From NCBI GenBank assembly GCA_902529645.1, contig CABZXO010000005.1, forward strand, positions 1 to 64,000: a stretch of DNA of 64,000 bases, written 5' to 3'. Source of the DNA: an uncultured Pelagibacteraceae bacterium (GTDB lineage Bacteria > Pseudomonadota > Alphaproteobacteria > Pelagibacterales > Pelagibacteraceae). The notes under the pieces are model-generated. The model was not told the origin of the DNA. It made no database searches and saw only the letters and a program-made list of their open reading frames with translations. Numbering within the stretch: the stretch's first letter is position 1; every line of letters begins with the position of its first letter. The position numbers and the translations under genes are program-made. This document shows, piece by piece, positions 1 through 64,000 of the stretch.

Positions 1-1
1 A

Positions 2-967
2 AATGATTCTAATCAAATAATAAAAATTGATCAGGCAAATTTTAATTATTTAGATACAGAAAATAAAAAAAATAATTATAATATAAAAAAGGTAGAAGAC
101 CAAAATTATTTAATTGATGGCACCTCATTTAATGCAAATTCTTTAATTTCGAATTTATTAGGTACTGATGATAAAAAAGAAAATAATCTTTTTCAAAACA
201 ACATAAGAGTAGACCTAAATTTCGACGAAGTTTACTTTGATAAAAAAAACTATGTTAAAGATTTAAACGGAAAGGTAATTATTAATAATAACAAAGTAGT
301 AGAAGCTGATATTTTGGCCTTTTATAACAATTTACAAAATATAAAATTTACAATCAAAAAAAATAACCAGGGTGGTAAAATTACTACTCTTTTCTCATCT
401 AGGGCAAAACCCCTAGTAGATAGATATAAATTCATTAAAGGTTTTAAAGATGATAAAGAAGGATATTTAGATTTTTATTCTTTAAAAAAAGACGGAGTTT
501 CAACTTCTAAATTAGTAATTGATAATTTTAAAGTTAAAGAAATTCCAGCGTTAGCAAAGTTGTTAGCTCTTGCATCTCTTCAAGGAATAGCTGACTTATT
601 AACAGGAGAAGGGATTAGGTTTACAGATCTTGAAATGAATTTTACCAATCAGGATAAACTTATGAAAATTCAAGAGTTATACGCAATTGGTCCAGCAATA
701 TCTATTTTACTGGAAGGATACATTCAGGAGGATGAATTAATTAGTTTAAGAGGAACCTTGGTTCCAGCGACAACAATCAACAGATCGATCGCTTCAATAC
801 CTTTACTTGGAGATTTACTGATTGGAAAGAAAGTGGGTGATGGTGTTTTCGGAGTCAGCTTTAAAATTAAAGGCCCTCCTAAAGATTTAGAAACCAGTGT
901 AAACCCTGTAAAAACCTTAACACCAAGGTTTATTACTAGAACTTTAGAGAAAATTAAAAAAAATTAA
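2..967 (+). CDS. AsmA/YhdP-like protein, C-terminal part (5' end outside window)
   Basis: The ORF track starts at a TTG (314), but the same frame is open back to base 2 with no stop, so this is the tail of a longer gene entering from the left. The final third has the layout of the AsmA-like C-terminal region of YhdP/DUF3971 proteins: a segment LRGTLVPATTINRSIASIPLL, then a Gly-rich GDGVFGVSFKIKGP strand and a closing NPVKTL element. Family members are envelope proteins linked to lipid transport between inner and outer membrane; the N-terminal anchor cannot be seen here. The stop overlaps the convergent tyrS stop by 4 bases. Family call good, exact function uncertain. Confidence 0.7.
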   Translation, partial: NDSNQIIKIDQANFNYLDTENKKNNYNIKKVEDQNYLIDGTSFNANSLISNLLGTDDKKENNLFQNNIRVDLNFDEVYFDKKNYVKDLNGKVIINNNKVVEADILAFYNNLQNIKFTIKKNNQGGKITTLFSSRAKPLVDRYKFIKGFKDDKEGYLDFYSLKKDGVSTSKLVIDNFKVKEIPALAKLLALASLQGIADLLTGEGIRFTDLEMNFTNQDKLMKIQELYAIGPAISILLEGYIQEDELISLRGTLVPATTINRSIASIPLLGDLLIGKKVGDGVFGVSFKIKGPPKDLETSVNPVKTLTPRFITRTLEKIKKN

Positions 968-2193
968 TTTAACTCTATTTTAATATGTCTTTTTTTTCCA
1001 AGGGAAAGCTTAAGATAATTATCTTTAAATAAGTTTTTATTGATTTCGAATTTTTCATCTGAAATAACATCGTCATTAATTTTTACTGCATTCCCTTTTA
1101 TAAGTCTTCTGATTTCGCTTTTCGATTTTTCTAGTTTAGATAATAAAACAAGTTCTACTATATTTATTTTTTCTTCTATTTTATTTGATTGAATATTAAC
1201 TTTAGGTAAGTTCGAACCTAGAGTGTTTCCAGAGAAAGCTTCTTTTGCTGCTTGCTCAGAAGTTTTAGCTGCTTCATTTCCATGTAACATTTCTGTGGTT
1301 TTATTAGCAAGTAGTATTTTTAATTCATTTATATCTTTATCTTTTATTTTTTCTATTTCCTTAATTTCAATTTCAGTAAACATTTTTAAAAATTTAATTA
1401 CATCTCTATCATCTATGTTTCTCCAAAATTGCCAATAATCATAAGCTGATAAGTATTTTTCATCTAACCAAATAGCCCCACTTTCAGTTTTTCCCATTTT
1501 AGCACCAGTTGCAAGAGTAATTAATGGAGTTGTTAAACCAAAGGTTTGATTATTAGAATATCTTTTAATTAGCTCAACACCATTAACAATATTTCCCCAT
1601 TGATCTGAACCTCCGATTTGTAAGACACAATTTTCTTTCTTATTTAACTCAAGAAAATCATATGCTTGTAAAATCATATAATTAAACTCCATATAGCTTA
1701 GAGACTGTTCTCTATCTAATCTGAGTTTTACACTATCAAATGTTAGCATTCTATTTATCGTGAAATGTTTTCCGATATCTCTCAAAAACGAAATATAATT
1801 TAAATCTTTAAGCCAAGTATAATTGTTTACAAATATTGGCTTTGTATTTGGATCATCATTATCTAAAAATTTTTTTAAAATATTTTTGATATTTTTAATA
1901 TTTTTTTCAATCTCATCTTCACTTAATATTTTTCGAGTTTTATCTTTACCGGATGGATCTCCAATTCTTGTAGTTCCTCCACCAAGTAAAACTATTGGTC
2001 GATGTCCATTTTTTTGAAGTAGTCGTAAACACATTATTTGCAATAAGCTACCCACATGTAAGCTTTCAGCTGTACAATCAAAACCTATGTAACCTTTAAT
2101 CTTTTCTTTATCTAATTTTTTAGATAATTCATCTTCACTTGTACATTGATAGAAAAAACCTCTATCTTTAAATTCTTTTAAAAATTTATTCAT
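964..2193 (-). CDS. tyrS: tyrosyl-tRNA synthetase
   Basis: Charges tRNA-Tyr with tyrosine in the cytoplasm. A class I synthetase of 409 residues, normal for bacterial TyrRS. Visible motifs are the HIGH-type signature HVGSL (residues 46-50), the tyrosine-pocket stretch GGSDQWGN near 194-201, and the KMSKS loop in its bacterial TyrRS form KMGKT (232-236). The last 65 or so residues form an S4-like RNA-binding domain (LLSKLEKSKSEIRRLIKGNAV). It is divergent from anmK with only 45 bases between the starts, so both promoters must lie in or near that gap. Confidence 0.97.
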   Translation of the reverse strand: MNKFLKEFKDRGFFYQCTSEDELSKKLDKEKIKGYIGFDCTAESLHVGSLLQIMCLRLLQKNGHRPIVLLGGGTTRIGDPSGKDKTRKILSEDEIEKNIKNIKNILKKFLDNDDPNTKPIFVNNYTWLKDLNYISFLRDIGKHFTINRMLTFDSVKLRLDREQSLSYMEFNYMILQAYDFLELNKKENCVLQIGGSDQWGNIVNGVELIKRYSNNQTFGLTTPLITLATGAKMGKTESGAIWLDEKYLSAYDYWQFWRNIDDRDVIKFLKMFTEIEIKEIEKIKDKDINELKILLANKTTEMLHGNEAAKTSEQAAKEAFSGNTLGSNLPKVNIQSNKIEEKINIVELVLLSKLEKSKSEIRRLIKGNAVKINDDVISDEKFEINKNLFKDNYLKLSLGKKRHIKIELN

Positions 2194-2238
2194 AAGTTTA
2201 TAGTTACAATATACAAATATTTTTTAAAAAGCATATCA

Positions 2239-3381
2239 ATGAAAAAAAAATTATATACTGCAATTGGACTGATGAGCGGAACATCTATGGATGGTATTGA
2301 TTTATCTATAATTAGTTCAGATGGATACGATGAATTTTCAAATATTTTAGATGATTATTATGAGTATGATAAAAATCTTCAGGATCAGTTAGTTCGATTA
2401 AGAGATTTAGTCTTAACAAAGAAAGATCTTTTACAAAATTCTGAAAAATTAAGAGAATTAGAGCGTAATTTAACTCTTTTTCACGCTGATGTAGTTAATC
2501 AATCTTTAAAAAAATATAGAGAACCGATTGATTTGATAGGTTTTCATGGTCAAACAATTTTTCATAACCCAAAGGAGAAAATTACCAATCAATTAGGAGA
2601 TGGGAAATTATTATCTCAAATGGTCAAAAAAAAAGTCATATATGATTTTAGACAAGCAGATATTCAAAATAATGGCCAAGGTGCACCTTTAACTCCAATT
2701 TTTCATCATATTTTATCAAAAAAAATTAATCAAAATTTTAATATTAAATTTCCAATAGGTTTCTTGAATATTGGTGGTATAGCAAATGTTACAAAAGTAA
2801 TTAATGATTCAGATAATTTTAAAAATTATCTTTCTGCTTTTGATATAGGCCCTGGTAATTGTTTAATTGATGAATGGGTAAGAAATAATTCCAATAAAAA
2901 ATTTGATAAAAATGGTGAACTATCTAAAGTAGGGAAAGTTGATCAATTAATTTTAAATCAAGCAATAGATAATTTTAAAATAAATTCTTACTCCCAGTCA
3001 TTGGATATTAAAAATTTTGATGTATCTTTTGCAAGAGGTTTATCTTTAGAAGATGGTTGTGCTACTATAACCGACTTTACAGCATATTTAATTTCAGAAG
3101 GGTTAAAATATATTAGTCAAAAAAATAGTATTACAATTTTACTCTGTGGTGGTGGTAGAAAAAATAGTAATTTAATTAATTGTATAAAAAATTACATATC
3201 AAATGAAAATTATATTAATTTGGAAAGTATAGATAATTATAATTTAGATGGTGATTATATTGAGTCTCAGGCATTTGGATTTTTAGCTATAAGGTCTTTT
3301 TTGAATTTACCAATTTCTTTTAACACAACAACTGGATGTAAAGAATTTACAGTGGGTGGAAAACTGGTAGAAAATTTTTAA
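2239..3381 (+). CDS. anmK: anhydro-N-acetylmuramic acid kinase
   Basis: Phosphorylates 1,6-anhydro-MurNAc released from peptidoglycan, opening the anhydro ring to give MurNAc-6-P in the wall-recycling pathway. The N-terminal motif GLMSGTSMDGID (10-21) is diagnostic for AnmK; FHGQTIFHNP and the glycine-rich GFLNIGGIANVT and LLCGGGRKNSNLI follow in family order. The length (380) is typical. tyrS-anmK adjacency is common in proteobacteria. It ends in a 4-base convergent overlap with the downstream hydrolase. Confidence 0.95.
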   Translation: MKKKLYTAIGLMSGTSMDGIDLSIISSDGYDEFSNILDDYYEYDKNLQDQLVRLRDLVLTKKDLLQNSEKLRELERNLTLFHADVVNQSLKKYREPIDLIGFHGQTIFHNPKEKITNQLGDGKLLSQMVKKKVIYDFRQADIQNNGQGAPLTPIFHHILSKKINQNFNIKFPIGFLNIGGIANVTKVINDSDNFKNYLSAFDIGPGNCLIDEWVRNNSNKKFDKNGELSKVGKVDQLILNQAIDNFKINSYSQSLDIKNFDVSFARGLSLEDGCATITDFTAYLISEGLKYISQKNSITILLCGGGRKNSNLINCIKNYISNENYINLESIDNYNLDGDYIESQAFGFLAIRSFLNLPISFNTTTGCKEFTVGGKLVENF

Positions 3382-4034
3382 TAAAGCGCTGTCTCTTTTT
3401 TTATATATTTATCAAGATGCTTAATTAATGCATTACTTGTTTTTGAAAAAAAGTGATTGGCTTCAGATATTGCATTAAATTCTACTTTGATACCTTTTTG
3501 TGCACTTAATCTTTTGTCTAGCTCAGTAATATATTCTACTGGTACTAATTCATCTTTTTTTCCATAGGCAACTAAACCTGAAGTTGGGCATGGAGATAAA
3601 AAAGAAAAATCATAAACATTTGGTTGAGGTGAAATGGCAATAAATCTATTTATTTCTGGTCTTCTCATTAGTAATTGCATTGCAATTAACGATCCAAATG
3701 AAAATCCAGATACCCAACATTGAGAATTATCAAAATTTTCTCTTTCCAACCAATCTAAAGCTGCTGCTGCATCAGCAAGCTCGCCTTGACCATTATCAAA
3801 TTCTCCATCGCTTTTACCAACACCTCTGAAATTTACTCTGCAAACAGAAAACTCATTATCCATAAATGTATGAAAAGTATCTACTACTACTTTATTATTC
3901 ATAGTTCCTCCATATTGAGGATGGGGCTGTAACACTAAAGCAATTGGAGAAGTATTTTTTTTACTTTTATAATATTTAGCCTCAAGTCTTCCTGCAGGAC
4001 CAGGTATAAATATCTCTAAAATTTTGTTATCCAT
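3378..4034 (-). CDS. alpha/beta-hydrolase (COG2945-like)
   Basis: A small single-domain alpha/beta hydrolase of 218 residues. The nucleophile elbow GFSFGS puts the serine at about residue 112, the oxyanion region is LVLQPHPQYGGTMNNKVV (34-51), an Asp in AYGKKDELVP and a His in EANHFFSK complete the probable triad. There is no signal peptide, so it should act in the cytoplasm. Relatives are annotated only as hydrolases or esterases; the substrate is unknown. It diverges from the iscR-suf operon, leaving 137 bases that hold the suf promoter. Confidence 0.85.
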   Translation of the reverse strand: MDNKILEIFIPGPAGRLEAKYYKSKKNTSPIALVLQPHPQYGGTMNNKVVVDTFHTFMDNEFSVCRVNFRGVGKSDGEFDNGQGELADAAAALDWLERENFDNSQCWVSGFSFGSLIAMQLLMRRPEINRFIAISPQPNVYDFSFLSPCPTSGLVAYGKKDELVPVEYITELDKRLSAQKGIKVEFNAISEANHFFSKTSNALIKHLDKYIKKETALY

Positions 4035-4116
4035 ATGCGATATTGATTATTATTCTCAAAAAAAATGTACGTTTATCATAAGTAAGCGACAATATGTTAG
4101 TTTTTTTTTAAACTCT

Positions 4117-4141
4117 AAACTTGACCATTTTAGTCAGGTAT
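4117..4141 (+). promoter_or_regulatory. candidate type 1 IscR operator (ISC box)
   Basis: The 25-mer AAACTTGACC-ATTTTAGTCAGGTAT fits the type 1 IscR consensus as I remember it (ATASYYGACTRWWWYAGTCRRSTAT) at 23 of 25 positions, with both GAC and GTC half-site cores intact. It covers the -35 element of the predicted suf promoter. The next gene encodes an IscR-like protein with the cluster ligands, so autorepression by the [2Fe-2S] form is the natural reading. No binding data; inference from motif and context. Confidence 0.75.
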
Positions 4142-4148
4142 GTATAAA
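4121..4148 (+). promoter_or_regulatory. predicted sigma-70 promoter of the iscR-suf operon
   Basis: TTGACC and TATAAA are separated by 16 bases. The start point would fall near 4155, leaving a leader of about 17 bases that includes an AAGGG Shine-Dalgarno element before the iscR ATG at 4172. The overlap with the IscR box supports that this promoter is used and repressed when Fe-S status is good. Confidence 0.65.
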
Positions 4149-4171
4149 AACCCACAATTTAAGGGTAAAAT

Positions 4172-4597
4172 ATGAAACTTACATCAAAAGGTAGATATGC
4201 TGTAATGGCACTAGTGGATTTAGCTAGGTTTGATAACATCAACCCAGTATCACTAAGAGATATATCATTGAGACAAGGTATATCTTTAGATTATCTAGAA
4301 CAAATTTTTTATAAATTAAAAAAAAACGAAATTGTTAAAAGTATTAGAGGAACTCAAGGAGGATACGTTCTTAATAAAAACCCAAACGATATTAAATTAA
4401 CAAATATCTTTCATGCAGTTGATGAAAAAGTAAAAACTGTTCAATGTAAAAAAGAGTCTAAAAAAGGATGCAATGGCAAAGCCACAAAATGCATTACTCA
4501 TAATCTATGGGACGAATTAGAGATACACATTAATACATTCTTTGAAAATAAAAGCCTGAAAGATTTATTAAACAACAACAAAGAAACAAGAGTTTAG
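4172..4597 (+). CDS. iscR: Rrf2-family Fe-S-sensing regulator, IscR-like
   Basis: A 141-residue winged-helix regulator. The start [18 protein letters not shown] and helix [22 protein letters not shown] are typical of Rrf2/IscR DNA-binding domains. Cluster ligands are visible as C92, C100, C107 and H110 (Cx7Cx6Cx2H), close to the C92/C98/C104/H107 set of E. coli IscR, although the Cys spacing is wider. It ends one base before sufB, so it is the first gene of the suf operon. Expected to repress the operon when carrying a [2Fe-2S] cluster; an operator fitting this is present upstream. Confidence 0.9.
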
Positions 4598-4598
4598 A

Positions 4599-6041
4599 AT
4601 GGATAACAGACAAAAAGAAATAAATAATTTAAAAGACTACAAATATGGTTTTTCTACTGATATAGAAAATATTCAAGCCCCGAAAGGTTTGAATGAAGAT
4701 GTTATTAAATTTATTTCAAATATAAAAAAAGAACCTGAATGGATGCTTGAATTTAGACTAAAAGCTTTTGAAAGATTTAAAGTATTAAAAGAACCTGATT
4801 GGCAGAAACCTAAATTTCCAAAAATAGATTATCAAGATTTATATTATTACTCAGCTCCTAAAAGTATGAAAGATAAGCCAAAGAGCTTAGATGAACTAGA
4901 TCCTAAACTTTTAGAAACTTATAAAAAACTTGGAATTCCTTTACAAGAGCAAGCGAGATTAAATGGAATAGCTGTCGATGCTGTATTTGATTCAGTTTCT
5001 GTAGCTACTACTTTTAAAGATGAATTAACAAAACAAGGAATTATATTTTGTCCTATATCAGAGGCAATTCAAAGTCACCCCGAATTAGTCAAAAAATATT
5101 TAGGCTCCGTAATACCAACTAGCGATCATTTTTTTGCAACATTAAATTCAGCAGTTTTTACAGATGGTTCTTTTGTATACATTCCAGAGGGTGTTAGATG
5201 TCCAATGGAACTATCAACTTATTTTAGAATTAATGCGTCAAATACAGGTCAATTTGAAAGAACTTTAATTATCGCAGACAAAGGAAGTTATGTTAGTTAC
5301 TTAGAAGGATGTACAGCTCCAATGAGAGATGAAAATCAATTACATGCTGCTAATGTAGAACTAATTGCACTTGATGACGCGGAAATTAAATATTCAACTG
5401 TTCAAAATTGGTATCCTGGTGATCAAGATGGTAAAGGTGGAATTTATAATTTTGTAACAAAAAGAGGTTTATGCAAGGGAAAAAATTCAAAAATTTCATG
5501 GACGCAAGTAGAAACAGGTTCTGCAATTACCTGGAAGTATCCTAGTTGTATTCTTAAAGGAGATAATTCTGTTGGTGAGTTCTATTCAATAGCTATTACT
5601 AACAATCATCAAAAAGCAGATACAGGTACAAAAATGATTCATCTAGGTAAAAATACTAAGAGTAAAATAATTTCTAAAGGAATATCAGCAGGTAATTCAG
5701 ATATGACATATAGAGGTTTAGTTGATATTTCATCAAAAGCTAAAAATTCAACCAATTATACTCAGTGCGACTCTTTATTAATGGGTAACAAATGTGGAGC
5801 TCACACTGTTCCTTATATAAAAAATAAAAATTCTGAGTCCAATATTGCTCATGAGGCAACCACATCCAAGATTAGTGAAGATCAACTACATTATTGTCAA
5901 CAAAGAGGATTAAATCCGGAGGAAGCTGTTGGCTTGATCGTTAACGGTTTTTGTAAGGAAGTGTTGCAGCAATTACCTATGGAATTTGCTGTAGAAGCCC
6001 AAAAACTTGTAGGTATCAGTCTGGAAGGAAGTGTGGGTTAA
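4599..6041 (+). CDS. sufB: Fe-S cluster assembly scaffold SufB
   Basis: The core scaffold subunit of the SufBCD complex on which nascent Fe-S clusters are built. 480 residues, normal length. Family stretches include [23 protein letters not shown], the right-handed beta-helix region with [21 protein letters not shown], and the C-terminal [26 protein letters not shown]. It lies between iscR and sufC with 1-base spacing on each side, as expected for a translationally coupled operon. Confidence 0.97.
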
Positions 6042-6042
6042 T

Positions 6043-6777
6043 ATGCTTAAAATAAATAATTTAAATGCTACAATAGATAATAAGTCAATTTTAAAAGGGC
6101 TATCATTAGATGTAAATCCCGGTGAGGTTCATGCAATTATGGGTCCTAATGGATCTGGAAAAAGCACATTATCAAATATTCTATCTGGAAAAAAAGGTTA
6201 TGAAGTATCTGGAGAAGTTCTTTTTGAGGAAAAAGATTTATTTGAACTTGAAACAGAGGAAAGAGCACACAAGGGTATTTTTTTAGCTTTCCAATATCCT
6301 TTAGAAATTCCAGGTGTAAATACAAATATATTTTTAAAAACTTCTTTAAATGCTGTTAGAAAAGCTAGGGGTGAGAAAGAGCTTGATGCTATTGAATTTC
6401 TAAAATTGGTAAAAGAAAAGTCTAAAGAATTAAAATTTGATGAGGAAAAATTAAACAGACAATTAAATGTTGGTTTTTCCGGAGGTGAAAAAAAGAAAAA
6501 TGAAATTTTACAGATGTCGTTGCTAGCTCCAAAACTTTCAATTTTAGATGAAACAGATTCTGGTTTAGATATTGATGCTTTAAAGATTGTTGCAGATGGA
6601 GTTAACACATTAAGAGATAAAAATAATTCATTTTTAATTATTACACATTATCAAAGATTACTTGATTATATAAAACCTGACTTTGTTCATGTTTTGATGA
6701 ATGGAAAAATTGTAAAATCTGGTGGTCCAGATTTAGCTTTAGAATTAGAGAAAAAAGGATACGAAAATTTTAATTAA
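6043..6777 (+). CDS. sufC: Fe-S assembly ATPase SufC
   Basis: ABC-type ATPase that drives conformational change in SufBCD. The track begins at a GTG (6031) inside sufB; I prefer the ATG at 6043, one base after the sufB stop, giving MLKINNLNATIDN and 244 residues. Walker A is GPNGSGKST (34-42), the signature is the SufC form FSGGEKKKNEI, and Walker B is LSILDETDSGLDIDAL, with D in place of the usual EP context, typical for this family. It is followed without a gap by sufD. Confidence 0.97.
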   Translation: MLKINNLNATIDNKSILKGLSLDVNPGEVHAIMGPNGSGKSTLSNILSGKKGYEVSGEVLFEEKDLFELETEERAHKGIFLAFQYPLEIPGVNTNIFLKTSLNAVRKARGEKELDAIEFLKLVKEKSKELKFDEEKLNRQLNVGFSGGEKKKNEILQMSLLAPKLSILDETDSGLDIDALKIVADGVNTLRDKNNSFLIITHYQRLLDYIKPDFVHVLMNGKIVKSGGPDLALELEKKGYENFN

Positions 6778-8025
6778 ATGAAAGAACAATTACAAAAAGA
6801 TTTTTATAATAGTATAAAAAATTTAAGTTTATCTCAAAAAGATATTGAGATAAAAAAATTTTGTTTAGATAATTTTATAGATAAAGGTTTTCCAAATAAA
6901 AAAGAAGAAGATTGGAAATTTTCAGATCTTAATCAAATAATAAAAAATAATATTGGAGAACTTAGTTTTTATAATGATCAAGCTTCTACTAATAAAGTTA
7001 ATACATCTGTATTTGTAGATGGATTAGAGCACAATAAAATAGTTTTTATAAATGGTAGAATTGAAAAAATTGATTTTGAATATGAAAAAAAAGATCAAAT
7101 AGAAATAATTGATCAATCAGAAACTATAAATGAATTTGAAAATAGCAATTCATTATCTGACTTAAATAATGCCTTTACTAATAAATGTTTTAAAATATTG
7201 GTTAAAAAAAGTTATCAGTTAGCAAAACCTCTTATTATCTATCATACAACAAATTCAAAAATTTGGTCTAAAAACATTAATTTACGACTTAATTTTGAAC
7301 TAGATAGAGATAGCTCGTTAAGATTAATTGATTTGTTTAATGATACATCTGAAAAGAATTTTTTAAATATATTTTATAACTTTGAATTAAAGGAAAATGC
7401 TGTTTTAAAAAACTATAAAGTAGATAAATTTGAGAATAAAAATATTAAGTATTCTTTTAATAATATTGATCAAGACAAGAACAGTATTTCTGAAACATTT
7501 ATTTTATCTTCTGGATCAAATTTTTCTAAAAATGAGATAAACTGTAATTTAAACGGAATTTATGCATCAGCTTTTGTTAATGGTGTTTTTTCATTGAATA
7601 ATGATAAACATCACGAAATTAGATCAATAATAAATCACTTAACTGAAAATACAAAAAGTTATCAATTAATTAAAAGTGTTTTAGAACAAAGCTCTAAAGC
7701 AGTGTATCAAGGCAAAATATTTGTAAATTCAGATGCTCAGAAAACTGATGGATACCAATTGAGTAAAGCAATATTGATAAATAAAGAATCGGAGTTTAAT
7801 GCCAAGCCAGAACTAGAAATTTATGCCGATGACGTTAAGTGTTCACATGGTTCAGCATCAGGCAGTTTAAATGAAGACTCTATATTTTATTTAATGTCTA
7901 GAGGCTTAAGTTATCACCAGTCAAGGGAGCTATTGATTAATGGTTTTCTGCTTGACGTTGTGGAAAAAATTACTGACTCAGAAATAAAAAACTTAATAAA
8001 AAATATGCTTGGAATTAAAGAATGA
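6778..8025 (+). CDS. sufD: Fe-S assembly protein SufD
   Basis: Paralogue of SufB and partner in SufBC2D. 415 residues. The N-terminal part is divergent and Lys/Asn rich; the C-terminal part has the conserved run KAVYQGKIFVNSDAQKTDGYQ, then PELEIYADDVKCSHGSASGSL and FYLMSRGLSYHQSRELL, which carry the conserved Cys and His at the SufB-SufD interface. Starts directly after the sufC stop and overlaps sufS by 4 bases. Confidence 0.95.
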   Translation: MKEQLQKDFYNSIKNLSLSQKDIEIKKFCLDNFIDKGFPNKKEEDWKFSDLNQIIKNNIGELSFYNDQASTNKVNTSVFVDGLEHNKIVFINGRIEKIDFEYEKKDQIEIIDQSETINEFENSNSLSDLNNAFTNKCFKILVKKSYQLAKPLIIYHTTNSKIWSKNINLRLNFELDRDSSLRLIDLFNDTSEKNFLNIFYNFELKENAVLKNYKVDKFENKNIKYSFNNIDQDKNSISETFILSSGSNFSKNEINCNLNGIYASAFVNGVFSLNNDKHHEIRSIINHLTENTKSYQLIKSVLEQSSKAVYQGKIFVNSDAQKTDGYQLSKAILINKESEFNAKPELEIYADDVKCSHGSASGSLNEDSIFYLMSRGLSYHQSRELLINGFLLDVVEKITDSEIKNLIKNMLGIKE

Positions 8026-9239
8026 ATATAAATCAGATAAAAAAAGAATTTCCAATTTTTGATGAAAAAATTCAAAATAATGATCTAGTTTATTTAGATA
8101 GTGCAAATTCATCACAAAAACCAAAAATAGTTGTGGATAGAATTAATGAATTTTATACCAAAGAATTTTCTAACGTTGGAAGAAGTGTTCATTATCTTGC
8201 TGTAGCAGCAACAAATTTATACGAAAACACAAGATCATCAGTTCAAAAATATATCAACGCTAAAGATAAAAATGAAATTGTTTTTACAAAAGGTGCTACA
8301 GAAGCATTAAATTTAGTTGCTAATACATTAGGCCAAAGTTACCTACAGGAAGGTGACGAAGTATTAATTACGGAACTTGAGCATCATTCAAATTATGTGC
8401 CATGGCATTTCTTAAGAAAATCAAAAAATATAAAAATTAATTTTGCTGAAATAAATGAAGAAGGTGAAATTACACTTGAAGAAATAGAAAAGAAAATAAC
8501 TCCAAAAACAAAATTAATTTCTATTACTCATCTGTCGAATGTAACAGGTGCAATTTTACCCGTAAAAGAAATTACCCAGCTTGCACATTCAAAAGGAATA
8601 ATTGTTGTAGTCGATGGATGTCAGGGAGCGCCACATTTAAAATTAGATATGCAAGATTTAGATTGTGATTTTTATGCAATTTCATGTCACAAAATGTATG
8701 GACCTACAGGTTTGGGAGTTCTATATGGTAAAAAAAAATGGTTAGAAGAATTACCTCCATACCAAGGTGGTGGAGGAATGATAAATGAAGTTAAAAAAGA
8801 TAGGATTTCCTATGGTGAACTACCTAATAAATACGAGGCTGGTACTATGGCTACAGCACAAGTAATTGCTTTTGACCAATCAATAAAATTTTTAGAAAGC
8901 ATTGGTATCGAAAATGTTATGAAACATGAAGCTGCTTTAGTTGAATACGGGCAAGAACTATTACAAAAAAATAACTCAGTTAAACTTATCGGAAATCCAA
9001 AAAATAAAGGAGGGGTTTTATCATTCACTATAGAAGGAGTTCATCCTCATGATATAGCAACTATCTTGGATGAAGACGGGGTTGCAATAAGAGCAGGACA
9101 TCATTGCTGCCAAATTCTACATGACAAATTAAATATCCCAGCTAGTGCTAGAGCATCAGTTGGTATTTATAACACAAAAGAAGATTTAGATCAGCTGAAT
9201 GAGTCGATTAACAACTGTAAAAAAATATTTAATCTATAA
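8022..9239 (+). CDS. sufS: cysteine desulfurase SufS
   Basis: PLP enzyme that takes sulfur from cysteine and passes a persulfide to SufU. A 405-residue class V aminotransferase fold: ELEHHSNYVPWH region, the PLP aspartate in VVDGCQGAPH, the Schiff-base lysine in SCHKMYGPTG (K224), and the catalytic cysteine in IRAGHHCCQILH near residue 361. This is the group II (SufS) type. Overlaps sufD by 4 bases and sufU by 1 base. Confidence 0.97.
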   Translation: MNINQIKKEFPIFDEKIQNNDLVYLDSANSSQKPKIVVDRINEFYTKEFSNVGRSVHYLAVAATNLYENTRSSVQKYINAKDKNEIVFTKGATEALNLVANTLGQSYLQEGDEVLITELEHHSNYVPWHFLRKSKNIKINFAEINEEGEITLEEIEKKITPKTKLISITHLSNVTGAILPVKEITQLAHSKGIIVVVDGCQGAPHLKLDMQDLDCDFYAISCHKMYGPTGLGVLYGKKKWLEELPPYQGGGGMINEVKKDRISYGELPNKYEAGTMATAQVIAFDQSIKFLESIGIENVMKHEAALVEYGQELLQKNNSVKLIGNPKNKGGVLSFTIEGVHPHDIATILDEDGVAIRAGHHCCQILHDKLNIPASARASVGIYNTKEDLDQLNESINNCKKIFNL

Positions 9240-9703
9240 TGAATTTAAAAGAACTTTATCAAGAAATTATACTAGAACATGGTAAAAACCCTAGAAATCT
9301 TAGAAAGACAGAGGGCTTTAATAAAGACGCTAAAGGTAATAATCCACTTTGTGGTGATAATGTTCATGTTTATTTAAAACTAAATGGACAAAAAATTGTA
9401 GAAGATGCATCCTTCGAAGGGAGTGGTTGTGCGATTTCAATGGCTTCAGCTTCTATAATGACAGATTTAATCAAAGGAAAAAATGAACATGAGGCTAAAG
9501 AGATAGTTGAGGATTTTTTAGGAATGATCAAGGAAAATCCTGAATTAAAATCTAAGTATTTGAGTGAAGATGAAAAAACTAAACTAATGTGTTTATCTGG
9601 TGTTAAGCAATATCCAATGAGAGTTAAGTGTGCAACTTTATCTTGGCATACAATGGTTTCTGCTTTTGATGAAAAAACAGAGGAAGTAAAAACGGAAAAT
9701 TAA
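9239..9703 (+). CDS. sufU: SufU-type sulfur acceptor/scaffold
   Basis: Small zinc protein that accepts persulfide sulfur from SufS in SUF systems lacking SufE. 154 residues. The three cysteines sit in NPLCGDNVHV (C38 with D40), GSGCAISMASASIM (C64) and MRVKCATLSW (C131), the SufU arrangement, and the insert of about 20 residues that separates SufU from IscU (ENPELKSKYLSEDEKTK) is present. No sufE is seen in the operon, which agrees. Confidence 0.93.
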   Translation: MNLKELYQEIILEHGKNPRNLRKTEGFNKDAKGNNPLCGDNVHVYLKLNGQKIVEDASFEGSGCAISMASASIMTDLIKGKNEHEAKEIVEDFLGMIKENPELKSKYLSEDEKTKLMCLSGVKQYPMRVKCATLSWHTMVSAFDEKTEEVKTEN

Positions 9704-9706
9704 ATT

Positions 9707-10006
9707 ATGTCAAAAAAAGAACAGATAATTGAGGAAATAAGAAAAATTTATGACCCTGAGTTACCTGTAAATATCTACGAATTGGGTTTGATTTATGATA
9801 TTAAGGTCGAGGAGGATAAGTTTGCTAAAATTAAAATGACTTTGACTACACCAAATTGCCCAGTAGCCGAAAGTTTACCTAAAGAGGTAAAAGATGGTGC
9901 AATGCAAGTTGAAGGTATAGAGGATGTTGATCTTGAGTTAGTTTGGGATCCACCGTGGAATAAAGATATGATGTCAGAAGCTGCAAAATTGGAATTGAAT
10001 TTATAA
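9707..10006 (+). CDS. sufT: SufT-like MIP18/DUF59 Fe-S assembly protein
   Basis: A 99-residue MIP18-family (DUF59) protein, a class that aids cluster maturation or delivery. Diagnostic elements are IYDPELPVNIYELGLIYDI, the TTPNCPVAESLP loop with the conserved cysteine, and ELVWDPPWNKDMM near the C-terminus. It is the short SUF-operon form without the extra N-terminal domain of longer SufT. One-base overlap with sufA. Confidence 0.88.
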   Translation: MSKKEQIIEEIRKIYDPELPVNIYELGLIYDIKVEEDKFAKIKMTLTTPNCPVAESLPKEVKDGAMQVEGIEDVDLELVWDPPWNKDMMSEAAKLELNL

Positions 10007-10341
10007 TGAACCCTATAATTAAATTAAGTGATAACGCAGCATTACGAATAAAAGAGATAATGTCTAATGCTGAAAAAGATTCTATAGGAGTTAGAGTATC
10101 AGTGAAATCTGGTGGTTGTGCAGGGATGTCATACGTGATGGAGTATACAAAAGAGTTAAATCCTAATGATGAAGTTATAGAAGATAAGGGCGTGAAAGTA
10201 TTCGTTGATTCAGCCGCTATTATGTATCTGCTTGGCACTGAAATGGATTATAAAAAGGAGGAATTGTCTTCATCATTTGTGTTCAATAATCCTAATGAAA
10301 CTGAGCGTTGCGGCTGCGGAGAGTCATTCAAAATATCATAA
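10006..10341 (+). CDS. sufA: A-type Fe-S carrier SufA/IscA family
   Basis: HesB/IscA-fold carrier of 111 residues. The three cluster cysteines are C38 in SGGCAGMSYVMEY and C102 and C104 in RCGCGESF. Last recognisable gene of the suf operon. Assignment between SufA, IscA and ErpA rests on operon context only. Confidence 0.92.
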   Translation: MNPIIKLSDNAALRIKEIMSNAEKDSIGVRVSVKSGGCAGMSYVMEYTKELNPNDEVIEDKGVKVFVDSAAIMYLLGTEMDYKKEELSSSFVFNNPNETERCGCGESFKIS

Positions 10342-10371
10342 GTTATATTATCCTATTATTGCATATCTGTA

Positions 10372-10400
10372 TTGCATTATATGCATATCTAGTGTATAGT
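10372..10400 (+). promoter_or_regulatory. predicted sigma-70 promoter
   Basis: TTGCAT at 10372-10377 and TATAGT at 10395-10400 with exactly 17 bases between them, just after the sufA stop. A start 6-7 bases downstream would coincide with the ATG at 10407, so the transcript of the small ORF could be leaderless. Based only on match to the consensus. Confidence 0.55.
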
Positions 10401-10406
10401 TTCTTT

Positions 10407-10577
10407 ATGAACAAATTTGAATTTAAAAATCTTGTTAAAAACTTGAAAGACTCTTTAAAGGAAAAAGCATTCTTTAAGGAACTACGTAAAGAAGTTGAGA
10501 CTGGCGCGAACGGAACTCAAGATTACGTAGTCAAAAAAGGAATTAACAAAGACACAATTGCAACTACAAGACAGTAG
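10407..10577 (+). CDS. hypothetical small protein, 56 aa
   Basis: The track ORF begins at 10308 inside sufA, but the ATG at 10407 gives a compact product MNKFEFKNLVKNLKDSLKE...; the upstream part overlaps sufA and a good promoter and is probably not translated. The 56-residue product is charged, mostly helical in its first half, has no cysteine, no membrane segment and no motif I recognise. It ends 8 bases before the convergent glnA stop. A real gene is likely but not certain. Confidence 0.5.
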   Translation: MNKFEFKNLVKNLKDSLKEKAFFKELRKEVETGANGTQDYVVKKGINKDTIATTRQ

Positions 10578-10584
10578 CTAAAAC

Positions 10585-11991
10585 TTAGCAACTATAATAC
10601 ATCTCAAACTCAACAGGATGAGGTGCGTGTTCAAATTTGTGAATTTCTTCGAACTTCAAAGCAATATAAGCATCGATTTGATCATCAGAAAATACACCAC
10701 CTTGAGTTAAAAATTCTCTATCTTTATCAAGACTTTCCATTGCTTCTCTTAATGATCCACATACAGTCGGAATAGATTTAACTTCCTCTGGTGGTAGTTC
10801 GTATAAATCTTTGTCAAATGACTCCCCTGGATGAATTTTATTTTTAATTCCATCTATTCCAGCCATTAGCATTGCTGCAAACGTTAAATAAGGATTTCCT
10901 GAAGCGTCTGGAAATCTAATCTCACATCTTGCACCTTTTTTACTTAAGGTAATAGGAATTCTGCACGATGCAGATCTATTTCTTGCTGAATAAGCTAGTA
11001 ATACAGGAGCTTCAAAGCCTGGAATTAATCTCTTGTAGCTATTTGTAGTTGCATTCGAAAATGCATTAATTGCTTTTGCATGTTTTAGAATTCCACCAAT
11101 ATAATGTAAAGCTGTTTCGGATAAGCCTGCATAAGCGTCTCCAGAAAACACTGGTGTATCACCTTTCCATATTGATTGGTGCGTGTGCATTCCAGAACCA
11201 TTATCACCTGCAACTGGTTTAGGCATAAATGTTGCTGTTTTCCCAAATGAGTGAGTTACCATTTGAACTACGTATTTATATAATTGTACATTATCAGCTT
11301 GATCAACCAAAGTTCCAAAATACATTCCTAATTCGTGTTGACTTGGAGCTACTTCATGGTGATGTTTTTCAACTTTAATACCCACATCTTTTAAGTTTTT
11401 TAAATACTCGCTCCTCATATCCTGCTCACTATCTACAGGTGGAACAGGAAAATATCCTCCTTTAATACCAGGTCTGTGACCCATATTTCCGTTTTCATAT
11501 TCTTTCCCAGAATTATAGGGACCCTCTTTACTGTCTAGAACAAAGCCACACTCATTCATATCATTTTTAATTCGAACATCGTCAAAGACAAAAAACTCTG
11601 GCTCTGGACCAAAGAATGCTTTATCACCAATTCCAGAAGCCTTTAAATATTCCTCAGCTTTTTTTGCTATACCTCTGGGATCTCTTTCATATGGTGTTTT
11701 TTTTATCGCATCCAGAATGTCACAAAACAAAACTACAGTATTATGAGATGTAAAAGGATCCATAAACATTCTAGAAGTATCAGGCTTTAGAATCATGTCA
11801 GATTCATTAATTGCTTTCCATCCTGCAATAGAAGAACCATCAAAAAATACTCCTTCATTTAACATCCCTTCATCAACTACTGTTGAGTCCATAGTTAAAT
11901 GCTGAAGTTTACCTCTTGGATCTGTAAATCTTAAATCTACAAATTCTGCATCTTTTTCTTTGATATACTTTAGAACGTTCGTTGCACTCAT
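10585..11991 (-). CDS. glnA: glutamine synthetase, type I
   Basis: ATP-dependent condensation of ammonium and glutamate; the main ammonium assimilation enzyme. 468 residues as in GSI-beta. Signatures include the N-terminal [17 protein letters not shown], the ATP-binding [16 protein letters not shown], the glutamate loop region NRSASCRIP, and the adenylylation loop [10 protein letters not shown] with its tyrosine. The upstream 136 bases hold a clear AGGAGA ribosome-binding site but no recognisable sigma-54 element or riboswitch, and glnB is not adjacent. Confidence 0.97.
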
Positions 11992-12127
11992 TTTGTCTCC
12001 TATGTAATTTTGTTTGGCCTAATTACCAAAAAAATAATGGAAAATATTGCTTATTTAATAAATAACACCTATGCAATTTTCACATAAGTAGTGTAATTAG
12101 TCACTGAATTTTAAAGAAATTAAAACA

Positions 12128-12610
12128 ATGAATACAATACTATTTAAAGAGCCGGTTAAAAGAGCAGAAAAAGCAATTAAAGAATTTAATCCTAATCTAA
12201 GAGTTATAGTCTTAGAGCAAACAGCAAGGACAGCAAAAGATGCTTCTACAGCTTTAGGTTGTAAAGTTGGAGCAATTGTAAAAAGCTTACTTTTCAAAGC
12301 AGGAGAAGAATTTATTCTTTGTTTAGTTTCAGGAGATAAAAGATGTTCTTTGAATAAGTTAAAAAAAATCTTAAATGAAAAAAACGTTTCTATGGCTAAT
12401 CCTGAAGATGTTAAAAAAGTTACAGGTTATACAATCGGGGGTGTTTCCCCAACAGGTCATTTGATAAAAATAAAAATATTTATTGATGAAAATTTAAAAA
12501 ATTTTGACTCTATCTTTGCAGCAGCTGGACATCCTAATGCAGTTTTTAAAATAGATTTTGAAAGTTTAAAATCATTAACTTCAGGTGTAACAAAAGAGAT
12601 AACAGAATGA
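12128..12610 (+). CDS. YbaK/EbsC-family aminoacyl-tRNA deacylase
   Basis: A 160-residue protein of the YbaK/ProX editing family, which hydrolyses mischarged tRNA (often Cys-tRNA-Pro). Visible: the catalytic-region lysine in CKVGAIVKSLLF (K52), CLVSGDKRCSLNKLKK, the GYTIGGVSPTGH loop and the closing AAAGHPNAVFKID. Substrate subtype cannot be read. Overlaps the next gene by 4 bases (ATGA). Confidence 0.88.
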   Translation: MNTILFKEPVKRAEKAIKEFNPNLRVIVLEQTARTAKDASTALGCKVGAIVKSLLFKAGEEFILCLVSGDKRCSLNKLKKILNEKNVSMANPEDVKKVTGYTIGGVSPTGHLIKIKIFIDENLKNFDSIFAAAGHPNAVFKIDFESLKSLTSGVTKEITE

Positions 12611-13494
12611 GAAAACCTAAGTTAGTTGATTATTTGTTGTTGACTATATTGTCTTTAATATGGGCTTCAGCTTTTTTTAATATTAAAATTGCAACATATT
12701 CTTTTGGACCTATTACAATAGGTTTTTTAAGATCTTTTTTAGGCGCTATGCCTGTTTTAATTTTATGCTTTTATAAAAATATCAAAATCGAAGCATTTTC
12801 AAAAGATTGGAAGTGGTTTGCAATTATAGGATTAGTAAACTTAGCTATACCATTTATGCTAATTTCATATGGAGTAAATTATGTGCAAAGTAACTTAGCA
12901 GCTATTTTAATGTCTACAACACCTTTAAGCTCAACAGTTTTAGCTCACTTTTTTTTAAAGGGAGAAAAATTTAATTTATTAAAAACAATAGGTTTATTGA
13001 TAGGCTTTTCAGGAATAGTATTTTTATTTTCTGATAATTTTTTAATTAATGAAAATAATTTTATAGCTGCACTTTTAATTTTGCTTGGGTCTACTTGTTA
13101 TGTGATTGGGGGAGTAATTACTTTAAAAATTAGTGACAAGAAAAATGAGAATGTTACAGGTTCCATATTAATTTGGTCAACAATTATACTTTTTCCATTT
13201 ACTATAATTTTTGAAAAACCTTGGATGTTGAACCCTTCAACGCACTCAATTATATCGGTTATATATTTAGGAATATTTCCTACCGGCATAGCATGGTTAT
13301 TGAGATTCAGAATTTTAAAGACAAATGGTCTTATATTTCATTCACAAGTTTCATACATAATTCCAATTTTTGGAATTATTTTAGGATACATATTTTTGAA
13401 TGAAATAATTACCTCAAAAATTGTAGTTGCATTAATTGCAGTATTTATTGGAATATATTTAGCAAGAAAAGCAGATTATAAAAATGTTACTTAA
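12607..13494 (+). CDS. DMT-superfamily EamA transporter
   Basis: A 295-residue membrane protein with about ten hydrophobic segments in two EamA repeats; the first has LTILSLIWASAFFNIKIA and FLRSFLGAMPVLIL, the second LGSTCYVIGGVITLK to YLARKADYK. Drug/metabolite family exporters of this size move amino acids or other small metabolites; the substrate is unknown. Convergent 8-base overlap with the homocysteine methyltransferase. Confidence 0.88.
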   Translation: MRKPKLVDYLLLTILSLIWASAFFNIKIATYSFGPITIGFLRSFLGAMPVLILCFYKNIKIEAFSKDWKWFAIIGLVNLAIPFMLISYGVNYVQSNLAAILMSTTPLSSTVLAHFFLKGEKFNLLKTIGLLIGFSGIVFLFSDNFLINENNFIAALLILLGSTCYVIGGVITLKISDKKNENVTGSILIWSTIILFPFTIIFEKPWMLNPSTHSIISVIYLGIFPTGIAWLLRFRILKTNGLIFHSQVSYIIPIFGIILGYIFLNEIITSKIVVALIAVFIGIYLARKADYKNVT

Positions 13495-14392
13495 TTTTTG
13501 CGATTGCTTCGATATGTGAAGGATTTGTTTCACAGCATCCTCCAAGAATAGTTGCTCCGGCGTCTTTAAATTTTTTAGCAATTTCTTGAATTCTAGTTGG
13601 AGTCAAATCTTGTCTTTTTCCTAAAATTTCATTTGGATTAGATTTTTTACCTAAAAAAACTGTTGTATAACTTTGTTTTAGATTAGTGGTAACAAAGCCA
13701 TTCAATTTAAAACCAAAAGGTATGTTTAAATCTCTTAATTCCTCTAAATTTTTCTCAAAATTTTCAGGAGAAACGCATGACAACATTACTCCAAGAGCAT
13801 TTTCATCAATTATATTTTTTATATCTTTGATCTTTTCCCCACTTGGTAAAGTAGTTCCTTCAGATATATGTAATCCAACTAAATAAGGTTTTTTAAATTC
13901 TTTCACTGCATCTATCCCACATTTAACCTCTTTAATACTACTCCAAACATCAAAGTAAAAAAAATCAACATATGGATTTAACGTCTTTGCCTGACTGTAA
14001 AAATTTTCAATAATTTCAATTTCATCTCTATTATCTGCTTCATATGTTAAATTTTGAGGGGGTATACCGCCAGCAATATAAGTATTAGGAAAATTTTGTT
14101 TTGCAGCCTGCGCAATTTCACCAGCTTTTTGATTTAAATACTCAAATTTATCTAAAAGGCTATTCTCTTTTAAACGTTTTTGTCGTGTTGCAAAAGTTGT
14201 AGTGACAATAACTTCTGCCCCAGCTTTTATAAAATCAACGTGGGTATCTAAAACAAGTTGATGATAATTTGCATCCAATATAGCATTAGCACTCCATAGT
14301 GTTGAATTTGGCTTCATCCCTCTTGCAAGTAATTCCTGACCCATTCCTCCATCTAATATTCTTATTTTTTTAAAAAAATCTTTGTTAATCAT
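13487..14392 (-). CDS. homocysteine S-methyltransferase family protein
   Basis: A 301-residue TIM-barrel of the zinc-dependent homocysteine methyltransferase (MmuM/BHMT) family. It starts ILDGGMGQELLARGM, and the three zinc cysteines are in MLSCVSPENF (about residue 198) and GGCCETNPSH (about 286). Methyl donor (S-methylmethionine, betaine or another) cannot be told from sequence. Starts one base into the stop of the upstream oxygenase gene, so the two are coupled. Confidence 0.88.
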   Translation of the reverse strand: MINKDFFKKIRILDGGMGQELLARGMKPNSTLWSANAILDANYHQLVLDTHVDFIKAGAEVIVTTTFATRQKRLKENSLLDKFEYLNQKAGEIAQAAKQNFPNTYIAGGIPPQNLTYEADNRDEIEIIENFYSQAKTLNPYVDFFYFDVWSSIKEVKCGIDAVKEFKKPYLVGLHISEGTTLPSGEKIKDIKNIIDENALGVMLSCVSPENFEKNLEELRDLNIPFGFKLNGFVTTNLKQSYTTVFLGKKSNPNEILGKRQDLTPTRIQEIAKKFKDAGATILGGCCETNPSHIEAIAKIK

Positions 14393-14982
14393 TATTTTTT
14401 AAAAATGATTTTAGCGTTAAAAGAAAAAGATCTTCTTTCAGAATTGATATTAAAAGGATATGCAGTATGCATTAAATAGTTTGGAAAAATTAGTAAGTCT
14501 CGTTCTCTAGGCACAATATTGAAAATGCTTCTGCTTAAAAAACCTTTTTGTCCATTTATAAAATCAATTGTGCCATTAGTCTTATCTTTTTTATTTTTTA
14601 AAAGTTTATTTTTAGTCATATTTTTTGGGATTTTTAAATATCCTATACCAGATAAATCTCCGTCATGATAATGAATAGGATTATATTCATTTTTAAATTG
14701 GCTAACTACCCATAAATTTAATATTTTTATATCTTTAACTTTTTTAATTTTTTCATTTTTAAGAAAATCTTTGATATTTTTTTTTATTTCTCTTTCTAAA
14801 TTTTTTTTTATAAAATTATTTGAAATTTTAACTTCTTTTTTAATTTGACTAGCTAGTTTGGAGCTATAATCGTTCTTTTTTGTTAAATCTTTATTGTCAA
14901 TTTCTTTATTTAAGATATCTAAAAATTTCTTTGAAATTTTTGTTTTTCCTATAGTTGGACCAAAAGGCTTAATATTTTTCAT
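14392..14982 (-). CDS. 2OG-Fe(II) oxygenase-like protein (TIGR02466-like)
   Basis: A 196-residue protein. The first 80 residues are Lys-rich and helical; the rest resembles the TIGR02466/PF13759 putative 2OG-Fe(II) oxygenases: NPIHYHDGDLSGIGYLKIP (H104/H106 and D109), then a DLLIFPNYLMHTAYPF segment with H172 and ERRSFSFNAKI with R183 for the 2-oxoglutarate end. Substrate unknown. Coupled by a 1-base overlap to the downstream homocysteine methyltransferase. Confidence 0.72.
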   Translation of the reverse strand: MKNIKPFGPTIGKTKISKKFLDILNKEIDNKDLTKKNDYSSKLASQIKKEVKISNNFIKKNLEREIKKNIKDFLKNEKIKKVKDIKILNLWVVSQFKNEYNPIHYHDGDLSGIGYLKIPKNMTKNKLLKNKKDKTNGTIDFINGQKGFLSRSIFNIVPRERDLLIFPNYLMHTAYPFNINSERRSFSFNAKIIFKK

Positions 14983-15019
14983 AATTCTCTAAATATCTTA
15001 AAAGTAAATTTATTCAATA

Positions 15020-15766
15020 TTAAGCTATAAGTTTAATTCCTATTCTTATTGCGACAAAAATAACAAGAAAAGAAGTTAGTAAAGCTAATATTTTGTTTGG
15101 TAGAAATTTAATGTTTAATACGCTACCAATTTGTCCCCCAACAAGCACCGATAAAAATAATGGCCAATAGATAATTACCTGGTCTAAAATCTGATCTTTT
15201 GTTAGCTGTCCAGCTATTCCAAAGATAGAATTGATTAATATAAATAAAGATGCACTACTGGCAATATGTCTAGGATATCCAGCTTTCATTAAAAATAGAA
15301 GAGGGCTTAAAAAAATTCCTCCACCAATTCCTACTATACCTGACATAAAGCCAATTATTGACCCAATAGAAATTGATATTAATTTTGGTATTTGGTTAAT
15401 TTTAATTTTTTCTTCACTAAAAGATTTACTCTCAATTAGTAAAAAAATGCCTGCAACCAACAAAACACAAAATAATAAAATCTCAAATAAACTTTTTTCA
15501 ATTGTTATTGATCCTCCAATAAATGCAAAAGGAATTGAGCCAATTAAATAAGGAAAAAGTAAATTAAAGTTTATATTTTTAGATCTTAAAAAATTGATAG
15601 AATTACCAGATACAACAATAATATTACATACAAGAGCTATAACGGGAAATATTGTGTAAGGTACACCCCAAATTAAAAGTATTGCAAGATATGTTGAGCC
15701 TCCCCCAAAACCAACACTTGAGTATATTAATGCAGTTACAAAGAAAAGAATTGATAATATAATCAT
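15020..15766 (-). CDS. TauE/SafE-family membrane permease
   Basis: A 248-residue protein with about eight membrane segments and the two TSUP-family repeats: SSVGFGGGSTYLAILL near the N-terminus and GIVGIGGGIFLSPLLFLM in the middle. Members carry sulfite, sulfoacetate or other anions across the inner membrane. It lies next to the molybdenum cofactor and sulfoxide reductase genes, but no direct link is shown. Divergent from moaB with 9 bases between the starts. Confidence 0.88.
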   Translation of the reverse strand: MIILSILFFVTALIYSSVGFGGGSTYLAILLIWGVPYTIFPVIALVCNIIVVSGNSINFLRSKNINFNLLFPYLIGSIPFAFIGGSITIEKSLFEILLFCVLLVAGIFLLIESKSFSEEKIKINQIPKLISISIGSIIGFMSGIVGIGGGIFLSPLLFLMKAGYPRHIASSASLFILINSIFGIAGQLTKDQILDQVIIYWPLFLSVLVGGQIGSVLNIKFLPNKILALLTSFLVIFVAIRIGIKLIA

Positions 15767-15775
15767 TTATAAATT

Positions 15776-16276
15776 ATGGATGTCAATATAGCTTTATTAA
15801 CTGTAACAGATACAAGAACATTTGATAATGATAAATCAGGTGCAATCCTGGTTGAAAAAATTAAAGAGGCTCAGCATAAATTGATTGATAGAAAAATTTG
15901 TAAAGATAATAAAGAGGATATTGTTAAAATTTTAAAAGAATGGACAAATCAAAAAAATATAGATGTCATAATCACTACTGGAGGTACAGGTCTAACTGGA
16001 AGAGATATAACTCCGGAAGCAGTAAATGAAATTGCAGATAAACATATACCCGGATTTGGAGAGGTTTTTAGAACAATAAGTCTAAAAACAGTTGGAACTT
16101 CATCTATACAATCCAGGGCGTGCGCTGCATTATCAAATGGCAAATATATATTTGCATTACCTGGTTCATCAGGAGGAGTGACTGATGCATGGGATGGAAT
16201 TTTGAAACATCAATTAGATGTTAATCACAAACCTTGTAATTTTGTTGAATTGTTTCCTAGATTAAAAGAAAAATAA
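15776..16276 (+). CDS. moaB: MoaB/MogA-family molybdopterin adenylyltransferase
   Basis: A 166-residue MoCF-fold protein. The signature TTGGTGLTGRDITPEAV and ALPGSSGGVTDAWDGIL are diagnostic for MoaB/MogA, which adenylylates molybdopterin before metal insertion. No separate mogA or moeA is seen in the window. It is on the strand opposite to the moaACDE-msrPQ operon and ends next to the DUF1244 gene. Confidence 0.92.
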   Translation: MDVNIALLTVTDTRTFDNDKSGAILVEKIKEAQHKLIDRKICKDNKEDIVKILKEWTNQKNIDVIITTGGTGLTGRDITPEAVNEIADKHIPGFGEVFRTISLKTVGTSSIQSRACAALSNGKYIFALPGSSGGVTDAWDGILKHQLDVNHKPCNFVELFPRLKEK

Positions 16277-16522
16277 TTATTTTTGATATTTTTCTTTCCA
16301 TTCAGAGTAAGGCATCCCATATACATGCTCCCTTGCATCAGGATCTGAAATTTTTATACCTTTTTTTTCTGCTTCTTCTCTATACCATCTAGATAAACAG
16401 TTTCTGCAAAAACCAGCTAAATTCATGAGGTCAATATTTTGCACATCCTTTCTAGCGTCTAAATGTTTAATAAGTCTTTCAAGAGTAGCTGATTGAATAT
16501 CTTTTTTGAGTCTCTCATCCAT
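16277..16522 (-). CDS. DUF1244 family protein
   Basis: An 81-residue protein matching the DUF1244 family by eye: a helical start ATLERLIKHLDARKDVQNIDLM, the conserved NLAGFCRNCLSRWYREEA with two cysteines, and YGMPYSEWKEKYQ at the end. Function unknown. It overlaps msrQ by 8 bases and is the last gene of the moa-msr operon, so it is co-transcribed with it. Confidence 0.85.
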   Translation of the reverse strand: MDERLKKDIQSATLERLIKHLDARKDVQNIDLMNLAGFCRNCLSRWYREEAEKKGIKISDPDAREHVYGMPYSEWKEKYQK

Positions 16523-17099
16523 AATTTACATTTCTATTTTTTATTTTTATTCTAAAAGCCAATAACACTATTATCATTATAAAGTATATTAAAGGCTTAA
16601 AAAAAATCGTTTTTGATAACCATATATAATGAAGAGATCCGAAAATGGCTATTATATAAACCAATCTATGTAATTTTTTCCAATTATTTTTAAGTAACTT
16701 TGCCATTTTTTTCGATGAGGTAATCGCTAAAGGAATTAATAATAGCCATGCAGCAAAACCAATAAATATATATTTTTTTTTAACAACATCATCTAATATT
16801 GGTTGCCAATCAAATCTATAATCTAATCCAACATAGGTTAACAAATGAAGTGTTGCATAAAAAAAAACAAATAATCCTAATGTTCTTCTAAAACTTACCC
16901 AAACAGATAAATTTGTAATTCTTTTAAGCGGACTCATGGAAAGTGTAAGGCAAAGAAAAATTAATGTCCACTCACCTGTAAAATGAGTAATTTCTTTAAC
17001 TGGTTCAGGACCTAATTTATTTAAAAAAATTTTGTATAAAATGACTAAAAAAGGGATTGTGCTTAAAATAAATACACTAGGCTTTAAATATTTTTGCAT
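16515..17099 (-). CDS. msrQ: MsrQ, heme-binding membrane subunit of periplasmic Met-sulfoxide reductase
   Basis: Inner-membrane b-heme protein (YedZ) that passes quinol electrons to MsrP. 194 residues with about six hydrophobic segments; HFTGEWTLIFLCLTLSMSPL, RRTLGLFVFFYATLHLLTYV and KLHRLVYIIAIFGSLHYIW hold the expected heme histidines. Stop of msrP and start of msrQ share one base. Confidence 0.92.
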   Translation of the reverse strand: MQKYLKPSVFILSTIPFLVILYKIFLNKLGPEPVKEITHFTGEWTLIFLCLTLSMSPLKRITNLSVWVSFRRTLGLFVFFYATLHLLTYVGLDYRFDWQPILDDVVKKKYIFIGFAAWLLLIPLAITSSKKMAKLLKNNWKKLHRLVYIIAIFGSLHYIWLSKTIFFKPLIYFIMIIVLLAFRIKIKNRNVNYG

Positions 17100-18004
17100 T
17101 AAAAATATTTTTTAAGATCCATACCAGTGTATAAACTCGCAACCTCATCTCCATAACCGTTGAACATTAAAGTTTTTATTCTAGGTGCCCAAACTCCCTC
17201 ACCAATTATTCTTTCAGTTGCTTGCGACCATCTTGGATGATTAACATTAGGATTAACGTTGGAGTAAAATCCATATTCCCTAGGAGAAGCCCACATCCAT
17301 GAAGAAGTAGGCATTTTTTGGACAAATTTAATTTTAACAATTGCTTTTGCACTTTTAAAACCATACTTCCAAGGAATAAATATTCTTAAAGGTGCTCCAT
17401 TTTGATTTGGAAGTTTTTTTCCATATAAACCAGTCACAACAGTGGTTAAAGGATGCATTGCTTCATCAATTCTCAAACCTTCATTGTATGGCCAGTTTAA
17501 AACAGGGTATCTTTGACCTTTCATTTGTGCAGGATCGTATACACTTTCGAATTCTACAAATTTTGCTTTATTAGTTGGATTAACTTTTGACAGTAATTCA
17601 CTTAAAGAAAAACCCATCCAAGGAATTACCATAGACCAACCCTCAACGCATCTTAATCGATATATTCTCTCTTCAGAAACAAACATTTCTGAGATCTCCT
17701 CCATAGATAATTTAATAGGTTTTTCTACTTCACCCTCAATACTAATTTCCCATGGTGTAGTTTTAAATGTTTTAGAATTTCTATATGGGTCACTTTTTGA
17801 TGTTCCAAACTCATAATAATTATTATAAGTCGTTATATCTTTATAACTAGTTAATTTATCTCTTCCACTTGCTAAAGATTTATTAACAAAGGGTATAGTG
17901 GATATTGCTAAAGAGCTTGCACTAAGCCCTATAGATTTAATAAAAGATCTTCTATTTTTATAAACATTCTCTGGTGTAATTTCTGAATTTTTAAATTTAA
18001 TCAT
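17099..18004 (-). CDS. msrP: MsrP, molybdenum-dependent protein-methionine-sulfoxide reductase
   Basis: Catalytic subunit (YedY) that repairs oxidised methionines in periplasmic proteins. 301 residues. A twin-arginine signal NRRSFIKSIGLSASS (RR at 18-19) predicts folded export by Tat. The molybdenum-ligand cysteine is in IYRLRCVEGWSMVIPW (C119), with the sulfite-oxidase-fold regions GAPLRIFIPWKYGFKSAK and NVNHPRWSQATER after it. Lies directly between moaE and msrQ. Confidence 0.95.
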   Translation of the reverse strand: MIKFKNSEITPENVYKNRRSFIKSIGLSASSLAISTIPFVNKSLASGRDKLTSYKDITTYNNYYEFGTSKSDPYRNSKTFKTTPWEISIEGEVEKPIKLSMEEISEMFVSEERIYRLRCVEGWSMVIPWMGFSLSELLSKVNPTNKAKFVEFESVYDPAQMKGQRYPVLNWPYNEGLRIDEAMHPLTTVVTGLYGKKLPNQNGAPLRIFIPWKYGFKSAKAIVKIKFVQKMPTSSWMWASPREYGFYSNVNPNVNHPRWSQATERIIGEGVWAPRIKTLMFNGYGDEVASLYTGMDLKKYF

Positions 18005-18005
18005 T

Positions 18006-18452
18006 TTAATTATTTATAGATATCCCCTTTAACCATTCGCTTTTCTCATTTTTATAATGTTCTTTTTTCCAAATCGGTGATCTTTTTTTAATTTCTTCAA
18101 TTATGTATCTAGACAATACAAATGCTTGATCTCTATGTTTGCAGGCTACACCAATAATAATGCTTTTTTCATTCAAACCCACATAACCTTTAACATGCTC
18201 AATAAATACTGCTTTATCTTTAATATTTAACTTATTATCTGCATCTTCGTAAATTTCCTCAAAACTTCTAATCACTATGCTGTCTTTGGTATCATAAGTA
18301 ATACCAGTCACTGATTTATTTTCATTTAAATCTCTTACAGTTCCAACAAAATATATTATAGCTCCAAATTTTGATTGATTTAAAAAATTTTCTGCTTTCG
18401 AAATTTCAATAGTCTCTTTTTTTGAAGTATCAATAATTTTAGCATGTAGCAT
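18006..18452 (-). CDS. moaE: molybdopterin synthase catalytic subunit
   Basis: Large subunit of MPT synthase; puts two sulfurs into cPMP. 148 residues with family marks GAIIYFVGTVRDLN, CKHRDQAFVLSRYIIEEIKKRSPIWKKEHY. Overlaps moaD by one base. Confidence 0.93.
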   Translation of the reverse strand: MLHAKIIDTSKKETIEISKAENFLNQSKFGAIIYFVGTVRDLNENKSVTGITYDTKDSIVIRSFEEIYEDADNKLNIKDKAVFIEHVKGYVGLNEKSIIIGVACKHRDQAFVLSRYIIEEIKKRSPIWKKEHYKNEKSEWLKGISINN

Positions 18453-18721
18453 TAACCGCCTCCTATTGGAGGTATAATGCTAAAGTTTTGTTTTTTAACT
18501 ATTTTATAATTGTCTGAGACAATTTTATCATCAGAGGAACAAAAAGCTGATGATTTAATAATCTTTTTGAATGTTTCATTTCCTTTAAAATTAAGATCAA
18601 CAAAATTTATCATTTGGTTTCTTAGATCTTTAATTGAGGAATTTTCAACTAATTCAAAGTCTAAATGCGCTTTATTACTAAATTCTCTTGCTGCGCCAAA
18701 TAGTTCAACTGATACTTTCAT
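18452..18721 (-). CDS. moaD: molybdopterin synthase sulfur carrier
   Basis: Ubiquitin-fold sulfur carrier of 89 residues ending in IIPPIGGG; the terminal Gly-Gly is thiocarboxylated in this family. Single-base overlap with moaC and moaE, so the three products are made together. Confidence 0.93.
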   Translation of the reverse strand: MKVSVELFGAAREFSNKAHLDFELVENSSIKDLRNQMINFVDLNFKGNETFKKIIKSSAFCSSDDKIVSDNYKIVKKQNFSIIPPIGGG

Positions 18722-19266
18722 TAAAAAATTTTTTTTAAAAAATCTGGAAGTCCATCAGGGTTTTTCCACAAACCACTTTTTCCACCTTCTTTGATTAATA
18801 ACTTAATATTATCAATTTTAAGATGTGGATTTACAATTTTGCTTAAATCATAAATTGTGATTAAGGCAGAATTAACCCCCATGATAGCTTCCATCTCAAC
18901 ACCTGTTTTTGCCACCGTTGAGACCACACAAAAAACTTCTAATGAACTGTCTAATTCATTCATAATTATTTTGGTAGCGGTATGGTTAATTGGAAGTGGG
19001 TGACATAAAGGAATAAGTTCACTTGTTTTTTTTACACCTAGCACAGCCGATACCTCAGCTAATGTAATAGGGTCTCCCTTAGGCATCTTTTTATTTTTAA
19101 TTAGATCAAAAACTTCTTTTCCTACATAAATTTTACCTGACGCAAGGGCTCTTCTAAAAGTTTCTTTTTTTGAAGAAACATCAACCATGTTGAAAGAATT
19201 TTTTTTAAATACTTCTTTCGCCCAATCTTTAAGTTCCTCTTGATTTATAATTTTTAATTTAGACAT
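18721..19266 (-). CDS. moaC: cyclic pyranopterin monophosphate synthase
   Basis: Converts 3',8-cH2GTP made by MoaA to cPMP. 181 residues; a variable N-terminal 25 residues precede MVDVSSKKETFRRALASGKI, then LIPLCHPLPINHT and EMEAIMGVNSALITIYDLSK, all typical of MoaC. Confidence 0.95.
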   Translation of the reverse strand: MSKLKIINQEELKDWAKEVFKKNSFNMVDVSSKKETFRRALASGKIYVGKEVFDLIKNKKMPKGDPITLAEVSAVLGVKKTSELIPLCHPLPINHTATKIIMNELDSSLEVFCVVSTVAKTGVEMEAIMGVNSALITIYDLSKIVNPHLKIDNIKLLIKEGGKSGLWKNPDGLPDFLKKIF

Positions 19267-20258
19267 TAACCACCTGTAGTAGATAAATTTTTAGTTAAAC
19301 CAGTTTCACCAAGCTCTAAATAGTGGGTTTCTTTTTTAAACTTCATTTGTCCCATTATGAGATCTTGCAATTCATCTATTTGATCATCTTTTTGCAACAA
19401 ATGTCTTATACTTATTCCAGTGTTACCAAATAGACATAATCTCAAATCTCCTCTAGATGTAATTCTTAAACGATTACAGCTTCTACAAAAATTTTTAGAG
19501 TAGGGCGCTATAATTCCAAATTTCCCTTTGTATTTTGGATTGATAAAATTTAGTGATGGTCCTGCATCCTTGCCTAATGTTTGAAAAATCCAATTATTTT
19601 TATTTAAGTATTCTTTGAAGATTTTCGAAGATATATGGTATTTTTTAAAATAATCTAAGTTATCTCCTGTTTGCATTAATTCTATATATCTAAAATCAAC
19701 TTTGTTCTCTTTTATAAATTCTGCCCAATTTTCAAAATCTTTATTAGATGAATTTATACCATTCAAAAGCACTGCATTAATTTTAATATTTTCAAAATAT
19801 AAATCTTGAAGATTTTTTATTCCTTTTAAAATCTCAGGTAATCGATCATGACCTGTAACTTTTTTAAATGTATTTCTATCCAAACTATCAATACTAATAT
19901 TAATACCATTTAAGCCACTATCCACAAACATCTTTGCTTTTTTATCTAAGTGATAACCGTTTGTAGTAATTACAACTTTTTTTATTCCAGCTTCATTTTT
20001 TAAGATCTTGATTATATCAAAAAAATCTTTTCTTACTGTTGGTTCGCCACCTGTAAGTCTTATTTTACATACACCCAATTTCGAAAAAACTTTTGCTAAA
20101 CGTTTAATTTCTTCCAAGTGTAGAAATTTTCTATTGTCACTTTTATCAATTTGATAACCATTAGGTAAACAATATCCACATTTAAAGTTACATACATCAG
20201 TAATTGAAAGCCTTATATATGGAAAGTTTCTACCAAAATTATCTCTTAAAATTTTCAT
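19266..20258 (-). CDS. moaA: GTP 3',8-cyclase MoaA
   Basis: Radical SAM enzyme of the first Moco step. I use the internal ATG at 20258 (MKILRDNFGRNFPYIRLS); the track start at 20276 adds six residues (MISLTI) and cannot be excluded. The SAM cluster motif is CNFKCGYC (C23, C27, C30), the second cluster cysteines are in FCRSCNRLRITSRGDLRLC, and the protein ends with the functional Gly-Gly (STTGG). First gene of the moaACDE-msrPQ-DUF1244 operon. Confidence 0.93.
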   Translation of the reverse strand: MKILRDNFGRNFPYIRLSITDVCNFKCGYCLPNGYQIDKSDNRKFLHLEEIKRLAKVFSKLGVCKIRLTGGEPTVRKDFFDIIKILKNEAGIKKVVITTNGYHLDKKAKMFVDSGLNGINISIDSLDRNTFKKVTGHDRLPEILKGIKNLQDLYFENIKINAVLLNGINSSNKDFENWAEFIKENKVDFRYIELMQTGDNLDYFKKYHISSKIFKEYLNKNNWIFQTLGKDAGPSLNFINPKYKGKFGIIAPYSKNFCRSCNRLRITSRGDLRLCLFGNTGISIRHLLQKDDQIDELQDLIMGQMKFKKETHYLELGETGLTKNLSTTGG

Positions 20259-20350
20259 TATAGTTAAAGATATCATATTTAATAAAATTAATCATGATTG
20301 AATTAACTTTAAAATTATGAATAAATACTTAAAAACAATATTAACTCAAG

Positions 20351-21427
20351 ATGGCAGAGATAAATATTTCGAATATAAATAAATCTTTTGGGTCTACACA
20401 TGTAATCAAAGATGTATCTCTAGAAATTAAAAGTGAATCTTTCACTGTATTTGTTGGGCCAAGCGGCTGTGGTAAATCAACAATGCTAAGAATGATTGCT
20501 GGTTTAGAAGAGGTTAACTCAGGAACAATTTCAATTGATGGACAAGTTATTAATGATCTTCCACCATCAGAAAGAAATATAGCAATGGTCTTTCAATCAT
20601 ATGCTTTGTATCCACACATGACAGTGTTCGATAACATGGCTTTTGGTTTAGAGATTGAAAAAAAATCTAAAGAAGAAATTACAGAGAGAGTTATGGAGGC
20701 TGCTAAAATTCTTCAAATTGAGGAATACTTGGAGAGAAAACCAAAACAATTGTCAGGAGGACAAAGACAAAGAGTTGCAATTGGTAGAGCAATTACAAGA
20801 AAGCCAAAAGTATTTTTATTTGATGAACCTTTATCTAATTTAGATGCAGCTTTAAGAGTTCAGATGAGAGTAGAGCTTGCTAAATTACATGATCAATTAA
20901 ATACAACGATGATTTATGTTACTCACGATCAAACTGAAGCAATGACTCTTGCAGATGACATAGTTGTATTAGATCATGGGATAGTATCTCAAAAAGGATC
21001 ACCTTTAAAACTATACAATGAACCAGAAAATTTATTTGTTGGTGGTTTTATTGGTTCACCAAAGATGAACTTTATCAATTCTAAAGTTATAAGCTCTAAT
21101 AGCTCTGGAACCGAAGTTGAAATTTCAGGACAAGGAAAAATTATTGTTCCAAAAAGTTCAGATAAAGTTTCACCTGGCGATAGTGTAAAGATTGGTATCA
21201 GACCTGAACATATCTTAATCAATACTGGTGAAAAATGCTGGAATAGTAAGGTATTTGTAATTGAAAAATTAGGTTCATCTACATTTCTATATTTAGAGAA
21301 AGATGGAGAACCATTAGTTGTTCAAACAGATGGTGAGAATTCAGCTAATATTGGAGACAATTTAAGCTTAAGTTTTGATCTAAATAAATGTCATTTATTT
21401 GACGAAAATAATTTAGCTTTTAAATAA
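20351..21427 (+). CDS. sugar ABC transporter ATP-binding protein (MalK/UgpC type)
   Basis: Cytoplasmic ATPase of a CUT1 sugar importer, 358 residues. Walker A GPSGCGKST (36-44), Q-loop VFQSYALYPHM, signature LSGGQRQRVAIGRA, Walker B VFLFDEPLSNLDA, and a C-terminal TOBE-type domain with IGIRPEH. It is convergent with the glycosidase-permease operon to its right, which has no ATPase of its own, so it probably serves that system (and perhaps others). Confidence 0.92.
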   Translation: MAEINISNINKSFGSTHVIKDVSLEIKSESFTVFVGPSGCGKSTMLRMIAGLEEVNSGTISIDGQVINDLPPSERNIAMVFQSYALYPHMTVFDNMAFGLEIEKKSKEEITERVMEAAKILQIEEYLERKPKQLSGGQRQRVAIGRAITRKPKVFLFDEPLSNLDAALRVQMRVELAKLHDQLNTTMIYVTHDQTEAMTLADDIVVLDHGIVSQKGSPLKLYNEPENLFVGGFIGSPKMNFINSKVISSNSSGTEVEISGQGKIIVPKSSDKVSPGDSVKIGIRPEHILINTGEKCWNSKVFVIEKLGSSTFLYLEKDGEPLVVQTDGENSANIGDNLSLSFDLNKCHLFDENNLAFK

Positions 21428-21465
21428 TTTATCTTTTTTAATAAGTTTTATTTAGATTTAATAAA

Positions 21466-22827
21466 TTAAAAATCTAAAGGAATTGAATTTTGTTCTACAA
21501 GCTTTTTGAAAAAATAATATGATTTTTTAGGTGTTCTTTTTAAAGTTTTAAAATCAACATGTACTATTCCAAATCTTTTTTCAAATCCTAACGCCCATTC
21601 AAAATTATCCATGAATGTCCATGCAAAGTAGCTTTTAACTTTAGCTCCATCATCAATAGATTTTTTTACAGCACTTAAATATTTTTTAAAATAATCAATA
21701 CGATCGCTGTCGTTTATTTCTCCATTTTTTTCTATTAAATCTGGATATGCTGCACCATTTTCAGTTAGATAAATATCTGGATTTCCATAATTATTTTTTA
21801 AATCCATAATTTGATCATAATAAGCATCTGGAACAATTTCCCATCCCATAAGAGTTAACTTTGCATCTTTGCCCTCAAGACCAAAAGGCAATTCATCATT
21901 GAATGCTCCTCTTGCTTTAAGTAAACTTTTATTATCAGCTTTAATTCTAATATGTTGATAATGATTTAATCCAATAAAATCATTTTTTTGAAAAATATTT
22001 TTCATATCATCTTGTTGAATATGTTTTGAGACATCATCAATTAGTAATTCAGGATATCTTCCAAGATACATAGGGTCGGCAAATGATCTATTCCAATAAG
22101 TATCGAATAATTTAGTTGCATGAAGATCTTCACTTGATTTTGTGGCAGGAATACATGGCGCCATATTAAAAGTGCAGCCAATTTTTATATTATTATTTAA
22201 AGATTTCATTGCTTGAAAAGCTTTGCTATGTGCAACATTAACATTATGTATTGATGCAAAGTATTTTTCTATATCTTTGTATCCTGGAGCCATGTAACCA
22301 TCTACATATCCATGAATAGTAAAAACTTGTGGTTCATTAAATGTGATAAAATGATTACATCTATCTCCAAAATTTTTAACAATAGCCTCTGAATAATCTG
22401 AAAATATATTTGTTATGTCTCTATTTGCCCAACCCCCTTTATCTTGCAGTGATTGAGGAAGGTCCCAATGATACAAAGTTATGAAAGGCTCAATATTTTT
22501 TTCTAAACACTTGTCTATCAACCTTGAATAAAAATCTACTCCTTTAGGATTTATTTTACCTATCCCTTCAGGGATAATCCTGGTCCACGCTAAAGAAAAT
22601 CTATATGAATTTAAATTTATATTAGCCATCAGCTCAATATCTTCTTCGTACCTATGATAATGGTCTACAGCAGTATCTCCGTTTTCATCATTTTTAACTT
22701 TTCCAGGTGTATGGGTAAAAGTATCCCAAATACTTTTGCTTTTTCCATCTTTATCTGTAGCACCCTCTATTTGGTAACTTGCTGTAGCCGTTCCCCAAAA
22801 AAAATCATTAGGAAATTTATTTTTCAT
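21466..22827 (-). CDS. GH1 beta-glycosidase
   Basis: 453 residues of glycoside hydrolase family 1 (beta-glucosidase or beta-galactosidase). Starts FPNDFFWGTATASYQIEGA; acid/base glutamate in ITFNEPQVF (E165) and nucleophile in IYLTENGAAY (E355). No signal peptide, so it cleaves imported substrate in the cytoplasm. Starts one base after melA and is the last gene of the transporter operon. Which beta-glycoside it uses is not readable. Confidence 0.93.
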   Translation of the reverse strand: MKNKFPNDFFWGTATASYQIEGATDKDGKSKSIWDTFTHTPGKVKNDENGDTAVDHYHRYEEDIELMANINLNSYRFSLAWTRIIPEGIGKINPKGVDFYSRLIDKCLEKNIEPFITLYHWDLPQSLQDKGGWANRDITNIFSDYSEAIVKNFGDRCNHFITFNEPQVFTIHGYVDGYMAPGYKDIEKYFASIHNVNVAHSKAFQAMKSLNNNIKIGCTFNMAPCIPATKSSEDLHATKLFDTYWNRSFADPMYLGRYPELLIDDVSKHIQQDDMKNIFQKNDFIGLNHYQHIRIKADNKSLLKARGAFNDELPFGLEGKDAKLTLMGWEIVPDAYYDQIMDLKNNYGNPDIYLTENGAAYPDLIEKNGEINDSDRIDYFKKYLSAVKKSIDDGAKVKSYFAWTFMDNFEWALGFEKRFGIVHVDFKTLKRTPKKSYYFFKKLVEQNSIPLDF

Positions 22828-22828
22828 G

Positions 22829-24157
22829 TTAGTTAAATTCTGGTATCCAATTTTTATGAGCTTTTAATAACTCATCTACCATAGAACTAATTTGATCTAA
22901 ACTTAATAAAGAAGAAGTAAGTGGATCTAACATAGCCGCATGATAAATGGTCTCTTTTTTTTTGGTTCTTAAAGCTTCAACAGTTAACTGTTGAACATTT
23001 ATATTAGTTTTAATTAAATTTGCTAAATGCATAGGTAAATCGTTAACTTTTTGAGGATGAATTCCTTTATTATTTATTTTACATGGTACTTCAACGCAAC
23101 AATCTTCTGGTAAATTAGAAATTAACTTGTTATTCAAAACATTTCCATTAATTGTATCTTCTTTACCGTCTACAATTGAAACAATTATTCGCGAAGCATA
23201 CTCTAAAGATTTCTCACAAACAAATTTTTCTCCATCTAATAAATTTTGCTCTTGTTGATCCCACTCTTTAATTTGTTTTTTGCATCTTCGTATATATTCA
23301 TTAATTGGAATATTGAATTCGCTTAATAAGTCCTCTCTGTTACTTTTAATAAACCAAGGAGTATATTCTGCAAAGTGTTCGGATGACTCAGTAACAAAAT
23401 ATCCAAGTTTTTCTAAAACTTTATATCTAACTTCGTTTGTGCATCCATCCCAATTGGTACCAAATGTTTTTTCTTTTCCAGCTTTAAAAATTTTAGGATA
23501 AAGATTTTCTTTTTTTCCATCAGGATTAATTTTTTCAAACTTAGTATAAAAAGACATATGATTGATACCTGAACATTCATAGTTGATATTTTTTATATCT
23601 TCGCCGATATCTTTTGCTAAATCTTCAGCAGTTCCTTGTACAGAATGACAAAGTCCAACATATTTAAGCTCAGGTGCGAATTTAGACAATGCTAAACAAT
23701 TAATTGCCATAGGATTAACATACTGCAACATAGTTGCGCTTGGACAAACTTCATTCATATTTTTTGCAACTGACATTAAAGCGGGGACAGTTCTCAATCC
23801 TCTCATGATTCCACCTATTCCTAAAGTGTCACCAATAGTTTGTTTTAGACCATACTTTGCCGGAATTTCAAAATCAATAACTGTAGAGGGCTCATAACCT
23901 CCTATTTGAAACATTAATATTACAAAGTCAGCTCCACTAAGTGCTTTTTTTTGATTTTTTTCGATTATAATCTTTGGATTTGCACCTATTGATTTTGCAA
24001 CTTTTTCTGCAACCAAATTTGAGGTTTTTAATCTTCTATCATCAATATCTTGCAAAACTATTTCACAGTTACTGAAATTTTTTTCAAGCAGAATATCTGT
24101 AAGTATATTTTTCATAAATACAGTGCTTCCTGCTCCAATAAAAGTAACTTTAATCAT
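22829..24157 (-). CDS. melA: GH4 alpha-galactosidase, MelA-like
   Basis: NAD- and metal-dependent family 4 glycosidase. I start at the ATG at 24157 (MIKVTFIGAGST), one base after the upstream permease stop; the track start (24178) lies inside that permease. 442 residues. The Rossmann start, QIGGYEPSTV, VGLCHSVQGTAEDL (C170), SGINHMSFY (H200) and KLGYFVTESSEHFAEYTPWFIK agree with MelA rather than with AglA/LplD-type GH4 enzymes, as far as I remember those sequences. Points to an alpha-galactoside as transporter substrate. Confidence 0.88.
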   Translation of the reverse strand: MIKVTFIGAGSTVFMKNILTDILLEKNFSNCEIVLQDIDDRRLKTSNLVAEKVAKSIGANPKIIIEKNQKKALSGADFVILMFQIGGYEPSTVIDFEIPAKYGLKQTIGDTLGIGGIMRGLRTVPALMSVAKNMNEVCPSATMLQYVNPMAINCLALSKFAPELKYVGLCHSVQGTAEDLAKDIGEDIKNINYECSGINHMSFYTKFEKINPDGKKENLYPKIFKAGKEKTFGTNWDGCTNEVRYKVLEKLGYFVTESSEHFAEYTPWFIKSNREDLLSEFNIPINEYIRRCKKQIKEWDQQEQNLLDGEKFVCEKSLEYASRIIVSIVDGKEDTINGNVLNNKLISNLPEDCCVEVPCKINNKGIHPQKVNDLPMHLANLIKTNINVQQLTVEALRTKKKETIYHAAMLDPLTSSLLSLDQISSMVDELLKAHKNWIPEFN

Positions 24158-24158
24158 A

Positions 24159-25010
24159 CTAACCTTTAGTAGCTCCAAGAGTTAATCCAGCAATAAAATG
24201 TTTTTGCATTAAAAAAAACATAATAACAGGAGGTATCGCAGCAACAATAGATCCAGTTGATAGCAAGTGATAAGCCGTAATCCATTGACCATTTAATGAT
24301 TTTAATCCAGCAGTAATTGGCATTGCATGATCACCTTGTATTAAGACGGTTGCCCAAAAATAATCGTTCCATATAAATGTAAAAATTAAAACACACAGTG
24401 CTGCTATAGCTGGTCTAGTCAAAGGTAATATTATCTTCCAAAATATTCTAAATTCAGATGCTCCATCCATTCTGGCAGCCTCGATAAGCTCTTGAGGTAA
24501 CGCTTTAATAAAATTTCTCATAAAAAGTGTGCAAAAACCTGTTTGAAAAGCTACATGAAATAAAACCAATCCTGTAATAGTGTTGTAGAGACCAATTTTA
24601 AAAGTCAGATCTCTAACCGGTATCATTAAAATTTGAAATGGAACAAAGTTTCCGGCTATAAAAATAAAAAATATTATTAAATTTGTCTTAAACTTATAAT
24701 TCGCAAGAGCAAAGCCAGTCATACAACTTAAAGCAACTGCTCCTAACATTGTTGGAATAGTTACTTTAAAACTATTTAGAGTGTATTTGATCATTGGAGT
24801 GTTAGTGAAAACATCGTATAAATTTGAAAAAAGTAAAAATTCACTTGGAGTTCCCCACATATTTCCAGCAGTAATATCTCCCAAACCTCTTATTGATGTC
24901 ATTAAAATACCAAAAATCGGTATCAACCAAATAATTAATGAGATAGGTAAAAATATTTTATAAATATATTGATTTACAATTGGTCTTTGATGAATTGGAG
25001 TAGGGAACAT
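24159..25010 (-). CDS. carbohydrate ABC transporter permease, MalG type
   Basis: 283 residues, about six membrane segments, with the CUT1 inner-membrane permease loop EAARMDGASEFRIFWKIILPLTRP that contacts the ATPase. Starts directly after the partner permease stop. C-terminal FIAGLTLGATKG is typical of MalG-type subunits. Confidence 0.92.
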   Translation of the reverse strand: MFPTPIHQRPIVNQYIYKIFLPISLIIWLIPIFGILMTSIRGLGDITAGNMWGTPSEFLLFSNLYDVFTNTPMIKYTLNSFKVTIPTMLGAVALSCMTGFALANYKFKTNLIIFFIFIAGNFVPFQILMIPVRDLTFKIGLYNTITGLVLFHVAFQTGFCTLFMRNFIKALPQELIEAARMDGASEFRIFWKIILPLTRPAIAALCVLIFTFIWNDYFWATVLIQGDHAMPITAGLKSLNGQWITAYHLLSTGSIVAAIPPVIMFFLMQKHFIAGLTLGATKG

Positions 25011-25931
25011 TTAGTTATTATCCTCCCTCTCGTTTCGATACATTCTGTATATAAAAAATAAAATATAAAACATCATTATTGTAAACAAAACAGTTGCTAT
25101 CGCTGATCCGTATCCCATTCTGTAACCGTATTCACTTAAAGCTTGCTCAAACATGTAATACGCTAACACATTTGAATAACCATAAGGTCCACCTTGAGTC
25201 ATTATTGCCACCATATCAAAACTTCTAAGCGCACCAATAACGGTTACTACAATTGCTAAAAAGGTAGCGTGCCTTAGTTGCGGTAGCACTATATTCCAAA
25301 ATAAATGAAATCCTTTGGCGCCATCCATTCTCCCAGCCTCAATTTGTTCAGGGTTAATATTGTTAAGTCCTGTTAAATATAAAATTAAACAATAAGCAAT
25401 TTGTGGATATAGACCTGCAAATATTATCCCATAAGTTGCAGTATTTTCATTTGCAAGAATTGAAAATCCTTCTAATCCAATAAAATTAAGAAAGGGTGCA
25501 ATAACCCCATAATTTGGTTGGTAAAACCAAGTAAAAATAAGTCCAATGACTACTTGAGAAATAACAAATGGAAAAAAAAATAGAGATTTAATTAATCTAA
25601 TTCCAAAAACAATTTGATTTAAAAATATTGCTAGTCCTAAGCCAATAGGAACTGCTAACATAAAAAATATTAACCATTTAAGATTATTCCAAAGTGAAAT
25701 ATAAAAATATTCATCATCTAAAAGTTCAATGTAATTTTGAAGACCAACATATATAGATGGAGATAATCCATCCCATTGATAAAAAGAAATGCCAATAGAT
25801 ACAAATATCGGTGCTATTACATAAATTGAAAAAAATATTAATCCTGGAGCTAGAAAAATCCATGGGCTTATTTTAATTTGATTTTTTTGCCACCAAGTAA
25901 TTCTTTTAGCTTTTGGATTATTTAGTTCCAT
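25011..25931 (-). CDS. carbohydrate ABC transporter permease, MalF type
   Basis: 306 residues with a short cytoplasmic N-terminus and about six membrane segments (WIFLAPGLIFFSIYVIAPIF onward). The EAA-type loop is EAGRMDGAKGFHLFWNIVLPQLRH. It is separated from the binding-protein gene by 76 bases that contain a GC-rich hairpin. Confidence 0.92.
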   Translation of the reverse strand: MELNNPKAKRITWWQKNQIKISPWIFLAPGLIFFSIYVIAPIFVSIGISFYQWDGLSPSIYVGLQNYIELLDDEYFYISLWNNLKWLIFFMLAVPIGLGLAIFLNQIVFGIRLIKSLFFFPFVISQVVIGLIFTWFYQPNYGVIAPFLNFIGLEGFSILANENTATYGIIFAGLYPQIAYCLILYLTGLNNINPEQIEAGRMDGAKGFHLFWNIVLPQLRHATFLAIVVTVIGALRSFDMVAIMTQGGPYGYSNVLAYYMFEQALSEYGYRMGYGSAIATVLFTIMMFYILFFIYRMYRNEREDNN

Positions 25932-25968
25932 ATAATTATATTTTAAAAATTGATGAAATCGAATTTTT

Positions 25969-25996
25969 AACTGGGGGGCCAGTAAGCCCCACAGTT
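25969..25996 (-). terminator. GC-rich hairpin between binding-protein and permease genes
   Basis: AACTGGGGGG and CCCCACAGTT can pair with one internal mismatch around an 8-base loop. In the direction of transcription the hairpin is followed by A-rich, not U-rich, sequence, so it is more likely an mRNA 3'-end protector or weak pause site than a classic terminator. Very GC-rich for this genome. Confidence 0.55.
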
Positions 25997-26007
25997 AAGC
26001 TAAAAGT

Positions 26008-27252
26008 TTATTTATAAACTTTTTGACGTACTTTTTCTAATCTTTCTAAGATTTTTTGTCTTCTGTCAGGATTAGACATATATTCTTGAAAGCCTTTCAT
26101 ACCCTCTGATGCCATTTGAGCTGGAGCATCTCTATCGTAGAATTGCGCCATTGCATAAGCATTATTTAGCATATTCAATCCTGCTTTTAAGAATGGATCT
26201 CCCTTTTTAACACTAGAGTTCTTGTTAATAGGAAGCTGACCTAATATTTTATTGATCTCTTCTTGCACATCTGCTCGAGACATAAATATTAAGAAACGCT
26301 TAGCATCAGTTTTATTTTTAGCTTTAGAAGGTATATGCACAGTGTCCGTAGGTGCTTCTTCAGCCATCGGGATACCCGGTGTGATTTCAGGGAACTGGAA
26401 GAAACCTAAATTAGAATCTCTTAAGCCAGCCTCTTTTAAAGGAGCAACAGCAAAGTTACCCATCACATACATTGCTGCTTCACCGTTCACCATAGGAGTT
26501 AAAGCTTCTTGCCAACTAAGTGCTGCATGATTTTCTAAGAAGTAACCAGGCTTTACAAGCTCATCCCATTTATCAAATACTGCTTGTACTTTTGGATCTG
26601 TGTAAGGAACCTTACCTAGTGTTAAATCCATATGGAACTCATAGCCATTTGTTCTAAGATTTAAATAATCAAAAACACCAGCCGTTGTCCAAAGATACTT
26701 TGATCCGATTGTAATAGGTGTAATACCTGCAGCTTTTAACGTAGCGCATGCAGCTACAAAATCATCCCATGTTTTTGGTACAGATATTCCATTTGCTGTA
26801 AATAAATCTTTCCTGTAATACACGCCCCACTGATAATAAGTGTAAGGAATACCCCATTGCTTACCACCAATCGTCATAGATTTTTTAGCATGCTCCATAT
26901 TTTCAGAAAGGTTTCCGTCTACCCAACCTGAGTCTTTCCAAATATCAGAGACATCTTCAAACAAACCTGCTCTTACAAATGGTAACATTCTATTTCCAGC
27001 ATACCAGTTTGCAACATCAGGTGGATCAGTGTTTAAAAAATTTCTTATTGATTGTTTGTAACCTTCATGGTCAAAAACATTCCATTTTACTGTGACGTCT
27101 GGGTTCTCTTCTTCAAATTTTTTAATAATATATTCAAAAGCTTCTTTTGGTGCTGCATCAGATGTATCTGTATTTATCACCAAAGTACCAGCAAATGAAG
27201 TTGAAGAGATTATTCCAAACATCATTATTAATGAGATAATAACCTTTTTCAT
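26008..27252 (-). CDS. ABC transporter sugar-binding protein (family 1)
   Basis: Periplasmic binding protein of 414 residues. Signal peptide MKKVIISLIMMFGIISSTSFA with probable cleavage SFA-GT. Family 1 layout: VINTDTSDAAPKEAFEYIIKKFEEENPDV, then IPYTYYQWGVYYRKDLFTANG and GEAAMYVMGNFAVAPLKEAG. Strong ribosome site (AAAGGAGC). First gene of the operon with two permeases, melA and GH1. Substrate probably a galactoside, inferred from the glycosidases. Confidence 0.92.
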   Translation of the reverse strand: MKKVIISLIMMFGIISSTSFAGTLVINTDTSDAAPKEAFEYIIKKFEEENPDVTVKWNVFDHEGYKQSIRNFLNTDPPDVANWYAGNRMLPFVRAGLFEDVSDIWKDSGWVDGNLSENMEHAKKSMTIGGKQWGIPYTYYQWGVYYRKDLFTANGISVPKTWDDFVAACATLKAAGITPITIGSKYLWTTAGVFDYLNLRTNGYEFHMDLTLGKVPYTDPKVQAVFDKWDELVKPGYFLENHAALSWQEALTPMVNGEAAMYVMGNFAVAPLKEAGLRDSNLGFFQFPEITPGIPMAEEAPTDTVHIPSKAKNKTDAKRFLIFMSRADVQEEINKILGQLPINKNSSVKKGDPFLKAGLNMLNNAYAMAQFYDRDAPAQMASEGMKGFQEYMSNPDRRQKILERLEKVRQKVYK

Positions 27253-27333
27253 TTATGCTCCTTTTTTAATTTATCTTTGATAGATTATGTATTTTTAAAA
27301 TTGATTACAATTAAAAATTATCCCCGTAAATTG

Positions 27334-27352
27334 TTGATAATTAAATTAACAA
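27334..27352. promoter_or_regulatory. imperfect palindrome upstream of the sugar-binding protein gene
   Basis: TTGATAATT-A-AATTAACAA, 8 of 9 pairs matching, about 80 bases before the binding-protein ATG and 20 bases from the end-of-gene region of the aldo/keto reductase. Possible operator, but AT-rich palindromes are cheap in this genome. Confidence 0.25.
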
Positions 27353-27392
27353 AATAAATATATAATTATCTTACTTATAATTTTTTTAAAAT

Positions 27393-28355
27393 TTAACCAG
27401 GTGTAAATATTCTTTCTGATTCTGGATCTTTGGTTGAGTAAGGTAATTTTAAAATTTCATTCCAAAGTTCTTCTGGTATATTTGTATTAGCCCAAGAAAG
27501 ATTTTTTTCAATACTTTTAACACTAGTAACCCCACATAGAGTCGAGGTGATCCTTTTATCTTTCATTGAAAACTGTAAGGCAGCTGCACCCATTTCAACA
27601 TTATACTTTTTACAAACTTTTTCTATTTCTTTAGCTGGTGCAAGTTTTTCTTCTGTAGCATCTTGATAAGTTATTTTTTTAAAGTTGCTTGGACCTTTTG
27701 CCAAAACACCACCAGCGTAAGGAGCAGCATTGAAAATAGATATATTTTTACCGTGAGCATAGCTATACATCTTATCCGCTTCTCTATTTAATAAAGTATA
27801 TCTGTTATGATTAATTATCACATCAAAGTCCCAATTTTTTAAAATAGGAAACATTATATTTATTTTTCCCATCGCTAGACCAACTGCTTTAGCCAAACCC
27901 TGTTCTTTTATTCTAAACAACTCATCCAATGCCCCGTCTTTTTTAGTAACATCATTTACATCTTTTACGTATTCTGGATCATGAAGAAATAAAATATCGA
28001 CAGAATCTACATTTAAGGTTTTTAAACTTTCTTCAATAGATTCTCTTGTTCTCTTTTTATCAAGAACTAGCGTATCCATATTTCTATCAATTTTTGTTGA
28101 TAAGACAAAATTTTCTGGCCAACCCCCATTTTCCTTTATTGCCATTCCAATTCTTTTTTCACTTTCTCCCATTGCATAATTTCTTGAAGTATCAAGCATA
28201 TTCACTGGACCTCGAAAAAATCTTTTTAACGTTTCTTGAGCTCTTTGATCTGGCACTTCATAACCATAAGTATCTGGCATACTCCCCAGAGAGGATGTTC
28301 CAAAACTTAATTCTGTAACTTCTACACCAGTATCTTTAATTTTATTTTTTTTCAT
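27393..28355 (-). CDS. aldo/keto reductase (D-threo-aldose 1-dehydrogenase-like)
   Basis: 320 residues of the AKR superfamily: LSFGTSSLGSMPDTYGYE, then MLDTSRNYAMGESEKRIG with the catalytic Asp and Tyr, lysine in VLSTKIDRN, and LFLHDPEYV with the His. The start resembles aldose 1-dehydrogenases that oxidise L-fucose or D-galactose to the lactone. That would fit an alpha-galactoside route next door, but it could equally serve the inositol-type genes it is transcribed with. Confidence 0.85.
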   Translation of the reverse strand: MKKNKIKDTGVEVTELSFGTSSLGSMPDTYGYEVPDQRAQETLKRFFRGPVNMLDTSRNYAMGESEKRIGMAIKENGGWPENFVLSTKIDRNMDTLVLDKKRTRESIEESLKTLNVDSVDILFLHDPEYVKDVNDVTKKDGALDELFRIKEQGLAKAVGLAMGKINIMFPILKNWDFDVIINHNRYTLLNREADKMYSYAHGKNISIFNAAPYAGGVLAKGPSNFKKITYQDATEEKLAPAKEIEKVCKKYNVEMGAAALQFSMKDKRITSTLCGVTSVKSIEKNLSWANTNIPEELWNEILKLPYSTKDPESERIFTPG

Positions 28356-28373
28356 AAGTTAATTTAATTAGGT

Positions 28374-29228
28374 TCACTCACCTAAAATACTATCATCTAA
28401 TACTTTGGTGTCATATGCTGAATAAGAATGCCATCCAGCAACCGTTTGATCAAAATCTACAATACTTCCTGTCATAATTCCTGACTCATCTGAGCACAAG
28501 AAAGCCAATATTTTAGCAACATCTAAAGGTTTGTTTAATCTTTTAAAAGGAACTTTTGCTTCAGCTTTTTTTAACCAATCATCATCTGCGTTGTGAAATT
28601 TTTTCTGAATTACTGTTTCTGCAGGTGTATCTGTCCAACCTAAATTTACACCATTCACTCTTATTTGATGACCAGAAACTGAATTTGCAACATTTTTAAT
28701 CATTACTGCTAATGCTGCTTTAGAAGAACTGTAAGCAGTTAAGAAAGGCATACCACTATAGCCAGCCATTGATAAAATATGAGCTATAGTTCCCTTTTTT
28801 TTATCTCTTATCATTATTTTAATAACGTCTTGCATCATAAAAAGGGGAGCTTTTACATTTACGTTAAAATTTTTATCATAATTTTCCTCTGTTGTACTTA
28901 AGATCGTTCCTCTTTCGGTAAAAGCGGCAACATTTATAAAACAATCTACTGTCCTAAATTTTTTATCAGTTTCAGAAACTATTTTTTTACAGTCTTCAAG
29001 TTTTTCTAAATCTGCTTGAACGTACAGGCATTCTGTACCCATGCTTTCTATTTCAGATTTTACCTTGTTTCCTTTTTCGTTATTTCTTCCACAGATAGTT
29101 ATTCCCTTAGCGCCCCTGCTTGTTAGTAATTTTGCAGTCTCAGCTCCACTTCCTTGAGTACTTCCCGTTACAATTATTATTTTATTTTTAAATTGTTTAG
29201 ATTGTTCAGTTATATATTTATTAGACAT
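28374..29228 (-). CDS. short-chain dehydrogenase/reductase
   Basis: 284-residue classical SDR. Cofactor motif TGSTQGSGAETA, active-site serine in HILSMAGYSG and YSSSK as the YxxxK pair. Extended N-terminus of about 15 residues and a C-terminal tail compared with 250-residue SDRs. Lies one base after iolG, so probably acts on a polyol or keto-sugar in the same route; substrate unknown. Confidence 0.88.
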   Translation of the reverse strand: MSNKYITEQSKQFKNKIIIVTGSTQGSGAETAKLLTSRGAKGITICGRNNEKGNKVKSEIESMGTECLYVQADLEKLEDCKKIVSETDKKFRTVDCFINVAAFTERGTILSTTEENYDKNFNVNVKAPLFMMQDVIKIMIRDKKKGTIAHILSMAGYSGMPFLTAYSSSKAALAVMIKNVANSVSGHQIRVNGVNLGWTDTPAETVIQKKFHNADDDWLKKAEAKVPFKRLNKPLDVAKILAFLCSDESGIMTGSIVDFDQTVAGWHSYSAYDTKVLDDSILGE

Positions 29229-29229
29229 A

Positions 29230-30231
29230 TTAGAATTTTATATCTATTACTTTCCCACTTTCAAACGATTCATATGCTGCATTAGCCATTATTAAAGCGT
29301 TTCTACCATCTTCAAATCCTACTAATGGTTTTGTTTTATCTTCTACACATTTTACAAACTCATTAAATTGATCTCTATAAGCTTGCTCATATCTCTCAAT
29401 AAAAAAGAAATGTATAGGTTCTTTTTCATTTGTTGATTTGCTTGAGTATCTTTCTAAAGAGGTAGGAGTTTGATTATTGGAGATTACCATTCCTTTACTA
29501 CCAAATACTTCAACTCTTTGATCATATCCATAAACTGCTCGTCGAGAGTTGTTAATATGAATTAAAACACCATTTTTTGATTTTAAAATAAACATTGCGG
29601 TATCTAGGTCTTTTACATTTTGTGAATTTTTATCAAATAAAGCTCCTCCAAATGCTGATATTTGAACTACAGGATCATCTCCCAATATAAATCTAGTTAA
29701 ATCAAAATCATGAATGGTAGTATCTCTAAAAAATCCTCCTGCAGCTTTTAAATAGTTAATTCCTGGGGGCTCAGGATCTCTACTAGTAATAACAACCATT
29801 TCCAATTCTCCAATTTCCTTTTTTTCTCTTGCCTGTTGTGCTTTTGCGTGACTGGCATCAAATCTTCTGTTAAAACCAATTTGAATAGGAATGTTAGTTC
29901 CTTTAATATTTTCCATACACTCATTTACTTTGTTAATATCTAGATCGATTGGCTTTTCACAAAAAATTGCTTTTCCTGCTTTAGCTGCCATTGTAATAAA
30001 TTGAGTGTGAGTTGGTGTTGCAGAAGCTATAAGAACTGCATCTACATCATCCGCATTAATTGCTTTCTCTGGTGAAGAAGCAATTGAGCATCCTGTTGAT
30101 TTTGCTACTTCTTCAGCGAATTCAGAATTAATGTCGTAAATGTATTTTAATTTTGCTTTTGGATGTGCTGCAATAAATTTAGCATGCATTTTTCCAATCC
30201 GTCCTGCTCCCATTAACGAAAAGTTAATCAT
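29230..30231 (-). CDS. iolG: inositol 2-dehydrogenase-like Gfo/Idh/MocA oxidoreductase
   Basis: 333 residues. NAD-binding start FSLMGAGRIGKMHAKFIAAHP, catalytic EKPIDLD, DTTIHDFDLTRFILGDDP and the C-terminal alpha/beta domain match IolG, which oxidises myo-inositol to scyllo-inosose. The divergent neighbour is iolE, the next step of that pathway, which supports the call; paralogues act on other polyols, so the exact substrate is inferred. Confidence 0.82.
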   Translation of the reverse strand: MINFSLMGAGRIGKMHAKFIAAHPKAKLKYIYDINSEFAEEVAKSTGCSIASSPEKAINADDVDAVLIASATPTHTQFITMAAKAGKAIFCEKPIDLDINKVNECMENIKGTNIPIQIGFNRRFDASHAKAQQAREKKEIGELEMVVITSRDPEPPGINYLKAAGGFFRDTTIHDFDLTRFILGDDPVVQISAFGGALFDKNSQNVKDLDTAMFILKSKNGVLIHINNSRRAVYGYDQRVEVFGSKGMVISNNQTPTSLERYSSKSTNEKEPIHFFFIERYEQAYRDQFNEFVKCVEDKTKPLVGFEDGRNALIMANAAYESFESGKVIDIKF

Positions 30232-30276
30232 AAGAATATAGAACAGAATTAAAAAACAAAATCAAGAAACATTTTT

Positions 30277-30350
30277 AATGATTAATTAAACAATGATTAA
30301 AAATATAATTTTCTTGATGCACATAACATCATCATTTAATAATGATTTAA
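30277..30350. repeat. three AATGATTwAA copies in the iolG-iolE divergent region
   Basis: AATGATTAA occurs at 30277-30285 and 30292-30300 (15 bases apart) and AATGATTTAA at 30341-30350; the last overlaps the perfect palindrome ATCATT-TAAT-AATGAT (30331-30346). The arrangement between two divergent inositol-type genes suggests regulator binding, but base composition makes it weak evidence. Confidence 0.35.
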
Positions 30351-30366
30351 CTTTTTAATAAATTTT

Positions 30367-31269
30367 ATGTCAGTAAAATTAGGAATAGCACCAATTGCAT
30401 GGAGTAACGATGATATGCCTGAATTGGGTGGCGATACTTCTTTAGAACAATGTTTGTCAGAAGCTAGTCAGGCAGGATTTATTGGAATTGAGTCTGGTGG
30501 TAAATTTCCAAAAAAATCAGAAGAATTAATCCCTAAACTTAAAGAATTTAATCTAAATCTTTGCTCAGGTTGGTATGGAGCTAATTTAAGAGCAAATAGT
30601 ATTGATGAAGAAAAAGATTTAATTCAAGATCAGCTGAAACTTTTTAAAGATTGTAATTCACCTTGTATGGTTTTTGCTGAAGTTTCCGGTTCAATTCAAG
30701 GAGATCCAGATCGAAAATTGTCTACAAGACCTCAAATGGATCTTGAAGAATCAAAAAAATACTATGAAAAAATTTCAGAGATGGGCAAGTATCTTGAAGA
30801 CGAAGGTATGCCGCTAGCTTATCATCATCATATGGGCACTGTAATAGAGACTGAAGAAGATACAGTAAGATTGCTTGAGAATACTCATGATAGTGTAAAA
30901 CTTACATTAGATACTGGTCACATGTTGTTTGCTCAAGGGGATTCGTTAAAAATATTAAACGACTTTAGTGAAAGATTAATTCATGTGCATTGTAAAGATA
31001 TTAGAAAAGGTGTTTTAAAAAAATCTTTAAATGAAGATTTAAGTTTTAGAGGAGCATTTTTAGAGGGTGCATTTACAGTTCCTGGTGATGGATGTATTGA
31101 TTACAAGCCATTGTTTGATGTATTGAAGAAAAATAATTATTCTGGATGGTTGGTAGTAGAGGCGGAACAAGATCCTGCAAAAGCAAACCCATTTGAGTAC
31201 GCAAAAATAGGTTACAAGTATTTAACTGAAACTTTAAATCTTTGTGGTATCGAGCTTTATAAAAGCTAA
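30367..31269 (+). CDS. iolE: inosose dehydratase
   Basis: 300-residue TIM-barrel. The opening LGIAPIAWSNDDMPELGGDTSLEQCLSEAS and ESGGKFPKK are highly characteristic of IolE, which dehydrates scyllo-inosose to the trihydroxycyclohexane-dione hydrolysed by IolD. Metal-site segments AYHHHMGTVIET and LTLDTGHMLFAQGD are present. iolD itself is 18 kb further right. Convergent with the hydroxyacid dehydrogenase gene. Confidence 0.92.
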   Translation: MSVKLGIAPIAWSNDDMPELGGDTSLEQCLSEASQAGFIGIESGGKFPKKSEELIPKLKEFNLNLCSGWYGANLRANSIDEEKDLIQDQLKLFKDCNSPCMVFAEVSGSIQGDPDRKLSTRPQMDLEESKKYYEKISEMGKYLEDEGMPLAYHHHMGTVIETEEDTVRLLENTHDSVKLTLDTGHMLFAQGDSLKILNDFSERLIHVHCKDIRKGVLKKSLNEDLSFRGAFLEGAFTVPGDGCIDYKPLFDVLKKNNYSGWLVVEAEQDPAKANPFEYAKIGYKYLTETLNLCGIELYKS

Positions 31270-31290
31270 CTTTTAAAACGATATATCTTA

Positions 31291-32256
31291 CTACAATCTT
31301 ACAATTTTTGATTTTTCTAATGTATCATCGAAATAATCAATTATATTTTGAATTGTTTCTACACCCATTCTTGTCATGCATTCATCAGTAAAAGCAGCAG
31401 TGTGTGGGCTTAAAAATACTTTATTATTTTTAAGCAAAGGATTATTTGGATCAGGTGGCTCAATTTCAAAAACATCTAAACCAGCTCCAAGAATTAGATT
31501 TTCATTTAAAGCTTTATCTAGATCAATTTCATTTATAACCCCACCTCTTGCAGCATTGATTATAATGCAATTTTTTTTCATATTTTTTAGTAAATCATAA
31601 TTGATAATATTCTTAGTTTTTTCATTAAGTGGCACATGAAGGGATATAGCATCCATGCTTTTTGAGGCATCTTCTAAACTATCTACTTTTATACCACCGT
31701 GTTTTTCAATTATCTCTTTAGATACAAATGGATCATAGACGAAAACTTTCATTTCAAATCCCTGACATCTTTTTATTAAAGCCTGTCCAATACGACCAAA
31801 TCCAGCAATCAATATATTTTTATTCCACAATTCAACAGTTTTGGGCAATTTATTTCGGTCATTGAATTTACCACTTTTAACAGTTTCATCGTACATATTT
31901 CCTTTTTTGGAAATATTTAGCAGCATAAACATTACATGCTCAGCTACTGCTACTGCATTTGCAGTTGCTGTGATCGCGAGAGTGATATTATTTTTTTTGG
32001 TACTCTCTAAGTCTATATTGTCATAACCAACACCATGTCTTGAAATAATTTTTAATTTAGTTGAACCTTCTATCACTTCACCAGTAAGTTTTGCAGTCCT
32101 TATAGAAATACCATCACAATCCTTTATCTTGGATTTTAAAAATTCGTTATCTGTATTATCTATTATTTCAAATTCATAATCAGAATTACCTTCTAATAAT
32201 TTTATACCAGCAGGGTGAATAGGCTGAATAATTAAAATTTTTTTTTTACTACTCAT
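31291..32256 (-). CDS. D-isomer-specific 2-hydroxyacid dehydrogenase
   Basis: 321 residues, SerA-like without the C-terminal ACT domains. NAD motif ILIAGFGRIGQALIKR, catalytic Arg in INAARGGVINE, Glu in DVFEIEPPDPNN and His in LSPHTAAFTDE. Substrate could be a 2-keto acid or hydroxypyruvate from sugar breakdown. It follows dhaK in the same direction, 59 bases away. Confidence 0.87.
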   Translation of the reverse strand: MSSKKKILIIQPIHPAGIKLLEGNSDYEFEIIDNTDNEFLKSKIKDCDGISIRTAKLTGEVIEGSTKLKIISRHGVGYDNIDLESTKKNNITLAITATANAVAVAEHVMFMLLNISKKGNMYDETVKSGKFNDRNKLPKTVELWNKNILIAGFGRIGQALIKRCQGFEMKVFVYDPFVSKEIIEKHGGIKVDSLEDASKSMDAISLHVPLNEKTKNIINYDLLKNMKKNCIIINAARGGVINEIDLDKALNENLILGAGLDVFEIEPPDPNNPLLKNNKVFLSPHTAAFTDECMTRMGVETIQNIIDYFDDTLEKSKIVRL

Positions 32257-32315
32257 ATTTAACTTTGAATAAGGTCTTTCTAATACGAAAATTAATTAAA
32301 AATGTAAATTACTTT

Positions 32316-33308
32316 TTACATACCCCATCGCATAGCTGCAGTATGCACAGGTGCATCCCAATTTTTTAAAATTTCCTCATCACATTTTAGGAGTGTTATT
32401 GATGCTCCTTGCATTTCAAGTGATGTACAATAATTACCAACTAAACTTCTTGTGATTTCAATTCCTTTGGATTTTAAAATTTCACAAGCATCATCGTATA
32501 CTAAATATAATTCGGTAAGAGGAGTTCCGCCCATACCATTTATAAATAGAAGCGTCTTTTCATTTTTTTGTGGTTTTAAATCATCAAGTATAGCTTCCAA
32601 CATATTATTGACTATTGTTTTTGATGGTTGAATTTTTTCTCTCTTTCTTCCAGGTTCACCATGTATACCTACTCCAAATTCCATTTCATCATTTCCAATA
32701 TCAAAAGTTGGTTTGCCTGCAGCAGGTACTGTGCAACTAGTAAAAGCAACACCCATAGTTCCAGAGTTTTTGTTTACTTTTTCACCAAGTTTTTTACATT
32801 CTTCTAACGAACCTCCATTCTCAGCTAGTGATCCAACAATCTTTTCAACTAAAACTGTTGCAGCCACACCTCTTCTACCAGTTGTGAAAGTAGAGTCTTC
32901 AACAGCCACATCGTCATTAGTAATGATACTATCATTTTTACCTGAATACATTTCAGCACCCATTTGAAAATTCATAATATCACCAGAATAATTTTTAACT
33001 ATGAACAGAACACCAGCACCGCTATCCACATGTTCAGCAGCTGCTTGCATTTGATCTGGAGTAGGTGCTGAAAAAACAAAACCTGGACACGCTGCATCCA
33101 GCATTCCATGACCAACAAAACCACCGTGCATTGGTTCATGTCCACTCCCTCCACCAGAAATTAAAGATACTTTTCCTTCTTTAGTTTTTGTTTTTCTAGA
33201 AATGAAATTTGGCTCAAAATTTACTTTGATTATATCACTATGAGCTTTACCAAATCCATTAAGACTTTCTTTTAAAAAGTCGTCAACATTATTTATAAAT
33301 TTTTTCAT
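32316..33308 (-). CDS. dhaK: dihydroxyacetone kinase family, DhaK-like subunit
   Basis: 330 residues. SGGGSGHEPMHGGFVGHGMLDAACPG (51-76) is the substrate-loop signature, and the histidine that binds the ketone as hemiaminal is in VGIHGEPGRKREK (H216). Family members phosphorylate dihydroxyacetone, erythruloses or apulose. Together with dhaL and with no dhaM or PTS genes nearby, it probably uses ATP. Strong AGGAGG ribosome site. Confidence 0.9.
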   Translation of the reverse strand: MKKFINNVDDFLKESLNGFGKAHSDIIKVNFEPNFISRKTKTKEGKVSLISGGGSGHEPMHGGFVGHGMLDAACPGFVFSAPTPDQMQAAAEHVDSGAGVLFIVKNYSGDIMNFQMGAEMYSGKNDSIITNDDVAVEDSTFTTGRRGVAATVLVEKIVGSLAENGGSLEECKKLGEKVNKNSGTMGVAFTSCTVPAAGKPTFDIGNDEMEFGVGIHGEPGRKREKIQPSKTIVNNMLEAILDDLKPQKNEKTLLFINGMGGTPLTELYLVYDDACEILKSKGIEITRSLVGNYCTSLEMQGASITLLKCDEEILKNWDAPVHTAAMRWGM

Positions 33309-33316
33309 ATTTCCTC

Positions 33317-33946
33317 CTATTTATTAAGTAGTGATTTGCAAATTGTATCTATTATAAGTTGTGATGAACGAGCCCCTGGATCTATATGGCCTTTCGCACG
33401 TTCTCCTAAAAATGAAGCTCTACCTTTGGTAGCAAGCATGTCTTTTGTTGCCAACATTCTATCTTCGGCAATTTTTATTATCTCACTTAACCCTTCATTC
33501 ATATCCGTATTGCCACTTTTTAATTCATTAAGTTTTTCTGATACTGGAATTAAAACATCCATCATTGTTTTTTCTCCAACATCCGCTTTTCCTCTTTCCT
33601 TCATTGCATTAATTCCTGTTATAACCATTTCACATGCTTTGTTAAAATCTATATTTCCATCTAGATCTGGTGTTTTAGCCATAGACATAAAGAAAGTTCC
33701 AAACAAAGCTCCAGAAGAGCCACCAATACCTGACAAGACTTTCATAGCAATCATATTTAAACCTTTTTGCAAAGTTAAGTTTTTAATATCTTTTTCAAGC
33801 TCAACTACTAACTTAAGACCTCTTTGCACATTAAATATATGATCTCCGTCCCCAATATTTTGATCTAGTGCTTCAATTTCTGCTGCGTTTTCATCAATGA
33901 CTATCTGAATATTTTTTGCTTGAGAAATTAAAAAATTAACGCTCAT
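33317..33946 (-). CDS. dhaL: dihydroxyacetone kinase family, DhaL-like nucleotide subunit
   Basis: I start at the ATG at 33946 (MSVNFLISQAKNIQ), 209 residues; the track start adds MIKGIKEF from within the upstream ATPase gene. Nucleotide/Mg loop NIGDGDHIFNVQRGL (D33, D35) and GIGGSSGALFGTFF, then IDPGARSS near the end. Overlaps the ABC ATPase gene by 11 bases and precedes dhaK, so transport and phosphorylation are coupled genetically. Confidence 0.88.
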   Translation of the reverse strand: MSVNFLISQAKNIQIVIDENAAEIEALDQNIGDGDHIFNVQRGLKLVVELEKDIKNLTLQKGLNMIAMKVLSGIGGSSGALFGTFFMSMAKTPDLDGNIDFNKACEMVITGINAMKERGKADVGEKTMMDVLIPVSEKLNELKSGNTDMNEGLSEIIKIAEDRMLATKDMLATKGRASFLGERAKGHIDPGARSSQLIIDTICKSLLNK

Positions 33947-34943
33947 AAATTCTTTGATCCCCTTTATCAAATTTTAAAACTTTATTTGTATTAATGTCAA
34001 AATTAATCTTTTCATTTATTGATGATTTATAGCTACCTTGAATTGAAGCTAATATTTCATTGTCTTGAAAATTAATAGCCACAACAGTCTCTGATCCTAA
34101 ATTTTCTGTAGAAATAACTTTTCCTTCGTATGGTCCATTACCTAATTCTATATTTTCTGGTCTAAGCCCAATTTTTGTTATGTTGTTTAGTTTAAACAAA
34201 TAACCAGGTAAAATATTTATTTTTGGTGAACCTAATCTTTGAGATACATAAATTGAATTTGGATTTTCATAAATTTCTTCAGGGGTTCCAATTTGAACAA
34301 TTTTGCCTTCTTTTAAAACACCAATTTTATCTGCCAATGTTGTTGCTTCAGCCTGGTCATGTGTAACATACAAAATAGTAGCGTTTAGATTTAATTGAAT
34401 ATTTTTTAATTCAACTCTAAGGGTTTCTCTTAGTTTGGCATCTAATGAGGAAAGTGGTTCATCCATCAAATAAATATTTGGTTCACGAACTAGAGCTCTA
34501 CCGATAGCTACCCTCTGCATTTCTCCACCAGAAAGTTCAGTAGCTTTATTTTTTAATTTGTTTGTAATTTTGAGCATTTCAGCAATTTTCTCTACTTTAT
34601 TTTTAATTTCTTCCTCAGGAAGTTTTCTCATTGGAGATCTTAAAGGAAAAGTAAGATTTTCATAAACAGTATAATGAGGATAAAGAGAGTATTGTTGAAA
34701 AACAAAAGACACATCTCTTGAAGCAGGTTGATCATGAGTTATATTTTCATCATCAAATAATACATCACCAGAATCAATTTTTTCTAAACCGGCTATACAT
34801 CTAAGTGTTGTAGTTTTTCCGGCACCAGATGGACCTAGTAATACAAAAAATTGACCATCTTCAATCGTAAGATTTATATCCTCCAAAGCTTTAATTTTTT
34901 TATTATAAGTTTTAAATAATTTTTTTAATTCTACTTTTGCCAT
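33936..34943 (-). CDS. sugar/polyol ABC transporter ATPase 2
   Basis: 335 residues, MalK-type. Walker A GPSGAGKTT, VFQQYSLYPHYTVYENLTF, signature LSGGEMQRVAIGRALV, Walker B IYLMDEPLSSLDAKL, then a TOBE-type tail with IGLRPENIELG. Second of two different ATPase genes in tandem, as in the rhizobial glycerol system GlpSTPQUV, suggesting a heterodimeric ATPase. Confidence 0.92.
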   Translation of the reverse strand: MAKVELKKLFKTYNKKIKALEDINLTIEDGQFFVLLGPSGAGKTTTLRCIAGLEKIDSGDVLFDDENITHDQPASRDVSFVFQQYSLYPHYTVYENLTFPLRSPMRKLPEEEIKNKVEKIAEMLKITNKLKNKATELSGGEMQRVAIGRALVREPNIYLMDEPLSSLDAKLRETLRVELKNIQLNLNATILYVTHDQAEATTLADKIGVLKEGKIVQIGTPEEIYENPNSIYVSQRLGSPKINILPGYLFKLNNITKIGLRPENIELGNGPYEGKVISTENLGSETVVAINFQDNEILASIQGSYKSSINEKINFDINTNKVLKFDKGDQRIYER

Positions 34944-36025
34944 TATTTTATAAACTCACTGTTTAAAGATTTGTCTGTTTGACCGTCAAAAATAATAATA
35001 TTATTATTTAAAGGTTTAACCTGTACATTTTCATTCAATTTAACGCTAATAGAAATATCTGTTTTGACTTTAATTTCGCCTAAACTTGTTTTAACTGTAA
35101 TGATTTTTCTTGATCCTAAATACTCTACTCCAAAAACTGAACCCTTTAGACCCTCATTATTATTTATAGTTAAATTTTCTGGACGTATACCAAAGAAATT
35201 TTTACTTCCTTTTGACTCCTCAAGTTGTTTGGGAATATCAAATTTAGCTCCTTCGATATTTACAAATGATTGGTCTTTAGAAATTCCCTCATTAACTTCA
35301 AAAAAATTCATGCCTGGAGATCCTATAAATGAGGCCACAAATTTAGTTTTAGGTTTATTGTAAATAATATAAGGCTCATCAGCTTGTAATATTTTACCAC
35401 CATCCATAACTGCAATTCGGTCAGCTAAAGACATTGCTTCTAATTGATCATGAGTTACATAAACTGTAGTTGCTCCAATATCTAAATGTAGTTTTTTTAA
35501 TTCTAGACACATTAATTCTCTAAATTCAGCATCCAAAGTCCCCAATGGCTCGTCCATTAAAAATGCTTTTGGTCTTCTAACTAGTGCTCTACCTAAAGCT
35601 ACCCGTTGCCTGTCTCCACCCGAAAGAGAGGAAATATTAGAATTTAAAATGTGATCAATTCTTAAAAGTTTTGCTGCTTCTTCAACTCGATTTTTGATAT
35701 CACTTTTTTTATAACCCTGCATTTTGAGAGGAAATGATAAATTGTTTCTAACATTCATGTGTGGGTAGAGGGCAAACAATTGAAAAACAAAAGCAATATC
35801 TCTCTCTGATGCTCTCAACATTCCAACTTCTTCATCTCCAAGATATATCTCACCAGAGGTAGGTAATTCTAATCCTGCAATCATTCGAAGTGTTGTAGTC
35901 TTTCCACAACCAGATGGTCCAAGTAAAACAAAGAACTCTTTATCATTAATCGTTAAATTAGAATTTTCTACTGCAGTAAAATCTCCAAATGATTTTTGTA
36001 AATTTACTATTTTAATTTGAGACAT
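34943..36025 (-). CDS. sugar/polyol ABC transporter ATPase 1
   Basis: 360 residues, MalK-type. Walker A GPSGCGKTT, FQLFALYPHMNV, signature LSGGDRQRVALGRALV, Walker B AFLMDEPLGTLDAEF, C-terminal regulatory domain with FGIRPENLTI. Shares one base with ATPase 2 and starts one base after the 63-residue membrane protein. Confidence 0.92.
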   Translation of the reverse strand: MSQIKIVNLQKSFGDFTAVENSNLTINDKEFFVLLGPSGCGKTTTLRMIAGLELPTSGEIYLGDEEVGMLRASERDIAFVFQLFALYPHMNVRNNLSFPLKMQGYKKSDIKNRVEEAAKLLRIDHILNSNISSLSGGDRQRVALGRALVRRPKAFLMDEPLGTLDAEFRELMCLELKKLHLDIGATTVYVTHDQLEAMSLADRIAVMDGGKILQADEPYIIYNKPKTKFVASFIGSPGMNFFEVNEGISKDQSFVNIEGAKFDIPKQLEESKGSKNFFGIRPENLTINNNEGLKGSVFGVEYLGSRKIITVKTSLGEIKVKTDISISVKLNENVQVKPLNNNIIIFDGQTDKSLNSEFIK

Positions 36026-36026
36026 A

Positions 36027-36218
36027 TTAATCCGGAAAGTGGCTTGTGATTATGAAACCTATAGTTCCTACTAAAATTACAATAAAAGAATAAGTAAACA
36101 TCCACATTGCAAATGGTTGTAACAACATGAAAACTCCAATTAAAATTAGTATCGTCGATAAGTTTTCCCAGTAAACTCTTCTAAATATTTTTCGCATTAA
36201 TGACTTTTCTTCTTGCAT
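36027..36218 (-). CDS. small two-span membrane protein of an ABC operon, 63 aa
   Basis: The track ORF (101 aa) starts inside the permease gene in another frame; the ATG at 36218, which shares a base with the permease stop, gives MQEEKSLMRKIFRRVYWENL.... A positively charged start is followed by two hydrophobic stretches (LSTILILIGVFMLLQPFAMW and FIVILVGTIGFIIT). Coupling on both sides between permease and ATPase genes indicates a transporter accessory role. Some polyol ABC operons contain a small membrane protein at this place; I cannot name a family. Confidence 0.72.
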   Translation of the reverse strand: MQEEKSLMRKIFRRVYWENLSTILILIGVFMLLQPFAMWMFTYSFIVILVGTIGFIITSHFPD

Positions 36219-37162
36219 TATTTTCTTACTGCTCCAAAGGTGATACCTCTTAAAAGATGTTTTCTTAAAATTATTGTAAAAATCATAACAGGTAATAGAA
36301 ATAAGGTTGTTCCTGCTCCAATTGCAGGCCAATCCAGACCACCTTCACCAATGATTGTAGGAATAAATGGTGGGGCTGTTTGTGCATTAAATTGAGTTAG
36401 CAAAACAGCAAAAGCGTATTCATTCCATGAAAAAATCATACAAAAAATTGCAGTTGCCGCTATACCAGTCATTGCTTGTGGAAGAACAACTTTAAAGAAA
36501 GCTTGTAGTCTAGAATATCCATCGATCATAGCTGCTTCTTCATATTCTTTAGGAATTTCATCCATAAATCCTTTTAATAACCATACTGCTAAACTTAAGT
36601 TTACAACGGTATACAATATGATCATTCCAAGGTGAGTATCCCCAAGACCTAATTTTCTGTACATAATAAATATAGGAACAGCCACTGCTATTGGGGGAAA
36701 CATCCTGGTCGAAAGAATAAAAAATAATAAATCATCTTTTAAAGGAACCCTAAACCTTGAAAACGCATATGCAGCCAATGCTCCTAAAAATACAGATGCA
36801 AAAGTTGAACCAAATCCAATTATCATTGAATTTGAGTATCTACCTAAAAATTTAGATGGTCCTGTTATAACCATCTCTCTACTTCTAACTAGTTCTTCAT
36901 ACCAATTTTCTGGGGGAGGTAATGAATCAAGATATTCTTGTGATTGTCTTGACCTATTAGTAAATAAGTTAACATATCCCTCTAGTGATGGTTCAAACAA
37001 AACTTCGGGTGGATACGAAATAGCACTATCAACATTTTTAAAACTTGTCATTACCATCCATGATATTGGTATCAAAGTAATTACAGCGTAAACTATGATA
37101 ATAGCAGCAGCCATTTTTTTTGAAAAAGACGAAGGTTCCAAATATGATCTAGAAGTATCCAT
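36218..37162 (-). CDS. carbohydrate ABC transporter permease, MalG type
   Basis: Start moved from the track's 37267 to the ATG at 37162 (MDTSRSYLEPSSFSKK), which overlaps the partner permease stop by one base; 314 residues. About six membrane segments, with a periplasmic insert (NRSRQSQEYLDSLPPPENWY) after the first. ATPase-contact loop EYEEAAMIDGYSRLQAFFKVVLPQ. Confidence 0.92.
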   Translation of the reverse strand: MDTSRSYLEPSSFSKKMAAAIIIVYAVITLIPISWMVMTSFKNVDSAISYPPEVLFEPSLEGYVNLFTNRSRQSQEYLDSLPPPENWYEELVRSREMVITGPSKFLGRYSNSMIIGFGSTFASVFLGALAAYAFSRFRVPLKDDLLFFILSTRMFPPIAVAVPIFIMYRKLGLGDTHLGMIILYTVVNLSLAVWLLKGFMDEIPKEYEEAAMIDGYSRLQAFFKVVLPQAMTGIAATAIFCMIFSWNEYAFAVLLTQFNAQTAPPFIPTIIGEGGLDWPAIGAGTTLFLLPVMIFTIILRKHLLRGITFGAVRK

Positions 37163-38061
37163 CAGCGTTCCTTTATTTTGTTCATTACTTTTACGTAGAC
37201 ATTTCCGAAACCAAATATGGTAACAAAAAGAATAACAGCAAATGCGGAGCTGTATCCTGTTTTCCATTTTTCAAACGCTTCTCTTTTTAAGTTAATAGAG
37301 GCAAGCTCTGTAGCAGAGCCGGGACCACCGGAGGTAAGCTCTACAACCATGTCAAACATTTTGAAATTTTCAATCCCTCTAAAAAGCAGAGCTAGTAATA
37401 AAAATGGTAGAACGGAAGGCAAAGTTATATATATGAATTGCTGCCATTTACTGGCTCTATCAACTTCTGCAGCTTCATATAAATAATTTGGAACAGATCT
37501 TAGACCTGCCAAGCAAATTAACATTGTAAAAGGTGTCCACATCCATGTATCAACAATAACAATGGCCCAAGGAGCAAGCGTACTTGAACCAATCATGTCA
37601 AAGCTTCCTAAATCATAGAAAAAATTTACTACGTAATTAAATAAACCTACTTGAGGATTATAAAGATAAGTCCAAAATACTCCTACTACTGCAGGTGATA
37701 ACATCATGGGTAAAACAATTAATGTGGTTAGTAGTTCATTACCCTTAAATTTTCTGTTTAGAAGTAAAGCTAAACCCAAACCTATAATTGCTTGTAGTAA
37801 CAAAGTCCAAAACATAAAGCTTGCTGTAACTTGCATTTTTTCCCATATGGCTTCTTTATTAAGAACTTTAATATAATTTTTTAAACCAACAAATTGAGGT
37901 TCTCTTCCAATTTTATTTGCGTAAAAATTTGTAAAAGACATTTTAATTGCATAGACTAATGGATAAATATTAATAGCCAGTAGTAGAAGTACAGTTGGTC
38001 CAATAAAAAGCCAACTTACAGCTTTATCAGAAAGTCCTTTGAATTTTTTTTTAACGCTCAT
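37162..38061 (-). CDS. carbohydrate ABC transporter permease, MalF type
   Basis: 299 residues with about six membrane segments (WLFIGPTVLLLLAINIYPLVY onward) and contact loop YEAAEVDRASKWQQFIYITLPSV. Preceded by the terminator-like hairpin that separates it from the binding-protein gene. Confidence 0.92.
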   Translation of the reverse strand: MSVKKKFKGLSDKAVSWLFIGPTVLLLLAINIYPLVYAIKMSFTNFYANKIGREPQFVGLKNYIKVLNKEAIWEKMQVTASFMFWTLLLQAIIGLGLALLLNRKFKGNELLTTLIVLPMMLSPAVVGVFWTYLYNPQVGLFNYVVNFFYDLGSFDMIGSSTLAPWAIVIVDTWMWTPFTMLICLAGLRSVPNYLYEAAEVDRASKWQQFIYITLPSVLPFLLLALLFRGIENFKMFDMVVELTSGGPGSATELASINLKREAFEKWKTGYSSAFAVILFVTIFGFGNVYVKVMNKIKER

Positions 38062-38074
38062 ATGAATTTTTTAT

Positions 38075-38101
38075 AAAAAAAGGGGAGGTTTAACCCCCCC
38101 T
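38075..38101 (-). terminator. Rho-independent terminator/attenuator after the binding-protein gene
   Basis: Read on the minus strand: AGGGGGGG, loop TTAAA, CCTCCCCT, then seven T. The stem is 8 pairs with one G-U. It lies between the binding-protein stop and the permease start (66-base gap), where partial termination would raise binding protein over permease. Confidence 0.8.
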
Positions 38102-38127
38102 AATTTTTAATTTCTTAACTATTAATG

Positions 38128-39432
38128 TTAAAGTTTTCCGTCTGCTTCGAATACTTCAACCCACTCTTCGATAATTTTATCTAGAGCTTCTTTAGCAGTT
38201 CCTTTTCCATTAACAACATAGTCATGAATTGCTTCTTGCATAGGAAGCATTAACTCAACAAATGTTGGTTCTTGCCAAAAATCTTTGACAATTCCCATTG
38301 AGTCTAAGAATCCTTGTGCGTAAACAGTTGATGTTGGAAATGATGGTGAATTTAAAACATCATTATGACATGAGTATCCACCTAGATCCCACCACTTTTG
38401 TTGCACATCTGGTCTTGCAAACCATTTAATATATTCCAGAGCAAGATCTTGTTTATCTGAGTATTTAACAACAGATATACCCTGTCCACCTAATGTTGCA
38501 GCTGCAACATTTTGTTTAGGATTTGCAAAGAAGCCACTTACTCTTCCATCACTGTCTTCTTTAGAAACACCAGGCCAAAAAGCATACCAGTTCATTTGGA
38601 ATGCAACTTGTCCAGATTTGTAAGCATCTAAATTTGCAACCATGTAAGCATCAGAGTGTCCTGGAGGTGCGCAGTCTTCATATAACTTTCTATAAAACTC
38701 AACTGCTTCTACAGCTTGTGGTGAATTGAAATATCCTTCCATATCGTATGGTTTGTTAGGATTTTCATATTCCATACCCCATGCATACATAGCAGCTGTA
38801 ACACCCATTGTTATACCTTCTGATCCACGTTCTGTGTTAATTGCAGCCCCATATCTTTTTTGACCGTCAATTTCTCTTCCTTGGAAGAAAGTACACATAT
38901 CATATAGTTGATTCCAGTTAGCAGGAACTCCTAGATCATATCCGTGTTTCTTTTTGAACTCTGATTTAAGTTCTGGTCTATCAAACCAGTCTTTTCTATA
39001 AGCCCAAGCTAATGCATCTCCCATAGCTGGTAATGCGTAGTAATTTTCACTACCCTTTGGCCATGTCGAATATGCATAAACTGTAGCTGGTGAGAAATCA
39101 CTCATCGAAATTCCCTCTTTATCAAAGAAGTCATTCAACTTCACGTAATGCCCATAAACAGCTCCAGCACCGATCCATTGTGAGTCACCAATTAATAAGT
39201 CAAATGTTTTACCTTTGTTGTTAAGTTCATTTAACATACGGTCAGCAAAATTTGGCCACGGTACAAACTCAAAGTTAACTTCTATTCCAGTTTCAGCAGT
39301 AAATTCTTTAGTTAACTCTTGCAAAGCATTCGCTGGGTCCCAAGCGGCCCATCCTAATGTTATAGATTTTGCATTTGAATTTACAGAGAACGAAAATAGA
39401 GAAACAAATAATAAAATCATTATTTTTTTCAT
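38128..39432 (-). CDS. ABC transporter sugar-binding protein (family 1)
   Basis: 434 residues. Signal peptide MKKIMILLFVSLFSFSVNSNA with cleavage near SNA-KS. SBP family 1 pattern: FTAETGIEVNFEFVPWPNFADRML, DLLIGDSQWIGAGAVYG, GQVAFQMNWYAFWPG and ALEYIKWFARPDVQQKWW. Strong AGAGGAGA ribosome site. Operon with two permeases, small membrane protein, two ATPases, dhaLK. Substrate not readable; a polyol or keto-sugar is suggested by dhaKL. Confidence 0.92.
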   Translation of the reverse strand: MKKIMILLFVSLFSFSVNSNAKSITLGWAAWDPANALQELTKEFTAETGIEVNFEFVPWPNFADRMLNELNNKGKTFDLLIGDSQWIGAGAVYGHYVKLNDFFDKEGISMSDFSPATVYAYSTWPKGSENYYALPAMGDALAWAYRKDWFDRPELKSEFKKKHGYDLGVPANWNQLYDMCTFFQGREIDGQKRYGAAINTERGSEGITMGVTAAMYAWGMEYENPNKPYDMEGYFNSPQAVEAVEFYRKLYEDCAPPGHSDAYMVANLDAYKSGQVAFQMNWYAFWPGVSKEDSDGRVSGFFANPKQNVAAATLGGQGISVVKYSDKQDLALEYIKWFARPDVQQKWWDLGGYSCHNDVLNSPSFPTSTVYAQGFLDSMGIVKDFWQEPTFVELMLPMQEAIHDYVVNGKGTAKEALDKIIEEWVEVFEADGKL

Positions 39433-39546
39433 TTTATCTCCTCTTAGTTTATTTTTCTTAAGAATAGTCTATCCAAGATGAGTTGTGCCTGCTAGTATTT
39501 TTTTATAAAAAAAAATTGTTGATAAATTCAAAGAGAGGGGGAGATT

Positions 39547-40602
39547 ATGAACAATATAAAAGGTCCTGCAATTTTCCTAGCACAATTTGTAGGCGAAGAT
39601 GCACCATTTAATTCTTTAGATAATATTTGTAAGTGGGTATCTTCATTAGGTTATAAAGGTGTTCAAATTCCGAGTTGGGATGCTAGATTAATTGATCTAA
39701 AGAAAGCATCTGAAAGCAAAGATTATTGTGATGAAATCAAAGGGGTAACAAAAAAATATAATCTCGAAATCACAGAACTATCAACACATCTTCAAGGACA
39801 GTTGGTTGCAGTACACCCAGCATATGATACAGCATTTGATGGATTTGCAGCACCTGAGGTTAGAGGCAATCCAAAAGCAAGACAAGAGTGGGCAGTAAAT
39901 CAATTAATGATGGCAGCTAAGGCCTCAAAAAATCTTGGGCTAGATAGACATGTTACTTTTTCAGGAGCACTTGCTTGGCCTTATGTTTATCCTTGGCCAC
40001 AAAGACCTGAAGGATTAATTGAAAATGCATTTAATGAGCTTTCAAATCGATGGAAACCAATTCTCGATCAATTTGATCAAAATGGAGTCGATCTCTGTTA
40101 CGAGATACATCCAGGTGAAGATCTTCACGATGGTATTACATTTGAAATGTTTTTAGAAAAAGTTGGTAATCATAAAAGATGCAATATGCTTTATGATCCT
40201 AGTCATTATGTTTTACAGAATTTAGATTACTTGGCTCATATAGATATTTATCATGAAAAAATAAAAATGTTTCATGTTAAAGATGCAGAGTTAAATCCCT
40301 CTGGAAAACAAGGAGTGTATGGTGGTTTTCAATCTTGGGTTAACAGAGCAGGTAGATTTAGATCCCTTGGTGATGGACAGGTAGATTTTAAATCAATTTT
40401 TTCAAAATTTACTTCATATGGTTATGATGGTTGGGCAGTTCTTGAATGGGAGTGCTGTTTAAAACATCCAGAAGATGGAGCAAAAGAAGGAGCTGAATTT
40501 ATTAAAAATCATATTATCAACACTACAGAAAAAGCATTTGATGATTTTGCAGGAAGTGGCGCTGATATTGAAGCTAATAAAAAAATGCTAGGTATAAATT
40601 AG
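39547..40602 (+). CDS. TIM-barrel sugar isomerase/epimerase family protein
   Basis: 351-residue xylose-isomerase-like (AP endonuclease 2) barrel. Metal-site type segments are DLCYEIHPGEDLHDG, CNMLYDPSHYVLQNLDY, KMFHVKDAEL and WAVLEWECCL. It is longer than IolE/IolI (about 280-300). Preceded by a very strong purine-rich ribosome site. Coupled to the next oxidoreductase by a shared base, so the two enzymes likely catalyse consecutive steps. Confidence 0.85.
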   Translation: MNNIKGPAIFLAQFVGEDAPFNSLDNICKWVSSLGYKGVQIPSWDARLIDLKKASESKDYCDEIKGVTKKYNLEITELSTHLQGQLVAVHPAYDTAFDGFAAPEVRGNPKARQEWAVNQLMMAAKASKNLGLDRHVTFSGALAWPYVYPWPQRPEGLIENAFNELSNRWKPILDQFDQNGVDLCYEIHPGEDLHDGITFEMFLEKVGNHKRCNMLYDPSHYVLQNLDYLAHIDIYHEKIKMFHVKDAELNPSGKQGVYGGFQSWVNRAGRFRSLGDGQVDFKSIFSKFTSYGYDGWAVLEWECCLKHPEDGAKEGAEFIKNHIINTTEKAFDDFAGSGADIEANKKMLGIN

Positions 40603-41753
40603 TGCAAAGAAAAATTCGTATTGGAATGGTCGGTGGAGGAGAAGGCGCTTTTATTGGAGGTGTTCACAGAATAGCGTTAAGAATTGATGGTTATTACGAA
40701 TTAGTAGCAGGATGTTTTTCATCTGATTTTGATAACTCAAAAGAAACTGGAAGAAAACTTGGATTGTCAAAAGAACGTATCTATAAAACTTATCAGGAAA
40801 TGGCAGAAAAGGAGTCTGTTCGTTCAGATGGAATAGATGTTGTTTCTATTGTAACTCCTAATCATCTTCATGTGCCAGTATCAAAAATTTTTGCACAAAA
40901 GGGTATTCACATTATTTGTGATAAGCCTCTTGCCTTATCAAGTGAAGAAGCAAATTCCCTTAAAGATATCATAGAAAACAAAAAGATAGTTTTTGCTTTA
41001 ACACATAATTATACTGGATATCCAATGGTAAGACATGCAAAATCTCTTATAAAAAAAGGTGATCTTGGAAAAATAAGAGTTATACAAGCAGAGTACCCTC
41101 AAGATTGGTTAACCACAAAAGCTGAAGATACTGGTTTAAAACAAGCTGAGTGGAGAACTGATCCTAAAAGAGCAGGAGGAGGAGGTTGTATAGGAGATAT
41201 TGGAACTCATGCATTTAATCTTATTAGGTTTATTACTGAATTAGAATTAGATGAGTTATCAGCTGACATTCACACTTTTGTAAAAGATAGAAAACTAGAT
41301 GATAATGCACAAATCATGCTTAGATTTAAAGGCGGTGCAAAAGGCGCAATATGGTCTAGTCAAGTTGCAGTTGGCAATGAAAATAATCTTAAAATAAGAG
41401 TCTATGGTGAAACAGGTGGGTTAGAGTGGAAACAAGAAGATCCTAATTATTTGTATTTTACAAAGTTTGGAAAACCTTCTGAAAAAATAACAAGAGGAAG
41501 TAGCAGTGCTAGCAAAGAAGCTAACGATGTAACAAGAATTCCACCAGGTCATCCAGAGGGATATTTGGAAGGTTTTGCAAATATTTATACTGACGTTTCT
41601 AAAAAATTAAATGCTCAAATAAATAATGAAAAATATGACGAGTTAGATGACTGTTACCCGACTATTTATGATGGAGTCGAAGGGATTAAGTTTATAGAGA
41701 CTGTTTTAGACTCAAGCAAAAACAACAGTAAATGGGTACAGTTTAATAAATAA
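40602..41753 (+). CDS. Gfo/Idh/MocA family oxidoreductase
   Basis: 383 residues with a GTG start overlapping the isomerase TAG. NAD-binding IRIGMVGGGEGAFIGGVHRIA, catalytic ICDKPLALSSEEA, and GGGCIGDIGTHAFNLIRFI. The GGGEGAFIG start resembles oxidoreductases acting on sugars or anhydrosugars rather than IolG, but no substrate can be assigned. Confidence 0.87.
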   Translation: MQRKIRIGMVGGGEGAFIGGVHRIALRIDGYYELVAGCFSSDFDNSKETGRKLGLSKERIYKTYQEMAEKESVRSDGIDVVSIVTPNHLHVPVSKIFAQKGIHIICDKPLALSSEEANSLKDIIENKKIVFALTHNYTGYPMVRHAKSLIKKGDLGKIRVIQAEYPQDWLTTKAEDTGLKQAEWRTDPKRAGGGGCIGDIGTHAFNLIRFITELELDELSADIHTFVKDRKLDDNAQIMLRFKGGAKGAIWSSQVAVGNENNLKIRVYGETGGLEWKQEDPNYLYFTKFGKPSEKITRGSSSASKEANDVTRIPPGHPEGYLEGFANIYTDVSKKLNAQINNEKYDELDDCYPTIYDGVEGIKFIETVLDSSKNNSKWVQFNK

Positions 41754-41755
41754 AA

Positions 41756-42739
41756 TCAAATTAATTTTGATAAGTCTCTTTTATTTGTTTTATAAGTTGG
41801 AAGTGGATATTTAAAAGCATATTTCCCAACACGACTTTCTTTGGCTTTTTCCCAAAGAGCTAACCACTGTTTGAAATTTTTTATTTGAATATTTTTTTTA
41901 TTTTTACTTCTCACATAGAAATTTGGAAGAGGTTCTCTGCCAGAAGGTTGTCCAGCTATATTATATCTGAGGTCAGCACTTATTCTAAAGTCATCAGATC
42001 TATTTGGTAAAGAACAATGTATAGAGTGTTTGTGCAATAATATTACATCACCAATATTTGCTTCCAGATAAACATGCTCCATATTATCAAGTAATTCACT
42101 ATTTTTTAATTTAACTTGTCCCCTGTATCCAGATATATGATTTAACAATCCCATTTTATTAATTTTTTTTACTGTGATCATGCATCCATTTTTCTTAGTT
42201 GTTTTTGTAAAAGGTATCCAAACAGTGACCATATCTGTTAATTTTTGTCCCCTAGAATTTAAAACAGCCGCATCTTGATGCCAAGGTGTTCTACCACTTA
42301 AACCATCATGAATTGATCCTTTTGGTAATTTTTTCTCTGGTTGTTTAATTCTAGTATTTTGAACCGGGTTTGACATTATCTCTTTCCCCAAAATTTTTTC
42401 TACAACATCTAAAATTTTTTTATTAGTAATTAAATTCCATAATGATTGAGTAGCAAAATAATCACTATCTTTTTTTACGTGATCTCTTGGTAATCTTGTA
42501 TTAAAATATTGATCTAAATCATAGATATTAAGTTTTGAAATAAAAGAATATTTTTTTCTAAAATCTAAGTTAAGAACTTTTTTGACTTCTTTTCCTTTAG
42601 CATATTTTTGTATGAGGCAATCCATTACAAATTCCATATCTTTAAGAACTGGTTTTAAGTCTCTATCAAAGTTAAGTACATTTTTAATAATTAAATAACC
42701 ATTCTCGTACAATTTTTTTTGAAAATTATTTATCATCAT
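41756..42739 (-). CDS. phytanoyl-CoA dioxygenase (PhyH) family protein
   Basis: 327 residues. Fe(II) ligands H154 and D156 in RTPWHQDAAVL and H241 in HSIHCSLPNRS, with arginine in DDFRISADLRY for 2-oxoglutarate. PhyH-family enzymes hydroxylate small molecules; substrate unknown. Third gene of the PanE-like/2OG/PhyH operon, 28 bases after the previous one. Confidence 0.85.
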   Translation of the reverse strand: MMINNFQKKLYENGYLIIKNVLNFDRDLKPVLKDMEFVMDCLIQKYAKGKEVKKVLNLDFRKKYSFISKLNIYDLDQYFNTRLPRDHVKKDSDYFATQSLWNLITNKKILDVVEKILGKEIMSNPVQNTRIKQPEKKLPKGSIHDGLSGRTPWHQDAAVLNSRGQKLTDMVTVWIPFTKTTKKNGCMITVKKINKMGLLNHISGYRGQVKLKNSELLDNMEHVYLEANIGDVILLHKHSIHCSLPNRSDDFRISADLRYNIAGQPSGREPLPNFYVRSKNKKNIQIKNFKQWLALWEKAKESRVGKYAFKYPLPTYKTNKRDLSKLI

Positions 42740-42767
42740 TTAAATTTATTTTATCATAAAGATAATT

Positions 42768-43637
42768 TCAATGGTTTGGTGGTGTGGTTAAATAGTTTGC
42801 GTCATGAAAAGAAGTAAGCATTTTTTTTTTGCTGCTGACTATATGAGGATAATATGAGACCCCTTTGTAATTCCATATTACTGGTTTATTTAAAGCATAA
42901 CTTCCATAAATAAAAAAACGTTTTGGACAATTTCTCTCTATAAACCTCTTTACTCCATGATAAGAATTTGGAGTAGATTGAAAAAAAACGACAGTTCCTT
43001 TTTTAGGCGTAAAAGACTTAACTATCTCAAGTCCAGTTATTTTTGGAAATCTTCTAAAACTCTTTCTTAAATTTTTTTTTGCTTTTTTTCTATAGATAGT
43101 AAGAGAGCCACCATTTTTTTTTGGTATGTCATTTAAATAAATTAAGAAATTATATAATCTAGTTATATCATCTCTGTGAGGTCGTAATCTATAGCCTCCT
43201 TTTGATACTGAAAAGTCTATATCTAAATTTACTTTAGGATTAGTGTAATTATTACCTAACATTTTTTTTAATTCATTTGAATTTAATTTTTTTTTAACAG
43301 TAAACTTATTGGGACTAAATGATTGTGGTTTATATAAATTGACCCACGATCCATCCTTAAAATTTTTTATAAAAAGATTTTCAATTTTTTTATAAAAAGA
43401 TTTACTATTAAAAAGTTTAAAAAGTTTTGCGGAGTTAACTGAATTTTTGATATATAAATTAAAATTTTTTGAACCTTTGTTAATTCTGCTTCTACCCCCC
43501 ATAATCATATCATCAAATGATTTTGAGTTAATGATTTCTTTTATTAATAAATTACAGATATTTTTTGAAACAACGTTGTTTCCAACTAAAACAGGAAAGT
43601 TACTTTTGATTTTTTTTAATTTATTTGTACTTAGCAT
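42768..43637 (-). CDS. 2OG-Fe(II) oxygenase family protein
   Basis: 289 residues, Lys/Asn rich. Probable ligands H154 and D156 in RLRPHRDDITRLYNFLIYL and H227 in STPNSYHGVKRF, in a double-stranded beta-helix pattern (KKNGGSLTIYRKK, KKGTVVFFQS). Follows the PanE-like gene without a gap. Resembles prolyl-4-hydroxylase-type oxygenases of sugar or cell-surface loci; target unknown. Confidence 0.75.
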   Translation of the reverse strand: MLSTNKLKKIKSNFPVLVGNNVVSKNICNLLIKEIINSKSFDDMIMGGRSRINKGSKNFNLYIKNSVNSAKLFKLFNSKSFYKKIENLFIKNFKDGSWVNLYKPQSFSPNKFTVKKKLNSNELKKMLGNNYTNPKVNLDIDFSVSKGGYRLRPHRDDITRLYNFLIYLNDIPKKNGGSLTIYRKKAKKNLRKSFRRFPKITGLEIVKSFTPKKGTVVFFQSTPNSYHGVKRFIERNCPKRFFIYGSYALNKPVIWNYKGVSYYPHIVSSKKKMLTSFHDANYLTTPPNH

Positions 43638-44582
43638 TTAGCTGTACATACCCTCTTTCACTTTGATCATTTTATACATAAGATCATTTAATGGGGTTTT
43701 AACACCATATTTTTTACCTATTTTTGAAACTGCACCACTAATAAAGTCTATTTCAGTTTTTCTCTTGTATTGAACATCAAAAGCCATTGATGACTTGTTA
43801 GTTTGCATCGAATCTACAATTTTATTAAACATAAATAAGCACTCATCTTCAGAAACATTTACACCATCAGCAAGTGCAACTTCTCTAGTTTCTAAAATTA
43901 TTTCTTTACCTAAACCGCAAGATACTTCATTTGCTTTGTTGTTTATATATAAGTCAGTATGATGTAGATCGAAAATTGCAGACAATGGACCAATTGCTGT
44001 TAAAGCAAAAAGTTTCATCCATTTTCTTTTTTTTACATCTTCTGCAGCAATCATTTCAAGGTTATGAGCTGTAAAAGTATCTGCTATCTCTTTTATTCGA
44101 TGAGAAATTCCTCCCTCGTACTCACCAATCCAAGATGGCAACGAACCATGATTCATTATATGTCCTGGTCCCAAAATATTTGAAGCCTGTGTAGTTGTTC
44201 CTCCTATCACTTTTTCATCACCCACAATACTTTGAATAATTGATTCATGACCGATACCATTTTGAAAAGACATGAATACTGTTTTATCTCCTATTATATT
44301 TTTAATACTATTTAATGCTGGATCTAAAGCTGTTGCTTTACACATAACAATTACAGCATCCACTTTGTCTAAAGAAGATGGATCTGAGGTAGCTTTGACT
44401 TTAATTATTCGATCACCTCCATGTCCGTCCATTTTCAAACCATCTTTATTAATTGCATCTACATGTTCTTTCCAAACATCAATTAGAATTACACTTAAAC
44501 CTTTTTCAGCAAGTAAACCACCAAACAAGCAACCCATTGCTCCTGCACCAAGCACAGCAACTTTTAAATTTTTATTAATCAT
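43638..44582 (-). CDS. ketopantoate reductase (PanE/ApbA) family protein
   Basis: 314 residues. NADP-binding VAVLGAGAMGCLFGGLLAEKG, SFQNGIGHESII, KRKWMKLFALTAIGPLSAIFD and the C-terminal TEIDFISGAVSKIGKKYG follow the PanE fold. The usual K-L-x-x-N motif reads KLFAL here, so the asparagine expected in true PanE is absent; another 2-keto acid or keto-sugar may be the substrate. First gene of an operon with two 2OG oxygenases, diverging from the DUF1907 gene. Confidence 0.8.
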   Translation of the reverse strand: MINKNLKVAVLGAGAMGCLFGGLLAEKGLSVILIDVWKEHVDAINKDGLKMDGHGGDRIIKVKATSDPSSLDKVDAVIVMCKATALDPALNSIKNIIGDKTVFMSFQNGIGHESIIQSIVGDEKVIGGTTTQASNILGPGHIMNHGSLPSWIGEYEGGISHRIKEIADTFTAHNLEMIAAEDVKKRKWMKLFALTAIGPLSAIFDLHHTDLYINNKANEVSCGLGKEIILETREVALADGVNVSEDECLFMFNKIVDSMQTNKSSMAFDVQYKRKTEIDFISGAVSKIGKKYGVKTPLNDLMYKMIKVKEGMYS

Positions 44583-44604
44583 CGTTATTTTATCTCAAAT
44601 TATT

Positions 44605-44625
44605 TATGTATAGAAATTATATATA
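44605..44625 (+). promoter_or_regulatory. 21-bp dyad motif, site 1
   Basis: TATGTATAG-AAA-TTATATATA between the divergent PanE-like and DUF1907 genes. An imperfect inverted repeat with 3-base spacer, of the size bound by GntR- or MarR-type dimers. The same motif occurs at 49195 and 58093. Confidence 0.55.
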
Positions 44626-44670
44626 TTATCTATAGACATTATGCAAAATAAATAATAGCTTATTAACATC

Positions 44671-45648
44671 ATGCAATTAAAAATAGAAAAAGGAACTTTC
44701 AAAGAATATTCATTAGAGAATATTTCAGATTCATTAAGAAAAGGATTGTCTGAAAATTTCAAAAAAGTTGAAATAGAAGTGGTAGATTGTCCTAATCTTA
44801 GAGATTGGGATTGTCCATCAGAAGGAATCAGTGGAAATCAAAAAATAATAGACGTTGGTGGAGAGCCTTATATGCATGATCCAAAATTTATTGGTGCAGA
44901 GTTTGACTATCAAGAAATATCTAGAATGATTGGCTCTGAAAAATCTTATGCTTTAGGAGCTGGATCAGGCGCAATGTCATGCTTAGATGGTCACTGTGGA
45001 GAATTAATTATTAATGAAAATTTAATTACTGATGAGTCTAAATCAATAATTGCAAGAGTAAGTCCAGAAAAAAAATGTATTGTTGAAAAATATTCTGCAA
45101 AAAAACATGGTGGACTTGGAAACATTTATTACACAAATGGTAAAAAAGGAAAAGTTATTAAAATAAAAATTAAAGGTAGAAAAGGAAAACAAGGTTCTTT
45201 ACCTCAAGCAATGAGGTCTTCTTTATCAAAAAATTTAAACATTAAAAATAACGAGCATATGTCTCTCTCTGGTGTATTTAGAGTGTTAGATGGAAAAATA
45301 AGATCACATGTTCAACCAGATTATAAAGATATTAAGTATGAGTATTACGATCCAAAACAAATGAAATGTGTTAAGGATTTTCTTCAATTTTATGAACCGG
45401 TTGGACCAAAATTGCAGTGTTATACAGTTCTTTGGACTGGTGATCCTACAGGAGGAAAATTAAATTTAAGGGAGTCTGGTGAGCATACTCACTTTCATTC
45501 TTACGAACACGATAGAGATGCTGGTCATTATCATTTTGACGTGACACCTAATGAGATAGAATATGAAGGATATTTCAATACTGCAACGGAAGTACACAGA
45601 GTAAACAATATTTATAAAGAACTACTAAATAAAAATAGTATTGAATAG
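44671..45648 (+). CDS. DUF1907 family protein, C11orf54/PTD012 homologue
   Basis: 325 residues. Matches the eukaryotic DUF1907 protein along its length: VEIEVVDCPNLRDW, IIDVGGEPYMHD, LGAGSGAMSCL, VEKYSAKKHGGLGN, GVFRVLDGKIRSHVQP, and the zinc-histidine block EHTHFHSYEHDRDAGHYHFD (H272, H274, H286) followed by VTPNEIEYEGYF. The human protein binds zinc and shows ester-hydrolase activity in vitro; the physiological reaction is unclear. In this context a lactonase or hydrolase in sugar-acid breakdown is a fair guess. Confidence 0.85.
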   Translation: MQLKIEKGTFKEYSLENISDSLRKGLSENFKKVEIEVVDCPNLRDWDCPSEGISGNQKIIDVGGEPYMHDPKFIGAEFDYQEISRMIGSEKSYALGAGSGAMSCLDGHCGELIINENLITDESKSIIARVSPEKKCIVEKYSAKKHGGLGNIYYTNGKKGKVIKIKIKGRKGKQGSLPQAMRSSLSKNLNIKNNEHMSLSGVFRVLDGKIRSHVQPDYKDIKYEYYDPKQMKCVKDFLQFYEPVGPKLQCYTVLWTGDPTGGKLNLRESGEHTHFHSYEHDRDAGHYHFDVTPNEIEYEGYFNTATEVHRVNNIYKELLNKNSIE

Positions 45649-45675
45649 AAAACTGAATGTGTTTAAATTTATTTA

Positions 45676-46092
45676 ATGAAAAGACAGTTTAAATACCCAA
45701 AACACTTCGAAGAACAAAAAAAAATTCCAAAATTAACTCAAAAGAGAATTCAACTAGCAGAAATATCACTTGGTGATTTTGAAGGAAGATTAGCCAATGA
45801 GTTATTGAATTGGTTTTCTTTAACTCCACAACATTGGATAATGTTACATATGGTTATGCTTGCTTATTACAAAAATAAATCAATTACTAAAAATCAACTA
45901 CTTAAAGTAATTGAGAAATCATATTTGACTTCAAACGTCTATATCGATACAGCCATTAAAAAAGGTTATTTTAGAATTATTAGAAATGAGAGAGACAAAA
46001 GATCTATTTTTATCTTGCCCTCTGTAATTACCATTAAAACCTTTGAGGAGTTTATTGATAGAAGAGATATTCTTTATAAAGGAATTAAATGA
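45676..46092 (+). CDS. small winged-helix (MarR-like) protein
   Basis: 138 residues. The middle (WFSLTPQHWIMLHMVMLAYYKNKSITKNQLLKVI) and the region LTSNVYIDTAIKKGYFRIIRNERDKRSIFILP look like a MarR-type helix-turn-helix plus wing. Between the DUF1907 and PanB-like genes, overlapping the latter by 4 bases (ATGA). Apart from iscR it is the only regulator-like gene in the window and hence a candidate reader of the 21-bp motif. Confidence 0.65.
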   Translation: MKRQFKYPKHFEEQKKIPKLTQKRIQLAEISLGDFEGRLANELLNWFSLTPQHWIMLHMVMLAYYKNKSITKNQLLKVIEKSYLTSNVYIDTAIKKGYFRIIRNERDKRSIFILPSVITIKTFEEFIDRRDILYKGIK

Positions 46093-46904
46093 AGAATATT
46101 TATACATGGGCCGCTAAACCAGCGAAGCGAACTTTGACTGTAGCAGATTTAAAAGCAGCTAAAGGAAAAAGAAAATTTACACAAGTTACAGCAAATAGCG
46201 TTGAAGAAGCTGATGCGGCTGAAAAGGCAGGCTTTGATATGATTATATCAAACGCAAAAAATGTAATTCCTGTAAGAGAAGGTTCAAGAAATTTATTCTT
46301 AACAGCAGCTTTAGTATTAAATGAGTTTGTAACAGCAGATGATATTATGCGTGGCGCTTTTAAAGCGTTAGAGAATGGTGCAGATGCAGTTATGACTCCC
46401 AGAAGTATGGATATAGTTGAAATGTTAGCTAAGGAAGATGTTCCAGTTATGGGGCATTTAGGTTTGGTTCCAAGAAAATCTACTTGGATAGGTGGCTTGA
46501 GAGCAGTGGGCAAAACTGCGGATGAAGCATATGATTTATTTCAAAAGTTTAAAAGATTAGAAGATGCAGGTGCTTTTTCTGCAGAATGTGAAGTTATACC
46601 TGAAAATGTAATGGGTGAAATTTCAAAGCGCACAGATATTGTTACTGTTTCATTAGGTTCAGGAAAAAATGCTGATGTAATGTATTTATTTATGGAAGAT
46701 ATTTGTGGTGATACTGAAAATCCTCCACGGCATTCTAAAGCATACGGAAATTTATTAAGACTAAGAGGTGAAATTAAAATTGAAAGAGTAAAAGCACTTA
46801 GAGCTTTTAAAAAGGATTCAATGACTGGTAAATTTCCAGGAAAAAAACAATCATCTAATTTAGAAAAAAAACAATTTGAGAAATTTTTAGATCAATTAGA
46901 TTAG
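46089..46904 (+). CDS. PanB-like protein (ketopantoate hydroxymethyltransferase superfamily)
   Basis: 271 residues. The middle matches PanB closely: VPVMGHLGLVPRKSTWIGGLRAVGKTADEA (119-148) and DAGAFSAECEVIPENV with the conserved glutamate (E168). But positions expected to hold PanB metal ligands differ: GDSLG reads SNAKN (54-58) and KxEGG reads MTPRS (102-106). So it is probably a PEP-mutase/KPHMT superfamily lyase or aldolase with another substrate and not the pantothenate enzyme. Convergent 4-base overlap with the HpaI-type aldolase. Confidence 0.75.
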   Translation: MKNIYTWAAKPAKRTLTVADLKAAKGKRKFTQVTANSVEEADAAEKAGFDMIISNAKNVIPVREGSRNLFLTAALVLNEFVTADDIMRGAFKALENGADAVMTPRSMDIVEMLAKEDVPVMGHLGLVPRKSTWIGGLRAVGKTADEAYDLFQKFKRLEDAGAFSAECEVIPENVMGEISKRTDIVTVSLGSGKNADVMYLFMEDICGDTENPPRHSKAYGNLLRLRGEIKIERVKALRAFKKDSMTGKFPGKKQSSNLEKKQFEKFLDQLD

Positions 46905-47695
46905 TAAGTTGCGTTATCGTCTTTTTTGGATAATGAACCTTTCATTTTATCAACTGTAGCTTTTGCACCAGCACTTAGAGCCCTTAAATCAGATGCTATA
47001 GTTACAAAATTAAAACCTTTTTCAATCATCTTGGTTGCATATTCTGTAGTACCATTATGAATTCCTGCAAAAATATTATTTTTTTTAGCATGTTCTAAAA
47101 TTCTTAAAATTTCTGAATAAGCTTTTGAAGACTCAGGTCTATCAAAACCAGGTTTTTCACCTATAGCTAAACTTAGGTCAGCTGGTCCAATATAAATACC
47201 ATCAACACCTGGTGTAGACATAATTTCATCAAGATTTTCTAGTGATTCTTTTGTTTCTATCATTGCTAATTTAAGTATTTCGTCATTTGCGTGATCTGCA
47301 TAATCAGCTCCACCATAAATTAAACCTCTTACAGGACCAAAACTTCTATAACCGTCTGGTGGATACATACATGCTTGTACAAAATTTTCTGCTTCTTTTT
47401 TATTACTTACCATTGGGCATATAATTCCATAACATCCAGCATCTAATATTTTCATTATTTGACCAGGTTCATTCCAATTTACTCTTGCTAAAGGAGTTAC
47501 CTCTGTTGTTGATATTGTTTGCATCATTGGTAGCGCATTACTGTAATCAACTAAACCATGTTGCATATCTACAGTTAGAGAGTCCCAACCTTGATGAGCC
47601 ATTGCTTCAGCTGATGCAGTACTTGGAATTGCACACCAGCCATTGATGACGGGTTTGCCGCCTTTCATCATTTGTTTAACTTTATTTTTTCTCAT
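46901..47695 (-). CDS. HpcH/HpaI-family class II aldolase
   Basis: 264 residues. Metal-dependent pyruvate-type aldolase: GWDSLTVDMQHGLVDYSNALPMM, PLARVNWNEPGQIMKILDAG, LAMIETKESLENLDEI with the ligand glutamate, and GVDGIYIGPADLSLAIG with aspartate. Relatives cleave 2-keto-3-deoxy sugar acids (YfaU) or 4-hydroxy-2-oxo acids (HpaI). Follows the aldehyde dehydrogenase by 4 bases; together they could cleave a keto-deoxy acid and oxidise the aldehyde. Confidence 0.9.
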   Translation of the reverse strand: MRKNKVKQMMKGGKPVINGWCAIPSTASAEAMAHQGWDSLTVDMQHGLVDYSNALPMMQTISTTEVTPLARVNWNEPGQIMKILDAGCYGIICPMVSNKKEAENFVQACMYPPDGYRSFGPVRGLIYGGADYADHANDEILKLAMIETKESLENLDEIMSTPGVDGIYIGPADLSLAIGEKPGFDRPESSKAYSEILRILEHAKKNNIFAGIHNGTTEYATKMIEKGFNFVTIASDLRALSAGAKATVDKMKGSLSKKDDNATY

Positions 47696-47699
47696 TAAT

Positions 47700-49142
47700 T
47701 TAGATTTTTAAGCCCATGTGAGTATATTTCACATTTAGATAATCTTTAATTGCTCCTGAGCCACCTTCACGACCATAACCAGTTTGTTTTATTCCCCCGA
47801 ATGGTGCTTCAGCAATTGCAACAACACCAGTATTAACTGCAACACAACCAGACTCTAATTTTTCAGACCCTATATGAGCCTTATCCATAGAATTAGTGTA
47901 CAAATAGCTACATAATCCTAGGTCATTGTCATTTGCTCTTTCAATTACTTCATCAAAAGTTTTAAAAGTTAAAATTGGAACTAATGGACCAAAAGGTTCT
48001 TCTTTCATTATTGTAAAATTATCTTTTACATCATCAAAAACTGTTGGTTCATAATAATATCCTTTATTGAAACCAGAAGGTTTTTGTCCACCCATTAACA
48101 CTTTAGCTCCTTCTTTTTTGGTAGTTTCAACTAGTTTTTCTATTTCCTCTAATCTTTTTGCAGTAGTTAAAGGTCCTAAATCAACACCTTCGTCCATACC
48201 GTTACCAATTTTTAATTTTTTTGCTCTTTCGATAAAAGCATCAACAAACTCATCTTTTCTATTTTCTTGAATATAAAATCTATTTGGTGAAATACAGACT
48301 TGACCGTTATTTCTAAATTTACCGGTTATAGCTATATCAGCTACTTTATTCATGTCCACATCTTCACATACAATAAAAGGCGAGTGTCCGCTAAGCTCCA
48401 TAGTAACTCTTTGAACTTTATCAGCTGCTTTTTTTAAAATAATTTTTCCAACTCTAGTTGATCCAGTAACAGAAACTTTTTTAATAATATCAGATTCCAT
48501 TAATTCATTTGATATTTCAGCAGGATCACCCGACAAAAGACTCACAACTCCATCTGGTACTCCAGCTTCTTTGCAAATGTTAACTAATTCCATCACAGCA
48601 CCAGGAGTAATTACGTCAGGTTTACAAATTACAGAACATCCTGCAGCTAAAGCAGTAGAAATTTTTCTTGATGCTAAGACTATTGGAAAATTCCAAGGAA
48701 CTAAAGCTGCAACAACTCCTACGGGTTGATAATAAACATGAACTCTAGTATCTGGAAATCTACTTTGTTGTGTTTGACCATAAATCCTTTTTGTTTCCTC
48801 AGCATTCCACTCAAAAATATCAGCTCCACCACCAACTTCACCAACCGCTTCTGTTAAAGGTTTTCCAACTTCAAGAGTTAACCATTTTGCAATAATATCT
48901 TTTCTCTCTCTCATCATGTCTGCAATTTTTCTAAGCACGTAAGCTCTTTGCCATGGAGCGGTGTTTTTCCAAACTTCCAAACCTTTTTCTGCAGACTTTA
49001 ATGCTTTTTGTACTTCAATAGATGAAGCTTTCGATGCTTTTCCAATCACTTCCTCAGTTGCAGGGTTGATTACATCATAAGTTTCTTTTTTTTCAGCTTG
49101 CTGCCATTTACCATCAATGAATTGTCCAAATTTTTCGTACAT
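47700..49142 (-). CDS. aldehyde dehydrogenase
   Basis: 480 residues of the NAD(P)-dependent ALDH superfamily. Catalytic cysteine in FRNNGQVCISPNRF (C283), glutamate in VTMELSGHSP (E249), and VPWNFPIVLASRKI. It resembles succinate-semialdehyde/glycolaldehyde-type enzymes; the sequence around the cysteine is not that of methylmalonate-semialdehyde dehydrogenase (IolA). Divergent from iolD, with the 21-bp motif between them. Confidence 0.92.
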   Translation of the reverse strand: MYEKFGQFIDGKWQQAEKKETYDVINPATEEVIGKASKASSIEVQKALKSAEKGLEVWKNTAPWQRAYVLRKIADMMRERKDIIAKWLTLEVGKPLTEAVGEVGGGADIFEWNAEETKRIYGQTQQSRFPDTRVHVYYQPVGVVAALVPWNFPIVLASRKISTALAAGCSVICKPDVITPGAVMELVNICKEAGVPDGVVSLLSGDPAEISNELMESDIIKKVSVTGSTRVGKIILKKAADKVQRVTMELSGHSPFIVCEDVDMNKVADIAITGKFRNNGQVCISPNRFYIQENRKDEFVDAFIERAKKLKIGNGMDEGVDLGPLTTAKRLEEIEKLVETTKKEGAKVLMGGQKPSGFNKGYYYEPTVFDDVKDNFTIMKEEPFGPLVPILTFKTFDEVIERANDNDLGLCSYLYTNSMDKAHIGSEKLESGCVAVNTGVVAIAEAPFGGIKQTGYGREGGSGAIKDYLNVKYTHMGLKI

Positions 49143-49194
49143 AGAATTTATTTTTAAGTTTACTTAATTAGGTTTTTTAATTTATAATTAAAAT

Positions 49195-49215
49195 TATATA
49201 TAAACACTATACATA
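49195..49215 (-). promoter_or_regulatory. 21-bp dyad motif, site 2
   Basis: On the minus strand TATGTATAG-TGT-TTATATATA, in the 92-base region between the aldehyde dehydrogenase and iolD starts. Identical to site 1 in all 18 half-site positions; only the spacer differs. Confidence 0.55.
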
Positions 49216-49234
49216 TTAAAAGATAAACATATTT

Positions 49235-51079
49235 ATGAAAAAAATTACCCTTACATGTGCTCATGCAATAGTTAAATATTTAATTGCTCAGAAAATATTA
49301 ATTAACGGCAAAAAAGAACCTTTATTTCCAGGTGTCTTTGGAATTTTTGGACATGGAAACGTAGCTTGCTTAGGTCAAGCATTAGAGGAAAATCAAAAAG
49401 ATCTTCCAACATATAGAGGTCATCATGAGCAAAATATGGCTCTTACAGGAATTGGCTATGCAAGAGCAAAAAGAAGACAACAAATTTTTGTTGCGACATC
49501 ATCTGTTGGACCTGGAGCAACAAATATGATTACAGCTGCTGCGGTTGCTATGAGCAATAGATTACCAATTTTATTTTTACCTGGTGATACTTATGCAAAT
49601 AGAATGCCAGATCCAGTATTGCAACAAGTTGAACAATTTAACAACCCAAGCACAACTGCAAACGATGCTTTTAAACCAGTTACGCGATATTTTGATCGTA
49701 TCACAAGACCCGAACAAATAATTCAATCATTTCCAATAGCAGTTCAAACAATGTTAGATCCAGCTGATTGTGGCCCAGCTTGTATTTCGTTGAGTCAAGA
49801 TATCCAAGGTCAAACTTTTGATTATCCATTAGAATTTTTTCAAGAAAAAGTTCACACGATTCGAAGACCAAGACCAGATGAATTTCAAATAAAAGAAGCA
49901 GCTGTTAAAATTAAATCTTCAAAAAATCCAATAATAATATCTGGAGGTGGAGTATTTTATTCAGATGCAACGGAAGAATTAAGTCAGTTTGCAATTAAAC
50001 ACAACATCCCAGTTACACAAACTGTAATGGGCTACTCAACAATGAAGAGAGACCATTCTCATTTTGCAGGTCAAATTGGAGGTCTAGGAGGAAAAAATAC
50101 AAATACATTAGCTAAAGAAACTGATCTTGCTATTGCGGTTGGAACAAAACTTGCTGACTTTACAACAGGATCATGGGCAAATTTTGAAAACGAAAATTTC
50201 AAATTAGTTTCTATTAATGTATCAAGATATGATGCTAATAAACATTTAGCACAAGCAGTTGTTGGAGATGCAAAAGTTTCATTAACTGAACTTTCTCAAG
50301 CTTTAGGTGACTGGAAAGTAGGAGAAGATTGGAATAAAAAATCTCAAATTGAGCTTAAGTCGTGGAATGAGCATATAGATAAAGAGAGTGCTCCAACTAA
50401 TCAGGAAGTCCCAAGTTATGTTCAAGCAATTGGTGCAATCTATAGAAATTCTGATTCAACAGATATTGCAGTTACAGCTGCAGGAGGTTTAGTTGGTGAG
50501 GTAATTCAAGTTTGGAGACCAAGAGAACTAAATACTCATGAAACAGAATGGGGTTTTAGTTGTATGGGTTATGAAATTTCTGGAGCTTTGGGAATCAAAA
50601 TGGCAAATCCAGACAAAGAAGTAATTTCTTTTGTAGGAGATGGATCTTATTTATTAAATAATACCGACATTTATTCTTCAGTTATCACAAAAAAAAAATT
50701 GATTATAATTGTTTGTGACAACGGAGGCTTTGCAGTTATTAATCGATTACAATTATTTAAAGGTGGTAAAGAGTACAACAACTTATTAAAGAGTTCTAAC
50801 ACACCTGGCTTAGTTGATGTAGATTTTGCAAAACATGCGGAAAGTATGGGTGCAAAATCTGAACACGTTACTTCAATCTCAGATCTTGAAGCTGCATTTA
50901 AAAGAGCAAAAGCATCTGATGTGACTTATGTTATTTCAATTAAAACTCATGCTTACAAATGGATTGAAGGCTCATCTTTTTGGGATAGTCCAACTTTAGA
51001 AATTTCTACAACTAAAGAAAATGAAGAGGCTTTAAAACTTTATAAAGAAGGAAAAGGTAAACAAAGACAAGGTGTATAA
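49235..51079 (+). CDS. iolD: 3D-(3,5/4)-trihydroxycyclohexane-1,2-dione hydrolase
   Basis: 614-residue thiamine-diphosphate enzyme that opens the inositol-derived cyclic dione to 5-deoxyglucuronate. IolD-type signatures: GVFGIFGHGNVACLGQAL, YRGHHEQNMALTGIGYARAKRRQQI, TSSVGPGATNM, and the ThDP-Mg segment VGDGSYLLNNTDIYSS. Works after IolE (30367). The next genes expected, iolB, iolC and iolJ, are not in the window. Confidence 0.93.
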   Translation: MKKITLTCAHAIVKYLIAQKILINGKKEPLFPGVFGIFGHGNVACLGQALEENQKDLPTYRGHHEQNMALTGIGYARAKRRQQIFVATSSVGPGATNMITAAAVAMSNRLPILFLPGDTYANRMPDPVLQQVEQFNNPSTTANDAFKPVTRYFDRITRPEQIIQSFPIAVQTMLDPADCGPACISLSQDIQGQTFDYPLEFFQEKVHTIRRPRPDEFQIKEAAVKIKSSKNPIIISGGGVFYSDATEELSQFAIKHNIPVTQTVMGYSTMKRDHSHFAGQIGGLGGKNTNTLAKETDLAIAVGTKLADFTTGSWANFENENFKLVSINVSRYDANKHLAQAVVGDAKVSLTELSQALGDWKVGEDWNKKSQIELKSWNEHIDKESAPTNQEVPSYVQAIGAIYRNSDSTDIAVTAAGGLVGEVIQVWRPRELNTHETEWGFSCMGYEISGALGIKMANPDKEVISFVGDGSYLLNNTDIYSSVITKKKLIIIVCDNGGFAVINRLQLFKGGKEYNNLLKSSNTPGLVDVDFAKHAESMGAKSEHVTSISDLEAAFKRAKASDVTYVISIKTHAYKWIEGSSFWDSPTLEISTTKENEEALKLYKEGKGKQRQGV

Positions 51080-51085
51080 ACCTTT

Positions 51086-52243
51086 ATGAATAAAATTTTT
51101 AAAGTCGGTCTTATTGGCTGTGGGCATATTTCAGAAACTTATTTTAGAGCACAAGAGTATTTTAATAATATTAGGATAGTTAAATGTGCTGATATAAATA
51201 TGGATGCGGCAAAAAAATGTGCAATACATTACAATATTGAAGCTGTAACCATTGAGGAAATTTTGAATGATAAAGAAATTGAAATAATACTCAATCTAAC
51301 AATACCTGCAGCACATTTTGAAGTTTCTAAAATGGCTTTAGAAAATGGCAAACATTCTTATGCTGAAAAACCTTTGTCAGTTGATTTTGATGATGGAAAA
51401 AAATTAATAGAAATTGCTTTAAATAAAAATTTATATCTTGGGAATGCGCCAGATACATTTTTAGGAGGAGGAATACAAAAAACCCGAGAATTAATTGATA
51501 ACGGAGTTATTGGAGATATCAAGTTAGGTAATGCTATTTTTGCTTATCCAGGAATTCAATCTTATCATCCAAATCCAGAACCATGGTTTGCTAAAAATGA
51601 AGGTGGACCAGTTATAGATATGGGACCATACTACTTAACAGCATTAGTAAATTTAATTGGTCCAGCAAAACAGGTTCAAGGAAGATGTACAAAAGTTTTT
51701 GAAGAAAGAGAAATTGGAATTGGTCACAAAAAAGGTCAAAAATTTAAAGTTGATACTCCAACAACTTATTTAGCAACTATACAGTTTGAAAATGATTGTA
51801 TAATTCAAATAACTTTATCATTTGATGTGGTAGCACATCAAAGAAACCATATTGAGCTTTATGGAAACAAAGGATCAATTATTGTTCCAGATCCAAACAT
51901 GTTTGGTGGCTCTGCTTTTGTCTCAGTTACAGCTGGAGGTAATTGGGGAGAACATAAAACAGATATGATGCCTTTAGGAAAGATTAATATAAAGAGTCAA
52001 AGCTCCAGAGCAAACGAATCACCAACTAATGCAAATTACCGAGGGGTTGGATTATCAGAAATGGCGTATGCAATTGAAAATAATTTAGAGCATCGATGTA
52101 ACGGAGAGTTGTCACTGCATGTATTAGATATAATAGACTCTACAATGAGAGCTTCACAAACCGGAGTTCCTCAAGAAATAAAAACCACATGTAAAAAACC
52201 AAAACCTTTTACACTTGAAGAAATTAAAAAAATATTAAATTAA
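51086..52243 (+). CDS. Gfo/Idh/MocA family oxidoreductase
   Basis: 385 residues. Rossmann start VGLIGCGHISETYFRAQEYF, catalytic YAEKPLSVDFDDG, and GGPVIDMGPYYLTALVNLIG. Six bases after iolD in the same direction, so a cyclitol or keto-inositol dehydrogenase is plausible. Longer than IolG and differently built in the C-terminal half; substrate unknown. Confidence 0.87.
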   Translation: MNKIFKVGLIGCGHISETYFRAQEYFNNIRIVKCADINMDAAKKCAIHYNIEAVTIEEILNDKEIEIILNLTIPAAHFEVSKMALENGKHSYAEKPLSVDFDDGKKLIEIALNKNLYLGNAPDTFLGGGIQKTRELIDNGVIGDIKLGNAIFAYPGIQSYHPNPEPWFAKNEGGPVIDMGPYYLTALVNLIGPAKQVQGRCTKVFEEREIGIGHKKGQKFKVDTPTTYLATIQFENDCIIQITLSFDVVAHQRNHIELYGNKGSIIVPDPNMFGGSAFVSVTAGGNWGEHKTDMMPLGKINIKSQSSRANESPTNANYRGVGLSEMAYAIENNLEHRCNGELSLHVLDIIDSTMRASQTGVPQEIKTTCKKPKPFTLEEIKKILN

Positions 52244-52257
52244 AAAATAGTTAAGTT

Positions 52258-53262
52258 TTAATTAATAGATTTATTTTTATTCTCAGCCATAGACAAAGCA
52301 ATTTTAAAAGAATTTAAAATTGGTGCAAAATTAGCCTCATTTTTTCCTGCAATAGCAAATGCAGAACCATGAGCTGTAGTAGTTACTGGTACAGTTAATC
52401 CTCCTTGAACTGTTACCCCTCTGTCGAAGCCAAATGCTTTTAGCCCAGATTGAAGTGCATCATGATACATGCCAACCATACAATCATGATTTTTATTTTT
52501 ATATGCAACCACAAAGGATGTGTCACATGGTAAAGGACCATCAACATTATAACCAAGTTTTTTTGCTTCTTCAATTGCAGGTATAATTTCATCTTTTTCC
52601 TCTGTACCAAACTCAGCATGGGGATTAAGTGCCTGAACAGCAATTCGAGGATTTTTTACACCATTCAGCTCCATAACTTCATTTATAAGTTTTATTGGCT
52701 TCATGATATTTTCTTTTGTAATATGTTGAGCAACTTCTTTTATTGGAATATGGGAAGTTACTCTTGCCGTCCAAAAATCATCTATGACATTAAATTCACA
52801 ACAAAAGCTTTCTACTTCAAGTTTTTCAGCCATCAACTGCAATTCGTCTGAATGCTTGTTTCCTCCAAGTTTTAAACTTGTTTTATTCATTGGTGCAAAA
52901 TTAATTGCATCTATTTTTTTTTCTTTAGCGAGTGTTAAAGCTAAATATAAAGCTTCTAAAACACTTTCACCAGATTCTTTGGAAGGTACAGCTAATTTAT
53001 ATTTATGATTTTTTCCTTTTGAAATATCTAATAAAAATCGATTAGATTTTTTAAAATCTATTTCATCAAAATTTTCAACAACATTTAATTTATGAAAAAT
53101 ACCAGTAATATTATTTCCATTTTCAAATACTTGTTTTTCACCAATGATGACTATATTTGCTTTTTTAGTAATATCATCATTCAAAAGTTTTGAAATTAAC
53201 TCTGGACCTACCCCCGCAGGATCTCCTAGCAATAAAGCAATGTTAGATTTGTTTTGAGTCAT
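52258..53262 (-). CDS. PdxA-like dehydrogenase (PdxA2 type)
   Basis: 334 residues. Start LLLGDPAGVGPELISKLL; metal histidines in VTSHIPIKEV, NPHAEFG and GMYHDALQSG. The end-loop reads TVPVTTTAHGSAFAIAG where biosynthetic PdxA has RTS-DHGTA, which points to catabolic relatives acting on phospho-threonate/erythronate or dihydrodiols. The DUF1537 kinase that normally feeds PdxA2 is not present nearby. Divergent from tctC. Confidence 0.85.
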   Translation of the reverse strand: MTQNKSNIALLLGDPAGVGPELISKLLNDDITKKANIVIIGEKQVFENGNNITGIFHKLNVVENFDEIDFKKSNRFLLDISKGKNHKYKLAVPSKESGESVLEALYLALTLAKEKKIDAINFAPMNKTSLKLGGNKHSDELQLMAEKLEVESFCCEFNVIDDFWTARVTSHIPIKEVAQHITKENIMKPIKLINEVMELNGVKNPRIAVQALNPHAEFGTEEKDEIIPAIEEAKKLGYNVDGPLPCDTSFVVAYKNKNHDCMVGMYHDALQSGLKAFGFDRGVTVQGGLTVPVTTTAHGSAFAIAGKNEANFAPILNSFKIALSMAENKNKSIN

Positions 53263-53309
53263 TTTTTTCTTTACGTCTTGTATCAGATTATGTTTAATTT
53301 ATTAAATAT

Positions 53310-53340
53310 AAATTAACTTAAGAGGGAAATAATGAAAAAA
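53310..53340 (+). promoter_or_regulatory. conserved translation-start leader of tctC
   Basis: AAATTAACTTAAGAGGGAAA-T-AATGAAAAAA, identical at 30 of 31 bases to the leader at 58203-58233 of an unrelated binding-protein gene. Contains an AGAGGGA ribosome site seven bases before ATG. A further shared block GATTATGTTT lies at 53286. Confidence 0.6.
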
Positions 53341-54306
53341 AGTTTTAAACTATTTTTAGCAGCCGCTTTTTTAGTAACTGAATTTTTTGTTGTAGCTCTT
53401 CCATTAATGATCACTTCAGCTAAAGCTGATGGACATCCAATACAAGCAATTACTCATGCTGGTTTTGGTGGTGGAACAGACGTTACTACTAGAATGATGT
53501 TATTAAGAGCTAGAAGAGTTCTTAAGCAGGATATGCAATTAGTAAACAAAAAAGGTGGTGGTGGAGCAGCATCAATGGATTACATGATGTCTTTACCAGC
53601 TGATGGAAATCATACTTTAACATGGACTACTGGTCATGCTGTATCGATGGCCTTAGGAAAAACTAAAGTTAAAATAAGTGATATGCAGCCTTTAGCAAGA
53701 GGTACAGATGATCCTCAATTATTTGTAGTAAACTGCAATAATGAAATTAAAGATGCTAAGAAATTCATTAGTGCACAAAAATCAAAATCATTAAAATATG
53801 GGACAACACATACTGGTGGTATTGATGACGTTAGTGCAATTGCATTTACTAAAAAAGGTGGATTAACAGATCCAACTATTGTTGCTTACAAAGGTGTAGC
53901 ACCAATTAAAACAAACCTAATCAAAGGTGATATCGATGTAGGTGTTTTAAACTTAGGTGAAGCATTAACTGAAATTAACGAAGGTAAACTTTGTGTATCA
54001 ATTGTATTAGCAAATGAAAGAATGGCTAAAATTGGAGATTCTCCAACAGCTAAAGAATTAGGAATTCCTGTTTCTTTATCTACTGTTAGAGGTTTCGTAA
54101 CTAAAAAAGGTGCTCCAGCAGACAGAGTAAAACAATTAGAAGCTGGAATGCTTAAAGCAATGAGCCACAACTATTACAAAAATTTCTTAACAGAAATTGG
54201 TCTAGATGACAGTAGTGTAGTTGGTGCTGACGAGTGGGGTAAGCAAATGGAAGAAATGCTTACTGAAATGACTGCTCAGCTTAAAGCTTTAGGTTATATT
54301 AATTAA
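53332..54306 (+). CDS. tctC: TTT transporter periplasmic binding protein TctC
   Basis: Substrate-binding protein of a tripartite tricarboxylate transporter, 324 residues. Signal peptide up to about residue 32 (AKA-DG). Bug-family pattern: AITHAGFGGGTDVTTRMMLLRARRVL, VNKKGGGGAASMDYM, KYGTTHTGGIDDVSAIAF. TTT systems carry carboxylates; here perhaps a sugar acid. First gene of tctCBA-SDR-ROK. Confidence 0.92.
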   Translation: MKKSFKLFLAAAFLVTEFFVVALPLMITSAKADGHPIQAITHAGFGGGTDVTTRMMLLRARRVLKQDMQLVNKKGGGGAASMDYMMSLPADGNHTLTWTTGHAVSMALGKTKVKISDMQPLARGTDDPQLFVVNCNNEIKDAKKFISAQKSKSLKYGTTHTGGIDDVSAIAFTKKGGLTDPTIVAYKGVAPIKTNLIKGDIDVGVLNLGEALTEINEGKLCVSIVLANERMAKIGDSPTAKELGIPVSLSTVRGFVTKKGAPADRVKQLEAGMLKAMSHNYYKNFLTEIGLDDSSVVGADEWGKQMEEMLTEMTAQLKALGYIN

Positions 54307-54329
54307 TCTAATTAAAAGTACATTTGCAT

Positions 54330-54836
54330 ATGAAAAATGTACAGAAGCAAAAAAGGGCAAACAAAAGTTTGCCCTTTTTTTTTAGAGACGAATTTAGAGT
54401 TTCTTTAATAATTACTTTAATATCTTTAGCATTATTAATTACCACTTTTACTTTCGATATAGTTCCTCCTATTTTAAATAGAGGAATTCAACCAGCAACA
54501 TTTCCAAAAGCTCTTTTGGTTTTAATAATAATAATGACTTTATTGGTTTATTATTTAGCAACTAAAAATCCTTGGAAGGTTCAAAAAAAATTACCAAAAT
54601 CATTCTTTTTAACACTTCTAAGTTTTTTAATTTTCGTTGTGGTTTCAAAGACTTTGGATTTCTTTTTGGCAATTTCAGCTTTATCTATTTTTGTTTCCTA
54701 TTACTGGGGGGAGAAAAGAATAATTTATTTATTGCTTGTTGGAATTATTTTTCCAATTATCGTATTTATTTTTTTTGAAACAATTCTGGGTTTAAGATTT
54801 CCACCTGGAATTTTAACCAATATTTATTATAGCTAG
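54330..54836 (+). CDS. tctB: TTT transporter small membrane subunit TctB
   Basis: 168 residues from the ATG at 54330 (track begins at a TTG six bases earlier). Four hydrophobic stretches (VSLIITLISLALLITTFTF, PKALLVLIIIMTLLVYYLA, FFLTLLSFLIFVVVSKTL, IIYLLLVGIIFPIIVFIFF) in the TctB layout. The first 18 codons run through a complete terminator hairpin, which is unusual; no good start codon exists just after it. Its stop is directly followed by the tctA ATG. Confidence 0.85.
   Translation: MKNVQKQKRANKSLPFFFRDEFRVSLIITLISLALLITTFTFDIVPPILNRGIQPATFPKALLVLIIIMTLLVYYLATKNPWKVQKKLPKSFFLTLLSFLIFVVVSKTLDFFLAISALSIFVSYYWGEKRIIYLLLVGIIFPIIVFIFFETILGLRFPPGILTNIYYS
54349..54383 (+). terminator. Rho-independent terminator inside the tctB start region
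   Basis: AAAAAAGGGCAAAC, loop AAAA, GTTTGCCCTTTTTT and T run to nine T: a perfect 14-pair stem. It ends the tctC message but sits in frame within tctB codons 7-18, so ribosomes starting on tctB would unfold it. Acts as terminator or translation-linked attenuator. Confidence 0.88.
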
Positions 54837-56309
54837 ATGGATAATTTATTATTAATGATGGCTCCTTTGTTTAGCTCTAAGCTGTTGTTAGTTTTATTTT
54901 TTGGAACTTTGTTTGGTTTGATATTAGGCGTTCTTCCTGGTTTGGGACCAACAACCGGTGGCGCATTAATTTTACCTTTTACAATGACGCTTGATCCATT
55001 ATCAGCAATAATATTGTTAACCTCAATTTACTGTGCAGGCACTTATGGAGGTGCAATAACCGCAGTTCTAATTAATACACCTGGAACTCCAGCTGCTGCA
55101 GCAACTTGTCTAGACGGGTATCCTTTAGCCCAAAAGGGAGAGGCTGGAAGAGCTTTAGGAATGGCAACTGTTTCTAGTACAGTTGGTGGTATTTTTAGCG
55201 TTATTATTCTTGTCTTCTTCGCACCTATTCTGGCTCAACTTGCTTATGAATTTGGTCAACCAGAGTACTTTGCATTAGCTATTTTTGGTTTAACGATGCT
55301 CGCATCAATTGGAGAAGGAAGTCCAATTAAAAATTTAATTGCAGGTGCATTTGGAATTTTAATTTCAACAGTTGGTAAAGATTTTATGACTTCAATTGAT
55401 CGATTTACTTTTGGAATTAATGAATTAACAGAAGGGATTGGTTTCATACCAGTAGTAGTTGGTTTATTTGCAATGAGTGAAATGTTAACTCAATCAACTT
55501 TAATCAACCAAGTATTTAATAGAATATCTTTAAAGGCAATAAAGCTTCCAAGTAAAGAAGATTATAAAAAAACCTGGAAAACAATTTTAAGATCCAGTGG
55601 TATTGGTTCATTTATTGGAGTGTTGCCTGCAGAAGGAGGAACGGTTGCCTCTTTAATTGGATATTCAGAAGCAAAAAGATTTTCAAAAAAACCAGAGGAA
55701 TTTGGAAAAGGTTCCATCGAAGGTATTGCTGGTGCAGAAGCTGCAAATAATGCAGCAACAGGAGGCGCGATGGTTCCAACTCTTGCACTTGGAATTCCTG
55801 GAAGTGCAACAACAGCTGTTATTTTAACTGGATTAATTATACATGGGGTTAGACCTGGACCTGATTTATTTAGAGAACAACCTGATTTTCTATATGGAAT
55901 TTTTGGAGCAATGCTTATTGCTAATGTTTTATTTTTTATATTTGGTTTTTTTGGTGCAAAAATCTTTGCTAGAATAACGTTGGTACCTAATAAAATATTA
56001 TGGCCAATGATCTTTGCAGTTTCAGTTTGCGGAACCTATTCATTAAATCAATCTATCATTGATGTTTGGTTAATGTTATTTTTTGGTGTGCTTGGTTTCT
56101 TTATGAGAAGATACGGTTTCTCAGTTGTACCTGTTATAATTGGATTAATTTTAGGTGAGCTGGTTGAAGGTACCTTAAGACAATCTCTAGTTATATTTGA
56201 TGGAAATTGGTTAATGTTTTTCACAAGACCAATAGCTTTAACATTCTTTATTTTATCTTTAATTGCTTTAGCTTTTCCTTTAATAAGATCAAAAAATTTA
56301 AAAAAATAA
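54837..56309 (+). CDS. tctA: TTT transporter large membrane subunit TctA
   Basis: 490 residues, 11-12 predicted membrane segments. The family signature GVLPGLGPTTGGALILPFT (about 33-51) and its second copy GVLPAEGGTVASLIGYSEAKR are both clear, as is GMATVSSTVGGIFS and ATGGAMVPTLALGIPGSATTA. Forms the channel with TctB. Confidence 0.95.
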   Translation: MDNLLLMMAPLFSSKLLLVLFFGTLFGLILGVLPGLGPTTGGALILPFTMTLDPLSAIILLTSIYCAGTYGGAITAVLINTPGTPAAAATCLDGYPLAQKGEAGRALGMATVSSTVGGIFSVIILVFFAPILAQLAYEFGQPEYFALAIFGLTMLASIGEGSPIKNLIAGAFGILISTVGKDFMTSIDRFTFGINELTEGIGFIPVVVGLFAMSEMLTQSTLINQVFNRISLKAIKLPSKEDYKKTWKTILRSSGIGSFIGVLPAEGGTVASLIGYSEAKRFSKKPEEFGKGSIEGIAGAEAANNAATGGAMVPTLALGIPGSATTAVILTGLIIHGVRPGPDLFREQPDFLYGIFGAMLIANVLFFIFGFFGAKIFARITLVPNKILWPMIFAVSVCGTYSLNQSIIDVWLMLFFGVLGFFMRRYGFSVVPVIIGLILGELVEGTLRQSLVIFDGNWLMFFTRPIALTFFILSLIALAFPLIRSKNLKK

Positions 56310-56311
56310 AG

Positions 56312-57061
56312 ATGATTAAATTTGATTTAAAAAATAGAGTAGCAATTGTAACAGGTGGAGCACAAGGATTTGGTTTAGCAATCACTGAGAGATTTGTTGA
56401 GTCTGGAGCTAAGGTTGTAATTTGGGATATAGACGAAGGTGAAGTAAAAAGAGCTATAGAAAAAGTAAATTCTGAAAACTTAACTTATCAAATAGTTGAC
56501 GTGAGCAACTATGAAATAATAAATTCAAAATTATCTGAAGTTGAAAAATCACATGGTAAGATTGATATCTTTATTAACAATGCGGGTGTAGCTGGTATGA
56601 ACACCACAGTTGTGGAATATCCAATTGAAGAGTGGAATAAGGTAATTAACTTAAATTTAAATGCTGTTTTTTACTGTTGCAAAGCAGTTGTTCCATTTAT
56701 GACAAAGAATGATTATGGAAGAATTGTTAATATCGCGTCTATTGCAGGTAAAGAAGGAAACCCAAATGCAAGCGCTTACAGTACATCTAAGGCAGGTGTT
56801 ATAGGTTTAACAAAATCTCTAGGTAAAGAGCTTGCGCAAAAAAATATAGCCGTAAATTGTGTAACACCAGCAGCAGCAAAGACCAGGATATTTGATCAAA
56901 TGACAGAAGAACATATAAATTATATGTTATCAAAAATTCCTAGAAATAAATTTGCAAAAGTTGAAGAATTAGCATCATTAGTAACTTGGTTAGCCAGCGA
57001 AGAAAATTCATTTTCAACTGCAGCAGTTTTTGATTTAAGTGGCGGAAGAGCCACATATTAG
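56312..57061 (+). CDS. short-chain dehydrogenase/reductase (FabG-like)
   Basis: I use the ATG at 56312, two bases after the tctA stop (MIKFDLKNRVAIVTGGAQGFG); the track's earlier start lies within tctA. 249 residues. TGGAQGFG cofactor loop, NNAGVAG, IASIAG with the serine and YSTSK. Co-transcribed with tctCBA and a ROK kinase, so likely oxidises or reduces the imported acid or sugar. Confidence 0.9.
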   Translation: MIKFDLKNRVAIVTGGAQGFGLAITERFVESGAKVVIWDIDEGEVKRAIEKVNSENLTYQIVDVSNYEIINSKLSEVEKSHGKIDIFINNAGVAGMNTTVVEYPIEEWNKVINLNLNAVFYCCKAVVPFMTKNDYGRIVNIASIAGKEGNPNASAYSTSKAGVIGLTKSLGKELAQKNIAVNCVTPAAAKTRIFDQMTEEHINYMLSKIPRNKFAKVEELASLVTWLASEENSFSTAAVFDLSGGRATY

Positions 57062-57063
57062 TT

Positions 57064-57966
57064 ATGCAAGTAGGTATTGATGTTGGTGCAACTAAAATAG
57101 AGAGTGTTGTTCTTGAAGAAAATGGGAACGAAAAACACAGATCAAGAATATTGTGTCCAAAGGAGTATACCCAAATTGTAACTGCTATAAGAGATATTCA
57201 TAGACAATTAGAACAAGAGTTTAAACAAGAACTTCCAATTGGAGTTTGTCATCCAGGTGTTCATTCTCCTCAAACTGGATTAGTAAAAAATGCTCCAAAT
57301 ATATCTTGGTTAGAAAAAAAACCATTTCAAAGTGATCTACGTAAAGCACTTGGAAAAGAAGTATTTTGTGAAAATGATGCAAACTGTTTTTCTTTATCAG
57401 AAGCTATAGATGGATCAGGTAAACATTACAAAATTGTTTATGGAATTATATTAGGCTCAGGAGTTGGAGGTGGTTTAGTAATAGACAAAAAAATTATTAC
57501 TGGCTCGAATGGAGTAGCAGGGGAATGGGGACATAACCAGATTCCATATTTTGCAGCTAAGAAAGAAAATTTTGACTCAAGCAATGCTAGGGAAGCAGAG
57601 ATTGAAAGTTTTTTATCTGGGTTAAGTTTAGCAAAAAGATTTAAGAAACTTTATGGAAAAAATTTAAAAACAAATGAAATTTTTGAATTGAATAGAAAAC
57701 ATGATTTAGATGCAGAAAGATTTATAGATGATTTTAAAGTAAATTTGGCAATGTCGCTTTCAAGCATCATAAATATTTTAGATCCTGATGCATTTATATT
57801 TGGAGGAGGAGTTTCAAACGAAATTGATTTTTTACATGAAATAGACTCACTAGTTAGAAAATTTGTTATTGGAAGAGAATATGAAGGCGTTTTTTTAAAA
57901 CCTAGATACGGAGATGCTAGTGGTGTAAGAGGTGCTGCAAGATTAGGAAGAAGCGCGACATATTAG
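57064..57966 (+). CDS. ROK-family sugar kinase
   Basis: 300 residues. Phosphate-binding VGIDVGATKIESVV, CENDANCFSLSEA with the catalytic aspartate, LGSGVGGGLVIDKKIITGSNGVAGEWGHN, and NILDPDAFIFGGGVS. The zinc-binding CxCGxxGC segment that follows the GH motif in most ROK kinases is missing: the corresponding stretch (QIPYFAAKKENFDSSNAREAEIE) has no cysteine. Probably phosphorylates a hexose or related sugar; substrate unknown. Confidence 0.85.
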   Translation: MQVGIDVGATKIESVVLEENGNEKHRSRILCPKEYTQIVTAIRDIHRQLEQEFKQELPIGVCHPGVHSPQTGLVKNAPNISWLEKKPFQSDLRKALGKEVFCENDANCFSLSEAIDGSGKHYKIVYGIILGSGVGGGLVIDKKIITGSNGVAGEWGHNQIPYFAAKKENFDSSNAREAEIESFLSGLSLAKRFKKLYGKNLKTNEIFELNRKHDLDAERFIDDFKVNLAMSLSSIINILDPDAFIFGGGVSNEIDFLHEIDSLVRKFVIGREYEGVFLKPRYGDASGVRGAARLGRSATY

Positions 57967-58092
57967 AAAGTTCAATTCTTAATTTAATACTAAAAAAATT
58001 AAATTTTTAAAAAATATCTAAAAAGAACAAAAAATTTTATAAAATTAATATCAACCAAGAGTTGAATAATAACAATTCTACCAAAATAGAAT

Positions 58093-58113
58093 TAGGTATA
58101 GATATTATATATA
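58093..58113 (+). promoter_or_regulatory. 21-bp dyad motif, site 3
   Basis: TAGGTATAG-ATA-TTATATATA, one difference from sites 1 and 2 in the half-sites. It lies in the 258-base region (57967-58224) before the sugar-binding protein gene, 112 bases from the ATG. The rest of this gap is AT-rich, with a small GGATAT-GTTT-ATATCC hairpin at 58156-58171 and a GATTATGTTT block at 58146; no gene or RNA was recognised in it. Confidence 0.5.
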
Positions 58114-58202
58114 AATTTTTAAAATTTTTTATTTTTTACTTTACGGATTATGTTTGGATATGTTTATATCCGGATCAAATAATTAATATATATATATTAA
58201 CT

Positions 58203-58233
58203 AAATTAACTTAAGAGGGAAACAATGAAAAAA
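58203..58233 (+). promoter_or_regulatory. conserved translation-start leader of the sugar-binding protein gene
   Basis: AAATTAACTTAAGAGGGAAA-C-AATGAAAAAA; matches the tctC leader at 30 of 31 bases. The coding sequences after the first codons are not related, so the similarity is not simply gene duplication of the whole region. Confidence 0.6.
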
Positions 58234-59130
58234 CTTATACTTTCGATTGCAGCTCTTGCATTATTTGCAACCTCTGCGTTCGCTGAAAGATACGTCATGA
58301 TTACTCATGGTGAAGGAAAAGATCCTTTTTGGCCAGTAGTTCAAAAAGGTGGTGAAGATGCAGCTAGAGCAATCGGTGCTGACTTCGAATATATCTACAA
58401 CCCTTCTGCTGATATGGCTGATATGGCAAGCTCAATTCAAGCTGCTGCAGCTACTCAACCAGATGGTATGGTAATTTCTTTACCAGATCCAGATGCATTA
58501 GGCCCAGCTATTAAAGCTGCTGTTGCTGCTGGTGTTCCGGTAATTACAATGAACTCTGGTTTAGAGTCTTCTGCTAGCCTAGGTGCATTAATGCACGTTG
58601 GTCAGCCAGAATTACTTGCTGGACAAAAAGCTGGTGAAAGAGCAAAATCTGAAGGTGCTTCTAAAGCACTTTGTATGATTCAAGAAGCATACAACACAGC
58701 TCTTGTAGACAGATGTGAAGGTTACGGTTCAGCTGTTCCTATGCAAATGACTGATACTACTTCTGACCCTGCAACTATTCAAACTAGAGCAACTGCTGCT
58801 TTACAAGCTAACAGTGATATCGATGCGATCCTTTCAGTAGGACCACACGTATGTGAAGCTGTTGATAAAGCTTTAGTTGATCTTGGTATGACAGTACACC
58901 ACTCTTGCTTCGACTTGAGTCCTGCAGTTATGGACTTAATCGGATCTGGAAGAGTTTCTTTCACTATCGATCAACAACAAAGATTACAAGGTTATATGCC
59001 AGTTATCGTATTACACTTGTACAATAACAGTGCTGGACTTTTACCAGGAGCTAACATCCCATCAGGACCTGGCTTCGTTGACAAGTCTAACGCTTCTTCA
59101 GTTGCTGCTTTAGCAGGTATTGATAGATAG
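58225..59130 (+). CDS. sugar ABC transporter binding protein (RbsB/FrcB type)
   Basis: 301 residues of the type I (family 4) sugar-binding proteins. Signal peptide MKKLILSIAALALFATSAFA, cleavage AFA-ER. ITHGEGKDPFWPVVQKGGEDAARAIG, DPDALGPAIKAAVAAGVPVITMNSG, QTRATAALQANSDIDAILSVG and FTIDQQQRLQGYMPV are typical. Codon use is noticeably richer in G and C than nearby genes, as expected for a highly expressed protein. Confidence 0.93.
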   Translation: MKKLILSIAALALFATSAFAERYVMITHGEGKDPFWPVVQKGGEDAARAIGADFEYIYNPSADMADMASSIQAAAATQPDGMVISLPDPDALGPAIKAAVAAGVPVITMNSGLESSASLGALMHVGQPELLAGQKAGERAKSEGASKALCMIQEAYNTALVDRCEGYGSAVPMQMTDTTSDPATIQTRATAALQANSDIDAILSVGPHVCEAVDKALVDLGMTVHHSCFDLSPAVMDLIGSGRVSFTIDQQQRLQGYMPVIVLHLYNNSAGLLPGANIPSGPGFVDKSNASSVAALAGIDR

Positions 59131-59143
59131 TCTGTAATAATTT

Positions 59144-59177
59144 AAAGGGTCGATTATTCAATCGGCCCTTTTTTTTT
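59144..59177 (+). terminator. Rho-independent terminator after the sugar-binding protein gene
   Basis: AAAGGGTCGATT, loop ATTC, AATCGGCCCTTT: 12 pairs with one G-U, followed by T to 59177. Lies between the binding-protein stop and the permease ATG at 59203. Readthrough must supply permease and ATPase unless there is another promoter in the 25-base remainder. Confidence 0.88.
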
Positions 59178-59202
59178 AACACAATTAATAAGTCTTTTAT
59201 AA

Positions 59203-60798
59203 ATGAATACATCAACAACAAAAAAACCAAGACAAGAGTCAGACCGACAAGGTGAAAAAAAATGGTACTCTGCATTTACGTCTCGTCCAGAGGTTGGACC
59301 TTTTGGAGTAATGGTTTTACTTTTTTGTATGTTGGGATACTTTTCAATTCCTGAAGGACAATTTTCTCTTAATCCTTTTTCTGGCGAAGGATTTAACGCT
59401 TTAGGAATTAGAAATAATTTTAGGGTAATTGCACAATTAGGGATCGTTGCACTTGCTGCTGGAATGTTAATCATTGCAGGTGAATTCGATCTTTCTGTTG
59501 GATCAATGATCGGTTTTGCTGGTGGTTGTATGGCAATGATACTAAAATGGGGTTTTGCTGTTGTTATTCCTTACATATCTTTTGAAGGAGGTTTTCATTT
59601 TGAAGGATACACATTATTTAAAATTAAAGATGTTTCGCCAATACTAGCAATATTAATTACATTATGTATGACGCTTTCTTTTGGATGGATACAAGGGTGG
59701 ATAATTGTTAAAAGTGGTATAGCTTCTTTCATTGTTACATTAGGTGGACTTTTCTTTTTACGAGGTTTAACAGAAGTTTCGTATAGAGCTTTTAATAGAG
59801 CTCCAGATCAAACTGCTGGATCAACAACTGTTACAGATTTACCAGATATTAAAAACATCATAAATGTGCCGGGTCATGGAGAAATGGAAAGAGATGCGGC
59901 TAAAGCCTTACCAAATGACCAATTATTAGAAATTCTAAGCACTGTGCCTGCAAGTACGGTTGCAAAATTAACTGAACGATTAACATATATTAACGAAAAA
60001 GTTGCAGCTTACAAAACCACAATGAACGCAGAAAAGATGATTGCAACTTTAGAAAAATCATTAGCTGGGGCAAAAAAATCTGGAAATGATTCAATGGTGG
60101 AAATTTTGACAAAGAAAATAGAAGCTGGAGTTAATGTTCCTGATGTTGCGGCAAAAGCGGTTACTGATATTGATATAGCAAGAGCTTACATAGATACAAT
60201 AGTTACCGCAAGACCGGTTGCTAATTTTTTTGGAGGCGACATTATGGAGCCAGTATTTAATTGGTTATATTATACGGCAGATTGGAATGTAAATAATTAT
60301 GGAAACATTTTTGCTAAAGGAATGTATTCTGCTTTAATGATTTGGGGACTTATAGCGTTTATTTGTTATTTAATTTTGAGTAAAACTCAAGCAGGTAACT
60401 GGATTTATTCAACTGGTGGAAACCTTAGTGCTGCAAAAGCTAACGGTGTGCCAACTAATAAAGTTAAGATTTCATTATTTATGTTTACTGCGTTCTGTGC
60501 AACTATGTTTGCTGCGTGCCAGGTATTTGAAGTTAATACTGCGGATACAGCAAAAGGTAATTTAAAAGAATTAGAGGCAATTGCTGCAGCGGTTATTGGT
60601 GGTGTTGTGCTAACAGGAGGTTTTGGAACAATAGGTGGAATAATCTTAGGTACAATTATTTTTGGAATTGCAAAAGAAGCCTTCTTTTATATTCCTGGAA
60701 TTGATGGATCGTTCTACAGAGTATTCCTTGGAGCAGTTCTTGTTACTGCTGCCTTAACAAATGAGAATATTAGAAAACGAATTATGGGAAATATCTAA
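59203..60798 (+). CDS. sugar ABC transporter permease (RbsC/FrcC type) with large internal insertion
   Basis: 531 residues; relatives are usually about 320-370. Normal parts: GIVALAAGMLIIAGEFDLSVGSMIGFAGG, KSGIASFIVTLGGLFFLRGL (169-188) and, after the insertion, GNWIYSTGGNLSAAKANGVPTNKVK and LEAIAAAVIGGVVLTGGFGTIGGIILG. Residues about 200-350 form an extra soluble, largely helical segment (ERDAAKALPNDQLLEIL, LTERLTYINEKVAAYK) in what should be a periplasmic loop. Shares a base with the ATPase gene. Confidence 0.9.
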   Translation: MNTSTTKKPRQESDRQGEKKWYSAFTSRPEVGPFGVMVLLFCMLGYFSIPEGQFSLNPFSGEGFNALGIRNNFRVIAQLGIVALAAGMLIIAGEFDLSVGSMIGFAGGCMAMILKWGFAVVIPYISFEGGFHFEGYTLFKIKDVSPILAILITLCMTLSFGWIQGWIIVKSGIASFIVTLGGLFFLRGLTEVSYRAFNRAPDQTAGSTTVTDLPDIKNIINVPGHGEMERDAAKALPNDQLLEILSTVPASTVAKLTERLTYINEKVAAYKTTMNAEKMIATLEKSLAGAKKSGNDSMVEILTKKIEAGVNVPDVAAKAVTDIDIARAYIDTIVTARPVANFFGGDIMEPVFNWLYYTADWNVNNYGNIFAKGMYSALMIWGLIAFICYLILSKTQAGNWIYSTGGNLSAAKANGVPTNKVKISLFMFTAFCATMFAACQVFEVNTADTAKGNLKELEAIAAAVIGGVVLTGGFGTIGGIILGTIIFGIAKEAFFYIPGIDGSFYRVFLGAVLVTAALTNENIRKRIMGNI

Positions 60799-61577
60799 TG
60801 GATAAAAAACCATTAATTGAGATAAAGAATTTAGTAAAAAAATTTGGAACATTTACCGCTTTAAATGGTGTTTCATTAGATGTTTATCCGGGCGAAGTTC
60901 ACGCGCTTTTAGGTGACAATGGTGCTGGAAAGTCAACTTTGATCAAAGTATTATCTGGGGTTCATCCAATGACAACTGGAGAAATAAAAGTAGATGGAGA
61001 AATTGTTAACTTTACTACACCACGTCAAGCATCTGATGCAGGCATTGGAACAGTTTATCAAGATTTGGCACTCAATGCTTTGACTTCAGTAACAAGGAAT
61101 TTTTTTCTTGGACGTGAATTAATAAAAGGACCTAGCGGATTTGGTTTAATGCAAATGGATGAGATGGATAGAATAACAACAGAGGAAATGTCTAAAATTG
61201 GAATTAGTATTGCAAACCCTAATCAGCCAGTTGGAACAATGTCAGGTGGACAAAGACAAACTTTGGCTATTGCAAGAGCAATTTACTTTGGTGCAAAGAT
61301 ACTAATATTAGATGAGCCTACTTCAGCATTAGGTCAAAAGCAGCAAATGGAAGTTTTAAAAACAATTAAAAAAGTGCAAAGTTTAGGAAATATTGCAATT
61401 ATACTTATTACACACAATGAAATTCATGCACGTCTTATAGCTGATCGATATACTTTCTTAAGTTTAGGAGAGGTAATTGGTTCAGGATTGTCTTCAGAAC
61501 TTGGTAATGAAGATGTGAAAAGATTGATGGCAGGTGGTGCTAAAATTGGCGATTTAGCTAAAGAATTAGAGCAATAA
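60798..61577 (+). CDS. sugar ABC transporter ATPase, single-domain (FrcA type)
   Basis: 259 residues with one ABC domain, like FrcA, unlike the double-domain RbsA. Walker A GDNGAGKST, signature MSGGQRQTLAIARA, Walker B LILDEPTSALGQKQ, and LITHNEIHA as the H-loop. Last gene of the transporter proper. Confidence 0.93.
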   Translation: MDKKPLIEIKNLVKKFGTFTALNGVSLDVYPGEVHALLGDNGAGKSTLIKVLSGVHPMTTGEIKVDGEIVNFTTPRQASDAGIGTVYQDLALNALTSVTRNFFLGRELIKGPSGFGLMQMDEMDRITTEEMSKIGISIANPNQPVGTMSGGQRQTLAIARAIYFGAKILILDEPTSALGQKQQMEVLKTIKKVQSLGNIAIILITHNEIHARLIADRYTFLSLGEVIGSGLSSELGNEDVKRLMAGGAKIGDLAKELEQ

Positions 61578-61620
61578 TTTTTTTATTTTTTTTTAATTTT
61601 TTTTCACTTAAAATTTATCA

Positions 61621-62469
61621 ATGCGGAAATTCTCAAGAGATGGTTTTAATATTACTGAAGCAATAAATGAATTGATGCATGAATCTGGAGTTATCGTTAT
61701 TGAAAATGCATATAATTTAAACGATATTAAAGAAGCAAGAGACATTGTTAATCATTTTGCTGATACACAAGAACAAAAAGAAACCCACTTTAACGCTGAG
61801 GCTGAAGCATCTAATAAGATTAAACTACAGCAAAGGATTTGGAATTTATTTGGTAAAGGAGAGGTTTTTAGTAAATTAATTATAAATGATATAATTTTTA
61901 GCTTAATGTCTAAACTTTTAGGTTCAGAGTTTTTTTGTGGATCTTACTGCGCAAGTAGATTGTTACCAGGATCTATAGGTCAAGAACTTCATATTGATTA
62001 TCCGTATTGGGATTTTTATAATAGTGAGACTTTCCCTATGGGTCTTAATAGTTCATTTGCACAAAACTGTCAGGCTACTATACCTCTAGATATTTGTTCA
62101 GAACAATCAGGAGCAACTGCATATATCCCAGGATCACAGAAGAAATTACATTATCCAAATGAAAATGATGACTTTTCAAATAAACAACAAATGATAGCTA
62201 ATCCTGGTGATTTAGTTTTTTTTAATGGTAACTGCTGGCATGGAGCATCACCAAATAAATCAAATCACCAAAGAGCTGCATTACTGATAGAGTTTCTTCC
62301 TAAGTATATAAAACCAGTTGAAGATTTAGTCACTTATTTATCTGAAGAATTTAAAAATAATTCAAATTCAAAAGTGCGACAGCTTTTAGGATTAAATTAT
62401 GAATATCCAAAAATTATGGATGTGAGTAAAAAAGTAAATAATATTGGATTAGGTTATAAAGCTAAATAA
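61621..62469 (+). CDS. phytanoyl-CoA dioxygenase (PhyH) family protein
   Basis: 282 residues. Fe(II) ligands H124 and D126 in QELHIDYPYWDF and H207 in NCWHGASPNKS, with R218 for 2-oxoglutarate. Forty-odd bases after the ATPase gene, same direction, so it may hydroxylate the imported compound. It is not closely similar to the PhyH protein at 41756. Confidence 0.85.
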   Translation: MRKFSRDGFNITEAINELMHESGVIVIENAYNLNDIKEARDIVNHFADTQEQKETHFNAEAEASNKIKLQQRIWNLFGKGEVFSKLIINDIIFSLMSKLLGSEFFCGSYCASRLLPGSIGQELHIDYPYWDFYNSETFPMGLNSSFAQNCQATIPLDICSEQSGATAYIPGSQKKLHYPNENDDFSNKQQMIANPGDLVFFNGNCWHGASPNKSNHQRAALLIEFLPKYIKPVEDLVTYLSEEFKNNSNSKVRQLLGLNYEYPKIMDVSKKVNNIGLGYKAK

Positions 62470-62560
62470 AATCTATATTTTTAGTAAAATCTTCTATAAA
62501 TAGTCTTTATAATGATTTTAAAAAATTCAAAAGTATTTGAAAAAAATGAGGATTTAAAAA

Positions 62561-63322
62561 ATGGAAGTAAAATATTACGATTTAAAAAATAAAAGAGTGT
62601 TTATAACGGGCGGAGGATCAGGAATTGGTGCTTCAATAGTTGAACACTTTTGTGAACAAGGAAGTGAAGTTTATTTTGTAGATATAAATTTAAAAGAAAC
62701 AAAAAAACTTTTAAACAAACTTAAGAAAAAAAAATTAAGAGCACCAACTTTCATTGAATGTAACTTACTAGATGTTAATAAATTAGAAAAAACAATTAAA
62801 AGCATCATTTCCAAAAAAGGGCCCATACACGCTTTAGTTAATAATGCTGCTAATGATGACAGACACTCTACAGAGCAAGTGGATGAGAAATATTGGGAAA
62901 ATAGAATGGCAATTAATTTAAAACATTATTTTTTTGCTGCAAAAGCAGCAATAAAGTCCATGAAAAAAATAAAATCAGGTTCAATTATTAATTTAAGTTC
63001 AGTTTCGTGGGTTATGGGTGAAGGCGATAAAGTCGTTTATGAAACAGCAAAATCAGCTGTTGTTGGTTTAACACGATCTTTTGCTCAAGAATATGGGAAA
63101 TACAACATTAGAACAAATACTGTTATACCTGGATGTATTGCAACCGAAAGACAAATTAAACTTTGGTATACTCCAAAATACAAAAAGTTTATTTTAGATA
63201 AACAGGCTCTAAAAAGAACTATATATCCAAATGATGTTGCTAAAATGGTCATGTTTTTAGCCTCAGATCAATCTATAAGTTGTACAAAACAAATGTTTAC
63301 AATAGATGGTGGATTAACTTAA
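62561..63322 (+). CDS. short-chain dehydrogenase/reductase
   Basis: 253 residues. RVFITGGGSGIGASIVEHF cofactor loop, VNNAANDDRH, NLSSVSWVMGEG with the serine, YETAK as YxxxK, and the C-terminal CTKQMFTIDGG. AGGA ribosome site (TGAGGAT). Followed after 5 bases by galM, so a sugar dehydrogenase (aldose 1-dehydrogenase type) is plausible. Confidence 0.9.
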   Translation: MEVKYYDLKNKRVFITGGGSGIGASIVEHFCEQGSEVYFVDINLKETKKLLNKLKKKKLRAPTFIECNLLDVNKLEKTIKSIISKKGPIHALVNNAANDDRHSTEQVDEKYWENRMAINLKHYFFAAKAAIKSMKKIKSGSIINLSSVSWVMGEGDKVVYETAKSAVVGLTRSFAQEYGKYNIRTNTVIPGCIATERQIKLWYTPKYKKFILDKQALKRTIYPNDVAKMVMFLASDQSISCTKQMFTIDGGLT

Positions 63323-63327
63323 TTTAG

Positions 63328-64000
63328 GTGAAAGTTGAAAGTTCAGTAATTCAAAACAAATATCTTAGAGTTCAAACTCTTAATTATGGTGCTAGTCTTT
63401 TTGAAGTTTATCACAAGAAAAAGAAAATAAATTTAATTTTAAATTTAGGATCAAAAGAAAACTACCAATACAAACACCCAAGTGTTGGATCGACTTGTGG
63501 AAGATATGCAGGTAGAATTTCCAATGCAAAATTTAAGATAGGTAACAAAAAATTTAAATTAAATGCAAATGAGGGAAAAAATATTCTTCATGGCGGTAAA
63601 GTTGGTTTTTCAATTCTCCCGTGGACAAAATTGAATCAAACAAAAAACAAAATAGTATATCAAATTCATTCAAGAGATAAGGATCAAGGCTTTCCAGGAA
63701 ATCTAGTTGTCAATTGTATTTATCAATTAAGAAATAAATTTCTGATTATAAAATATGAATACAAATCTAATAAAAGTACTCACGTTAATTTAACTAATCA
63801 TAGTTATTGGAATTTAGAAAAAAATAAAAAAAATATGATTTATAATCATGAGTTAAAATTAAACTCATCTAAATTTCTTCAAATAAATAAAAATTTAATC
63901 CCAACTGGAAAATTCAAAAATGTAAAAAAAACTATTTATGATTTTTCAACTTTTGAAAATATTGGTAAAAAATTAGATTACTTTAAAAATAAAAAGATTA
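63328..64000 (+). CDS. galM: aldose 1-epimerase family protein (3' end outside window)
   Basis: Not in the ORF track because it has no stop within the window. A GTG at 63328, five bases after the SDR stop, opens a frame to base 64000: VKVESSVIQNKYLRVQTLNYGASL. GalM marks are STCGRYAGRISNAKF, ANEGKNILHGG and LTNHSYWNLEK with the catalytic-type histidine, then LIPTGKFKNV. Interconverts sugar anomers before oxidation or phosphorylation; specificity unknown. Confidence 0.85.
   Translation, partial: MKVESSVIQNKYLRVQTLNYGASLFEVYHKKKKINLILNLGSKENYQYKHPSVGSTCGRYAGRISNAKFKIGNKKFKLNANEGKNILHGGKVGFSILPWTKLNQTKNKIVYQIHSRDKDQGFPGNLVVNCIYQLRNKFLIIKYEYKSNKSTHVNLTNHSYWNLEKNKKNMIYNHELKLNSSKFLQINKNLIPTGKFKNVKKTIYDFSTFENIGKKLDYFKNKKI

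Follow-up and report, generated by a model that had tools for sequence, protein, structure and literature searches.

A C11orf54 (DUF1907) Homologue in a Co-inherited SAR11 Gene Module, Predicted to Be a 2-Hydroxy-3-oxo-acid Decarboxylase

The C11orf54 Family and Its SAR11 Member

Human C11orf54 was identified in 2025 by Malatesta et al. as 3-dehydro-L-gulonate decarboxylase (EC 4.1.1.34), as recounted in a commentary by Galperin (PMC12435205), and this identity is restated in a 2026 paper (PMC12921845). The commentary presents the reaction for the human protein only, describes the C11orf54 fold as related to that of acetolactate decarboxylase, and mentions that the DUF1907 family is present in some bacteria (PMC12435205). 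No activity of a bacterial DUF1907 protein was found in the literature searched. The preliminary description of the DNA analyzed here called the physiological reaction of the family poorly defined, a statement that the 2025 identification has made outdated (PMC12435205). An older annotation of C11orf54 would make a bacterial relative an esterase or lactonase. The human protein does hydrolyze p-nitrophenyl acetate (cited in PMC12435205); however, later work describes a decarboxylase, and the commentary traces the esterase name to that artificial ester (PMC12435205); we regard such a function as very improbable. Now that the C11orf54 reaction has been identified, lactones and esters should not be the first compounds to assay with the protein described below.

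The gene under study occupies positions 44671–45648 (+ strand) of the window, a 64,000-nucleotide stretch of DNA from a Pelagibacteraceae (SAR11) genome. It begins with ATG and encodes 325 amino acids. The protein matches the Pfam profile PF08925 (DUF1907) from position 1 to 285 of 285, scoring 204.7 bits where the cut-off is 25 (E 2.5e-60). Human PTD012/C11orf54 (PDB 1xcr) is the sole strong match among solved structures, aligned over residues 10–312 (E 2e-38), and the two proteins share approximately 39% identity in a multiple alignment. NCBIfam contains no model for the protein. An AlphaFold2 model built from 20 SAR11 sequences is of moderate quality (pLDDT 60, pTM 0.69), with a pLDDT of approximately 53 in the region of the histidine motif. 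When this model was submitted to Foldseek, 1xcr alone matched significantly (E 2.5e-20, TM 0.68/0.71). The full-length homology proposed in the preliminary description is thus upheld by a profile search and by a comparison of the predicted structure with PTD012. The protein belongs to the DUF1907/C11orf54 family, which is already known and of which it is a further member. By homology with the human enzyme, it likely decarboxylates a 2-hydroxy-3-oxo acid, and we annotate it as a predicted Zn-dependent 2-hydroxy-3-oxo-acid decarboxylase.

The predicted zinc ligands fall in an EHTHF...GHYHFD block at residues 271–290 (45481–45540, + strand). Alignment with the human protein suggests H272, H274, and H286, with H274/H276 as an alternative pair. 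The block, which the preliminary description had singled out, is indeed present as EHTHFHSYEHDRDAGHYHFD; its human counterpart is EHTHFFSRHGEGGHYHYD, and EHTHF and GHYH are common to both. When the shared EHTHF is used as the anchor, the human spacing is HxHx9H and that of the SAR11 protein is HxHx11H, the latter recurring in 81/81 Pelagibacteraceae DUF1907 copies. A second reading inside the block, H274-F-H276-(9)-H286, restores the human spacing. H276 is invariant among 20 aligned SAR11 copies, whereas the human protein has F at this position. Because this second reading exists, the earlier statement that the spacing is two residues longer than in the human protein is true only on the condition that the EHTH histidines bind the metal.

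Acetolactate decarboxylase (PF03306) offers a second comparison. The five sequences collected carry an HxHF..GGH motif with x10 spacing. Comparable motifs therefore exist with spacings of 9, 10, and 11; the difference need not alter the chemistry, and the longer histidine loop is probably family-level variation. Acetolactate decarboxylase resembles the predicted SAR11 enzyme in its HxHF..GH metal-type motif and in the chemistry of 2-hydroxy-3-oxo acids, and the human protein is reported to be related to it in fold. However, significant sequence or profile similarity is absent: an hhalign comparison of DUF1907 with the acetolactate decarboxylase profile gave a nonsignificant E of 0.43, the Pfam search gave no PF03306 match, and the listed Foldseek matches of the DUF1907 model do not include acetolactate decarboxylase. 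Judged from sequence, the resemblance here is one of motif.

Divergent Operons and Partner Proteins

The DUF1907 gene is the first of three in its operon. Downstream of it, across a gap of 27 nt, lies a gene for a small putative winged-helix (MarR/SarA-like) regulator of 138 amino acids (45676–46092, + strand), which overlaps by 4 nt with a PanB-like gene (46089–46904, + strand). A second operon runs in the opposite direction and comprises genes for a PanE-like dehydrogenase (43638–44582, − strand), a 2OG-Fe(II) oxygenase (42768–43637, − strand; PF13640, E 2.7e-11), and a PhyH-family 2OG oxygenase (41756–42739, − strand; PF05721, E 1.7e-17). The starts of the PanE-like and DUF1907 genes are 88 nt apart, in keeping with the divergent PanE-like reductase noted earlier. 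Both oxygenases retain the iron-binding HxD motif, as RPHRD in 51/51 copies of the 2OG-Fe protein and as PWHQD in 54/54 copies of the PhyH protein. The regulator has sub-threshold matches only (TIGR01889, 26 bits with 62.6 needed; PF22381, E 0.001), and a protein of 54% identity is encoded at the matching position in one sister-genus locus (L176).

The intergenic region between the two operons contains a 34-bp palindrome (44606–44639) with 80% complementary arms. Among 27 distinct SAR11 sequences, 2/34 of its columns vary, as compared to 14/23 and 11/31 in the flanks. A search with the palindrome pattern returned this site as the sole match in the genome at a tolerance of three mismatches, with a pattern spacing that was slightly off, such that the real site itself has three mismatches. 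The palindrome is a putative operator, plausibly for the adjacent 138-residue regulator, and it could also hold promoter elements.

The PanB-like protein is a relative of ketopantoate hydroxymethyltransferase with a predicted TIM barrel (PF02548, E 1.2e-34). It resembles PanB in its homology over residues 62–251, in its GHLGL block, and in the retained E181 and H136 positions. However, the equivalents of D45, D84, and E114 (E. coli numbering), which we take to be the Mg ligands of ketopantoate hydroxymethyltransferase, are all missing. The protein reads IISNAKN, TAAL, and MTPRS where the genome's own PanB has VGDSLG, VDMP, and KLEGG, and the loss of these metal-ligand motifs is conserved in the PanB-like family. 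Its paralogue, the canonical PanB, is encoded elsewhere in the source genome, on contig 4, and keeps all three motifs, as does another SAR11 PanB. Because three metal ligands are lost, the PanB-like protein is unlikely to act as a metal-dependent hydroxymethyltransferase in either direction, and it probably has no part in pantothenate synthesis. The preliminary description had placed DUF1907 as the first gene of an operon with a regulator and a PanB-like lyase; the layout and the PanB homology stand, but the loss of the three Mg ligands argues against the lyase in an enzymatic sense.

The PanE-like protein is a clear member of the PanE/ApbA family, with both domains (PF02558/PF08546), the NAD-binding motif, the W-x-K lysine, and a TIGR00745 score of 232 bits (cut-off 141). 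It differs from E. coli PanE at two positions of the pocket. The residues N180 and N184, presumably the pocket asparagines of the E. coli enzyme, are replaced by L and G in 46/46 copies.

Distribution and Co-inheritance

A scan of GTDB genome contigs for DUF1907 gave 258 confirmed hits, and the best 80 of these were examined; all 80 are from Pelagibacteraceae. Outside the family, the gene was found in 0 of approximately 780 sampled Pseudomonadota/Alphaproteobacteria, and none was found in phage, plasmid, and viral collections. Within the order, its presence is patchy (35/197 genomes).

The 80 loci fall into three main arrangements, A, B, and C, of which A is that of the window. Arrangements B and C belong to sister genera and have a 2-keto-4-pentenoate-hydratase-like gene in the PanE slot beside DUF1907, a gene present in 7/7 genomes of the two sister genera and only there. 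In the B and C islands, genes of a Liv-type ABC transporter are interleaved with the 2OG oxygenases of the module. These islands also hold genes for PanE-like, acyl-CoA synthetase, enoyl-CoA hydratase, MR/MLE dehydratase, CitE-like lyase, and Gfo/Idh proteins. Three sister-genus loci (L123, L124, and L176) show a larger version of the island, with the Liv-type ABC transporter and the same 2OG oxygenases. In the neighborhood survey that had been suggested earlier, carried out here on 80 Pelagibacteraceae loci, the partners persist in three arrangements and the flanking genes vary. The term sugar-catabolic operon, used in the preliminary description, gains a little weight from the sugar genes that flank the locus. 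However, the strictly co-inherited genes name no sugar by themselves, and the sister-genus islands carry genes for the Liv-type ABC transporter, an acyl-CoA synthetase, and an enoyl-CoA hydratase.

Co-inheritance was examined in 55 SAR11 genomes, 35 with DUF1907 and 20 near-complete genomes without it. PhyH and PanE-like genes are each present in 35/35 genomes with DUF1907 and in 0/20 without it. Close copies of the 2OG-Fe oxygenase occur in 32/35 (one as fragments) versus 0/20, and PanB-like orthologues of at least 68% identity occur in 30/35 versus 0/20. The five genomes that have DUF1907 without a close PanB-like gene are G575, G601, G622, G635, and G643, several of which are incomplete. 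When mapped on a GltX tree that covers 50 of the 55 genomes, the DUF1907 label requires five changes, four of which are forced by well-supported branches. In 4/4 independent pairs on such branches, the partners that match fully are present or absent along with DUF1907; four independent events are too few to reach p 0.05. The co-occurrence is partly a matter of physical linkage, because loss of a whole island takes all genes at once.

The patchy presence of DUF1907 and the variable flanking genes would also be expected if the gene were simply carried along in a variable sugar-uptake island, without belonging to a pathway encoded there. We give this explanation hardly any credence, given the identical partners across three arrangements, the all-or-none pattern, and the conserved intergenic palindrome. 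The co-inherited SAR11 module around DUF1907 is undescribed in the literature searched and, together with the metal-free PanB relative, constitutes the new content of this work.

A Proposed Catabolic Module and Its Surroundings

Our data are probably best explained by a Zn-dependent 2-hydroxy-3-oxo-acid decarboxylase that acts as one step of an inducible, two-operon catabolic module. The explanation builds on the observed family membership, fold match, motif, layout, co-inheritance, PanB ligand loss, and conserved palindrome. From the human enzyme we infer the reaction class, and the step order, inducibility, and operator function are likewise our interpretation. In the proposed mechanism, the divergent operons [PhyH, 2OG-Fe, PanE-like] and [DUF1907, regulator, PanB-like] would be expressed under one 88-bp control region. 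The two oxygenases would activate the substrate, and the PanE-like dehydrogenase would set the keto group ahead of decarboxylation by DUF1907. The DUF1907 protein would then remove CO2 from the resulting 2-hydroxy-3-oxo (beta-keto) acid, the keto and hydroxy oxygens being polarized by a Zn ion to which the EHTH...GH histidines are bound. The PanB-like protein may catalyze a related, metal-independent C–C or enolization step.

The substrate might be that of the human enzyme. The SAR11 protein would then convert 3-dehydro-L-gulonate to L-xylulose in a glucuronate/gulonate route, and the PanE-like protein or a nearby Gfo/Idh protein would supply 3-dehydro-L-gulonate. The approximately 39% full-length identity to the human enzyme and the conserved motif are consistent with this assignment, as are the flanking sugar-type Gfo/Idh, Dak, HpaI, and sugar ABC genes. 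A comparable pairing of DUF1907 with a dehydrogenase is reported for rotifers, in which the domain is fused to a 3HCDH-type dehydrogenase (PMC12435205). However, two 2OG oxygenases and a PanB relative are co-inherited with the SAR11 gene and would be unexpected in a glucuronate/gulonate route, and the flanking sugar genes do not co-travel with DUF1907. An SDR encoded in the sister islands was considered as a DCXR-like protein, an identity that is unsupported because L-xylulose reductase is absent from its PDB matches. The bacterial protein also differs from human C11orf54 in its two-residue longer histidine loop (EHTH anchor), in the extra invariant H276, and in being encoded in an operon with oxygenases. 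The same substrate as that of the human enzyme is possible but not favored by the partner genes, and we consider the exact human reaction unlikely.

More tentatively, the DUF1907 decarboxylase may serve an undescribed pathway that breaks down an organic acid from seawater, either modified or not a sugar, together with the two 2OG oxygenases, the PanE-like protein with its altered pocket, and the metal-independent PanB relative; we hold this assignment to be nearly an even call. The co-inherited partner set points to an undescribed breakdown pathway for a small organic acid. SAR11 bacteria are the most abundant heterotrophs of the surface ocean, and to our knowledge, their diet is largely uncharted. 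The strictly co-inherited genes around a newly solved decarboxylase family thus amount to a short, testable enzyme list for one SAR11 substrate, and the C11orf54 family thereby gains a bacterial context in which it has genuine metabolic partners. A metal-free PanB relative, if true, would be a new use of the PanB fold.

Several other genes of the window were noted. An HpcH/HpaI aldolase gene (46901–47695, − strand) and a succinate-semialdehyde-type aldehyde dehydrogenase gene (47700–49142, − strand), assigned by domain scan and locus comparison, are neighbors in the window's arrangement only (36 loci including the window for the aldolase). HpaI, the aldehyde dehydrogenase, and IolD were rejected as core partners, being confined to arrangement A. 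No scanned gene of the window other than IolD (49235–51079) reaches an iol equivalog cut-off; IolD scores 798 bits with its equivalog model (cut-off 715). A separate sugar cluster at 31291–38061 encodes Dak1, Dak2, a 2-hydroxyacid dehydrogenase, and a sugar ABC transporter, and another PhyH-family oxygenase gene (61621–62469) adjoins an ABC transporter.
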